A stretch of DNA of 64,000 nt. It comes from Ischnura elegans. Its lineage: Eukaryota; Arthropoda; Insecta; Odonata; Coenagrionidae. A program made the position numbers and the translations under genes. Numbering within the stretch: the first letter of the stretch is position 1; each line of letters opens with the position of its first letter. This document shows, piece by piece, positions 1 to 64,000 of the stretch. The notes below the pieces were generated by a model that saw nothing but the letters and a program-made list of their open reading frames with translations, was not told the DNA's origin and ran no database searches. The stretch spans positions 49,139,111 through 49,203,110 of the forward strand of contig NC_060247.1 of assembly GCF_921293095.1 (NCBI RefSeq). Reading direction: 5' to 3'.

Positions 1-111
1 TTGGTGTCACTTGCATTTGATTGAAGCAGACCATTGCATAGAAAACATACTCCTTCGATCACAGAAAAAAACACGCATCAATGGTGATACACATTCCGAG
101 GACTTAAAGTA
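1..111. repeat. Left part of 85-bp tandem repeat
   Basis: TGATACACATTCCGAGGACT at 84-103 recurs at 835-854. With 778-918 it forms two tandem units of about 85 bp, the first split by the MITE at 112-777. Confidence 0.8.
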
Positions 112-777
112 ATAGGGTGGTTTCCTATTATTTTTTTATTGCCTTAATCGAAAGATTATTACTCCTGGAGTACGTATTTCACGCTTTTAGATTTTTAAAT
201 GATAATATCTATTTTTCGCGATTAAATGAAAAGTGAAAATTTTCAAGCGCGCGAAAACGCGACGCGTTAGTAGGAATGATGGGAAATCTCTCCGTACGTC
301 GTATTTCTGGTTCCCCCTCCGCCCGGTGAGGTGACCTTGAGGCGAGGCTTAGCGCTGATACGTCGCAGGCTGCCAGCGGGTAGCCTAGTGCCCTGCCGCC
401 TGGTAGCGCTTGGCTTAAATAAGGATTATTAATACCTTATCAAACGAGGAAAACTTTCCGACCTTAGCCAGTTTTAATAAGTGATTATTAAGACATGTTT
501 CCCTGAGCTCTGCGCCTCATGCATGCATTGGTAACCTCAGACGACGTATAACTCCTATCTTCTCCTATAGAAACTAGGTCCCTGTGACGTCACGTGGAGT
601 GGCATCGCATGGGCGCCAATCTGGCCCTTTTCAAATGAGGATAAAAATGGACCATTGCCATTCGTCTACACCGGCATTTATAAAACGAAATAATTTGTAT
701 ATTATGAATACACTAATGGTGGGTAACGAATCGCAATTATTGCCTTTTGTTTTCTTTGATGAAGGAAACTACCCTAT
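112..777 (+). mobile_element. 666-bp MITE family, copy 1
   Basis: Termini ATAGGGTGGTTTCC and GGAAACTACCCTAT. Nearly identical to the inverted copy 28254-28919 (also 666 bp) and to 43002-43668. The interior has a GC-rich zone (250-420) and an open frame (584-838) that is not conserved as protein between copies. No transposase. Target analysis is in the findings. Confidence 0.92.
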
Positions 778-918
778 TGTGATGTCTCTCGATAGACAGA
801 ACCTCCCTCGCAAAACCTTCCTTGCAAATATCACATGATACACATTCCGAGGACTTAAAGTAATTGTGATGTCTCTCGATAGACAGAACCTCCCTCGCAA
901 AACCTTCCTTGCAAATAT
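778..918. repeat. 85-bp tandem repeat units
   Basis: TTGTGATGTCTCTCGATAGA and the following 35 bp occur at 778-832 and again at 863-918, joined by the A segment at 835-863. The second unit is uninterrupted. Confidence 0.9.
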
Positions 919-2142
919 CTCTCGATGTGCAAAATCTGTATACCTTTCACCGATTAATTTCACGAGAAATTGGAGATTTCCTCAGTTGATGACTAAGTCG
1001 CATAATGCCCTTTTAAGTTTTTGTGAACCTACAGACGGTCTTTTTGAGTTTATAGTCTTGTTCAGAGCAAATTAAGTTGACGTAAATTGGCGTAACTATG
1101 GGTTTGAAAACTCTTAAATAGTTTCTGTTGGTTCAATGCAAATTAAAATGGTATGCCTCGACTTAGGTTAGTCATAACTTGAGAAAACCACTAATTTATC
1201 TTGAAATTAACAAATAGCGAGGAAACTAGTAGAATCAATCGACAGACATAAAGACTATCGTAAATACTATAAAATCGATTTCAGGATTTATGCGCGGTTT
1301 GTGTTGCAACTGAATGAATACGCAATAAATCGATTTGGTTATAAATTATTCAAATTATACAAAAGCATATAAAAGTAGATAAGTTTTAGAGAACGAGGCT
1401 TTAAACTCAACAGTTATTCCAAATTAAAAGAAGAAAAGTTTTCCGAAAATTGATTTGGACATTCTTTTCAAATCCTCTCTAACGCTAAGTAAAGTCGTGT
1501 TAAATTAGTCAAATTGCCTCATTATAAAAATATATAAATTTCAGAGAATGGGGTTTTAAACTCAATAACTATATCGAATTGAAAGAAGTAAAGTTTTCAC
1601 GAACAAGAATTTAAAACCCCACGTTTTCGAGGTAAGTTATCAAATCCTAAGTGATACTAAGTTAAGCCACGTAAAGTTGCAGTGAACGAGGGCGAAGGGT
1701 TGGAGCGGACGTAAGGGAGGTAGAGGCGAAGAGGAGAAAGGGAGGAGAAAAGGGGTGTCGTCTAGCCGCAATGGTAATGGAACGAGAGTGAGGGAGCGAG
1801 GCAGGAATAATACGGGAGGCGGGGGGGAGGGAGGGGGTGGCAAAAGTGAAAGGGAAAGGAGGGCGGAAGGATCAGACGGATGGGGAGGGAGTTGTTGAGG
1901 GTCGCTGGGAGGACGCCCGGCCCCAGGGAGTGAGGCGGCGAATATAAGTTGGGAAGGGGGGTTGGTCGGCGGTGCTGCCGCTGCGTGATATCAGGAGAAA
2001 GGGTGACTTACGCCTGCAGACTACAAACCACCCCACCCCCTCCCCAACCGTCCCCCTGCCCTCTCTAATCTGGTTGGTTCGATTGATCGCAAACATTTCC
2101 GATGGTGAAATAAGATTTTATGCTTTCCCGGCGAATAATGTT
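919..2142. other. No gene seen; purine-rich tract
   Basis: AT-rich to about 1640. Then 1690-1910 is strongly purine-rich with G runs (GGGAGGCGGGGGGGAGGGAG at 1814-1833), followed by C-rich sequence at 2030-2065. Open frames here are low-complexity artefacts. Confidence 0.6.
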
Positions 2143-2578
2143 GGTAAACTTTTCTCGGGATTCCTACTGGGTTAAATACTCCAAATCACTGCATGAAACA
2201 AGTGACTTTGTACGCAGTAACGCGCACGCAAAATTTATACACACCAATGCAGTTCGTCATGAAAAAATATTGGGCTTACCTGGGATTCGTACCCGGATAT
2301 CCCGATTGCCTGACGGCAACCCGGATCCGGGTTCGAATCCCGGCTTAGCTAAATCTTTTCTCCTGACGTACTTCATCCTTGGTAAACACATTAAATACTA
2401 CATTTTATCCGACATTTAAATCTCACATCAGACTAGGGGTTTGTCCCCGGGGTTGCTGAAACGTTTTGCAGGGCTGCTGAGACATTCAGCAGCCCTTAAG
2501 ATCAGCCCCGACTACAGAGGTTGAAACGTCGGCTAAAATTGAGTATTGAACGCGGTCGGAGTCCCGAGAAAAGTTTAC
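2143..2578. repeat. Inverted-repeat element with tRNA-like core
   Basis: Inverted ends GGTAAACTTTTCTCGGGA (2143-2160) and TCCCGAGAAAAGTTTACC (2562-2579). Inside are two opposed B-box-like motifs (GGGATTCGTACCC near 2281 and GGGTTCGAATCCC near 2329) and a hairpin AGGGCTGCTG...CAGCAGCCCT (2470-2497). The motif GAAACGTCGG links it to the foldback at 12545. Confidence 0.6.
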
Positions 2579-2999
2579 CCACACTTGTGATGGTCTTGAC
2601 ACACCAGCAATACGAAAGATTTCCGATGTCGGTGAAAGGAATCACCTAAGTCGGTTGATGATTCATTGTAAAGTCGTAAACCACCGACTGCAGGGCTAAC
2701 CGCTATACACGGTACATAAGGACCATGGGTTAATCGATTGCCAGCGTCAGCTCATGTCAGTAAAGCCTGGTTTACGCGCAAATGTAGACTGATACAACAG
2801 TAGCTCAAGAACGATACCTCGCCACTACTATCAACACAAAAGAGAGACCACCACAATAATATGGTGAGTCAACCAACCCAAACCAACGATCCCGAGCACT
2901 CGTAGCAAGGCTCTTTTCGATGTATTTCAAAAGGGAAATTTCACACAACTTTCATATTGAATTTTTTGGTGAAAAAATTGCCTTATAGATAGTTCAAAG

Positions 3000-3174
3000 C
3001 CTTGGTGGCAGTGGGGTACAGTCTTCGCCTACCACACTGAATTTTGCGGGTTTTAGTCCCACTTAGGTAGGCAACCCCAACCTAGTCTCTAGCCGTCCTT
3101 TGTTATTTGCAGTAACCCCGATGTAATGCACAAATAGTACTGTTTCCGGGATGATTAAAATAAATAAAAACCAA
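3000..3174 (+). mobile_element. tRNA-derived SINE
   Basis: A-box-like GGTGGCAGTGGGGTACAGTC and B-box-like GCGGGTTTTAGTCCCAC, a roughly 100-bp tRNA-unrelated body, and an AAATAAATAAAAACC tail. The same design and tail occur at 4357-4618. Confidence 0.6.
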
Positions 3175-3952
3175 TTTATCTTACGAGCCGCAATCTCATA
3201 CGAATTACATGAGCTGGGAAAAATATTTTTTTAGCGGCGCGATTTCCTATGCATTTAAACGGAGCGTAATTCTAGAAAGAATTCTATATTTAAAAGAAGG
3301 CCATGCAAGCAGATTCCTTGGCTTCACTTGTGGAGGGCGTATCATCATTTCAATGTTTAGATTTCAAGGCTTAAATTAAGTAGTCAATCGACACGGGAAG
3401 CCAGCGATTAATTTTAGCCACGAAAACTCTCTCCGAGAAGGGAAAAAAAAGAACGTTCATTGAGCAAGAACATTGCGCACCCATTAACCCCTCTCTTAGA
3501 ATCCCGCACAAACTTACTCCCTCTCCAGCTCATACGTGAGGATCGGCCATGGGTGGGTAAGGGAGCGAGGGGGTCGCGAAGGGGGTGAAATGGCGGCGGA
3601 CAGACCGTCCTCGGCCTGCTATCCTTGTGGCTCAGTTACGACGAAAATAATACCGAGAGAGGAGGAAGGAGTGCTGCTACAGAGGGCGGGTGCATCCCGC
3701 TGTTTGAAAATACGGCCGCGTCGTCAAGCCATTCACTGCGTATCCAGCGGAGGGTGCGATTTTATCCCGAAAGACGTCAAAAAAAACTGTTCTCATCGAA
3801 AATACGAGTTTCTCATAAAATCATGCACAGTAGAATGTTTTTAGCGGCCGAAACTTTGAGGAACTCCATCATTACAGAAAATAAAATCAACGCATTGTTT
3901 TTATACCTACCTTATTCTTTTATTTTGCACTGCACCGCAGCATCATCAGTAT
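3175..3952. other. No secure gene
   Basis: Unique-looking sequence. Overlapping plus-strand open frames at 3536-3844 and 3625-4023 show no family signature; the second runs into the hAT MITE, which argues against it. Confidence 0.5.
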
Positions 3953-4255
3953 CAGTAGCGCAGCGAGGGGGGGTTTTGGGGGATAAAACCCCTCCCTATA
4001 GCTCACAGAAATTTTTAAGTTAAATCTATTTTTACTTAATTGGATTAATATTGCTCATAGAATTGTGTGAGGATTAATAAAATATCCCTCAGAAGGCCGT
4101 AAAAATCACCATTTTGAACCATTTATCTTAATTTTTTTCCGGCGGAAGGCCTCCGCACCTCCCGCTTACCCTGGCGGGTATGCAATACCCCCAAGCCTCC
4201 CAGTATTAGTTGCGCTTGAAACCCTTCCTAGCCTTAATTCCTTGCTGCACCCCTG
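3953..4255 (+). mobile_element. hAT MITE, CGCAGC family, copy 1
   Basis: 303 bp with ends CAGTAGCGCAGCGAGG and CTTGCTGCACCCCTG, exact 8-bp duplication ATCAGTAT (3945-3952, 4256-4263). It matches 27202-27501 in inverse orientation along its whole length. Confidence 0.92.
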
Positions 4256-4356
4256 ATCAGTATTGAATACGTACGTAGTTGCTGAACACATAAACTGAAT
4301 ACATAAGGCATCTATTACTATTATTATCATAGTTGAATGGCAAGAATAGATTCAAA

Positions 4357-4618
4357 TTTGTCGGCCTCGATGCCGACGGGGTTAAGTCCTCGCCTGCCAA
4401 ACAATTTATATTGATTTCTATATTCGGGCGAGGTTGAGACTAAAAGCCCCCTCACCCACATAACCCATGAAGAGGTCGCGGGTTCGATTACTGCCTGGGT
4501 GGGTTGTCCCTACCCAAAGAGCTGATGTTCGTGCACGTGTAAATGTTATCTTGTTGAAAATGCCGATTTAAAAGAGGCCGATGTCAGCTATTTTCGGTGG
4601 TATAGGAATAAATAAAAA
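4357..4618 (+). mobile_element. tRNA-derived SINE
   Basis: A tRNA-like head (CGACGGGGTTAAGTCCTCGC; B box GCGGGTTCGATTACTGC near 4479), a body shared in design with 3000-3174, and the tail AATAAATAAAAAAC. The head appears partly duplicated or interrupted between the boxes. Confidence 0.6.
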
Positions 4619-7078
4619 ACTAAATAACAGATAGAGTAGAATTTGAAAAATAAAAGACTTCTCTGTTACGCATAGAAGATTCCGATTATTAGGGCCACCG
4701 GCGAATTGGGGCACCCACTAACTTGTAACAAATACTTAAGAGCAGAACATAGAATAGAGTATTTAATACCTAGCAGTTTTCAGAGTTCAAATTTAGGCAT
4801 TCTAGAAAATGTGCATTTTTTAGGGTTGGATACTGTGTAGCATGATTCCCAAGGATCATAATAAATTTCCCATTAAAGTACGGAAAATAAGTTAGTACAG
4901 TTAAGGTCCCTCGGATAAAATAGGCTAGTAAAAGGGAGAAAATGGCTCGCTATCTCCGAAGGGAAGAACACAACAATTACCAGTTTTATTAAGTGAAGAG
5001 ACGTTGATTCCTTGGATTAGCCCACTGTCATCGAAGCGGCTCCAAAAATGAAATGGGTGTTCAACGGGAAAATCAACGCTGTCACCACGATAAGGACGGA
5101 GGCCTCGGGGATAGTAATCCAGAATCGACTTTAGCCTCAACGTCAAACTGCGGATGATCGTAATGCCTCGGCGAATAGAGGGCGAGAATCCTCTGAATTT
5201 GAAATCTGGGCCCAGCAAAGAGGTAAAGCATGAGACAAAATACGCCGAGGAACTCTTAAGGCACTTCATCTTTCGCCTCATATTACAATTAGTGTGATGG
5301 TCAACAAGGGGCAGCGCAGCTCGTGGATGCTTTGAAAAAATCATTTATTTCCCCAGAATATGACGGCATCCTCTAAAATATCAGGGGGGCAAATAGAAAA
5401 ATTCACTACAAATCCACTTCACTATCGAAAATCTATGAGCTGCGCGACCGTTTACTAACAAGCACACTAAGGCGAGCCGAGCTTTTAACTGCATCATATA
5501 TATTATTTCAGAAAGATTTTTTGTACCACTCCTTGAATACGATTACTTATGTGAAATTTTCCAAATAAATTTGAAGTTTCAAAAGTTTAGTGGAAACTTT
5601 ATAAATGTGTAAATGTCTGCATTGTGCTAGCTTTTCATGACTTCCATGGGTCACCGGAAAAGCCAAAATTAAAAGGAAGCGCAGAGTTTTGAGATGCAAT
5701 TGGTCAGTGTTTGCGTTGAATTCACGTGGAATGACTCGAATATTAAGTAATTTTTTTAAATTCTGCTTGTAAACTATAGCAACGTAAACCTGATTAGGAC
5801 GCCCTGATCATTACCAAAATTCAAGATTCCCAATAAATTTTGAAGATAAAATAATATAATACTTCACTGTGATTTCACGACGAAAAAAACATTTTTCAAA
5901 GCATTTTTTTATTTTAAGCAACGCATTTTTCTTGTGAATAGAACACGAACGCAATACAATCACATAAAGAGTTCGAAAATAGTTCATTATAACATATTAG
6001 TCAATAAATTTAGGGTATTACTCTCCAGTCTTTAACATAAAAACCATTACTGATATCAAACCCTTAGCATTCATTTGATTGGTAGGTGAAATTTGGGGTG
6101 TTGATGTAACATTCTAAGGTTATAGACGAACGACCCTTTTCAATTATTAAAATAAAATAATTTATAGCCTCAGAGTATGACGGCATTCTCTAAAAATATC
6201 ATTGCAGGCAAATTAGGGGTAGTGTTATAAAAAAATTCTCAACGAATTCACAGCAACATCGAAGTATATGCGTTTCATAAATGTACAATAATAAATGCAC
6301 AATCATGTAAATATTCAATAGATAGAAAGCGAATGAATGTACATGGCACTATAAACGAAAACGATTTGAGAATACGTAGTATTACATTTTTGACACTGCA
6401 CTCTAAACACCGAGATCGAAAAATCGACACTTAAACATATCAATAATACGGTATTCCATATGCCACAGGGTGAAACAAATCAGGCCCCCGCACAGTATAG
6501 AGGGGACTCCAAATTGAAAATCTACAGGGGTTGAATATATAGAAAGCGAAGGAAATTCAGAAAGGAGATGAAAGTTCGCCATAACTTTTCAGGAGATGGG
6601 AAAGGGAATAAAAGGGTCTTGGAGAAAGGGGCTCCTTTTCCCGGTCGCAGAGAACTGTGCACTGTCTGGTCGAATAGGCAAGCAATCCTATAGAGTCTTC
6701 TATCAATCAGAGAATACCTGTTAAATTTCATGACAGATAGCAGTGATAAGAACAGCTCGAATTTGAAAATGCACGTATTTTGAACGATATTTTGCACCTC
6801 AACCATCACAACTTACATAGATTAGCTATAAAAGCTTATGATTCACTAGAAGCTCCACGGGTCACAGAACTAACAATTAATTGCAGATTTTGAAACGATA
6901 CGAATTTGGAGACGATTAACCAAAAATATCAAGGAATAACGTCATTAACAGGAACTTCAGTAGACTATGTATTCGACTCAAGCACCAACGTTTCATATAT
7001 TTCTGAGCGTATATTAATGGATAACAATCATTATTGCATCGACTCTCACGGCCTGCTTCAAAGCCAATTTTCCTCGCC
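4619..7078. other. No secure gene
   Basis: AT-rich. The minus-strand frame 4925-5344 (139 codons) is long for this composition but shows no domain or splice support. A short repeat, AGTATGACGGCATTCTCTAA near 6174 and AATATGACGGCATCCTCTAA near 5356, hints at a dispersed element. Confidence 0.5.
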
Positions 7079-7512
7079 AACAACAATATGGCAACACTCT
7101 TTTCCCAAGCCTTTCACGGTTGATAAACAAATCAAGGCTACCTTAAAATGAAGCAGATTACTTTTCCATCACTCGAAATGCAGAAATAAAATCTATATTA
7201 CCATCGCATACAAAGACACATAAAAACAACCATGACATACAATAAAAGCACTGATTGACGAAATGACCAAAAATGTCGAAAAATATATATTATTCACGAA
7301 GCCACTTTTATTCAACCAACAATATGGCATCCCTATTTTACCAATCCTTTCGCAGCTGTTAAATTAATCCGAGTCAGCCTAAAAATGAAGTAGAATACTT
7401 TTCCATCACTCGAAATGCAGAAAAAATCTATATTATCATTGCATACCAAGACACATAAAAAAAACATCCATGACATACAATAAAAACACTTATTGACGAA
7501 AGGACCAAAAAT
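7079..7512. repeat. Direct tandem duplication, about 195 bp per unit
   Basis: CAACAATATGGCA...ACCAAAAAT at 7079-7275 is repeated at 7316-7512 with about 15% differences. Shared blocks include ACTTTTCCATCACTCGAAAT and CATGACATACAATAAAA. The period is about 237 bp. Confidence 0.85.
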
Positions 7513-10022
7513 AAATAATTTATACAACTAACAAAAATTGTGATTCAATTGCAAGACCACATACATAGTCATAGAGCAATGTCATAAAAATCTAATCAGA
7601 TACATAAACTGGTGATTATATCTTTTTGTTTCGCATTCGCGGAGAATTGGATACATTAACTTGAGCCAAGAACTATTATTCCTCTAAAATATATCCTTAT
7701 TTAAAATCCCTGCGGTGGATTTTCGGCACTGTTCCAATTAGACCAAAGCAAAAATAACCCCCCTTGAAATATATGTACATCACTTTTGAGCTTAAAATAT
7801 CACAAGGATCTTTTTCTAGGAAAATACGACCGTTATACTATTCGATATGACGCTTAGACGACAAACTTCGTTATAACTTTATAAGGTAGGTTAAAAATCC
7901 ATAAATTAATTTTTCATCTACCAGCGGTTACTAAAAGATTTTTTAATTATTAAGATGAAACATAGCAATATTGGCGATAATTGCAAAAATTCTCTTTGAT
8001 TATCACATTACTCGGAGTTTTAAAAGTAATATGTAATGATACCTTTGCCGATTCATCAAATTTGAGCTATAATTTAAGATTATTTAGTGGCTGCATGAAA
8101 GACCTCAATGGATGGATAATTATGACTTTTTCAGAGTAAAATTTCAGAAGGTGTCAATTAGACAAACTTGACACAAAATTTAGGCGGAAAAACAGCGATG
8201 GGATAATCGTCTGAGAAGCATTATGAAGGAAAAAAATTTAACTCAAAAAAGCTAAGCCAATGACGAATTGATGATTCAAGAAACTGAATGTATACGTACC
8301 CTTAAACAAATTTCGATTATTTATTAAATTTTAAAAACAGAAAGTGAGAAAAAAAACATTAACCAAACCATAACCACGAACAGCATGTAGTTCGATCGTA
8401 AAACTATAAAACACTTTTAACGCTTATTCTGTCTCATTTTCACAAGCCTCTCTCCCCACTTAGCATATCTTTTTGAAAGGTTTCGACCGACCGATTTTCG
8501 CTCTCGCGGCGACGTAAGTCGAGTAAACCTTATAAGGATTCGTCAGACACGGTTTTTTTCTCCAACACTTCACTCTCATCCACGCTTTTCTCATGGCCTC
8601 TTAGAGAACCTTTCTGCTGAACTGTGAGTTGCGATGCCGAGCCCTTAAAAATCTACGACGTTTGACTACGCGCCTTCTGCGGAAGTGCAGGCGGTGGGGC
8701 ACTGAGAAGCGTAAAGGGGAGAGGAGGAATGCACAGATGCCGACCTTACACACTCAAGAGGTTTATTGTTCCGCCGAACACAATAAGCGCTCGCAACGAA
8801 CCCTCGTCAGCACGCACGGGGCATTTGGGACTGCCTCAACCTCTTTCCACGTTGGCCATTCATTAAAGCACCTTCACGAAACCCACTGGATGCGTGGTCT
8901 TTCACAGTGCGGGAAACGCCCGCCCGCCAGCCCGTCGTAGCGCGGGAATCGCGCCGCTCCCAGGAGCAGGGAACCGATAAAAAAGAACACGCCCCACACC
9001 GCATGGGACGCCACCGCCTATAGGACCCGTGGCGGTCGCCGGGACCGTATCGTAAAATGCGGCGGCGGCAAAGCAGCTTCAACATCGCCACCGCGCTGGA
9101 AAAAATAAAACGCAGCGGGTTTGACGCTAGACCAATGGCGAATACTTATGGGGAGCGCGCACCCCCTTTGAGCGGCCGCCCGCATTGCAAAATCACAATA
9201 GTGGCTTTTTTAAATCATAAGATAGCATTGTCTAGTATATGTGCACAATCAGTTTAAGTAAAACTTGGCATGTGACTAGACTATATTTTTATTACGATAA
9301 CAGTAAAGGTAGCTCAAGATCTTTTGCTTTACCCCTCCTTCAGTTTTTTCTGTTTTCACCACTGCGCTAGATTCCTTGTTCAAGCACGAACAAAAGGCGT
9401 TTATTGTTCGAGGGGGAAATATCTCTGCGATAAATTTTTGAAAAAACGAAATAGAAATATGATTTTATTTTGAATGAGGCCAAAACCAAGATTTTTAGAG
9501 GGTAGTTTCACATGGTTCGGCGCAAAGAAATTCATTTATAGACATAAAATACAAATTTTCCATTTCTAGCGCAGTGAATGATGAACAAATAGATTATGTA
9601 ACATATTAGTCGAGTTAAACACTTCAAAAAAAAACGCAGAGGTCTCTCGATAATTAGTTGATGGGAAAATATTATTCAATATGAAGGGAGGATGAATATC
9701 TAGGGGAAATGCATACGTGATCGCCCACTATGCATAGTGGACCTTAGCAAACATTTGTTAGGTTTATGTTGTACGATTGTGTATCTGCATGGGCTATACA
9801 CTCATATATACGGGGGAAATCACTAAAAGCCAGACTCTGATAAAATTCAGCGATATCCTATGGAAGGTATCTCCTAAGCACAGGAGAGATAACCACTGAA
9901 TCTTCATTGACCGAGAATTTACGCAATTTTGATTGACAAGTATGCTTCCGAGATGATAAATGCCACGTTCCGACGTAGAATAAGCGGAATGAGAATAGCA
10001 CAATTTTTCTAGAGCCAAAATG
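7513..10022. other. No secure gene; GC-rich patch 8.6-9.2 kb
   Basis: AT-rich to 8450, then a CpG-bearing patch (8640-9190) with overlapping frames on both strands and no recognised domain. It could be a promoter or first-exon region of a gene whose exons I cannot find. Confidence 0.4.
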
Positions 10023-10174
10023 TATATTTAAGTAAATGAAAGATCGTAGCACTTTTCCACAAGAACTTTTAATGCGTACAACGCGTTTCGGCTCACTGAG
10101 CCTCTTGTACCAGATGTACGCATTAAAAATTCTTGTGGAAAAGTGCTACGATCTTTCATTCACTTAAATATGTC
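10023..10174. repeat. Foldback element, 58-bp arms
   Basis: Arms 10023-10080 and 10116-10174 are inverse copies (AAAGATCGTAGCACTTTTCC and GGAAAAGTGCTACGATCTTT) around a loop with GCGTTTCGGCTCACTGAGCC. Nearly perfect pairing. Confidence 0.85.
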
Positions 10175-11679
10175 TAACTTCCACCAATTGAAGCCTGAAT
10201 CTGTTGAACTTATCCAAAATGTATAATTCAGTTATCAAAAGATATTGACATAACTTTAAGAGCAGTGAAAAGAAAGCAAAAATGTAAATAAATCCATGCC
10301 GCAATTTCACTGCCGCATTGAAAATTCAGGCGGGCAGCAAAAACACGCTCTCTTGTAAATTGAAAAACAATTGACTACTGTCGCTGCTAAACACAAAATT
10401 CACTATCGGTAGACGATCAGGCTGTTGTTTTATTAATTGAGGCAACGCGACTACTATTAGTCTTAAACGGTGCGTACAAAAAACAACTCGGAGATGATTT
10501 CAGAATCGGCTCGATATTTAGGGTATCCGAGTGCGGTTCCAACCCGTTTATGGACAGCGTTCCCGTCGCTGCAAGCCGAGAGCGCTCCCACCAATAGTCG
10601 TTTCGACCTTGTATCGCGAATTTTTATGGATGCAAATTAAGAAGCGGATGGTACCCGCATGGTACTGCAGTCGACGCTTCACCTTAATTCGAGCCTTCAA
10701 CTCGGAAGAAAGGACGTGAAGGAGCAAAAAATAAAAACATGCCTACTTTCTATGGGCACTATAAAAAAAAAGAGGGATCGAGATAAACTGAGCTAAGTAA
10801 GCATGAAAGGGGACTTGAATAACATCATTTCCTCGTTGTGGATGATAAATCCGGTCAAGTGTGCAGAAATACTGGTGCGGAGACAAAGGATTACTTGGCC
10901 AAGGGACTAAAAACCCCTGTCTGAAGGAAGAGGCATTTGAGAGGGAGTGCGGGTTGAAGGGGAAGAGGAGAATAGAACATAAGGGAGTTTTTCAATGCAT
11001 TGTCGTCAGACGCCAGTGTTTGAATTACAATCGCCGCGGGAGGTGATTCGCACGGGAAATGAGAAGGATTAGCGGCAGAGAGTGAATGAGGATCGGTGGA
11101 GGAAGCGAATGAAGAGTTCAGCCGGCATATATTAAGTGGCGAGCCGCAAAAAACGTAGATGTCTCCATGGAGAGCCAACAATCGGAATGAAAGGCTAGAG
11201 AAAAAAAAATAAGAACAATTTTTCTTAATCGACTGGACCGCTCTATTCATAGATTTAATTGCCTTTCCCTTTACATATTTTTTCATTGTGGATCCAGCTT
11301 CAATCGATGCGGACAGAAGAAATAAATCTGGTGGCCAGATGAATGCCATCCGGTTATTAGCCAAGCGGAGGAAAGTAATACTGTGCTTCTAAATCGTTAG
11401 AAGCTAAATAGATTTTGCTATGCTTCATTTTTATAACCGCAGATATCTTATAAAAATGACATCACTAATTGGAAATATAAATATATCGACTCCTGAGCTA
11501 ATAAAAGGTAGAAATAAACCACTATCAGTCACATAAACTAAGAAAAATTTTAACGACTGCGTCTTATCTCACTTGTTACTTTAACTATCCAGTAACCAAT
11601 ACCTAACCTTTATCTATAATTAATAGAATCGTGCGTGACTTGGTGGAAATTCTTTATCGTGAGATTTGAAAGAATTAAA
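10175..11679. other. No secure gene
   Basis: A minus-strand frame of 157 codons at 10891-11364 has no recognisable domain, and its Phe/Ser/Leu-rich composition looks spurious. Nothing else stands out. Confidence 0.45.
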
Positions 11680-11830
11680 ACTTTCCTTTTTCCGAATGGT
11701 GATTTACATTGTCCGACCATGGTTTCGTTACAGCGTAACATTTTCAAGTTTTCCACTTCATTGAAAATGTTACGCTGTAACGAAACAATAGTCAGACAAA
11801 ACAAATCACCACGTGGAAAAATCAAAGTTT
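11680..11830. repeat. Foldback element, about 65-bp arms
   Basis: Inverted arms share GTTTCGTTACAGCGTAACAT and GGTGATTT, and meet in a loop of about 14 bp. The arms differ by a few substitutions and one small indel. Confidence 0.85.
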
Positions 11831-12544
11831 ATTATTCTTCCAACTCCAAACCTTTATCATTCGATGTTATTCGATGGAAGAATCTCTCCCCGTATAACCA
11901 TTAATTTAAGTTACCTCAAGACCAGTGGAACACAAAATACGACCTCAAATAAAAGACTGGTGGCATTTTCAAACAGTCATCACTATGGGGTCCCAGATTG
12001 TACACCCGGTTGAAGCCTTGAACAACCCCAAACGAAAATGATCATGGCTCAAAATGGCCCGAGGCAAGGAACTAGCTTATCCACCCTGAAAGCGTGGTAT
12101 GCATAGCAGCGTTAATGTATATGCTTGATCACTTGACCTAGTGAAAATATATAGGGGATAAACCTAAATTGCAGCTGAATACAATTAATGGAAATGCTGA
12201 AATAAAAATATAGGAACGAGCATTACATCTTTATAAGCCTAATAATGTCGTAAATACTTAAAGCAAGGCATTTGTAAAATTATTCCACAATATTGCACGC
12301 ATTAGGCTTAGTTGGAATGATCTCTATCCCCTACTATTCAAATCAAGATTCGTATCGAAGTGGTGATCAACCTTCAAAAAGAAAAAGTAGAAAAAACGTA
12401 CGCAACTCCAGTTTTGAATTTTCCTCTAGAAGTATTATTTTACTTGAATAAAATAATAATGGAGATAAAATAATTATGTATGTATACCAATGCATCGGCC
12501 CCGAATCTAACGACATTATGTATGATCTTAGGTTTTCCCGGCGT

Positions 12545-12775
12545 ATTAGTTTCAGAAGAGTTTCTCGGGTTTTCCACCGGTCAATGTCGTCCGTGTCTCC
12601 CGACGTTTCGATCCGCGACTTGCTGATCATCCTCAGGGGATCTTCCGAAAATTAGGGTATCCGAGTTTCATTAGGAAGATCCCCTGAGGATGATCAGCAA
12701 GTCGCGGATCGAAACGTCGGGAGACATGGACGACATCAACCGGTGGAAAACCCGAGAAATTTTTCTGAAACTAAA
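12545..12775. repeat. Foldback element, about 105-bp arms
   Basis: An almost perfect inverted repeat. Each arm carries GAAACGTCGGGAGACA, GATGATCAGCAAGTCGCGGA and CCGGTGGAAAACCCGAGAAA (or inverse) around a short unpaired centre at 12645-12680. It shares GAAACGTCGG and CTCGGG ends with the element at 2143-2578. Confidence 0.9.
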
Positions 12776-15700
12776 GATTATTTAAAGTATTTTTCGAGAA
12801 ACACGGAAATCTTACACTAAGGCAAATTACCTATAGGATCACTTGAGCTTTGCAAACCCTCGGTGTAAAGTAGAGGGAGTGAGCGATGATAATGCTCCTT
12901 TGCGCACTATATTGTCCGGGGTTGTATCGGAATCGGCCGGCAGGAGTCGTCCCGAGGAGATCAAGCACTGCAGTACAGCCCGATCATTCGCATGAACTCG
13001 CCACTTTTGAAGGTGGGAACGTTTTCCCCAAGCACCACAGATGGAGGCAAGCCTCCCCTCCTCCGCGACGCCCTTGGAAGGTCAGACAATCTTATCAGAA
13101 TGGAAGGACACATTCAAGGCGCGCGCGCATCCATGGTGACCACTCACAGATGTTTTAACGTTCCTCCGCGAGAATTCTCTCGATGGGCATTATCACTGCA
13201 GAAGGCTTACAAAAAATGAGAGAAAGGATACATCCATTAAGCCTCAAGCCACGATAGTAAAAAAAAAGATACCATTAGTAGACGACATACATACACGCCC
13301 AGACGTAACGATAACTCTCGGAAACAATGCTGAACAACATTTTAGTTGAGCGGCAATTTTCAGCAGCTTTAGAGAATTTTAAGAAATCGGCCATTTTTTC
13401 AGATTGTAGTTAGTTTCATCCACCACAACAATTTATTGCCCTACATCTTGTCATGAATGGGACAATTCTTTTTCTTTTCTTCACCTCTATATTCGATATT
13501 TAACCAGTATCTTGGAATCAGTATCGCAAAATGGGAGTTGTAATGTTCCACGAATGACATAAAATTAAGGAACACGGGATCGCATTTGGGAAAAGATAAT
13601 CCTTCAAAAACGATCCTCAGGCTTTCATGTAATACTCATTAGAATCGACTTTATAAATGGTCACGACGACGAGTGTGGATATATTACGCTAATGGAAAAA
13701 AATGCTTATGATTGATGGCGCAAATGACAAATCAAACGCGCCACGTCCGAGATGAAAAAATAAATATATATAGTATATATATGTATATATATTCACCGCA
13801 GTTGGTGTTAATTCCCCTCGGAGATAATTTGTGCGGACGAAAGAGAGAGATAAAGACCTTCCACGAAGGGCACATTGGGTCCAATCGAAGATTTTTCAAT
13901 GTCATAAGATTTAACCGGACTGATTCATCGTCGGGACGCGTCGCACTGGCCAGACTGTGGCCCGCATGAGACGTGTGGAGATCAAGGGGTCGAGACCAAT
14001 CTAAATTGGACACCAGCAGCCGACGTGTTTTGGAATGATGAAGTAATCGAGTCAACCAATAGATCAAATAGCGGAGACGGAGTGAGATGGAAAAAAACGC
14101 GGACATTTTATTTTTATGAATGATTACTAAGGACTTTCTATTTGTATTTTTTCATATCGTTTTTTATATTTTCACATAATTCTATACTATTCTTTTCAAG
14201 TGTTTTCTTAAATTGTAAATTCAGCGTCATGCCTACCTATTGGTGGATAAAATAATAATATTTCTTAAGATATTTGTTTTTGTTAAGCTTTTAAAAGTTA
14301 TTCTTTCGTTCGTTTGCAGATAGATTTACATTGTATTGAAGCACCTAATTGTCTCATGGGCTAAAAATAAAATATATGCTTTACAACTCACGATAATAAT
14401 TGATTTCTTCATTATCTACAGCCCATTTTTCTCATATTACACTCCGGTATGGTCACGAATTTTCTGGATCTACGTTGAGCCACATCACATTTTCATAGTT
14501 CTTTTTATTTTCATTTAATTGCATACTACTCTTTTTAAGTATTTTCTTAATTTGCGAATTCAGTGTTAATCCTGCATATTTATTTCACCATTTCTCCACT
14601 TAAAATGGCATTTTGTAGAATAAAATAATATTAATGAAATTATATTACATAAATGATGTAGCTCAACGTTGTTATATTAGTTCTTCTTTAGCATATAGGA
14701 ATGCTCTTACGATGTGAAAGTTATTTAATACACCGCTTCTTATAGCGAAATATGTATACCCACATCAAATTTAAGTGCCATTAGGGTTTTGAAGAGTGAT
14801 AATAAAAGGCACTAATTGTAAGTAGTTTTCACCCTGGTTGTGGGAAGTACAAAGTGCGTTTTATTATTTCTATGCGCAAAATCTAAAAAGTGAATTCACC
14901 TACAATCGAATTCATTTTGAAGAGTGGTTTTGGTATCATACCAGCTTTGATAATACAATAGGTACCCTGTGTACTAGATTCATATTCCAGATACGCTTGA
15001 TTTCCTTCAATAGATCTATTTATACTCCATTATTCCTCATTTTTTCCCTTTTGCAATCCACCTCAGGCGTGACTTCGCCACCTTGTCTGGACCTTCGCGA
15101 TGACACGTGAGCAATAAATCGAGGCACCGCACAATAAATCCAATCCAACACTTCTCCTCCCATACCGATGCACTGGTGAAAGCGTCACGAAGCTTCCCCA
15201 ATGCAATTCCCCCTGCGAGCGGGTCACGGTCGATCACGATCACTTTCCACTCCGGTCCGCATTAAGAATTAAAGGGTGCATCAGCGTCGTTAACGCCTCA
15301 CGGACAAAGCGCATATAACGGATGGGAGTGCTTCACTCGTGACAACACGTACGGGTCGTGCCACATCCCCCCACGTGATGATTACTGCTCGTCCTTCTGG
15401 AGGTATTGAGTGCACGAAATATGGGACGGATCCTCACTAAGATTCCCGTTGCATTCTGCGTGACGCACGACCGCCTGATTTCGATCGGAACGAAATTTGT
15501 CATCGCATACATTGGCTTCAATAGCAGAGGTTTTCCGAGCGCTGGTCTCTTTAACAAATGGAATAAAAATTCGTGCTCATCGTCGTGCTTCGAAAGATTA
15601 ACCTTCCACGACATTATAGGCTTGAGTATTACCGCTCGCTCAACTTTGAAATGTGTATTGCGGAACAGGTTCACACGTAGAGAATTTTCTATCCGTTCTG

Positions 15701-18700
15701 AGAGTTACTTATTTCAAACTAAAATTCAGTAGAGAAATATTTCTCCGCGCCGCATAAAGCTGACCATTTCGGGCGAAAAAACTGATAGCCAGCCAGCTCA
15801 ACTGCACTTCGCGAGCAACAGGTATTTTTGACTTTCACAAACATACTCCTTCACGAAAAAATATCATCTCCATAGTTGCTCAATAGAAAATATTTTTTTG
15901 ATTACTCCCAATTCTATTTTTTTCTAAAATCTTTAAGTTAATTAGTCAATGCTAAAATCGAATATGAAACAGTTATTCATGCTTTAAGTAGTGGTCTCAA
16001 AGAAAATTTTATGCATGTTATTTGATGAAAACAAGCATGTTTAAAAAAATAAAACTCCATTCCATTGCTTTCCCTACACGCTCACATGAAAAAAAACATT
16101 TTATACATCGATTGCGTGAATGAACAATTCAAAAAGTTATAGAGATACATTTCCACGTTTACCTTTATCAAGATCACTACATTACGTTGCACTTTATAAT
16201 ACCAGTTTTGTGCCAAAACGAAATCATAAACATCCATATATTTGATTGAATTTTATTGAGTACACATATTAGGGTATTTTTTTAAATGTTCATACAGTTG
16301 AATTCTGAGGGTTTTTCAGGAGAAAATATATTATCGGCTTAAATAAATTATAGGCTTTAGATGAGTTTTATTGAAACAAATAGGCATACCTAAGTAATGC
16401 GACGGGAATATTCGAAATTGGGTCACTGGAGAATACCGAAGAAACAGGAAAAGAACGTATTACGCAGGAATGGTCGGGGAGATACGAGTCTTTATCGCAG
16501 TCAGTAGCGGTGATGAGAAGTGCGCAGGAATACCACTTCCTTTCCTCTTCCGCGCACCCAAATAGCCATGAATACCGCAGTGCGAGGGACTAGACCTTTT
16601 CGTCAAAAAAAAAAAACGTCCTTTTCTCATTACACGGATGGGCGCGTAAATAGCCACGTAAAAGTTTGTAGTCTGGAGTAAAGAAGTTAAGTGGTCCTAG
16701 AGAGAAACGCTTTCAAAATTACTACACCCACATCTAACTTCATTTCCCGTCGTTTGAAGTCGTCAAAAAAAATCACGCGAGAGTATCACACAAGGTAGCC
16801 CACAGGAATGAGGGCTATGGCGCAAGTTACGTCGTAGAAAAAAATGGGGAAGATGGGTCACAATTTTTTGGAGAGAAAAAATTGGGTAGATTTTTACAAT
16901 GCACTCTATATGCCGCAGGGATCAAGCGTCAGGGAGGGAAACGCTATTACCCCACCTAGGGATGGGAGCCCCTGGTACTGCAATCATGACGAAATGTCTC
17001 TATAAATTATGAACTCTCCCAATTACTACAGCCCATTCACTCCTTTCAGATGACTGATGTCCCACCTCCCACTGTTGCACACCGTTGTGACAATTCACCC
17101 CTGCATGTGCGTAATACGACTCGTCACCCTTTTCAAGACGCATGTGGTGGGGGACGATATAACAACAACGGATGAGTAAATTTAGATAAATTTATATAAA
17201 TTTTCGTGTTGGGTTTAGAATTTCGTATTACATATTACGACCAAGTGGAAAAAGCCTACACTTCCTCATCTCTTGTCTTATCGTCTCCATCGGACCTGAA
17301 AATACAAAGCGGCACAAACTATAACAGCTGTGTCAATACGAAAAACGATTTTTTTTTAAATTGCTCAAGCATTTAAGACCTACTGTCCAATTTTTAAAGC
17401 ATAGATACGCCAGTTTGACGGGCTGAAACGAAGAAAAGGCTGGTTCGATTTGAACGCAAACTGCATAAAAATAAAGGTAATTACGTATATCCAGCATTCT
17501 GTGTCGGCAATAAAATAGGTAGTGGAATTACGTATTGAAGGTATTTTTATAAAAGGAGAAGAGAAAAAGTACCCGTTTTCGGCACTTTCGCCAGTGCATT
17601 GCATGAATTTGAATTATTATTAATTTCAAATTCATGCAATGATTATCTTCGGTTTTATATAGGCTCAAACTGCACGATCCCGCGGAAAGGAAGCCGGAAA
17701 GATGAAAGCCGAATTGGTTCTCGAAACGTCGGAGGCAATGTGAACAATTTCCAGGTGAAATACCCGAATAGCCTTCTAATAAAAACCTACCTACGTTTAA
17801 CGCTCAGTTCGGCTTGGTCAACCGAAATGCGGTATTTATTCCACGACATTTCCTTCAACATTTAATTGATCGAGGTACTCAGTGTTAAGAAAATTATACT
17901 GGAGTTAACACCTAAGATGCAGACTCTTTCTCCGCGCTGATGCATTACTACTTCAAGAGATGCATTATTTTCATTTTCATTGAAGCAAGCATTGAGAAAT
18001 TCGAGCCCCCCTCCATTTATACTCCACCCGCAGCCAAATGTCACCCACATTAATAATACCTTGAAAATTTCTCATAGTTAGAAACATTTTTCACCAGTAA
18101 TTTTCGATTTTGATCACTTTATTCACAAATAAATTACTTGCCTGAGTTGAGTCCGAGAACACCCGTAAAATCTCCGCGCCGCCGTTCAGAACTGAAAGCA
18201 CAAGCAACTTAGTCTTCTTTAAAGTTGTTGTACAAAAGGTTACAGGGTACCTTCAGTGATTATTCAATCAAACGCGACTTTAAATAGTTTAAAATCTGAA
18301 ACTTTCACAGCTATCCCATCCATATACTGTCAATCGAATATAATATTCAAGTAAGGGAGGGAATTTATTAGGTTGTTCAGGAACTTAACAATATTTTCGC
18401 ACCGTTATTGAAGCAGGATTCTATCGTCGGCTGTCGAGTGCACGGTGATATCCACCCCATCGTAAGCTTTGGAGCGGGGAGCTTTATTACCGTCTACATT
18501 TTCCGACGACACGTTTCACCAGATAAAGGCGGTAGCCCCGTATCAGGGTAGCCCTAATCCGTAAGCTATCAGCCGAGATAGGTGATCCTTGCGGTAAGGC
18601 TGCCATGTGAGACATACAGGTATATCTATGGCTGCTGAACGGTATTTCTTAGTTCTCGCAACATGGATTTATGAGAACACATTATGCGCGAGAAAAATAG

Positions 18701-19965
18701 ACTCGTTAACGACATAATAACAATTAGGTTGATAGGTGTAATGAGTTCTTCAGAAGATGTCTTGGGTTTGGGTTAACATTATAGTCAAACGAATGCCCCG
18801 TAAATGTGAGAAACTAATTTTCCCAGTTATTATAAGTTCATTAAGACTACAATGAATGTCCACACTATCTAACATAAGTGCAAAAGACCAATCTTGAAAT
18901 TCAAAGATGACTTGCCGAAGTAACAGGATATTAGCACCAATAAAAATATCCCTTCGAAATTAACACGGTCACATTAAACTCAACAGCTTGTATCAGATAC
19001 TCATAGTTATTATAATTGAGTCAAACTAATGATTGTTAACAGTAAAAACCTTTGATCAGTGATCAATAACGCTACATTAATTTTGGAACTTACTATATCT
19101 GATGAAGATACATTAAAATACATGACTGAATGACTTTAAAAACTATGAAAAACCACAATCAAAGATGGAATGTGAATTATATCAAAGAGCAATATGAAGG
19201 AACGGAATCTCTAGCCAATTTATCTAAGCAAGTACCTACTTTCTCTGTTTATAAAAATTTACAATACTTGCGGGCACATCTTAATTTGTACTGTGTAGTG
19301 AGTAGACATACAAATGAATAGCTTGTTTTCATCTTTTATCAATACCTAAGTAAAAAGCAAATATTTCATAGAACTTCCCCAATTAAGAGCGCTTTAACAC
19401 CATATTCCGATAAACCTCTGAAACATATTTCTGAAAGCATCGTTTGGGATGACAACCGAATGCCTAAGGTCGAGCAGTATTCCAAGGAGATTAAAATGCA
19501 TGATATAATTAGAATCCAGAGAAGAAATTCATGATTTCCATTTACGTAGTATGATATGTAATTTTTAAAAATGTTCCGCCCCCATTTTTATATCAACCGG
19601 AGTAGTTTACATGACATCATTTATACCAAATGAATGAAAAAGTGCAGAACTTTGTGTTATGAGGGCTGGGTATAATGCCTTCATAAGACGGCGCTACAAG
19701 GGAATAAAAATATATATTTACGTTTACCAAGATTTCACACGAGAAACACACCAGCGATTACGGCCTGTTAAAAATTTACAGTTATTAATTTTTCCGAAGG
19801 ATTTGCTGCGATGAAGTGTAAAACGAGAAATTGGTCACGAAATAAGACCGGTAGAGCGGAAGTGATGCGTCGAGCTAATAATTAATCACACTCCTGTTTG
19901 CATGATATGAAGTAAAACTTATCGTTCACAAGATGCCGCTTAATTTTCTGCTTCTTTTTCTGCAG
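12776..19965. other. No secure gene; one diverged duplication
   Basis: Mostly AT-rich. A TA-rich microsatellite lies at 13765-13792. Diverged copies of one block lie at 14150-14280 and 14480-14640 (shared TATTTTCTTAA, CATACTA and GAATTCAG/TAAATTCAG). A hairpin ATTGCATGAATTTGAA...TTCAAATTCATGCAAT lies at 17598-17641. A possible 40-bp exon with a strong polypyrimidine acceptor is at 15067-15106 (+). No domain was seen. Confidence 0.4.
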
Positions 19966-20144
19966 GCTACTCCACAGGAGGACACAACTGTCCTCTTATT
20001 GGGAACAATGGGAACTACTGGCATACGTGGAATGCTTACAATTTAATCCAAAATACCTGCACGTCTTGGAATAATGAATTTAGAATCAGACTCGTGGATG
20101 TTTACCAACGCAGGCTCCACTTTGTGGAATATAGTAATTTTAGA
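19966..20144 (+). CDS. Orphan coding exon, unknown protein
   Basis: A strong acceptor (TTCTGCTTCTTTTTCTGCAG) and strong donor (AGA/GTGAGT) bound 179 bp with one uninterrupted frame of 59 codons in phase 2 to 0. It encodes YSTGGHNCPLIGNNGNYWHT, then WNAYNLIQNTCTSW, then NNEFRIRLVDVYQRRLHFVE and YSNFR. High Trp, Tyr, Asn and Cys content in an otherwise noisy region supports real coding. The CTxxxxxFxIxLxDxYQRRLHF pattern is loosely reminiscent of the phospholipid-scramblase core, but the Cys-rich signature is missing, so I leave it unnamed. There is no ATG, so it is an internal exon; partner exons were not found. Confidence 0.5.
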
Positions 20145-20499
20145 GTGAGTATTAACGTCTTGCAGTAGATATAAATTAGGACTAACGAAAAAATTAGCTA
20201 CAGAGTTTCGGGGCGTTCGTAGAAAAAATATATAATAGCGAAGACGGAGTGCCATCTGTTATTTTTATGCTGAACCATAACAGAAAACTGCCGCACACAA
20301 GGAAAAAAATAGTGAGCTGTTTCTTAGCCAAATCGATTTCTTTTCCGGAGTGAGCAGCCCAATTGCGCATTATATCCATTTTATTTTTCATTCCGAAGTG
20401 TCGTCTCCCACGATTCATGGTTAGAGCAGACAATACACGGTGGCAAAGCGCGTAAAAAAAATTGAATACGACACAGCACGCTCTAAAACACGAATATTA

Positions 20500-20830
20500 T
20501 GAAAGAGGATCCTCATGTGTGCCTCTAATTGTGTTGTCACTCACCGCGCATTTAAATGGGTTTACAGAGGTCGCCATTCGCGTTGCTGACGGGCAAATTG
20601 ATCCGAGTTTCACAGGGAAATATGGTAAAATAAGGGGCGTTAACCGAAATTAATACACATGATGACATAATCATTACTATATTCATTACTATTCAACGCT
20701 AAGCCTCGCAATGACAAACATTATACTGCAAAATATTGGAAAAAAAGTGTATCGCATTGCACTCATCACCGCGCAGTGGACATTTTTGAAAGTCGATTAA
20801 AATACGACAGATGTGGCAACAGAAGTTAGC
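20500..20830. repeat. Diverged duplicate block, copy 1
   Basis: Shares ordered blocks with 22400-22690: GTCAC-CACCGCG, GGGTTTACA, TAACCGAAATTAATA, an A-rich stretch with TACTGCAAA/TACTGCACA, and CGC-GTGGA. Identity is low but collinear. Confidence 0.5.
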
Positions 20831-22399
20831 CTTCTTTGAGATGGAAAGAGGCCTCCTCCATGCAGTTCCCTCGCTCTAAAGTTTCAAGCTGATTTTGCAA
20901 TCAATTCAAAGTCTACCTAACCCCATTTTCTTTCTTCTTGCCTAATTTTCGCGTTATCTGCACCAGGTTCCGCGCTAATTTCCACGAACGCCGCATCGCC
21001 GATTGGGTAGACTGGATTCTCACTCTAAGTGTGGATAAGTTATTGCTAATTTTTTAATATAAACTAGCCTTAAGACTCCGAAAGGCGTGCACCAGCCAAA
21101 ACGCTCAGCCGCGGCGTCGCGCGTCGCTTCCACTGGAGATCACGCGCGGGAGGGACATGCTAAGGGGGGAAAAATATATGTATAGCAGAAGCGCGCGGGC
21201 GAGGGCGGAAGACGCGCTGAGATTCGAGGGAGTCGGCGTGCAACGCGATGCATTTGCACGATGCGTTCTCTCGACGCTTAGATTGACTTAGCCCGCGGCG
21301 GCGTGATACCTTCTCGTCACTCACCCGCAGTGTCGAATGGCTTTTGCCCGAGATCACGAACAGCGAAAGAAACCCGAGGTCTTAAATCACACCATCATTT
21401 TTTCCATCCCTTTCGAGGGACAGCTCCAGCGATCTCTCCAATGATGGAGGAAAAATGACCGTTTCACGCAATCATTTTCCGCGATGCCTCTAGCGATGGG
21501 GATCCCATCACTTTGCACGTTCCTTTTTCCGTCGCTTAAGTCATCCCTGGCTCCGTCATTTCGCCAATAAGAACGCACGGTCGCTAACAGCGACTGTAAC
21601 GCCACGCTTGACTTTTGATTGAATGAAACTTGTAAATACGGAAGTGGCGTAATAAGCGACTGGAAATGGGAATGACCGTATAATTCTGGAAATGATGGGT
21701 CGTGCGATTTCTTTTTTTATCCTGAAAACCTATCGCTAGAGCTTTCATTCTGTGGGACGGAAAAAATGACCGTATGATTCAGGCTGAAGTGATAAGGAGG
21801 CTCTCCTAAATAATTCTCGGCATTTAATTTGCGTGAAAATTAAAAAAAAATACTTAAATATTTTTTATCGACCAATAACATCCAATAAAAATCTGAATCG
21901 ATCAAATGATTCAGTCTTGAAGAAATGCGTGCGAAACGAAATTATCCCCAATTTCGCCCATTTTATCACTCACATTTGCATGACTTGGACACGCTAAGGA
22001 CTAAACGTACGGTTATATACATCGTTTTATGTAGAGATATTTTACAGGCTCCGTTTGCATGCCGTGGACTACCGAAAGTTATTCATTTTTTACACACCAT
22101 TGAAGAGATCCCGACGTACTCCATAATTAACCACCTAGTAGCGTAAACACATGAAAGTACTCTCTTATGGTACCGAAAGTACGTAATCTGAACGGCTTTT
22201 TAAAACTTCGCTAGGGAATTGATATTTTTATGACTAAATTTATCGTTTTAGAACTAATATTTAGGCCTGAAAATTAAATGTGTAACTTGAGACAGGTTTT
22301 AATTTAATTTGTGCATAATTTATTAGTTTTTTTTCTTGTAATGCGATATTGCTGTTGCTTATAAGCAATAAATAAATAATTATTGTATTACAATAGAGA
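20831..22399. other. No secure gene; GC-rich patch near 21.1-21.6 kb
   Basis: 21080-21360 is CpG-rich (GCCGCGGCGTCGCGCGTCGC near 21109), with overlapping frames on the minus strand and no domain. It could be a promoter region; the rest is AT-rich. Confidence 0.4.
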
Positions 22400-22690
22400 A
22401 TTTTATAGTAGTCCACTGAATTTGCTGTCACACACCGCGTATTATATAGGGTTTACAAAAGTAGACACACACAACACTGGTGGTATAGCGTTACGATTCT
22501 CCTAGGACAATAATACATATTTATAACCGAAATTAATATTAGTATGATATAATCAATCGAAATAAGCACTTTTTTTACTACTCCACAAGAACACAAATAC
22601 TGCACAGCAAATATCGAGATAAAATGAAATCTGAGCTCTTCGCCGCGTTGTGGATATTTCTGAATACTGAATAAAAATCTATCGATTTGA
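22400..22690. repeat. Diverged duplicate block, copy 2
   Basis: The partner of 20500-20830 in the same orientation, 1.9 kb away. Likely an old dispersed element or a segmental duplication. Confidence 0.5.
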
Positions 22691-23651
22691 CACCATAAAT
22701 GAATCTTTAAAGGTACGGACGGCGTGGGGCCTCCCTAATCTAGAACCCGTTTCATTAAATATTAATATCTGTAAATGACGGATGACATTAAGTCACATCG
22801 AGACCAACATGACTGGAGCTTCAGATTAAACATACTGAAAAGCATTCTGGCAACGCAGAAACTAAAAGCTGAGTCCAAAATTGAAAACTCTATTTCATTA
22901 TTGATACTTAGTATATGGAAAACATTAGCAAGTGGAATATAAATGAATATACAGATATTACTTAAATCTTAATTAGGAATTTACTTCTCCTTCTTCGTGA
23001 CGATAAACCTTAATGGAAATAAAATTTCAAATCGAAATGAACAACATGAAAACAAAAGCCATCGACCAAATCAACCAATCAGACCCATTAGGCTAGTCTA
23101 GTATTCCTGAATTTTGCCAGGTCAATTTTGATCGCAAGCGCGAAAGCTAAAATTGTTTTTTTTTTTTATTAGGTACACTCTGACGAGAGGGCTTTATGTC
23201 ACCACGTGGCAAAGGAAATCTGCAGAAATATTAATCACTTTTGAGTTCGATGATCACTGCCCTGGGTCCACCACGGTCCCATGATGTGTTGTTAATTAGG
23301 AGAAAAAATATTATAACTCAGATCATACTAATCAGATAATATTTTCAGAAGGAAATTATTCCCGCCGATTTCTACCGCGTTCTTGGAAAAACACATTCGA
23401 CAGGATGAGCTGGCACTGGAGAGACACTGATCTCGAGCGGTCGATACCGGACTCGTCAAAAAGAGACCATTTAGCCTAAATTGTCGAATGGCATGATGCA
23501 CTCGAGTTAGCCATAATGTGGTGAAGCGCTAAGTACCGGCTGAGAAAACGAGGGCATACGAATGTAGAAACAACAAAACGCACTAATAGATATGTTTTGT
23601 CACCAAACGATAAAGCCTCTTTCTTGACATGAATATGTATACCTATCACAT

Positions 23652-23904
23652 CATAGGCGGAATGAGGGGGTGGGGGCTCCCCCAGACACTTAGAAATTGG
23701 ACGAGATTTTTAATACAAATATTGATAAATTTTATATTATCTTATGAAAGTTATGAGCATTAACATATTAACAAATTTTACAATAAATTTAAGAGTATAT
23801 TTCGTAGAGTGATTGTTGCATGTAGTTTTTAATCCCAAATATGAGAAGACCGCTCGCCTGTCAGACCCTGGTGCCCTCCCTGAGGAAAAAAAATCCTTGA
23901 ATCA
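23652..23904. mobile_element. Degenerate GGCGGATCC-family hAT MITE, copy C
   Basis: Starts CATAGGCGGAATGAGGGGGT. Its interior (GACGAGATTTTTAATACAAA, then GCCCTCCCTGAGGAAAAAAA and ATCC) follows the 36807 and 43966 copies. The right end is eroded and the duplication is not clear. Confidence 0.6.
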
Positions 23905-25245
23905 CATAATCACTTAAGAATCGCCAGAGTTATCTTTGCAGACAGCAGTTGAAAATATCTCCCGTAAAAAAACATCGAAAATAAAGAGGAAACGATAAGG
24001 TGAAATGCCTTACCCAAGGTCACAACGCCACTGCCGGGTTAACAACTACTGCGACTGAGAAACAATATCACGACAAATAACAGCAAGGAAGAAAGTACAA
24101 AAAGAAAAAAAATTATAAGACTCCACAAAATGACTCAAAAATAAAGAATGCAGGTAGGTTATACGTCGACTAGAAAATTAATGCCTTATAGTTGATCATA
24201 TTTTTATTTCGTCCATGTATTTCCACTAATCGTTGATTTTTCACCATGTTATCATTATCAATGACATGCTTGAAATTAGATACCACCAAAATGCATATGG
24301 GGGTACAACTCGTTACATCAGTAACAACACACAAATGTGGAACAGTAGCGCATGATTTTCGAGGTTAAACATGGACTGGTAGGGGTGAGTAAAATGACAA
24401 CAACTCATCATTTTCCATCATCAAAACTAATATATAAAAATTTCGTCCAATTAGTCATACACACCAATTGTACACATAATCCGTACAAATGATAAAAATG
24501 CAAGGTAATTTCGAAAAAAAGCTTCGTAATGTCACATGTCCCTTGAAAACTAAATGATGAATAATGATGGCAACTGTAGAGTGAGATCTGAAAGAGATCC
24601 CTCCAGAAGATTATGCATTGATCGGCGTGAAATCTCCAAGGAATCACAGGCAACAAAAAGATTACGATCAGTCCGAAGGGTACGCGGGAGGCGGCATTAA
24701 AAAATAAACATGTCCGACGAAGCGTCTCTCACATAATAACACCTTCACCGATGATCGGCGTGATCATTTTCTTGGCGTTAAACCACCGGGTTCCATTCAC
24801 AAGAGACCATAAAACCGATCGAAGATGCATGTTCCTCTCTCTCTCTTTCCCTCACCCCCTCCCTTAAACTGCTTCCCATTCCCCCCCCTCCCTACCTCCC
24901 CCAATCAGCTCCCCCTCTCACACCGACGCGAAGACCGGCGACGTCTAACTAGATAAACCGGCACACACGAACCATGACCACGGCGACAAGCACTCTCCAG
25001 GGAACTCCAACCCTGGGCTACAAGATGACACTCACTCACTGACTAGAATATAGAAGCGATGTGTACCTACGACAGGGTAGTGAACACTGATCCCGGCAAT
25101 GGGAATTCTCGAGTCTCTTCACGTATAACGACGAAAATTTTTTGACGCAAGAGTATAGGGTCATAAACGGCCATCAACTATGAAATTTACCACGACAGTA
25201 TTGTCAAAACGTCGACTCACGAATTTTGGTGCTGTTTAGCTCAAA
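23905..25245. other. No gene; pyrimidine-rich tract
   Basis: 24835-24925 is a C/T tract with at least four C runs (CCCCCCCCTCCCTACCTCCC around 24882), a G-quadruplex motif on the minus strand. The remainder shows nothing recognisable. Confidence 0.5.
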
Positions 25246-25740
25246 AATCACAACAATCAACGCATACTTATCGAATGACTATGTCATGGAGGGAAACGCG
25301 CCGAAGATTCACGACAAAAAAAGAGTAAACAAACACCCCGTCCCGGACCTAATACACCTTGCATACTGTATTGCTGCGGTACCCACGCTAGGGTAGCGGG
25401 CAGCCATGGCGAAGAGATCGAAATCACAAACAATCAACGCGTACTTGGCGGATACCTGTACCCTTCGAGGAAAGCACACGCTGGGGATGAATGACAAAAA
25501 AAGAGTAAACAAACACCACGTCCTGGACCTACAGCACTTTGGATACTCTATATACCTGCAGCCCCAGGCTAGGGTGGCGGGCATACGTCGCGAGGTGCTC
25601 AAAATCAAAACAGTCAACGCATGCCAAGCTGAGGATGAGTAGACAAAAAAAAGTAAACAAACACCGCGTCTTGGGAGCTACAACACACAGCATGCTCTAC
25701 ACCTGCATCCCCGCTCTAGGGTGGCAGGCAGACGTAACGA
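25246..25740. repeat. Three-unit degenerate tandem repeat
   Basis: AAAAAGAGTAAACAAACACC and its variants recur near 25318, 25498 and 25648, each followed by CGTC-GGACCTA, TGCA or ATACC, and CGCTAGGGTGGCGGGCA. Spacing is about 180 and 150 bp. It directly abuts the GC-rich block. Confidence 0.85.
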
Positions 25741-26560
25741 AGAGAAGGGGTGGTAGTAGCAGTAGTAACAACAACAATGTAAACGTCGGTGGAGGGAGGG
25801 AGGGTGGGGGAGGCTCACCTGGCCACCTTCCGCCCTCCTCCTCCCCCCCACGGACGCAGCATCTAAGGGCGTCGACGATCGAAGGGCGCAGACGACCGAC
25901 GTCGGCTGTCTCCCGCACTCCGGTGGGCGCTGTGTCGCCGGCGAGGAATGGCGGCTGGCGGCCGGCCGCTGAAGCTGCTGCTGCTGCCTTGTCCGAGCGG
26001 GCGGCAAGAACTGTGCGGGTATCGCTCTAACCCGAGCCCGCGAGAGAGACAAGCGTGCTGCGAGGCGTGAGTGCCTGTGCTCTATTCCCCTTTCGATTTC
26101 CTTCCTCTCTCCTCCTCTTCCTTCCGTTCCTCCTCTTCGCCTAACCCTTTTTGTTTCGACTCCGAAGTGGTTTTGGTGTCGCCCGATCTCCCCCTCCTTC
26201 GCCGACACCAGCCTGTGCACTCCACCACACCACCAACGCCTCCTCCCCCTTCTTCTCCTCGCCCCCCTCCCGAAGCCGCCGCCGCGTTGGAGACGATGTG
26301 GAGGTGGCGCTCTCTTCCCCCCGCCGCGCGAACTATCGCGAGGAGGAGCGTCGCCGACAGCGCCGCGACGGTGACGAGCGCCACTACCAAGACAGCCAAA
26401 TCGAATGGTGACCGGGCGAGGTAGTGGTCGAGAGACGATATCTGGTTGAAAAGCTGCGATGTAATTTCTCCGAAGGTGGACGCCGTGACGTCACTGCCAC
26501 AGCATTCATTCATGTTACTTTTCCCGGATTTCTCACACTCCAAATCCCGGTGATTCAAGA
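25741..26560. promoter_or_regulatory. CpG-rich block, probable promoter/first-exon region
   Basis: The most GC- and CpG-rich segment of the window (GCCGCCGCGTTGGAGACGAT near 26277, many GGCGGC/GCCGCC). It sits between a tandem repeat and a MITE. The plus strand has ATGTGGAGGTGGCGCTCTCT at 26294 and a possible donor GCGAG/GTAGTG. Which strand is transcribed is unclear. Confidence 0.35.
26082..26558 (-). CDS. Candidate membrane-protein frame in GC-rich block
   Basis: 158 codons from ATG at 26556-26558 to TAG. An N-terminal polar part (ITSQLFNQISSLDHYLARSP) leads directly into one hydrophobic helix, FDLAVLVVALVTVAALSATL then LLAIVR. A Gly-rich and Glu/Lys/Arg-rich tail follows. A single-pass helix with positive residues after it looks protein-like. 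However, the GC bias removes stop codons from all frames here, and the tail is low complexity. It could also be a first coding exon spliced onward within the frame. Family not recognised. Confidence 0.35.
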   Translation of the reverse strand: MNHRDLECEKSGKSNMNECCGSDVTASTFGEITSQLFNQISSLDHYLARSPFDLAVLVVALVTVAALSATLLLAIVRAAGGRERHLHIVSNAAAASGGGRGEEGGGGVGGVVECTGWCRRRRGRSGDTKTTSESKQKGLGEEEERKEEEERGRKSKGE

Positions 26561-26857
26561 AATCAACGTGGAATACCGCAGCACAAACTTTGATAGCGAA
26601 ATACCTTCACCAAGCGATGAACACGTGACGAGTTTTCAGAATTATGATTCGACGATAGACCTGACTGCCATCTATGAGCAACCAAGTAAATACAGTACAT
26701 ATAGGCGGGATTCAACTTCACAAAATGGGGTAACAAATATTGTTCAACCATCATGTCCACAACTTTCCCTTTCCTTATCCGTCCACCTAACATTTAAGAA
26801 TTTCCTCATAATTCAAATCTCGAACGCTTCGAGCCAATCCTCATCCTCCTCCCTCAG

Positions 26858-27108
26858 CAGTGGCGTTACTATGGGGAGCATGAAGGGATAGATCCCCCTC
26901 CCCAAAGCCTCAGATAAATAAAATAATTATTTAACACTATTGTCTAGTTTTGACATATAATAACTACATCTTCTTAAAGTTAAATTTTTAGCGCCGAAAT
27001 GATGTATAATGTATTTCCAGGCATGTCATTTTTCAAAATTTACCAGATTTTGCCTGGGGGAGGGTCGTCTTCTCGTCCCCCCAAGGCATGTGCCTAGTTA
27101 CGCCACTG
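26858..27108. mobile_element. hAT-like MITE (CAGTGGCG ends)
   Basis: 251 bp, ends CAGTGGCGTTACTATG and CTAGTTACGCCACTG, flanks TCCCTCAG and TTCGTCAG (6 of 8 positions agree). No coding content. Confidence 0.8.
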
Positions 27109-27201
27109 TTCGTCAGCGTCCACGTTTCGCCCCGCAGGATGTTTCACTACCGGTAAATTAAAGCATTTCCAAACGAATGAGAAAAAAATAATACCGGTGA
27201 G

Positions 27202-27501
27202 CAGGGACGCAGCCAGGAATTAAGGCTAGGGGGGGTTTCAGGCGCAACTAATACTGGGGAGCTCGGGGTGTTGCATACCCGCCAGGGTAAGTGGGAGGTG
27301 CGGAGGCCTTCCGCCGGAAAAATTAAGATAAATGGTTCAAAATGATGATTTTTACGGCCTTCTGAGTGACATTTTCTTAATCCTCACACTATTCTATAAG
27401 CATTATTAATCCAATTAAGTAAAATAGATTTAACTTAAAAATTTCTGTGAGCTCTGGGGGGGGGGGTTTATCCCCCAGAACCCTCCCTCGCTGCGCCGCT
27501 G
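27202..27501 (-). mobile_element. hAT MITE, CGCAGC family, copy 2 (inverted)
   Basis: 300 bp, ends CAGGGACGCAGCCAGG and CTGCGCCGCTG, exact 8-bp duplication CCGGTGAG (27194-27201, 27502-27509). Opposite orientation to 3953-4255. Confidence 0.92.
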
Positions 27502-27509
27502 CCGGTGAG

Positions 27510-28084
27510 GCCCAGCTCCCATGATTATAAAAGGTAAAATGAAAGTCGAAAATTGATCAGAAAAGCAACAGCCTTATCACACAAACATTTTTGCGAACAG
27601 CTGATCACCAAAATAGGCTAGCAAAAGTTATGAACAATTGATCTCCAGGTCAAGCCTGGACAAAACGCTCGAATTCCACAATCTTTCTCGTCTCAGCGAA
27701 AAAATTTGATAAAAAAATCAAATGGTTAAAAAGTAGAGGGAGTCGTACAATGAGTTTTTCATTAGCCCTTGAATTTTTAAATATTGGTCTTTCAAATTAT
27801 AATAAGCTAAATTAATAAATCTCACAGCCAATCACTGCATTAAACGCGTAGCATCTCCAAAGAGTAGGTGCAATCAACCCTCAGGTGGGAGGAAGAGATG
27901 GAATGGCGAGATAAGAAATGGGAAAAATTGTCGGGGTTGTTCAGAGAGCCGGCTTGGATTTTTACGTAATGAAATTCCAGCTTACTCCAGATTCTCATAT
28001 AAAATTATTCAAGGATTGACACGGAAATTTAAAATTACTTCCATAACTCATTTTCATCTCAATATAGATTCACGATAAGAAATG
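27510..28084. other. No gene seen
   Basis: AT-rich spacer between two hAT elements; nothing recognised. Confidence 0.5.
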
Positions 28085-28253
28085 AATGGATATAGGGCCG
28101 GCCCTAGCAGGTGCGGGGCTAGGGGCGAACCGTCAGTGCGGGGTCCTTCACTTAAAATATTAAACTCTATACCCCATCTACAAACTCGAGCATTTTGAAT
28201 CCCTACCACTCTCTGGCTAAGTATGTGTTCCCCTCCCAAATTCAGACTTCGTA

Positions 28254-28919
28254 ATAGGGTAGTTTACTTCATCAAAGAAAACAAAAGGCAATAATTGCGA
28301 TTCGTTACCCACCATTAGTGTATTCATAATATACAAATTATTTCGTTTTATAAATGCCGGTGTAGACGAATGGCAATGGTCCATTTTTATCCTCATTTGA
28401 AAAGGGCCAGATTGGCGCCCATGCGATGCCACTCCACGTGACGTCACAGGGACCTAGTTTCTATAGGAGAAGATAGGAGTTATACGTCGTCTGAGGTTAC
28501 CAATGCATGCATGAGGCGCAGAGCTCAGGGAAACATGTCTTAATAATCACTTATTAAAACTGGCTAAGGTCGGAAAGTTTTCCTCGTTTGATAAGGTATT
28601 AATAATCCTTATTTAAGCCAAGCGCTACCAGGCGGCAGGGCACTAGGCTACCCGCTGGCAGCCTGCGACGTATCAGCGCTAAGCCTCGCCTCAAGGTCAC
28701 CTCACCGGGCGGAGGGGGAACCAGAAATACGACGTACGGAGAGATTTCCCATCATTCCTACTAACGCGTCGCGTTTTCGCGCGCTTGAAAATTTTCACTT
28801 TTCATTTAATCGCGAAAAATAGATATTATCATTTAAAAATCTAAAAGCGTGAAATACGTACTCCAGGTGTAATAATCTTTCGATTAAGGCAATAAAAAAA
28901 TAATAGGAAACCACCCTAT
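28254..28919 (-). mobile_element. 666-bp MITE family, copy 2 (inverted)
   Basis: Same length as copy 1 and nearly identical to it in reverse, so both moved recently. Flanks read GTA...TAC; the local target is TAATTA. It lies within the left half of the hAT-type element. Confidence 0.93.
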
Positions 28920-29117
28920 TACGCCGTTATGATACCATCACGCAGTTGAGTTCAAAATAGTATAATACAAATAAAATTTATAATTATATTTCTTCATAAA
29001 ATTATAACGTAAAATAAACATAAAAATTGCGTTTTCAAAACTATCGTATATTTGAATTTTTTTCACGAACGCGGGGCCCCCCTAAACGCGGGGCCCGGGG
29101 CGGTCGCCCCGCCCTAA

Positions 29118-32100
29118 GGCCTCGGGTACGATACGAGCGGCGAGCGGCGGGCGGCGAGCGGCAAGCGGCGTGAGCGGCGCCGCTATGATATCGGACCACA
29201 GTTAGTTGCGTGTAAATCTATTGAGGGTGGGTACGATATGTTTGAGCGGCGAGCGACAGTGAGCGGCGCCGCCCAGTGCCGCTCATGATTCCAAGTCCAG
29301 ACCGATTTCTTTTCCACTGCCGCTCGCCGCTCAGTAGATGGATCCTTCAATGTAGTTGAAAATGTCAGCGTAGAAACATCAAAGTGATGAGAATACGGCC
29401 AAACAAAGGAAGACTGAAGTAAAACTAAGTAATATACTAATAGAAGTTTTAACTAGTGAGGTGCAGTCCAGTGTATTTATGTGGAATGATCAACATTTTA
29501 TTATAGTGTTCTACCGATTAAGGTAGGTTTCCATGGAGTACTATAGAAGTAATCTGGGAGCCTCCCTTTCCTTCCAACACTGACTTTTTCAATACAATGT
29601 AAAGGAACACATACGAGTTAATATCTTTGCGTTAATGTCTAACGAGTTTGCATGAATGATTTTTGTGGACCGGAACGAAACATTTACGAATGTATGAAAC
29701 AAATTAGAACAGGTTCTATTTTCTGTGCATTCACTCGCACAAGTTGGGTGGTAACACGGTGCATTTTGGCGATCATTCTCGCGTTCATACATTTAGACAT
29801 TAACCCGTACGTGTTAATGTACCGTGTTAACAGGCCTTAAGGCCACTGTAACTCCCTTTCAATATTCTAAAAATCTTATTCTCCTCCTTCCTCGTTTCCC
29901 TATTAATCTTAATCCTCATCCCATACTCCTCGCAACGCTCGTATAACGCATCCACTAAAGCCTGAAGCCCCCTCGCTGACTGGCTAATCAACGCCTGATC
30001 ATCCGCGAATCTCACTGATTTGAACATCATTCCTCCCACTTTTATCCCAGCTTCTAACTCATCCCACGCTTCCCTTACCATCTCTTCAGCGTACACGTTA
30101 AAGAGCAGCGGCGATATAGGACAGCCTTGCCTCACTCCTCGGCCAATGCTTGCCCACCCAGATTCTCCGTCCGCTACCCTCACTTGTGCAGTCTGGGCCA
30201 TATACAGATTACGAATGAGTCGCCTATCCATCCAATCTACACCTATTCTCTTGAGAATGTTCATTAACTTTATCCAGTTCACCCTATCAAATGGTCCTCT
30301 CCACGAGGAACCTCATTATTGCTATTGCATCACGAGTTGACTTCCCTTCTCTAAAACCAAACTGATCTTCGCCCAAATACTCGTTTGCCCTCGCCTCCTC
30401 AGTACCACTTTCGCTGCATACGATATTAGGCTAATAGTCCTATAATCTCTGCATCCCACAGGTTTCGTCTTTTTCAGTAGCAGAATTATAACCGTCTTCA
30501 CAAAATCCTCCGGCAAACATTCCTCCTCATAGATCCTCCGTACTAGTTCGAAAAATATTCTTACTATCCTTCCCTAGATTCTTCAGATGCTCACACAGGA
30601 TATATTGTCCACGCCCACTGCTTTCCTGGCCTTCATATCACGAAGGGATCTCTTGATTTCCGCATCGAAGATACTCGGCCAAAGATTATCCTCCTCCACT
30701 GCACTTTCCTCATCAAAAATCAATTTCTCCGGCCTGTTCCTTACTTCATACAGATCCTCCACGTATTCCCTCCATCTACTCTGTACCTCTTCGCGCTCGG
30801 TTAGCATCCTTCCATCTTTAGCCTTAATTTTGGACACGGCTTATCCTCTTTTGCTGCTCGATAGCGACTTAACTTTTTAGCGACCATTTTTTTACCGACC
30901 CCGGCGTACAACCCGCGCCTACTTCTCCATCCTTCTGGAACTTTTCCGTTTCCTCACACTGTCTTTTCCACCAAGCCTCCCTTGCCCTCTTAGTTTCACG
31001 TCGTAATCGATTAATTAGTTCCTTATACATTCTTTTGCCCTACTCTGTGTCCACTTTCTTCCACTTCCTTCTCTCCTCCATCTCTTTTACCACTGCCTCC
31101 GTAACCCAAGGCTTCTTTATCCTTTTGCTGTCAATGTAGCCAATTGACTTCTCCGCCGATTTGACTATTCCCGTTTTAATATTATCCCACCCTTCCTCTA
31201 CAGTCTGTGTACTTCTAATCTTCCGGGTACTATTGCCCACTAATTCCTGATATTCCTTCCTCATAGTCCCCTTCAGCACTTCTATATTCCATTTCCTCGC
31301 CTTCCTAACTTTAATTAGCCTTTTGAATCTTATGTTGCATTTCATGAGCGCTGGGTTGTGGTCTGAATCTGAATCCGAATCCGCGGCAGGGAAGCTGCGG
31401 GAGTTTTTCACACTATTCCTATACCTCTGTCTTACCATGACATAGTCAATCCCCCTACATCCCCTGGACTTTTCTATATGTACCTTTGCCCTTTATGATG
31501 AGTGCTGTTTACGGGGAAGTTAGAAATAAATAAATGGCGGAAGGAACCTATGTAAAATTAAAAAAATAATAAATTTGTAGAACCTCTGGTTATCCAATAT
31601 CCTATTGAGTACATGGGGAAGAACATGTGGTAAATGTGTAACAGATATGAGTAATCTATAAGTCAAAGTAGAACTGAGGGTATGATACGCATTTTTAAAA
31701 AGCTAGAAGTTCTCGTAGAAATACCCAGTTAAGACGGTCAAAGGGTCCGCTCCGCGGTGTCATAAAACGACTGTTTTCGCAGTAGAATCCTGGGGGTCAG
31801 GGATCGGAGAGAAAAGAACGTATGAGTCTCAGCTGGTGTCTTTCTGGTAGGTATTTTGGTCTGAGTCCCAGGAAAACAACTCACTTTTTCGAGGTTTGAA
31901 CACTTTTAATAGAAGCATGGTCTTCGATCGTATCCAAAGAAAACGAAATGAACTTCAATGAAACGTGCACTTACCTCGCCTGAAAAACCTCCACTGTATT
32001 CACCATAGACCATTTAAGAATCGGTATATTGAAGCAAAACATAAAAACGGTGAATGGTGAGCATTAAAACCCATACAGTTTCAATAACCTTACCGCGTCG

Positions 32101-32777
32101 CGGCTAATCCAACTCCCGACGCGCGGAGACGAACCCTGCCGCGCGATCGAAAAATCAATGTAATTTCCGGCGTCGCAAACTTATTTCACAGATAACTGCA
32201 TAATCACCTCAAGAAATCTTCAAAAAATGCTCTCATATAAGTTACTCCGCGTGACTTTGCCGTCAACCCATTTTAAACTCTACCTAAATATGAAATTCTG
32301 TCGAAAAACAGTATCCGCCATTTTGTAACGGCACGGTAAGAATTAATCGATAATATTCTTTCAGATTACGGAAAATTAAAGAAAAAACACCATGCCAACA
32401 GATTATGTGGTTTTTTATTCCGCAAGAATCCACCTATAACTTCACCATCTACTTACTTTAGAAGATTTTCAGAGAAAATTGAAGACGGGCGTTTTCATGG
32501 AAATTTTCTCACGTTTGAGCATCTGTATCTCAGTAAAGGGTGGAATCTTTGTCAAATAAAGTACAGATCCATAAATTTCAATCATTTTTGAGTATGCCTG
32601 CGAAGTTTCAAGTTTATAGCTCAAAAAAAGTAAATTTGTAATTTTGCCCGGCTTTTTCCGATTTCCGCCCACTGCAGAGCGGTTAGAAAATTGCCGCTCG
32701 TATTGTAGCCACTACTGCCGCTCACGTGCCGCTCAGGTTGCCGCTCGCCGCCCGCCGCTCGTATCGTAACCGAGGCC
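29118..32777. mobile_element. 3.66-kb Harbinger-like element, no transposase
   Basis: Long TIRs begin GGCCTCGGGTACGATACGAG and GGCCTCGGTTACGATACGAG, followed by iterated GAGCGGC/GGCGGC units at both ends (29130-29180, 29240-29335, 32690-32765). Flanks are TAA (29115-29117, 32778-32780), the 3-bp TWA duplication typical of PIF/Harbinger. The interior keeps no recognisable transposase. It carries a LINE fragment at about 29827-31490; the rest is AT-rich. Confidence 0.75.
29827..31490 (-). pseudogene. Non-LTR retrotransposon fragment (EN end and RT), broken
   Basis: Read on the minus strand: the end of an apurinic endonuclease domain (GCRGIDYVMVRQRYRN, then DSDHNPALMKCNIRFKRL, the SDH motif), a linker region (KPWVTEAVVKEMEERRKWKK), then reverse transcriptase blocks. 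These are VGVDNISCV, FVKTVIILLLKK, CRDYRTISLISYAAKV, IGRGVRQGCPISPLLFNVYA and VRFADDQALISQS, which is the catalytic F-A-D-D box. It is split over four frames by indels and stops, and the endonuclease N-terminus is missing. The catalytic Asp pair is intact, but the element is dead. Confidence 0.9.
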
Positions 32778-32799
32778 TAAGGCCGGCCCTGAATGGATA

Positions 32800-34599
32800 G
32801 TAGTTGAACCTGTGAGGACAGAGAGGCGGGTGGGAAGGGATTAAGTGGTACAAACTGGATAGAAGGGAGGGAACGATAATCATGCAATTAATTGGATCTC
32901 TTCTATAACACTACTCTCACTGTTTCTTACCATTACATAAAATGATTGACTGCATCTTCTTGGGTTTCCTGTGGTGTTCGTTGATTTTAATGACTATAGT
33001 TTCGCCTGAGTTCCTGTATTTCAGAATATGCAGTAAATCACTACGCAACACCGTGGAAGCCTTCGCACCATTCCATATAATCTTTAGCTGGAATTCTTTC
33101 ATATCGAAATGATCCACTACGGAATGCTACACTCTAGATAGCAGTTGCATTGTCGATTGACACTCGATTTTTCAGGAAAGATTAAGATCGTCAACCAAGA
33201 AATAGGTGTAAACGTAATATAAATTCACGATTTCAAATAAAAATTCTACGCATTTCCAGTCCAATGTTTTTTTTCCGAATATTAACGAATTCAAATGAAT
33301 TGCTGATTGGTGGAAACCACGTTCTACTCAAATTTAGGGGACCAATTGGCAACTACCTACTTTACCTCATTTATTATCCGGCAACGCTCTATATCCGACG
33401 CATGCTAGGTTTACAATTACCTAGTTCGATTAAGACCATGAATTTTTCAGAGCCACAGAGAGAAAATCATTTCCGTACTCCTTATACTTAGAAGTCCGAA
33501 AGAAACTATAAAATATGATAAATGTTTTGCCGAAAGGATCGGTACAGGACTTCGGTTTCACTCCGAACTATATAGGGCTTAATTATATGCGAAGTCGAAC
33601 TTAAGACAGTCAAATGTTTCAAAATGCGCAGCAATTATTTTTATTTCCTACATGTATACGGCTGGTATCCTAACAGCTCCAACCATACCCCTAATGGAGC
33701 AGCTTGCGGGGTAAAATGTAGAATATGTTTCGGAACAGAGCATACGTGAATCTAATCCCGTCCCCCTCCTGACAATTGGATCCTTTTCACTCCACTCGCC
33801 TGTCCTATTCCTGCCCTAACTCAAGAATAACCCAAGAGGTTCCGAAACATGTTATGACCCCGTGACGCACCAAATCACTTCTCCCAACTACTGTCGCCGA
33901 TCCTGAGAGCGCCTTAAAAACCGTCACCGCCACACCACATATTGAAGGGTCAATGACACTGCAGTTGGGGGGACCGTCGAAGAGACCAATCACGCCAATT
34001 GGGCGCACTGTTGGCCAGCCAGCAGCCACGGCGGCGGCGGGAGCATTATGCCTCGGTCGAGAGCACGGCTTGCCGGCAAGATGCTGGCACAGACCACGTC
34101 CCCTTCCAAGCGACACACATCCGTCTCAAGGACGCACAAATCACGCCACGGCAAAAAGGAATACGGTGGAGATCCTCGGACGCTTAAATCTGATTCGAAA
34201 AACGCAGTCAGGAGTGATCCTTGTATCCTTGGGCCGTTCTTCATGACCAGGGTTTCAAAGGGTTAACCAGGCGCATGCTCGATTAATTTTCAAGGAAGAA
34301 GCATAATTATCGATGGCAGTAGTAAATAAATTGTTAGTTAAATAATCAACATTATTTGCAGGAGGCACATAGAAGTTTGGAAAAAACTTAGAAAATACTA
34401 AAAATTGGTTTGCTTCACCCAAGTTTGAGTACTTGGGTAATTCCAAACACAATAATAATAATGAGTCTAGGTAATAATGTTATAATAATAGAAGTGTTGA
34501 GAGTCTATGGGCATGTAATGCGAATATTTTAAAGAATACATGCCTAGAATAAGATATGGAGAAGAATAAATCATTAATAAACATAAAGACAAGGAATTT
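32800..34599. other. No secure gene; GC-rich patch 33.9-34.2 kb
   Basis: 33880-34240 has several overlapping open frames on both strands (longest 103 codons, minus) caused by GC content, with no domain. The rest is AT-rich. Confidence 0.45.
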
Positions 34600-34639
34600 T
34601 GGTATCATGATGAGGACAAAGAGCCAGAAAATATTTTTT

Positions 34640-35740
34640 TAATGAGATGTTTTAAGGGTGGATTGGTATTGGGCAAAGTCAGATAAAAGGAAATGGGGCT
34701 GCTGAAGCCATACGACTCAGTAATACTTATAAGTGCAGCTATGGTGTATATGGTATGGTTTTGGTGATGAACTAACTGAATTAACGAATGGGAAACTAGG
34801 TAAGAGGATTATAGATATGAATGAGGTATGGGATAGGATTTTGATGGTGGAAATTGAAGAACATACCACAAACCTTGTGATAATTTGTGTGCAGAGGCAC
34901 AGAATTTTAGTGAATAGTGAAATCGCTGAGCTAAGTTAAGTAATTTTTCTTAACATGATTGTGAAATAGACAGCATGGAAGTGTTAGACATACAATGTAG
35001 AGATAGTTTTTACATTTTATAACAAGTATGGATACAAATATTGTCGAAATAATTATACTTAAAATTGTTTCTCAAAAAGACTGGGTGCTTCCATTTATGT
35101 GTACATGCAAACAAGCAATCAAAGAGGGTAGGAGGCAGATGGGTTATATGAACAGTAAAACGACACACTAATCGAAATCCCAGCAAATATAAATCAAGAA
35201 GTGATAGTTGACTGTAATTCTGCAGTAGTTAGGGAAGGGAGAAATGGCATCAAAACCAGGCCACATTGATAAGAAATGAAAAAGCAGAGGGAGAAAGAAG
35301 TTATGTAGGAGTAAAAAAGTGTTAATTTTAACAACCACATGACTGTCACATTTTGCACACAAGTAAATACAGAAGAGATAAGGCGATACAGGAAGATGTA
35401 TAAATTATATCATGGTAAAACAGATAATAAATGAGACTGCAAAAATTTTGTGCACCTTCCGAGCCAAAAAACACACGAAGACCACGATTTACTGCTATTG
35501 AGTTGTAATGTAAGGTCCACGGGGCTTAGAAAAAGGCAGAAGTCAGAAAAGTAGAGTATGATATTGAGAACCCTAGTAAGGACACCAATATGTAATATTA
35601 CAAGGATATCAATGCTTTGCGCATACTTGGTAAAAGCAGTTCACACCAAGAGGTATGTATAGCTAGATGGCATTCTTGAGAAAATAGGCACAGTTCACTT
35701 GTTACGCGTGAGTTAAGGTAGTGAGAGGGTATCCGGGGCC
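34640..35740 (+). pseudogene. Decayed LINE endonuclease domain
   Basis: The plus-strand frame 34733-34939 reads NGKLGKRIIDMNEVWDRILM then VEIEEHTTNLVIICV, which follows the RTE/BovB-type endonuclease pattern (...VSDRIM.I.L......NVISAYAP). Further on, VIVDCNSAVVREG resembles the GDFN-V-R step, and INYIMVKQ resembles IDYIMV near 35395. Many stops and frame changes. The orientation is opposite to the 29.8-kb fragment. Confidence 0.55.
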
Positions 35741-36798
35741 AGCAGCAGGGAAAGTTCACCTACTTGAAATACCCAGTTAGCAGAGACTTAGACTTATCCA
35801 AGGAGAAATCTGATATTTTGGGAATATTTGAGTTATCAGTGTCACTCTTACAACGACAGCATCTAGTATTTGTATGCACAGGGAGTGAGTTGGGAGGTTG
35901 GAAATAGATTGGCGATGGATGAAGGGATATGAAAAACCTCCTTAAGTTTTGGTTCTTAACTGAGATGGCATCTGGCATTAGTTTATAGAATCAATAATTC
36001 ATGTCGAATAAACAAGAGCAACTTAGCACACATCCACAGAATTATTTGTTTCTTAGACATGGTTTCATCAAACAGTTGACATCATCAACTTGTGGTGTTG
36101 GTTTGTTCCTCCTAATATGTAGTCCTTTCATAAGCTCAAGGGGACTGCAGAGGATTCCATCCCAATAAATAGGCTGATTTCTGTTGCCACTTCTGTCACA
36201 CTTTGATCTGCTTTCAGAAATGTCCACTGCAAGGTGATGAGTTCAAAGCGATCCACTTTTTCCAATACTTTGCAGTATGATGTATGTTATTGCAAGGAAT
36301 TCCATTGAAGAGTAATGTACACGATACATCACATCACCATGTGTATAAATTTCAGTTAATGCCCCTTATTTTACCGTACATCCCCCTGAAACTCAGATCA
36401 ATTTAAGTGTCAGCGATGTGAGTGGCGACTTCTGTAAACCTATTTAAATGCATGGTGGGTGACATCACAATTATAGGCCAACTTGAGGGTTCTCTTTTGT
36501 AATATTCCTGCATAAGCTATTGGGTGGTTGTTTTGGCATCATTCATTTCTGTAGTTTTACCTTCTGGACTCTCATTCAGGAGTCTTTCTTATCACTAGTG
36601 TACCGGCTCATTCACTCAAAATCAGTGCTTCAACCTCTAGGATGATATTGATAGACAAGGATACAGTTCACCTGAGAGTAAACCTCATGCATATGAATAC
36701 CATACATCCATGGAAAGAAGGGGGAAGTTCTTTAACCACAGCCACCTTGCAATACAGGGATTTTTTGAGAGGATTCCAAAGGCCACCACTTTTCCTGT
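35741..36798. other. No gene seen
   Basis: Small open frames only (35760-35978, 36042-36227, minus); no motif recognised. Confidence 0.5.
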
Positions 36799-36806
36799 AT
36801 ACCTGG

Positions 36807-36999
36807 CATAGGCGGATCTAGGGGGGGGGGAGGCTCGTGCCCCCCACAGACCCTTAAAATATGCAAGATTTTTAATACAGTCCCATTATCATTGTGTTCG
36901 TTTTGTGTTACGAGGTATCCTTGCGCAACCCCCAGAACAAAATCCTGGATACGGCCTAGCTTGTGCCCCCCTCAGAAATAAATCCTGGATTCACCCCTG
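36807..36999. mobile_element. hAT MITE, GGCGGATCC family, copy B
   Basis: 193 bp, ends CATAGGCGGATCTAGG and CCTGGATTCACCCCTG, exact 8-bp duplication ATACCTGG (36799-36806, 37000-37007). Its interior matches 43966-44156. Confidence 0.92.
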
Positions 37000-37007
37000 A
37001 TACCTGG

Positions 37008-37808
37008 TAATAATTTACATTAAATTTTATTGCCTTGCCGTTGATGAAGACTGCTGTCACATTTTGATCCAAGGATTAAAAGGTAAAAGATTAAGGTAAA
37101 AAAATTACTCATTTAGTAGGAAATGTTGTTGAAATATGTATTACTCTTATCTTAAAAATTGTGAAATCCTATCTATTGCCATGTAATGGAAAGTGATTGC
37201 ATTGTTTGCCTAAGTTTAAGTAGACACAGTTATTTGGATTGAACGCAATGGGCTGTAAACGGCCTCGCACGAATCGATTTATGCAAATATTGTTCCAGGA
37301 CCCCATTGATGGAAAAACTTGAGCCTCACCAAAACTTCTAACTTCTAATGTGAAAAAAAAACTAGTAAGTACAGATAGCTATGAAAAATTTTACACGGCG
37401 TCACACCTACTTGGAAGGATTTCCCAATTTTCATCCAAATCCGAGTCGGTTGGTGTCATGCCTGGATGAACTGATATGGAATGACCCAGTAAAACCAAAA
37501 CATTGAGAGAGACAACAGAAGTTTCAGTAATTTAATTCGCCACCACGAAGATACATTCGACACTCATTCGAACAAAAAACAACACAGAATATCCTATATA
37601 ATAGGAATGTTAATGCTTATTACCACTCTCATGCGACGAGAGGAAATTGAAAAGGCTGGAACGAGTTCTCACTCTCACTGAATATAATCATCAACATATG
37701 CAACGCAGAGCCAGTATTGTGTCCAGTGGTTCCACATGACGTAACTACGGCTTCTTAAGATATTTAGTTCAAACCTGTACGACGTTGAAACAACACATCC
37801 AAATATCC
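37008..37808. other. SF3B6 3' flank
   Basis: AT-rich. It likely includes the SF3B6 3' UTR on the minus strand; the variant ATTAAA occurs near 37525-37535. Nothing else seen. Confidence 0.4.
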
Positions 37809-37907
37809 TCACTTTTTGTCATCGGTAGTCACACCATATTTCGTCTTAACTTTCTCAATCTCTTCTTTCTTCTTGTCCACATCTACCCTCTTGAATGCAC
37901 GGGTGGC
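37809..37907 (-). CDS. SF3B6: SF3B6 coding exon 4 with stop
   Basis: Acceptor TCTAG, then [20 protein letters not shown] and a lysine-rich end, stop TGA at 37809-37811. I saw no canonical AATAAA close downstream on the minus strand, so the 3' end is not placed. Confidence 0.93.
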
Positions 37908-38564
37908 CTAGATAAAATAATAAATATATGGGTAAAAATTTCAGCAAACTGATATATCCCAATCCGCACAATTATAAATAAAGGCAAGTTAACCAGATTT
38001 CTTACCTGATAATAAAGTACAACGAGGTACCTATTACAAACGTTGAATCCAGACAAATGGTCACAAGCATTTTTGGCATCAAATATGTCCTCGTACACAA
38101 CGAAGGCTGTACCGCGGGTCTCGGGAGTGTTTCCACTAAATGTTTTACATAGAAATGATTTCAATCATCAAAATATATTCATAAAATTGAGGAACATTGT
38201 CACAGCCTCAAATGAAAGGAAATAACACAGAAAAAAACATTGGAATCACTACTTCACGAATTGAATCACTATAATGTAGTTCAATAATCTAAGAAAGAAT
38301 TATGAGAAGTAAAACTATCTTACACTCTGATTTGACGAATGGCACCGTACTTTCCAAATATATCGTACATCTCCTCAGCAGTTATTTTGTAGGGTAAATT
38401 TCGAACGTATAGAATACGGTTCACTTCAGGCGGTAACCTTACCTGGATTATAATGGGATGAAAATACATCATTACAGACTTATTCATATCTAATTTCAAT
38501 ACAAACCCAAGATGCTAAGCTATTCTGTAAGACTTACATTAGTTCTACGCTGCATCATAGCCAT
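37809..38564 (-). CDS. SF3B6: SF3B6 (SF3b p14), complete, four coding exons
   Basis: Splicing factor 3b subunit 6 is the small RRM protein of the U2 snRNP SF3b complex that contacts the branch-site adenosine and binds SF3B1; it acts in the nucleus. Coding exons on the minus strand are 38538-38564, 38324-38442, 38006-38135 and 37809-37907, with introns of 95, 188 and 98 bp, all GT-AG and in phase. The product is 124 residues, against about 125 in the human protein. The RRM is plain: RNP2-like [10 protein letters not shown], then [18 protein letters not shown], then RNP1-like [20 protein letters not shown] and NRYLVVLYY. The tail is Lys/Glu rich ([15 protein letters not shown]) and ends in DDKK. 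The ATG at 38562-38564 opens the family-typical MAM start. Compared with human, only the N-terminal few residues and the tail differ much. There is no break and no sign of pseudogenisation. Confidence 0.97.
38006..38135 (-). CDS. SF3B6: SF3B6 coding exon 3
   Basis: Starts with T completing Val, then [16 protein letters not shown] and on to LVVLYYQ. The donor is CAG/GTAAGA. It holds the RNP1 strand and the second RRM helix. Confidence 0.96.
38324..38442 (-). CDS. SF3B6: SF3B6 coding exon 2
   Basis: Starts after CCAG with codons [10 protein letters not shown] and covers the first half of the RRM to IRQIR. It ends with GT of a split Val codon before the donor GTAAGA. Confidence 0.95.
38538..38564 (-). 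CDS. SF3B6: SF3B6 coding exon 1
   Basis: Nine codons, MAMMQRRTN, ending AAT followed by the donor GTAAGT. Phase 0. Confidence 0.93.
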
Positions 38565-38735
38565 GTTGGAAAGTTAAACTTATCTTCAAATGCAACAAAC
38601 ACAAGGCTGAACTTTAACACGATTAAGAATCCACTAAAGTGTTGAAAACACGAATTATTACAATATCCAGGAACAACACTCTCCAGATTGATTTACGAAC
38701 GCATCAAGCAAAACATATCCGCCATTAACAGATAA

Positions 38736-38801
38736 TTCGATAGATCGATTCCTATCGTTAATTGAATCGAATGATTGAATATATCGATCTTTATATCGAT
38801 A
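38736..38801 (-). promoter_or_regulatory. SF3B6 promoter: DRE-type TATCGAT cluster
   Basis: Four overlapping or adjacent ATCGAT/TATCG motifs lie 170-240 bp upstream of the SF3B6 start codon. They include a perfect DRE, TATCGATA, at 38794-38801 and TATCGATC at 38782-38789. In flies this palindrome is the DREF-binding core-promoter element of housekeeping genes, which suits a constitutive splicing factor. Motif density is seen; promoter function is inferred. Confidence 0.6.
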
Positions 38802-41510
38802 GTAGCCGATATTTGGATTGTGGCTCCAAATTTGACCTGCCTGAACTTGACTTGATTTTTATCCTAATAGACTGCCATTTCGCAAATTAGGTATGTGGTA
38901 GGTGGAAACATAATTTTATTATATTTTATTAAATACTCTATCTCCATGATTAGGCATTTTCTTACAAGAGTTGATTAAAATACAAAGGGTCTCCTGATAG
39001 ACAGCCCCTGTTGAGAGGTCTTCCTTCTAGGTCATCTGAAGGTGCAGATAACAGCCTCGATCATGGTCATCGATTCCAAATTCACTGATAGAAAAAACCA
39101 TTTTATCCTACGCTAAGGTCTATTACGATTAGGAAGAATTACCATGGAAATTAGATCAGGTAAAAGACAACTTTACAACCAAGGTTAATAGCTCAGCAAT
39201 GTTCAAGACCCAGCATACCCATACCATGGATAGCAGCAGCTGTGACTGGCCTGTCATCATTTACAGAAAATATTGCTGATTAATAATCATGATTATTGCA
39301 TTTTTTTATTGAAATTCCAAAATGGGGCAAAATTTTTCATATAAGATATTGTTTAATAAAAAAGCACAAATTTTTATGTGCATACATCAATATTGAAAAA
39401 AATAAAACAATATTAGTACGAACACTGCCAACATACGTTGACAATTTTTGCCAGGAGTAGCCATTCACTTCAAGAAAAAAGGAAAAATTAAGCACTCAAG
39501 TGCGTACCCCTACTGTTTACAAAACTTGCCCCTAATCTGTTGCACTCACTCTCCTGAGATACCACTTTCCCTTCCTTCCAATTCAAAACACTACTAGTTT
39601 CTCACTTCTTTGAAATAACTGCTTTAGTCCTTACACAATTTTATGGGCTTCAAATGACCAGAAAAGAAGTATAGTGGTCATGTGGGATAGGCAGAGGCAA
39701 AGAATTGAGCAGAGACTGACCATGTGGTAGGTATAATGGCCAGCATAGTGTCTCAGCAATACAGGCTTTGATGAACAACTCTATTCATCATGGAGAAGAC
39801 CTTTCTCTGCTGTCTCTCTACTAACTCCATCAAAAGAGGAACAAAACCCTCTCCACCATCCATAATGGCAAATACCTGGGAGCATTCAAATTCTTTTATA
39901 GTACATAAAGAAGTGCAAAGTTGGCAATATAGATAACAAATGTTAATCCTTTTGCAACTATCCTCTTTGCAATGCTGTAAGCTTTTGCCTTGTTCACATT
40001 ACGATTGTCCGAGCGATCGTCCTAACGATAGTTGGATGTACTAGCCATGTGAATGCATGTCTTGACAATAGTTCACGTAGTTCCGAACGTTGCCACTTCA
40101 CGATGGTTAGGCGCTGGGAGACCGGAAAAGGAAGCGACAAGATAAAGACTAAAAGCTCGTGAAGCTATTTCTTTTTCATGGATTTGTCCTACGAAGGAAG
40201 AACATGGGTGGAAGAAAAATTATTCGGTAAATACACGTTGAACACAGTAATATCTTGTCCCTGCATACCTCAACAGCTTTGCTAACGGTCAATTTCCTGT
40301 TCACTTTAGATGTCAGCACAGGTTTTAACCATCGTCGTGTGAATACATGATAGTTCCGACAATCGCTATCGCCATGTGAATGAGGCATCTCACAAGGATT
40401 GTAATTTGCACAGTGATGATTGAAGCAACACATTGGGTATTAGAGCAAATATCACCATCCCTCCAATAAAAACCCACTCCATTAGCTTCATTTTTGAAGC
40501 CTGCACTCACTCATCATTCCAATCAGTGTTTTCCTCCATTCCATTACTAAATTACTTGAGGTAGATGCCAGCAGAATAAAGGTTGGAACTCAAATAATGG
40601 ATCAGCTTTGGACAAATTTACCTTTTAACAATCTTAATTTTTGACAGTCCCACTTCTTTCCCCTCGAAAAAGAGGCCGTACCCACTGGAGAGTTGGTACC
40701 CAATCAATTTAAGCAGCTTTCTTGCCTTCTTCCTTACGAAGGCTGTCACAAGTATGGAGGGTTGACTGGTACAACACCATTCAAAATTTTTGAATTATCA
40801 AGTCTTCAGTGATTACCACCCTTTAATTATTTACTGAACACTACCTTGACTACCTACTAACTCTGCCTCTGATGTCAATCACTGACGCAAATGAACAATG
40901 TTTATGCATAGATTAAGAGTAGCTGCCCATGTGTACATAGGTATGAATGTACCCCCCAAAACATTTTTTTCACACCTTCCGGCCTTGTTCACCTTTTTTT
41001 ACAAATTACTTTGATCTTAGGCAATTTAGAACGGAGAGACTTGGGACTGAAATTTTGATCTCCAGTACAAATGTAAATTTTGTTTAATTCTACAAACAAG
41101 TTTTAATAATGGTTAATGGTCCTGGTCTGGCCTCCAACTATCACCAAGATGACCTTCATTGCCTATTTTACGCACATTAGACAGTTCAATGTAAATGGTT
41201 GTATTTTGAAGATGAAATAAAAAAAAGAGAGAACAAAATGCACCTGAGGGGCTCTTACTACTGATCTAATCAGCTGAAAACTTAGGCAAGAACTAATAGC
41301 ATGTCACACCTAACATTCGAGTCATGTCACAATACTTTTGATTTCAATGTACCTAATTCAATCAGTAACATATTCCCTGGCTATCAGAATTAAGTTATCT
41401 GTGACCTTGATTCAATTATTATATTTTTGCAGTGTATTTTTTCAGGGGAAACGAATGAACATGTATTCAAGAAGCAATCAAAGCTAAAGATGATTTTCAA
41501 AAACATAGTT
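38802..41510. other. Intergenic between eEF1D and SF3B6
   Basis: 2.7 kb between the SF3B6 promoter and the eEF1D 3' end, unique-looking except for the MITE at 39987-40386. No exon recognised. Confidence 0.5.
39987..40386. mobile_element. MITE with GCCTTGTTCACAT ends
   Basis: About 400 bp with imperfect TIRs: GCCTTGTTCACATTACGATT and the inverse of CGATAGCGATTGTCGGAAC... ending CATGTGAATGAGGC. Flanking duplication not resolved; family unassigned. Confidence 0.6.
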
Positions 41511-41516
41511 TTTATT
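41511..41516 (-). terminator. eEF1D polyadenylation signal AATAAA
   Basis: The minus strand reads AATAAA here, 112 bp past the stop codon, a normal 3' UTR length for an elongation factor. It is the best canonical signal directly downstream. Confidence 0.55.
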
Positions 41517-41627
41517 TTTGCCTTAAAATAAGGTAACAGTTTTATGGCATACAGAAACATAATCCAAAGTGATGAACCTTACAGGGAAATCTGACATATG
41601 CATAATAAACCACAGTGATAATAAAAC

Positions 41628-41666
41628 TTAAACTTTATTGAATGCAGCTATGTCCACACTTTGTAC
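41628..41666 (-). CDS. eEF1D: eEF1D terminal coding exon
   Basis: Acceptor TTTCCAG, then [12 protein letters not shown] and TAA at 41628-41630. The sequence is the conserved C-terminus of all eEF1-beta/delta proteins, so this 39-bp exon is the true gene end although 8.75 kb separates it from the previous exon. The VDIAAFNK stretch forms part of the contact surface with eEF1A. Confidence 0.95.
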   Translation of the reverse strand, partial: VQSVDIAAFNKV

Positions 41667-44600
41667 CTGGAAAGAAAAATTTAACTATTTTAGAAAATAA
41701 CAAGACTTGATTAAGTCAACAATCTTTTAAGCATTGCAAAATTTACAAACTACCGGTGATGCTGGATTTGAATGAACACAGGGGAAAAAAAGATATTTAT
41801 TTCCATTACAAAATTATAGAGTAAGTTCATTTAAATGAGTATGTAATGCTAATCACAAGACCACCACTGCAAGAGAATGGTGATGCACTAATGATTTTAT
41901 TAAAGACAGGCAAATTAAAACATTCGGTACAATAATGTGTGATGTTTACTTGACATCATGTTCATTTTGACATCACATAAAATGGCTAGATGGATGCCGG
42001 CCATATTTTTTTATATACAGTGCCCCCACTGATCAGATTCATGTTGTGCTTGTTTTTTATGGTATCTACATGAAAAAAAGTCATTGTCTTGATATATAAC
42101 TGTTAAGAAGTGGGTCTTCATTTTCTCATCTTACAAAGTGCAGCTGCAAGAGAAATTAGTTGATAAGAAAAATTAAACTATGTGCTGCAACAAGCATCAG
42201 TTAAACATATGACTTGTTAAATGAGGACTAACACTGAGTCCGATGTATAAAATTTTAGGTTTATTGGATTAAGGTGTTCCATTGATCATAGAAATCAGAA
42301 TTTGTATCCCACCATGAATGATGGCCTAATGAATACAATCTTGGAGTGCCAAGTAGATGGCAAGAATGGATAAGGGAGACCACAAATAACATATTTCGAA
42401 CACGTGAAAAAGAATGTGAAAGAGAAGAAACATGTAGTTGTGAAAAGATTTGCTGACGGGAGAATTGAGTAGAGAGCTGCATCAAACCAATCAAGAGGAC
42501 TCTTGACAGTGATGAGGATAGTTACAACATTATAACAACAGGTGTTATAACTACCCCTATGAAAAAATTGTATACACCTGTATAAAATTTGTATACATTC
42601 TTATACAATTGCCATGACAATGCATAAGAATGTATACAAATTTTATACAGGTTTATACAATTTTTTAATACGGGTATGTGCAAGTGATTTAAATTAAAAA
42701 TCCTAGTTTACTTGCAAATCAAAGGTCACATTTAAGCTCACAGGAAAAATTTGAGTAGCAGAACATGCTCATGTTTGCCACAAATGGTAGTTTTTTAAAT
42801 GAAGGATTGACAAGTATCCATCAAATAAGTATTGATAATCATGTACTGAAAATAATTACATGCGAAGACTTTTCTTGCTGGTTCGAGTTATATTTAGCAA
42901 GTAAATTATCAAAAATAAATATTAGAGATGTGCGAATAGTATCTCCGAATACTCGAACACCTCGAAGACTAGAAAGTATTCGATATTCGAGATCTTGAAT
43001 AATAGGGTGGTTTCCTATTATTCTTTTATTGCCGAAATCGAAAGATTATTACTCCTGGAGTACGTATTTCACGCTTTTAGATTTCTAAATGACGATATCT
43101 ATTTTTCGCGATTAAATGAAAAGTGAACATTTTCAAGAGCCCGAAAACGCGACGCATAATTATGAATGCCGGGAAATTTCTCCGTGTGACGTATTTCTGG
43201 TTCCCGCTGCCGCCCTGTGAGGTGACCTTGAGGCGAGGCTTAGCGCTGATACGACGCAGGCTGCTAGCGGGTAGCTGAGTACCCTGCTGGCTGGTAGCGC
43301 TTGGCTTAAATAAGGATTATTAATACCTTATCAAACGAAGAAAACTTTCCGACTTTAGCCAGTTTTAATAAGTGATTATTAAGACATGTTTCCCTGAACT
43401 CTGCGCCTCATGCATGCATTGGTAACCTCAGACGATGTATAACTCCTATCCTCTCATGTAGAAACTAGGTCCCTGTGACGTCACGTGGAGTGGCATCGCA
43501 TGTGCCCCAATCTGGCCCTTTTCAAATGAGGATAAAAATGGACCATTGCCGTTCGTCTAAACCGGTATTTCTAAAATGAAATAATTTGTATATTATGAAT
43601 ACACTAATGATGGGTAACGAATCGCAATCAATGCCTTTCGTTTTCTTTGATGAAGGAAACTACCCTATTATGGTAAAAGTACGACCTCGAATACTTTGAA
43701 TTTCACACCATACACTGTCACACGCATGTCGTTGATAGTTGACTCTGAAACAATGTAGAGGACTCTAGTCGTTTAATGTTGCAGTGCCATTTTAGGCAAG
43801 TTGACAAACTACATCAAATTCGTGGAAAAGAGTGGTGAACAGATATTGCTCGACATGGGGAACCGAAAATGATCGGGGGAAAAATCCAAAATTGAACGTT
43901 TAGTATGCTTTGCGCATTTCTAGTATTCGATGCATTCCAGATTTGAGATATTTGAATATTTGAGGCATAGGCGGATCCAGGGGGGGGGGCACGTGCCCCC
44001 CCCAGACCCTCAAAAATATGCATGATTATTAATACGGTCCCATTATCATTGCGTCCGTTTTGTATTACGAGGTATACTTGTGCCCCCCCCTGAACAAAAT
44101 CCTGGATACGGCCTTTCTTGTGCCCCTCCCAGAAAAAAATCCTGGATCCGCCCCTGATTTGAGGTATGATTTAATATTAGAGTCAGAGAAATCTGCTATT
44201 CAACCCATCTCTTGTTTAAACATATAAACGTGCAATACCGCTTTGACACACTCCATTTTCACAGCAATTGATCACTTTAAATTTCACTTCTAGGTTTATG
44301 CTTTTCCGTGATAGTTTCTTGATTTTTCTACCTGTATTCCTATTTTTTGTCCTTGTTCTCTAGGTTTGTACTCTGTATAGCTCTATCGAAATCACCTACT
44401 GCTGGGCAACTGCTGCACTGTATTCCTGAGATGCAGAGGGCCTAAGACTGCTGGGAGGGAATGAAGCCATTGCGTTTGACTCTCTAGTGGACCCTTCTAC
44501 GTATTGATGCTATTCATTCGGAACTCGGGCACCGCTCCATTTCTACCCTGTGAATACCGCTGGCCTTGAAGGCTTGAGGCATTGACCCTCTACGTTGAAG

Positions 44601-47600
44601 TCAATTCGCACAATAACGTATGATGGCAAAAATTACCTCTCAAACAGTATTGCTTACAAAAATCTTTCTTCCACTAGCTCCAAGCTTAATTAATGATCTA
44701 AATTCACTAATGTCATTCTTTTAAGTAGCGAAGTTAAGTGACTTTGGTAGGCCGACTATCTGGACAGCATGATGAGTAATGCTTTTGACCATTGCGCAAC
44801 AATGGATTCCAATTAATATATGAACAAGGAAGAAGATTTGAGGCAAGCAATACTATGTATTAATTTGCATAAAATGATAGCAATTTCTTGTTTACTTAGC
44901 GCAAGTTCACATTTTATCAAGAGAGCGTTAAGGTATTTGATTAGGCTACAGAGCCTTGGGTTGTTTCCCTGAGGAACGAATTTGCACTATATCAACATTG
45001 TGCTAGGGTGCACCCATGGGTGGAGGTAGAAATCTAAGTCTCCTTTGCATTTTTCTAACTATTCCCTAGCTTAAAATGCTTAAATAACCTTATAAATACG
45101 CCGTGTTTGGTCTCATTCTTTTTAAATGACGTGCACATTACTAATATTTCAATCTAATTAAAGTATAATACGAATTGCCAAAATTCATTGTTAGACACCT
45201 TTTCGGCTAATAGGTGATTCATGCAGCAGTTGACCTCCAGAAACTGGGAAGGAGATGGGCTGAATTCACTCGGCGAGAATCGGAGAGCCGTGAAACGTTT
45301 CTATTGTTCTCGTGTAACTTGATATTTTCTTTAGAAGTTAAGGTCTTTTTAATACTATCCCTGTGCGAGCTGGGACCTTTTTTTATTTTGGAGAAGAAGA
45401 AAGCTTCAGAGAAGGATAGCAGATCTTGGGAAATGCACTTATGTTACTATTCCACGGCATTGAGCTTCTCCCTATGGTAGTTTCATCTCGTGGGGAAGAT
45501 TCAAACTATGTACCAGTCGTTATTAGCCATAAATGACACATTGTATGTATTTTGTCACATTTTCGTCAAACGATGGATGCGGGAAAATTATATGTTGGGA
45601 CTGCTGTTATTCGACGCTAGTATTCGAGCTATGATATACTATTCGAATTTGATATTCCAGTTTGAGAAATCTGGTATTCGACCCATCTCTAATTTATATT
45701 GATTCTTCGTTTTAATGTTATTTTTAATTACAGTTTTTAATGATGTTATTGACGCAAATTATTTCATTAAATTTGAAATAAAAAGTTGATTTTTAATATG
45801 TATTTGATATATACAGTAAAACCTCTCTTAAACGAAACTCAAGGGACCGAAATTTTGCCGTTTCGTTGAGCGGGAGTTCGTTCCCCGGAGGTGATACGCA
45901 CGTTGCATCATTCTAGGGGCTCGGAAATTGAAGCAAGTCTGCATGCGTTATCTTCATTCTACCTTCGCATACTTCAAAACAGTGCTTTTTTCTTCAGCTG
46001 CAATGCAAATCGCGGGCAATAGACCACATTTAGGAAGCCTCAGTTCGTATTATTCAATCACTTCGCGTGCTTTTTCATCGGTTTTCAAAAATGTATGCAA
46101 CGTAGCGGTGAGCACGAGGCCATCCCTTTATTCTCAATATTTAAAGTAGAGTACATGTATTCGCGAAGTTTACACTGAAAAATTAAGAATTCGATAGATT
46201 TGACCATTACTAATATAAAGTTAAAGTAACAGCGCCAATTATAGCTTCATCATGAAATTAAGATCGCTCTACCATAACGGTGTGAGTGCGACTTTCGTCG
46301 ACCCATTAAAGCTCAGTGGGTGGCAGCATTTCTTTATAGTAGTCAAATCCAGAATACTCCATAGCAATATTTGCGGTCGCGGGCTTCGTAAATAATTCAT
46401 TGTACTAGCATCATTTCCATCGCATTCCGGATAGACAACTGCCGATAAGAAAACATCTTGAAAGGCCCTATGCAAGAGTTCTCGAAGTAAAATACGTCAC
46501 GATTTTGAAAAATGAGTTTTCGAGAAATTATATTCTGCAACCCTCAGTTCGCTGGCTTCGCGGATTACGAAATTTGAGTCTAGTGAACTCATCAAACGAC
46601 CCTTCAATATTCATGACTTTTGAGAGACCCTGCCAGGATTCACGGCTTTCGTCATCACTCTCCATCGCGTGGTCGCAGTTGACTGCAAACCGGATTGACA
46701 ACTCCCGATATGAAAACAGCTTGGAAGGCCTCATGCAGGAGTTCTTGAAGTAAAATAAGTCACGATAATGATGCTGTTGACTGCAAACTCGGTTTTTGCA
46801 AAATAACTAAATATGGTGACAGGTGCGACACGCTTCCAAGCTTTGCAAAGCCCTTGCATTACCTGCAAAATGGTCCTCTTCAATTTCGCCGATCCCTTAC
46901 ATCCATTCGACAAACCAAAAACTCCACTAAAATCCGACGGTAATGCCGCTTTGCCGCAGAAATGACCCCTCGGTCGAGAGGTCGCAACTTAGCTATTGCA
47001 GTTGGGGGGAAGAAAATAACACGCACATTTTTTATTGTTAGTCCTATGTTTGGGCCCGTGCAGCGATCGATGAAGAAATCTACTTTCCCCATGAGTGCAT
47101 CAACTCCCGCCAACCACCGCTGAATTAATCCCGCTGTCATTCATGGATTTTTGCTGCTACCACAGGGGTGAGGCATCACCATTGGCCCAGTCTAAATATG
47201 GCATGTTTAGACTGTGTCGTCTTCTTCATGCAACAATTGACGGCCGTCGCAAACCTTTTTCTCAGGAGAAAATCAACACCGCTTCACATCACGTTAGGAC
47301 ATCGCTACAATCGCCGAGAGACAGAGACTAACCTTTAGTATAAAGCACTCAATTCAAGTAACGTCTAGATCAATGGGAAATGTTGGCTTTCGTGTCTTAA
47401 GTGCGAATATTTTTTATCCAAGATTGCGGCAAATGCAAAAGTTTCTCCTATTTTTTAGATGATTTTGAAATAAACAATGTGAATGAAACAAGAGTAACTA
47501 CTGAGTCATATATTAAAGATAATTAAGAGATGCAAATTTTGGCTTCTATCTTCTAGCGCGCACATTGTATCTTCCGTAATTTAGTTAAATTTTAAAGAAG

Positions 47601-50600
47601 TTATCCAAGATGGCGGCGAGTGAAAAAAAATGCTTCTCGGAATTTACGCGTTGTAATTCTGTAAAGTATCTTAAACAACCGTCAAAAGAATGCGATCGAA
47701 GTACATAGCTCTAGATATCATATCTTTGAGCGTGTAAATATTGGGACATTGAGTTATTTACGAAAGTCAGCATTAACATTTTTCGCAATTCGCCGCGAGC
47801 CGCGAGTTGGGGTCGGCGGAAACACACGACGGAAGGCTATGGTTACGGTTAATAATGACGATTCTGATTGGCTTATTCAGTGGAAGTCTCTGATTTGCCC
47901 TCCAACGCTACGAATATTAAATTATTCACATGAAAATAAAAATTTAAACGGAAAAATTGGTTATTGGGAGGTGAATTTCACTCGATCGCGCCGAAATTTC
48001 ATTTCGTTGATCGGGAGTTTTCGTAAAAGAGGAGTTCGTTCATCGGGGTTTTACACTAATGTGTTTACATAGGCAATTGGCCGGACCAATAGCATTTGTT
48101 CGTTGAACGGAGTTCTTCGTTTAGCGGGAGTTCGTTAAGGTGAGGTTTTACTGTACCTATTTATTTATATATTTATCAAGTGAAATAGATGAAAGACATT
48201 TAATATCCTTTGTGCCATTCAAGTATTCAAGGTATTCGAAAATTGAGATATTCAAGTATTCAAGCTATGATTTACAATTCGAATTCGATATTATAGTTCG
48301 AGAAATTTGCTATTCGACCTATCTCTAATAAATATCAGTAAAAAAAAAGAGCTCTCCCTTATAACTATAGATGAAAATACAGTAAAACCTCTATGTAGTG
48401 AACCTCTTTACATCGTAAACCTCCATACTTCGTACCAACCCTTTGGTCCAGTCAGATTTACATGTAAAATTATAGGCAAGCCTCTATATAGTGAACCTCT
48501 TTATCTCGTAAAACCTCCATATATCGTACCAACAAGACGGCCCCGAGACGGCCTAACTACCTCCGCAAATCGTACCGAGACAACTAGAGACCATTAATGC
48601 AGCCGCAATTACCTACATGGAATGACATTTTCAGAGATAAATGTTTCACGCTTATTTTTTCTAATATACCTTTAATAATTTTCACGTTAACCATTAGTTA
48701 GGGCATCGAACTATCCTAATCATATTAAGTGACGGTAAATGAGGACAGAACACATCGTTTTCTCTCGAATCATGGTCAAAATCGCGCGATAGCACTCGCT
48801 TTCTTTTACTGATGGCTTTATTTTCTTTTAAGTGCCTACATACTAAGTTCAGTTAATAAAAGAGGCGACCAGCGCAGCCTATAATCGCTTGCTGACGGAA
48901 ATATTTCAACTAACTTCATTCCCATCCACGGAGACCGAAGTACTCGACCGCATTGCTACTTCCGCTTCTAAAATGAAAATATTTCATTAATTTTCCGCGA
49001 CTTGAAATAAATCAAATACAGTTTCGCAATTATTTTATTCCCATATTTCCCGGTGTAGCACTTTCTTACTACCGCCTTGGTAATTTTTTCGATGCTTTCG
49101 TGAACGATCGTAGTTTAAAATTTATTGCGCTTAGCGACAGTCATGTGTCTTGCCTGCGTATTTTTGCCGCGAAATCTGACTCTTCCATCGGGAGTCCGGG
49201 ACGTTAATTTCTAGCAACACTGAACAAAATCAATCCATGCGCGACAGTGTTAGGTGAAGGAGACAGCTAATTAGCTGATACGCGGTAGGGTAATGAAATA
49301 ATTTACCGCCGCCGCCGCATTCTGAAGTAGTTCGCCCAGCATTCTCACCGGGGAATCATGTCCTTTCGCAGACCTAGCGTTTCTGTGTGCCCTCGACAGC
49401 ATTTTTCTTCGGAACGCTACGTGAATTGTATTTTGGAGAAAGGGAATTCAACAAAATTTTCAAAATTACGCTCAATTTTTTGTCTATTTTTTGTAGTAGT
49501 CACGTGTTTATTTTTTTTATAATCTTTAACAAGCCACATATTATAAGAATGATAAATCAATTCTAAAAGATATAATAAGGAGTATTTTCAATTTTTTGCC
49601 ATAAAATAAGAAAAAATATGAAAATTACTTAATTAATCATAGGCTGATGATGGATTCAAAAATAAAAGAAGGCGTCTGCTTGACATTACCACATAATTAG
49701 CAATTTTCCTAGCCATCAACGAGGACAGGCAGAAGGCAGTGACCTTTGGAATACCATCATTCACCCTCACATCTATTGTAAACAACCGAGGAAAAACAGA
49801 AGAAACTGTATATCTAGGCTGCACAAATAAAAAAACTCAGGCAGTTAAATATGAGGATGAAGAAATTATGTTTAGAAATATAAAACTATTGTTCTTTCCT
49901 CCGAACACTATTAGTAAATTGCAACCCTTAGACCAGGGAATTATTTCTTAGGTCAAAAGGCATTAACGAAAACAGCTAGTGATTTGTTTGTAGTGAAAAT
50001 GGCATTCAAAAGTGCTTGTAGAATTGAAAACATTATTTCGAAAGAGAGAGAAAGAAGAGAAAAAAAATTTTAAGCAAACCCATTAACTAATTTATTTTCT
50101 AAAAAGGCCTCTTGAACAATTTACTTTTACCTTTGTGTAATCATTAAATTGTAAATATATGTTCACTTATGCATACCTATGTGTTTAAATATATTAATAT
50201 AATGGCTTAAAAGACAGTAGCACCATTCATTTCCCAAGGATATGAAAAAAGTGGTGCCTACCACTAAAACCTCTCTATAGTGAACCTCCATACATCGAAA
50301 TGCCCAAATTTTGGTCCCCTCCATTACAATGTAAAGAGGTTTTACTGTAATCATATCATGCAAAGCTATTAAATCGATGGCCCATTTGAAGAATATTTCA
50401 TGAATTAAATACTTACATAATCTTCATTACTCTGAATGTTTTCTTGAAGATCATCAACAGATACCTTATCATCTTCCACAACACATGAGATCTGCAGTTT
50501 TTTAATTCCATAAGCTAGAGGTACCAATTTTGCTAGAATAAAAAAAAGGCATAGAATTATGGACTAAACTCTAATGCACTACAAAAATATATATGAAATG

Positions 50601-53600
50601 TCTCCATACACATTTTGGTAGGGTGACCAGACATTAGATTTCAATTGACATATTAAGCTTGAAAAAATGTGCCTCTCCATAAAGTTAAATTTTCCAGCTC
50701 CATGCCTTAATGGAGCTATCACTGAAATATAGCATATAAATCACAAATATATGGTAGCCAAGCTGACATGATGTTAATATCAATTTCCAAAGTCTGTTCT
50801 AGCGTGTATATGTATCATTGTTTTCACCTGAGAACATAATTTTTCAATCATTTTTCCCAATTCCAAGTTATTGACTGAAATTTTCACCTCACCTAAGGCA
50901 ATCATTATAATGAACAATAAAATTATTAATGAAAAAATTAATAACCATAACTACATATATTTGTGTAATTAATTTTAATGGCTCTAGACAGTAAATTACC
51001 GTATTTCTCGGAATATAGTCCCCCCCCCCTAATTTTGAGGCTTCAGTTTCAGGAAAAGTTAAAAAAAATGCGTTTGAATATAGTCCCCCCCTTTACTTTT
51101 ACCACATGCATTTTTGGAAAAAAAGGGGGGACTATATTCAGACATATACGGTACATATGTTGCCAGCTTTCCTTCAAAATATCCTGAAGTTGCCTTTCAG
51201 ATGTCTTAAGTTTTGAAAATTTTCACCGAACTAGGGGAATACACAACCTTCAGCTGGCCAATCGAGCTCAAATTTACGGATTTGGTAGATCATGGCAATA
51301 AATTCAATATGCCGAAGCGAGATGACACACGCCTCTAAAAATTTCGAGAAAAAAAGCAAAGAAAGATGGTAAAAATGAAGTTACAAAATATAAACTGTAT
51401 TGAATGGTGATTTCCATATGACAGCAATAGCTAGGAAAAAAAATAGCCCAGTGGTTACGGCAGTCGACAATCAAAATAAAGATGGCGAGCTTGATCGTTG
51501 CCACCAGAATTTTTTTATTTTTTAATGATATTGTTGTTTATATTATATAACATGAGAATACTCGTGGTCCATCTGTAATGTGTTAAGCCTTGAAATATAA
51601 ATATTACCTTTTTTAAATGCCCACAACTTCTATTACAAAAAAATGTGTACAGGATCAGGAATAGGAATTTATGACTCCGATTATCTAAAAATTTGTTCAG
51701 AGAAAAAAATGCGGCACAAATTACTCCATTACTCATTTACCAATTTTTTGCATCATCCTAAAATTTGATATTGCCTGTCAATGTCCTTGGTTATTCTTAC
51801 TTTAAGAAAATGAAAACAAGTTGGGCCAAAAAGCAATACCAAAGGAAGAACTTTCGAATGCACTTAATAACTTGTGTACCTCTCATTGAAGTGTAACAAA
51901 CAGAAGAGAATTAGAACCCAACAGCAGTTACGAAGGCATGTACAAGATTTCCAAAATTTAGCACTGAAAGCTGCATTCAAAACACCGAGGTCTTATTGAT
52001 TCATCTTAGCTCAATAAATACAGGTCATTCACTTGAAAGAAAAGTTTGCACATTACAACTATCCATAATATGTGTGTTAAAAAGGCCACAAAAAAAGCTT
52101 ACAAGTTCTTTGCTGCCGACTCATTCATTCATTGTTTTAACATATATAATAAAAACTGAATATGAAAAACATCAATCAAGGTAAAACTTAAGATTTAGCA
52201 TGTGATTTGTCACACAGAAAAATGCCACGCATGAAATCATAAAGAATTGATAAGAGCAACAAAAGAAGTCCCTTGGAGCAACCAAACGACATGGAGAGGA
52301 ATAATCATAGGGAAGTTATTGCACGAGTCTTGGAAAAATCTAAGATGTCAAGAAACTAATCGTAGTATTAAAACTGCTTAAGCATATGTACCTATTCTAT
52401 AAGAATAGCATAACTTTATGAAAGACAAAACACATTGCTAACTAATTAACTTACATGCTCCCCAGACAAGACCATCCATTACAATTGCTCGGACTGCCTT
52501 TTCCATAGCTGCCATATCCGTCTCGTCATCCCATGGCTTTACATCAAGAATAATGTTGGACTTTGCAATTAAAACAGGCTCTGAAATTAAGAAAATCATA
52601 CTTAATAAATTGTATCAATCAAGCAAAGTTTTCCGCATGTATACTGAAGTGAAAGAAAGAAAGACAACAAAAAGAGCATTAAGAAACACACTCTTTGATT
52701 TTCGGGCAGCATACTCAGCAAGCCTCTGTTCTCGAACCTTCTTGGCAGCTTCATCTTCTTCCTGTAAGAGGTTAAAAAAAACTCCTATAGTGTTATCATT
52801 TACTGCAAGGAACAAGGTGATAAGGATCTATTGCAAATTACATGCTTAAATCAGGAATAAGTTTTCAATGAAGAAGGTTAGCCAAGATACTAAGAATGAC
52901 GATTTTGTGTGAAAATTTATGAATACATCTCTGACAACACTACTGATAGTCGTACATACATGCACAGGGTCAAAATGCCTGACTTTTTATTTAATTACCC
53001 TCATTGCAAACTCTAATGAAATGCAGTCACCAAAAGATTAGTCATTGATAGATTTCCATGAAATTCACGAGATGTCATATTGCAAAATCTGTAAATTAAA
53101 TGAAATTATGCCTTTTTCGAGAATTGTACGTGAATTAGCGAAAAAAGTCACATGTAATGAGTCATGATCGATTAAAGCCTAGGCCTTCACTGTTTAATGC
53201 TGCTGACATTCATTTGCTCTATCTCATTATGATACAAAGGTCAATTGGCTTGTTTTATCTAAATTTGCTTTTACTAAAGACATTATTATTATTACCTCTG
53301 AATCTGAGCCAAAGAGGTCAACACCATCATCATCATCTTCCTCCTCTTTCTTAGCGGGCTTAGCAGGCTTCGGGGCTGCAGCTGCAGGCGGAGGAGCAGT
53401 CTTGGCAGCTGCTGCTGGGGCTGGCTTGATTTCCATGTTCTTTAATCTAACTTCCAAGCTACTTATGTGATTCCGTAACTCACTTACAGCTGTGAATACC
53501 AAAAGTTATTTCTCTTCAGAAAACTTCTTTCAACTATGACATTGAAATAATTGCACAGCACATATTCATTCACACTTAAATGTTAAAATTATAACAAGTA

Positions 53601-56600
53601 CTTCAGTTGGAGTGCCAAACTACAATGCTGTGCAAATCCTTTGGTCACATCCTACACTACAATGTCTAGACACCAACAACTAGTTAATTGTCACAATATC
53701 ATTACAGACAAAAAATAACAGAGCACATCAGATGACCTAAACCATATTGACCGAATAGGGAAAAACAATAAAATCTAAATAAGAATTCACTTTTTCGTGC
53801 GATAAAAGTACTTCACAAATAACATTGACTTATGATACTACACAGCTACTCTCCAGACACACTTCAGTTACATGTAAAATTATTGTATAAAATAAGGTTG
53901 ATATTTCTTCAAATATTTCCATGAAAATTGTGCATGATGTATGGTTGTTCTTTCCATACAGTTCAGCATATTAAATAGGCAAGGGAATTTGAAAATTAAA
54001 TTATCAGCAAAGTTATATTAGACATAACGAGCAACAGCAGACAGAATTTTACCATAGAGCACAGATTTTCTGACCAACACATTGGTACTATACTTGTAAC
54101 AACTTCAATAATTTCAACCAAGGATATATCTTTAATTATAGAATTTGAGCAATATAAATTTTTCTTAATATTCCACTGATATCCTAGAATGTTTATAATA
54201 AAAATATTTTCTACTATGTACACATTTTCCACATGGGTCGTTCAGTAATTATTATGATGTTCACCAGCCCAAATTTCATTCAGCCTTAAGCCATTCTAAC
54301 TTTTTCCATTTGGTGGTGCTGAAACTTTGATTATATATTTTTATCAAAGAATAACATTGCTATCTTGATATGCAGTCTGAATGATTGCTTAAAAAATTAG
54401 TTTTTACCATCTAAAAAAAGTCGCATCAACTGATTCCCTAGAGCCCAGAGGCTAAGTTATCGAGCAGTTTCATTAATACTACATACATCCATTACTGCTA
54501 ATTTGACTTCTTACATTTATGTAGCAAAAGCTCTTCAAAGGCCCCTTTATAGAAAAACTGCTTGTAGATAATTTTCTTAATAAAACCTTCTCAACTGCAT
54601 AAAAATTAGAACAAAAAAGCACCTACTGAGTGCTTCATTGCAGTGAACCTTGGTTTAGATGTAAGAGGATAGACCTCACTAAAAATAATGGTGTCATTAA
54701 GTCAATACCACCCTAATGACTATTTCTTGATGGTAAACAGATGAAGAATTTCACAAAGCATACCACAAAGATGATAAAATGCAAATTTTTGAAGTATCGA
54801 GCTTTGTGCAACTTCTAAAGGCCACTATACACGGTGAATGATCGTTCCATCATTCACAGGTTTATGTGAGCAAAATAGAACATGTTCTAGTTTTCACTGA
54901 ATGATTATACTCATGATGGTTCATTCGTGAATTTCTCTGTTATACAAGGTGAATGATTTCATTTATATGATCATTCACCAAATATAACCACCTTTACGAA
55001 AGGTGCACAAGTTATGCACTGCTTGACTACTTAGTAAGAATACAGGATAAAAAAGGGGGCATACAAAATATTAAAATACCTTCATAGGAGTATTTTTTTA
55101 AACGAAAAACTCACCTTTCTTTAAGTCAGCATTTTCAAGTTCTAATGATGCAAGGCGGTTTAAAACATCAGTTGATGCGCCTGCAGTAGCCACAGCAACA
55201 CCGTCCATCTGAATGAAAGTTTTTAAGCATTAAAAACAGTGCAACTCAACACATATCTAAATTTAAACTCCAGCAACAATGAATGGGCTTTCATTAATAA
55301 ATAAGAACCATGCTTCATCCGAAGACTTTGATTCAATACTACTTAGAACAAAAACTTTAACGGAACCACACATATATTGAGTATTACAATTTTATAAAGG
55401 ACTATGTACACTCACATGCATGCTGAGTAAGTTTTCGAGAAAAAATATGATTGAGCAAATCTTTAGAGGGTCAAACTAAGTAAGAGTCGGAAATAGACTG
55501 TCTCTAAAAAAATAGTACCGTATAAGCGTGTGTAAGAGGTGCACCCCTATTTTGAGCATCGGAGCTATGAAGAGAAAAAATTTGCGGCATTTTTTTAATA
55601 CTATTGCGCGGTGTTGCAGACGTTTGCCTGGAATTTCGACAGTTATGGAACTTTTCTCTTTCAATATTAATTAGCGGTAATAGCGGCATAAGAGGGAGTA
55701 GAAAGAGTTCCGATCCTCTCTTCGCATACACCGCTGCCCTACGATGCTTGTCCTATTCACGAACAATTTTGTTTAAATGCTCTCGCAGGAGTATTGCAAT
55801 AGAATTGCAGCCATGGAAAATTTTAAGGCAAAACACGACAAGCACATAGCATGAACCTTCCCAAGAGCTTTGAAAACAATCGGGGCAATCTCAGCGCCGT
55901 AGGATAATAACCACGTCGTAGATTTAACGGAACCACACTCTGCCCTTCATCAGCCAATGCCTCTGCTGTTTTTTTCCTTTCCGAGACCCCACAGGAAAAT
56001 AGGAAAACATCAAGTTACAGGGGAAGAATGGAAACGTGTTTCATCCCTACCCCGTCTCACCAACTGACCTTGATCGATCTCCAAGTTTCTGGAGGCCAAA
56101 TGCTTGGTAAGTCATCTACTGAGCCCGAAGATATCTCGGTAGCTTTCAATAATTGTATGACACGCACGGCGTTCAAAAAAAGAAAGAGATCTAACAAAGA
56201 TCTAAAGAGATGCTTACAAGAAAAGCAAACAGGAGCATTTTGAAAATATGTCACTAAGGGAGAAACTCTCCTGCCTGCCGCTTGTTTTTGACCGAGGATT
56301 ACAGATGACTGACTCACACTGAAAACCAAGGCCACTCAGTTCCCCTTAGACTTGCGACCGGTGAAGGGGAGGGCGGGAAGATAAGAAGTTTGTGTAAGAG
56401 GCGCACCCTCATTTTCGGCTGCAATTTCTAGGAAAAAAGGTGCGCCTCTTACACGCGCTTATACGGTATTTCATAAATGCAATAAAATGGAAAGAGATGG
56501 TAGTCTTTGCCATATATATACTGGCTCATAAACATCTCCAAGTGATATAAAATGAAGACCAATTGTTACTTAAGCAATTTCAAAAGAATGGGAGTTGACA

Positions 56601-59541
56601 TTAAGTATTATTATTGAAATGAGTAAATATCTAAAACTAGAGCACATAGGCACCACACCATTCACCACAACAGCAAGAAGTAGGGGTTTCATAATGCCTT
56701 ATTGTATCATGCCTGCTGACGAAAATAAAATAGGCCCACTAAAAATATAGTCGAAAGTATAACATGGCTGGAATCTAAACAGAACATCATTTGTTCCAAG
56801 AAGGTATTCATACTATAAAAATACATCTCAATCAATGAAGAAATAATGGATTATTACCTGATTTTTAGTTGAGAATACTTGGCCATAAATTACCACTGTT
56901 CACTGCAAATTCAATGTTACAGACCAAATTTTAATGCCTTCTACTAATCCAAATGCAAATTTCACTGCGTAAGTGTATCCAATTTTGCAACAAGAATCAG
57001 AAGATGATTTCAGGGAAGGTTTATTTCTTGGGAGAGAAAATTTTCAGTTACTGTTTAACACATTTTCCAAGAAATATCTTTTTATTACATGAGCTACCTT
57101 TCAAAATTCATGTTTATTAGATTCATTCACTGTACAATTTGTTCATCTTTTTTATGGGTGAATTTTGTACAAATTGAGCAATTTGAGCACATCGCACACT
57201 ATTTTTTGTTGTTCATAGTTAGTCTTGTAGAAATGCTAGGTGATGATTGCTTGAAGACACGAGATTCATGAAAGCTCTAAATAAATTAAAGAAACCATCA
57301 ACCTGAACTACAGATTATGAGCCTTTATTTATTAGTATAGACAGGAAGAAAGTAAATCACTTATGATTACTTCCTAAATACTAGTAGAAGGACACATTAC
57401 CCATTCATACATCACCGACAGACATACTCCTGGTAAGACTAATTCATGCACATCAACATCTCCTAGTTTCCATAACTTTAATGCTAGTCTAGCAAAATTG
57501 ATTCATGCTCGCTTTCTACAATAAACATTATGAAATATTTTTGAATAGGAGTAGAAAAAATATCAGCAGCTCAAATAAATTAATAAAATTTATTAAATAT
57601 TCTAATTACCTTTAAAAATTAAAATAATATGGACAGTTGAAATAGGAATGATTGAAGTCTCTCTAAGCATCACTCTTTTTTATACGTCTGCAGTAATAGA
57701 TTTCAGGCTATAAAAAAATGCTTACTGATGGGCAGAAAAAGTAATTGTACCCAAGCTTGCAGCTCAATGTCAAAATGACAAACTAAATGCTAGAAAAGAG
57801 ATCAATGCATCTACGTATTTTTAAAATTATTTTATCTGCAATTAATCACATCAAATACAAATATCTTTACAATTATGAAGATTTTTTCAGTTGTGTGAAG
57901 TTCAATCACATATTCACAAACAATAAAAACTACCATAAGTGTGATTTATTGAGGCATGTTCAAATAGTATCCCATACCATCCCATTGAGATAATTAATTA
58001 TTAAATGAGATTTAATTGAATACAAATGAAAACTGGCCCTTTTCATCTATAATAACTCGCAAAAAACTATAGAATTCAATGAAATGCAAGAAAAACCAAG
58101 AAATTGCAATATCTTATTTGTTTTTAGGCAGACCAGTTCTTGGATTGCGTACTGCAATGCATTGCTGGGTCTCTAACATTAGTCTTGATACACAAAGAAA
58201 CGATTCCCATATCCCTTCATCAGCTTCTCCTGAACTAGAAAATAGTGAAGTGAAGACCTACATTACAGTTTAACTCCCCATTGAGTATGGCAATCTAAAG
58301 GGAGTAGTTAAGAACCTCCTTTCATAGATATTTGAGGAAAAAATATTACAAATTCTTAAAAACAAACACAAGTTCAAGCAAAGAAAACTGTCAATAATTT
58401 GAAATCAAATTAATTTATTTACCAAGAAAAAATTAGCATATGTCTACATTTAAAAGATGCAAGCCCTCAACCAGCCAATATGGAGGACATTCTTGGGAAG
58501 TCCGATGTCATGAAATAAATTTTCTCAGATGTCAAGGATGGGCTTCCCAGACTAATTCCTAATTTCCCTAGCTCATTACTTATACCATTACTTTTTCCAG
58601 AATTCTCTAGCCTGTATCAACGCAGCATAGTCACCCTTTAATCGCGTTACCAGGAAAATAGAATGAAGTATTGAAACCTGGGTCAGCCGGCTAGATAAGA
58701 GGTCTTGAATTTAACAATGAATCTCACTCTATTTGGGAAGAAATTCAGCTACGTACACACAAATACCACGGAAGCGGGCAATAAAACAGGCCACAGAGGC
58801 AATACAATAATAACAATTGAGTGGAAAACTACCAACATATGACAGATTAAGCTGGTGCTGTAAGATGATAATATATAAGAAAATAAGTAAATGAACAAAA
58901 AAATTGTAGTATTAATCCATATTTTTGTACTTTAGACACTAAAATAAATTTATTACTAAAAATATTGCTACTCACACACATATTTTTCTGAATAACTATT
59001 CACCAAATCCAGCTGTTGAAGGAGGTAGTTAATCGTAAATTTACTTGGAATTAAAGTGGATTTGATTTGTCACTAGGAATAAATTCGTAAGATTTTCCAA
59101 CCCAGAACTATATATTAGCCCAAAATAATAAGCTGTTACCACAATAAAATACACACAAAAAATAAAGATAATAAACTCATTTCCATAAAAATTAAAGAAC
59201 ACAAGAAAAACCTCCAGTCATGCCTTACTTATTAATTTAATAAAATCATTCAAGGATTTACATAGGGTCAGGTACCACGCCATAGGATTGAATAAAATTT
59301 CTATCCTAGAATTTTTAACGTACATAACAACCAAGGGATCAAAAAAAATCCCAAAGTTAGAAGGTGAAAAAAACAAGTAACATGGCACATGCAAGGCAAT
59401 TAAATATCCTCAAAATGGGATCGATAAGTATAGCTTCAACCTATCTATGTTACTCACAAACTCGAGGGATTGTTTAATGTGCCATCGTGCCTTGGCCACT
59501 TCCGCTGCCAGGGAGCTTTGGATGGGTGTGGGAGGCGTGCC
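41628..59541 (-). CDS. eEF1D: eEF1D, elongation factor 1-delta, seven coding exons, 5' end not found
   Basis: eEF1-delta is the leucine-zipper guanine-exchange subunit of the eEF1 complex, reloading eEF1A with GTP in the cytoplasm. Coding exons (minus strand) are 59458-59541, 55115-55208, 53296-53489, 52692-52761, 52455-52580, 50417-50532 and 41628-41666. All are GT-AG and all phases join, giving about 240 residues against 281 in human. Domains in order: N-terminal [13 protein letters not shown] helix; a leucine-zipper coiled coil ([20 protein letters not shown] continuing to SLEVRLKN); an Ala/Pro/Lys linker; the acidic CAGED-type motif [17 protein letters not shown]; and the GEF domain with [39 protein letters not shown] and the terminal [11 protein letters not shown]. 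The zipper separates delta from the related beta subunit. The first 35-40 residues (usually the KxWFDK-type segment) are missing and should lie in 59.5-64 kb or beyond. No frame breaks were seen. Confidence 0.95.
42548..42668. repeat. Foldback (snap-back) element in eEF1D intron
   Basis: Two nearly perfect inverted arms of about 55 bp, with GTATACA and TTATACA repeats inside the arms, surround a loop near GCCATGACAATG. An RNA copy would form a long hairpin. No coding content. Confidence 0.8.
43002..43668 (+). mobile_element. 666-bp MITE family, copy 3
   Basis: Same orientation as copy 1 (112-777) and diverged by scattered substitutions. Ends ATAGGGTGGTTTCC and GGAAACTACCCTAT in target context TA..TA (equally AT with TAATTA). 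It lies inside the hAT-type element 42923-48327, so it inserted after it. Confidence 0.9.
43966..44156. mobile_element. hAT MITE, GGCGGATCC family, copy A
   Basis: 191 bp with termini CATAGGCGGATCCAGG and CCTGGATCCGCCCCTG, flanked by the exact 8-bp duplication ATTTGAGG (43958-43965, 44157-44164). It shares its interior with 36807-36999. G- and C-runs follow each terminus. Confidence 0.9.
45814..48153 (-). mobile_element. Tigger/pogo transposon with decayed transposase
   Basis: Termini CAGTAAAACCTCTC and GAGGTTTTACTG, flanked by TA on both sides, 2,340 bp, close to the usual Tigger size. On the minus strand the frame 46880-47140 keeps transposase DDE-domain signatures: [25 protein letters not shown] and [17 protein letters not shown] (canonical: [22 protein letters not shown]..lK..Y). 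The catalytic Asp/His neighbourhood is altered and the flanking frames (46269-46475, 46528-46734) are broken, so it is inactive. The terminal regions carry repeated TTCGTT/GCGGGAGTTCG units. Confidence 0.85.
48380..50347 (+). mobile_element. Second Tigger/pogo transposon, decayed
   Basis: Termini CAGTAAAACCTCTATG and AAGAGGTTTTACTG with TA flanks, 1,968 bp. The plus-strand frame 49739-49951 encodes [20 protein letters not shown] then DQGIIS and a stop, the conserved transposase block. It is truncated by stops on both sides. Subterminal copies of CCTCTWTATAGTGAACCTC occur at both ends. It is a different lineage from the neighbouring Tigger. Confidence 0.85.
50417..50532 (-). CDS. eEF1D: eEF1D coding exon (second half of GEF domain)
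   Basis: Acceptor TATTCTAG. CA completes Ser, then [20 protein letters not shown] and on to IQSNEDY, donor GTAAGT. This is the catalytic exchange face, apart from the last short strand. Confidence 0.96.
50999..51151. mobile_element. Short pogo-like MITE (CCGTAT ends) in eEF1D intron
   Basis: 153 bp with termini CCGTATTTCTCGGAATATAG and the inverse CTATATTCAGACATATACGG, flanked by TA. Inner runs of C and G make a potential stem. It belongs with 55518-56466 by its terminal CCGTAT and TA duplication. Confidence 0.8.
52455..52580 (-). CDS. eEF1D: eEF1D coding exon (first half of GEF domain)
   Basis: AG completes Lys, then [20 protein letters not shown] and on to MDGLVWGA plus T, donor GTAAGT. 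It carries the near-invariant [11 protein letters not shown] motif of eEF1B exchange factors. Confidence 0.96.
52692..52761 (-). CDS. eEF1D: eEF1D coding exon (basic helix before GEF domain)
   Basis: Acceptor CTTACAG, codons [20 protein letters not shown] then KSK plus one base. The donor is A/GTGTGT, fixed by the phase of the next exon. It matches the EEDKEAAQLREERLRQYAEK segment of human. Confidence 0.92.
53296..53489 (-). CDS. eEF1D: eEF1D coding exon (zipper, Ala/Pro/Lys linker, acidic motif)
   Basis: Two bases complete Ala, then 64 codons: [17 protein letters not shown] finishes the coiled coil, an A/P/K-rich hinge follows, and it ends [14 protein letters not shown] at donor GTAATA. The hinge and acidic patch are standard in eEF1-delta and beta. 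Confidence 0.95.
54820..54990. repeat. Probable MITE with GGTGAATGAT repeats
   Basis: Starts GGCCACTATACACGGTGAAT and ends with an inverted TGATCATTCACCAAATATAA. GGTGAATGA occurs in both orientations. Duplication not resolved. Confidence 0.5.
55115..55208 (-). CDS. eEF1D: eEF1D coding exon (start of leucine zipper)
   Basis: Acceptor TTCATTCAG, then [20 protein letters not shown] and on to LENADLKK plus one base, donor GTGAGT. The heptads begin here. The internal ATG could serve as a start in a shorter isoform. Confidence 0.9.
55518..56466. mobile_element. 949-bp pogo-like element (CCGTATAAGCG ends)
   Basis: TIRs of about 30 bp (CCGTATAAGCGTGTGTAAGA and inverse TCTTACACGCGCTTATACGG) flanked by TA, in the intron upstream of the eEF1D zipper exon. 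Internal frames (for example 55604-55849, 56057-56335) show no recognised domain. Likely a non-autonomous pogo/Tigger derivative. Confidence 0.85.
58128..58273 (+). CDS. Candidate plus-strand terminal exon, unknown protein
   Basis: A polypyrimidine acceptor (TTTGTTTTTAG) precedes 47 codons and [23 protein letters not shown], then [18 protein letters not shown] and [15 protein letters not shown] follows near 58515. Composition (Trp, Cys, His, Ser/Pro tail) looks protein-like and unlike the AT-rich surroundings. It lies antisense inside an eEF1D intron. I do not recognise the family, and no partner exon was found, so it could also be a captured fragment. Confidence 0.25.
59458..59541 (-). CDS. 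eEF1D: eEF1D coding exon (N-terminal helix)
   Basis: Exactly 28 codons between acceptor GGTGTAG and donor GTGAGTA. It encodes [15 protein letters not shown] then [13 protein letters not shown]. The AKAR-HI-QSL pattern aligns with ARARENIQKSL of human eEF1D. Confidence 0.85.
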
Positions 59542-61343
59542 CTACACCACCACCACCAGGGATCATCCAGAAAGGGAAGAGACGGCAGAAGGAAGTAGGA
59601 AGAGCAGGAGAGAGAAAACACATTTTGTGTTACCAACAGCAGCATTTCAAACTCTTGTTAGGGGGACAAACATTGCAATAAAACTCAGCTTCAAAACAAA
59701 ATATAATGAACCAATTCTGAATACAAACATAAAAACATTAATTCCCACACGTCAATGGCCAGGTTAAAAATGCAAAAATACACTTAGTTAAAATGACTTA
59801 AAATTTTTATTTATTAAAGCAAATTAAAACACCCAGGGTTTGAAGTGAATTAACGAGCCATTATCAGCTACTCCAGGTAAACCTGAACTAGCATTTAATG
59901 GTCGATTCCCCGCCCTTGTCATCTTTATCCTTGAAAACTGGAGCAAAGTAATCCATGAAAATATGTAAGGAGTTTAAAATAGTTACTCGCATGGAAACTC
60001 AGAAGATTTACCTGCTCATTAGAAAAACAGGAACCAATTTTTTGAACATGCAAACGACCTCTTCTTTTAATAAACTCTCCCAAGATGAAATACATACCCT
60101 TTTCAATTCATCATAATCATCACAGATAACAATCAACTAAAAGAAACATCATGCCAGCAATGACTTGAATTAAAAATACAAAAATTTTACACCCCAACAT
60201 TCTCAAGCTTTAAAATGCATTAAAAAATAAATACTAATACAAATTTTAAAAATGTTTACCAAAAAGCATATATTTGATTTATGGATGGAATATTAAATCA
60301 GGTATACTCGACCCACCAGGTCATCTAAAGTAGCATATTATCGTTACTACCACAAACAAAATTTTCAGTCATACAATAAATTTTCATACAAAGTTATTAA
60401 TGTTAACTCGGTCAGTCATTATGTCCATTAAAATGGACATTCAAAATTTGGGCCTCACTTCACCATATAAATAATTTTTAAACAATTGTTACAAACCGTA
60501 CGTCATATCAAAACTTACATAAAAAGTATAATTAGACGGTTTTCCAAAAATACTAGCATATGTACAATTAGCATTCATGGCATTTTAATCCACTAACACC
60601 AATAACAAACTAACACCATTATTTCTGTTTCATTAAATCATTCAGGGATGATTGGGGGAAGGAATTGCTCACCGAAGTGTAAAAAATGATAAATTACATA
60701 GTAAAAACCAACGAAATACATGAGAAGTGGCGACCTGCTTGGGCACAGCTCATGACATCATTGACATGTCTACAGAAGGGTTGAGGCTATTAATTTTCGT
60801 CTTAAATACCTTGAGAAGAAGACAAAGGTTTGAAAAATGGAAATATACAGGTGTATCAATTTTTCAACCTTTATCACAATAAATTATAAGAAAAGATGAA
60901 TGATTCCACTAAAGAGTCCACATCAACTCCTCATTTTCAATTTCCCTGACTTAATATCAATGGCAATGACTGTTCAGTCATACACAGGAATTTTAGCCAG
61001 GGTTCTCACCCTTAATAATAAGCCACACATTGCCACACAGAAAGAGGGCTTTTGAGACACTCTTTTGTTTGCACTCACTGACAATGAGAAAACATGGCAA
61101 TGCCACCTCTCTCTCCTCCCATCCCACATCCCTAGTGTTGCAACTCCAAACTCTTTCCAACTCAACTTATCACAGATAAAAATTAACTAAGAGAAACATC
61201 ATGAACTGAATGACTTGAATTAAAAATACAAAAATGTATTAGAGAGATTTGAACGATCAAAGTCATTTTGGAAATTTTTGCATCGAATATGAGTAAAACT
61301 TCGTGCCATGAATGATTCTGCACATGATCATACTGGTCTTTAA

Positions 61344-61604
61344 CCCTTAACCAGTGACGTGAAATATTTGTTACACAACTAGTGGTGTGCGGTCTGGGAG
61401 ACCGCAATAAATCAAATATTCATAAACTGTAGCGACTGCATTTTTATTGCTTAATTTTATGTTTCTTTATCTTATAAACTATTCCAAACTTTATATTATA
61501 TGCATCACCAATACAAATCAATTTTACGGTAAAAAAAAGTAATTTAAAACGGAATCCAAAAACCGATATTGTAACCGCCGCCGTTTGGCCGGTGACATTA
61601 CGGG
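61344..61604. mobile_element. piggyBac-like MITE
   Basis: 261 bp beginning CCCTTAACCAGTGACGTG and ending GACATTACGGG. Flanks are TTAA on the left and TTGA on the right (one change from TTAA). CCC...GGG ends with TTAA duplication are the piggyBac pattern. No coding content. Confidence 0.6.
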
Positions 61605-62087
61605 TTGAATGGACGCTTTGAGAGAGGGAGAGCCTTACCTCATGGTCAAGTAGAGGTTTATTTTCTTGTATGCGTGTGTGTGTTGATTGTTCCTGTGTGT
61701 GAGCGAACTATGTGAGAGTGATTCATTTTTCCCCTCCCCCCACCTTCAATTCCCGCTTTCCCAAGTCCCCGTGTTGTGAAATGAAGGAAGACATCCCTCC
61801 TTCTCCCCCCATGGTGATATGACTGGAGAGAGCATCCATTTGCGGACCACTGCCCCCACCCCAGGAACACCATCTAGACTTTTGGGGATAAAAACCCTGC
61901 GATTTTGGCAGCCGGGAGGAGAACGAGTCGGGTCACGCTGGGCGCAAGATTGCCAAACTAAAGGAAGAAGTCGGCCTAGTTTTTTACTTTAGTGTTGCTG
62001 GCAAAATATGCAGCCGGAGGAGGTTTATCAGGATGTGGCGTGGGTGGACGGGCTAAATTGAAGCGCGACAGGAGAAAGGAGACTCAC

Positions 62088-62182
62088 CGTAAATTTTCTG
62101 TCGCCGAAGTAAAGCCGTCCCGCGCTACCCCGTCAAGGACACACGGCGGAAGGCAACAGCCCTCACCAGGAGCGGCAAAAAG
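62088..62182 (-). promoter_or_regulatory. Candidate eEF1D 5' exon and promoter
   Basis: Upstream of the eEF1D coding exons is a GC- and CpG-rich patch. On the minus strand it has a strong donor, ACG/GTGAGT (exon end 62088), and a second possible donor in CTG/GTGAGG (62162-62171). About 90 bp upstream of the first donor is CTTTTTGCCGCT (62171-62182), which resembles a 5' terminal oligopyrimidine (TOP) start as expected for eEF1 mRNAs. No ATG in a matching frame was seen, so it would be untranslated. Assignment is inference. Confidence 0.35.
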
Positions 62183-62240
62183 CAGAAACTCAGCCCTCAG
62201 CGTTGACGCGACCCGTATCTGATAAGTACTACTGCACTTG

Positions 62241-64000
62241 CCCCAAACCACAAACTAAGACATTTTTCCTCAAGTTAAGAAGATTCCAGACCAGTGTCGT
62301 CTACGAACCCCAAACTGAATTCCAAAATTGTTCCCCCATTCAGTGCAGAAGAGCCGTTTACCCCTCCTCCCCTGCCCCCTTCTTTATTGTGTTCCGATTC
62401 CCCCTACTCCCTCTTCCCCCCCCCCCCCAAGGTGGGAGTGTATATGAGTGTATTAATTTATAAGGACAGGGTATGTATTTCTTTTGATTATATTGTCATT
62501 TAACTTTGTGATCAGATGGTGCGAGATGAACTTATGAAATCAATCGGGCGAGAATTAGTTGTTCCACTTGTGTTTGCTCCGTTTTGTTTTGATGTTATGT
62601 TCAGTTGATTCTCGCATATGCCCGCAAGGAAGCGGCAATCTGATGTATGATTATTTATATCCGATTGTCTGCTGTTTTCATTAAATTTGTGTTAAATGAA
62701 GTATTGGTAGAAAGCTCACGTTCTTTCAAGCACACCTATCACCAAGAGATCACTCGTACGTTTCTTTCCCTTCTTGTGCACCCCGTCCCCTTTCTCTCCC
62801 GAAAAAAGAAAAATCCATTCCCCTTTCTTTGTCCACCCCCAATCCCTCCCACTTTCCCCTTGACCTGTGACGAGAGGTCACAATATCAAACACACATGAA
62901 TTATTGCTATCATTTTTAAGCGTCAACATATCGCCTTTATTCAAAATAAAAGCAAAACTGCATACCATGGATACTTCCGCACAAAAAACAGTGCCAAATT
63001 GTTCGTCAGATAACAAGAATTGCTATGTGTAGCTGAGCTGGAGCAGCACTATGGGTTTACTGCTCAGGCCAGGCCTAGTGGGCCCCAGCCATGATTTCAG
63101 ACTGGCTAATTGAAAGTGAGCTCACTAAGCCTGCTCTCAGACTTTCATATACCAACACTTACCAAGTCAGCCAGTCTGACCTCAGCTTGGTTGGTAAACA
63201 TATCGTCCTAAACCAGTATGAACCCTAATATAAAATTGATTCATGTACACTATAGTTATTCAATCTTCAATTTGTGCAGAGAAAGGAGGAAGATGTCTTT
63301 GAATTTCCTTCATCAGTATTTTGGCCTAAAACAACATGCCACCTGAAAGGAAACTAATCCTCATGTGGACCAATAGTGGTGACACCAGCTCCGATGGCAT
63401 AATCCTCACCTCAATGGTACATGACACTGCATGAGATTAATGAAACAAGTAGCCTAGCCTAGCCCAAGAAAATTGCACATTTTTCTAATGGAATCCATCA
63501 TCTATTTCTGGTCTTAATAATGGCTACTAGGACATCATTAAATGTGCAATAAACAAAAATTGACAGTGATATACTGGCAGACAAAAAATATGTTTATAAT
63601 TCTTAGATTACTATCCACCACCATGGATTCAGAGGAATGTAATAAAAGTTGCTAGGAAGAAAATTTTATGAATGATAAACAAAAGTCTCATTAACCTAAA
63701 CTCAAATAACTATAAATTTTCACTAAAAGGGTATGACAATTTGAAATGCATAACTATTTCATCTACCATTAAAAGCTACCATTAAAAATTTAATACTGAT
63801 ACACAAATGATTAAGCCAGAATTATAACTAAAAATAGAATGATTAAGGGAGTATAAATATAACCACACAACACTGAATTGCAGGAGAACTACGTAAACAT
63901 CAACGAATAATGGGAGGGCAGAAATTAACGCATGCAAAATTATGAAATCAAAATTTACTAGATGCGAGGTGTCGCCTAACACATGAGGTACCAGTGCAGC
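62241..64000. other. Upstream flank, no secure gene
   Basis: Contains a long C run (62420-62432) and pyrimidine-rich tracts at 62340-62430 and 62755-62860. A minus-strand donor TTG/GTAAGT at about 63168 is preceded by a short open stretch starting MFTNQAEVRLADL, which could be an exon but has no family support. The missing eEF1D N-terminal segment was not recognised here. Confidence 0.4.

Follow-up and report, generated by a model that had tools for sequence, protein, structure and literature searches.

The inner part of a transposon nest in Ischnura elegans (Odonata; Coenagrionidae) is a PIF/Harbinger-like composite, which was very probably built elsewhere and then moved as a ready-made unit into a nest founded on a hAT element. 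The nest occupies positions 28085-32799 of the window, a stretch of 64,000 nucleotides from contig NC_060247.1 (positions 49,139,111 to 49,203,110; assembly GCF_921293095.1), where a hAT MITE is interrupted twice, once by a 664-bp MITE and once by a TAA-flanked element of 3660 bp (Table 1). The nest itself is ordinary in kind, and the point of interest is the mobile inner nest. A preliminary description of this DNA had outlined four layers, each with its own termini so that the order of insertion could be read. The nesting outline and the legible outer layers stand, and its three target repeats or junctions are present in the sequence, but the layers were undercounted, as the nest consists of six elements at four levels, and the LINE layer is not peculiar to this locus. 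The genome searched comprised 110 contigs totalling 1.72 Gb. Scanning the window with Rfam and for tRNAs gave nothing, and neither did viral and bacterial collections scanned with the TIR patterns and the reverse transcriptase.

Table 1 Elements of the nest and their parts, in positions of the window
Feature	Position	Strand	Remark
Left 8-bp hAT target repeat AATGGATA	28085..28092	.	exact repeats also in 28/39 other copies
hAT MITE, left part	28093..28254	+	39 other copies at 98-99% (best 40 of 850 candidates)
664-bp MITE TAGGGTAG...CCACCCTA	28255..28918	+	between AA and TT; three copies in window
hAT MITE, middle part	28919..29117	+	ends in CCCTAA
Left TAA repeat of composite	29115..29117	.	
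PIF/Harbinger-like composite, 3660 bp, mobile as unit	29118..32777	.	
Composite left arm, TIR GGCCTCGGGTACGATACGAGCGG	29118..29420	+	also in LINE-free 415-436-bp copies
77 bp between left arm and LINE 3' end	29421..29497	.	no match to L099
LINE, 3' end part	29498..29602	-	90-91% to free LINEs L122, L123
235-bp MITE inside LINE, at TAA	29603..29837	.	repeats 29600-29602 and 29838-29840
LINE, 5'-truncated, dead	29838..31504	-	
30 bp between LINE and Transib-like end	31505..31534	.	
Transib-like end: one long TIR + ~130 bp interior	31535..32674	.	91% to L099
Composite right arm and TIR ...CCGAGGCC	32677..32777	+	
Right TAA repeat of composite	32778..32780	.	
hAT MITE, last 11 bases	32781..32791	+	
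Right 8-bp hAT target repeat AATGGATA	32792..32799	.	

The composite recurs across the genome with its cargo and its target repeats. A search with its left arm, in which the best 40 of 170 candidates were scored, was followed by reading 29 other left-end loci, and a LINE body lay within the fetched 1.5 kb at 20 of these and not at nine (L042, L051, L055, L062, L063 and L067-L070); at L062 a LINE place was found in the later LINE search, at L055 a LINE piece is distant and in the other orientation, and at L051 most of the LINE is missing. The 1.5-kb flanks of these loci held a hAT match in none of the 29 cases, so the 4.7 kb as a whole do not form a single repeat; a single repeat of that kind was what the preliminary description had named as fatal to its reading. 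Eight loci were extended, and all eight carry the LINE together with the Transib-like piece (about 92-96% by piece), with internal duplications in L049 and L053 and a deletion in L043. The seven for which the right end was fetched measure 3379 to 4244 bp and are flanked at each end by TAA or TTA. When 14 further end pairs are included, equal TAA/TTA 3-bp repeats flank 16 of 21 other composites, which with the window makes at least 17 places; L113, where no left end of its own was read, stands outside this count. The five composites without equal 3-bp repeats (L046, L051, L056, L061 and L065) include two, L056 and L061, whose right ends were set by matches stopping 1 and 3 bases short and whose repeats may be misread.

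These five composites would suit a spread by segmental duplication instead of transposition, as would six same-strand right-arm matches on C19 that lie ~63-76 kb apart, and the cluster at C19:23.5-23.9 Mb does look like tandem duplication, not transposition. As an account of the composites at large, segmental duplication is nevertheless highly unlikely, given the TAA or TTA on both sides of 16/21 copies, the differing flanks, the spread over many contigs, and the composite at L060, which was inserted inside a 664-bp MITE.

Transposition of the composite as a unit agrees with its PIF/Harbinger-like ends. As described in the portion of PMC4482050 drawn on here, PIF/Harbinger elements have 3-bp TWA target repeats, and the repeats found are TAA in the window and TAA or TTA in the 16 other copies. 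The first base of the TIR, usually A or G in this superfamily, opens a GG start here (GGCCTCGG...CCGAGGCC), and the TIR is well below 60 bp or little more. The composite differs from PIF/Harbinger elements in its cargo, made up of a dead LINE, a MITE and the Transib-like end. In the window copy no DDE or Myb/SANT gene was found, and a Pfam scan of seven window frames returned only RVT_1 and one weak match. A gene-bearing composite was considered and rejected, as no composite read has an intact reverse transcriptase frame. Harbinger-like copies lacking the LINE, which the preliminary description had proposed to look for, do exist as four short copies of 415-436 bp, in which the left arm (to 29420) is joined to the right arm (from 32677) with ~19 bp between, but none of the four has equal 3-bp repeats as read; they may be either the kind of element that took up the cargo or derivatives shortened afterwards by deletion.

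The match of the LINE to Pfam RVT_1 (E 6.8e-17) identifies a non-LTR reverse transcriptase, in keeping with the broken LINE that the preliminary description placed in the TAA-flanked element, and its PDB matches include LINE-1 ORF2 (E 1.4e-11) and R2. The N-terminal half of the free LINE copies is presumably endonuclease-like, judged by eye from its motifs. The reverse transcriptase, this N-terminal half and the 5' truncation liken the element to LINEs with an apurinic-type endonuclease, from which it differs in being dead in all nine composites read. The window LINE is without ~510-520 bp at 29902-29909 that L045, L049, L064 and L066 have, and no LINE target repeat was seen. Comparison with the free LINEs L122 and L123, which share 95% identity, puts the 3' end of the LINE near 29498 and its 5' truncation at 31504.

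The preliminary description put the LINE inside the Harbinger-like element as part of the order of insertion in this nest; on that reading the LINE would have entered the element, and been broken, at this very locus. It does sit inside the element and it is broken, but a local insertion deserves almost no credence when its relatives are considered. A 1.1-kb LINE query was used, and the best 40 of 3301 candidates were scored; among the matches listed, 27 LINE places reach at least 90% (main piece) and 12 fall below 90%. A composite arm lies within 6 kb of 27/27 of the former and 0/12 of the latter, and 21 of the 27 are near both left-arm and right-arm matches. This count leaves out five secondary pieces, namely three at 94-95% inside composites, a single piece at 82%, and a 272-bp piece at 91% that belongs to the free LINE at C9:86104171, where the main piece reaches 84%. 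In addition, three stops (after VDTE, before AVSKIKA and after KGSQLV.Q) are common to 9/9 composites, and a fourth, before GRRVRIFF, to 8/9. Since these stops are common to the composites, the LINE was already dead when the composite copies spread, and together with the 27 listed places beside composite arms they indicate that it entered an ancestor of the 3.66-kb element, not this locus.

The Transib-like piece and the second small MITE were absent from the preliminary description. The 235-bp MITE lies within the LINE, and a partial copy of it was found at L023; at the corresponding place L122 and L123, both free LINEs, have CACTGTAAGGCC, uninterrupted by this MITE, and a further free LINE, L121, stops short of the site. 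The Transib-like end emerged from the search with the composite right arm (best 40 of 1671 candidates scored), where 28 listed matches, window included, cover the whole or nearly the whole query and 12 stop at 32674. Eight of these 12 form four inverted pairs ~4.2 kb apart, and four are single among the matches listed. The pair at L099 has 1020-bp TIRs without mismatch, ends CACAGTG and a CGACG repeat, and 5-bp repeats flank 4/4 paired elements (CGACG at L099, CGTCG, CGCAC and CACCG). In the part of PMC7204232 used here, the TIRs of Transib elements start with CAC and their target repeats are predominantly 5 bp long, which is what these elements display (CACAGTGGGCGG). Two L099 frames gave weak, collinear matches to PDB 6pqn (E 0.24 and 0.0038), and Pfam on the L099 frames gave nothing convincing. 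PDB 6pqn is a Transib transposase, and Transib transposases are RAG1-like. The points of difference from Transib are the TIRs of ~1 kb in L099 and the retention of only one end in the composite.

The outermost layer, which received the composite, is a hAT MITE with hAT-like ends TAGGGCCGGCC and GGCCGGCCCTG directly inside the AATGGATA repeats. Its restored core of 372 bp agrees with the ~370 bp described earlier, and excising the 3660-bp element leaves CCCTAAGGCC, the inner target that had been proposed. A search with the left 157 bases of the hAT gave 850 first-look candidates, of which the best 40 were scored, namely the window and 39 others. Among these 39, the 8-bp repeats are exact in 28 and carry one mismatch in six, which gives 34 copies with at most one; two more have two and four mismatches, and three are without a right end in reach. 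A chance match of 8 bp at one given pair of ends would be expected at ~2e-5 from base composition, and with exact repeats in so many other copies chance is ruled out as the origin of the window repeat. The copies with at most one mismatch vary in length from 263 to 1374 bp, which makes the family a group of related forms. Like non-autonomous hAT elements, the family has 8-bp repeats, a short TIR (CAGGGCCGGCC) and many copies varying in inner length. The first base of the left part is T in the window and C in most other copies.

The MITE described earlier as a 666-bp insertion in the hAT does lie within it and measures 664 bp (662 bp if AT counts as a repeat). Its family is young, since 39 other genome copies match at 99-100% (best 40 of 4288 first-look candidates). 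Among the best 40 of 850 hAT candidates, 38 of the 39 other copies are empty at the MITE site and thus supply the copies without inserts that had been sought; 35 of them read TAATTA, with changed bases in L010, L014 and L020. In the remaining copy, L030, the MITE family occupies the exact same hAT site in the opposite orientation. A 23-base junction pattern yielded 171 matches at up to three mismatches, three of them exact (window, L030 and L120) and none with one mismatch, and the flanks are changed in the two- and three-mismatch matches among those listed. At L120 the MITE is reversed, and the hAT copy around it differs in sequence towards the right and is flanked by exact 8-bp repeats of its own. 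In its exact empty form, the hAT site occurs 323 times genome-wide (backward control, 0). An insertion hot spot, considered for the three hAT copies with the MITE at one site (one forward, two reversed), was dropped because of these 323 empty sites and a rough expectation from base composition of 0.09 filled sites with 4288 MITE copies or 1.0 with 46,000, the latter an extrapolation from five copies in ~190 kb.

Comparing the empty CGTAATTACG with the filled CGTAAT[AGGG..CCCT]ATTACG leaves room for at most a 2-bp AT repeat. A TA target repeat of the Tc1/mariner type was rejected, as a TA duplication of CGTAATTACG fails to yield the filled site and the empty hAT sites show an AATT split with an AT repeat or none. 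All 24 parsed MITE copies (24 of 25 rows; L028, read separately, has AAT left and ATT right) read AA/TAGGG..CCCTA/TT, with variable third bases on both sides, and in an AATT target an AT repeat and zero repeat are indistinguishable. In L021, a diverged copy, the left-hand bases are CA, which is compatible with both readings. In the sections of PMC4482050 drawn on, ISL2EU, of the PHIS superfamily, has the target A/AT/T with a 2-bp AT repeat and TIRs that usually begin GG, whereas Spy, of the same superfamily, is given there and in the part of PMC11304231 used as having an AAATTT target and no target repeat. The MITE, known as non-autonomous copies, shares the AATT target with ISL2EU and would begin AGGG or TAGGG, and since GG is only the usual start it is called ISL2EU-like and not placed in ISL2EU. 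Integration between AA and TT without target duplication, in the manner of Spy on a shorter, four-base target, is rather unlikely. The uniform AA and TT boundaries and the TAATTA of the empty site would accommodate it, and the AT reading does give a TIR start of AG where ISL2EU usually has GG (PMC4482050, part used), but the Spy target is AAATTT (PMC4482050, PMC11304231, parts used) and the third bases beside the MITE vary, while A/AT/T is the target described for ISL2EU. The ISL2EU-like reading thus fits better than insertion without a repeat.

The hAT is older than the insertion of the 664-bp MITE and that of the composite here, in keeping with the earlier order of hAT first and inserts after. 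The cargo was likewise assembled before the composite spread, and the LINE is older than its 235-bp MITE. Dating by divergence, as had been suggested, gives bounds only: the means of 0.3% for 21 other MITE copies, 0.8% for 39 hAT left ends and 3.8% for 22 composite left arms are too low, since the searches return the most similar copies first. The set leaves out L050, L055, L059 and L060, where the left arm matched in part, and the short L068-L070. With this best-first sampling bias applying, the composite family seems to predate its insertion into the window hAT copy, given left arms at 3.8% against less than 1% for MITE and hAT. A young age of the locus is opposed by 17 changes private to the window's composite arm, over 785 bp, but these are taken as older than the composite's arrival here.

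The termini, target repeats, empty sites, common cargo and common dead LINE are observed, and around them we infer a history that is conditional as to the transposases involved, to their working in trans and to the sequence in which the cargo was gathered (except for the LINE before its MITE). Elsewhere and earlier, a Harbinger-like element would have come to hold the Transib-like end and the 5'-truncated LINE, and the LINE would have received the 235-bp MITE, with stops and deletions piling up before the composite spread. Through the surviving outer TIRs, a Harbinger-type transposase acting in trans could then have cut and pasted the whole 3.4-4.2-kb stack. At this locus, a non-autonomous hAT would have inserted at AATGGATA, the 664-bp MITE would later have entered one AATT site of the hAT, and the composite would have entered a TAA eleven bases before the hAT right end.

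Non-autonomous elements carrying other elements are a known kind, of which the composite is a clear further case; among the papers listed in searches on nested MITE/hAT/Harbinger elements and mobile nests, none describes this composite by title and abstract. The young, abundant 664-bp MITE provides a clean natural test of AATT-targeted insertion, since the hAT copies supply hundreds of empty sites. Nests are usually read as local history, and part of this one would be imported: as the inner stack was very probably assembled elsewhere and moved as a unit, a chronology of families drawn from this nest would put the LINE in the wrong place. The composite would also be a case of a DNA element that disperses a dead LINE together with a Transib-like end and keeps its own termini intact.

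Among the right-arm matches listed for the composite (best 40 of 1671 candidates), six lie on the same strand of one contig (G000:C19:23515578-23866181) at a spacing of 63-76 kb, while a seventh lies on the opposite strand at position 23448633 of that contig. The cluster of six looks like a tandem duplication that carries the composite. At L060 (1897-2517), a genomic locus holding another composite copy, a 664-bp MITE is interrupted at TTA by the composite, and the same two families are found there in reverse association.

Within the window, the 664-bp MITE has further copies besides the nested one. Four more long self-inverted repeats, matching at 78-90% across 126-232 bp, look like fold-back MITEs, and further repeat pairs share 79-90% identity within pairs.

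Repeats located elsewhere in the window
Feature	Window position	Strand	Identity to nested copy
664-bp MITE copy	109-787	-	99.3%
664-bp MITE copy	43000-43670	-	92.7%
Long self-inverted repeat	10024-10171		
Long self-inverted repeat	11663-11846		
Long self-inverted repeat	12546-12774		
Long self-inverted repeat	42552-42676		
Repeat pair	3958-4259 + 27198-27496		
Repeat pair	20489-20846 + 36155-36510		
Repeat pair	36805-37001 + 43964-44158		
Repeat pair	7061-7274 + 7299-7512		

Two LINE copies outside composites, L122 and L123, are 95% identical to each other and contain long open reading frames, of 441 and 555 aa in L122 and of 566 and 452 aa in L123. A Transib-like element of ~4.5 kb occupies positions 1239-5739 of another genomic locus, L099, and its reading frames appear broken. 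As its 1020-bp TIRs are identical along their full length, this element is probably of recent origin.
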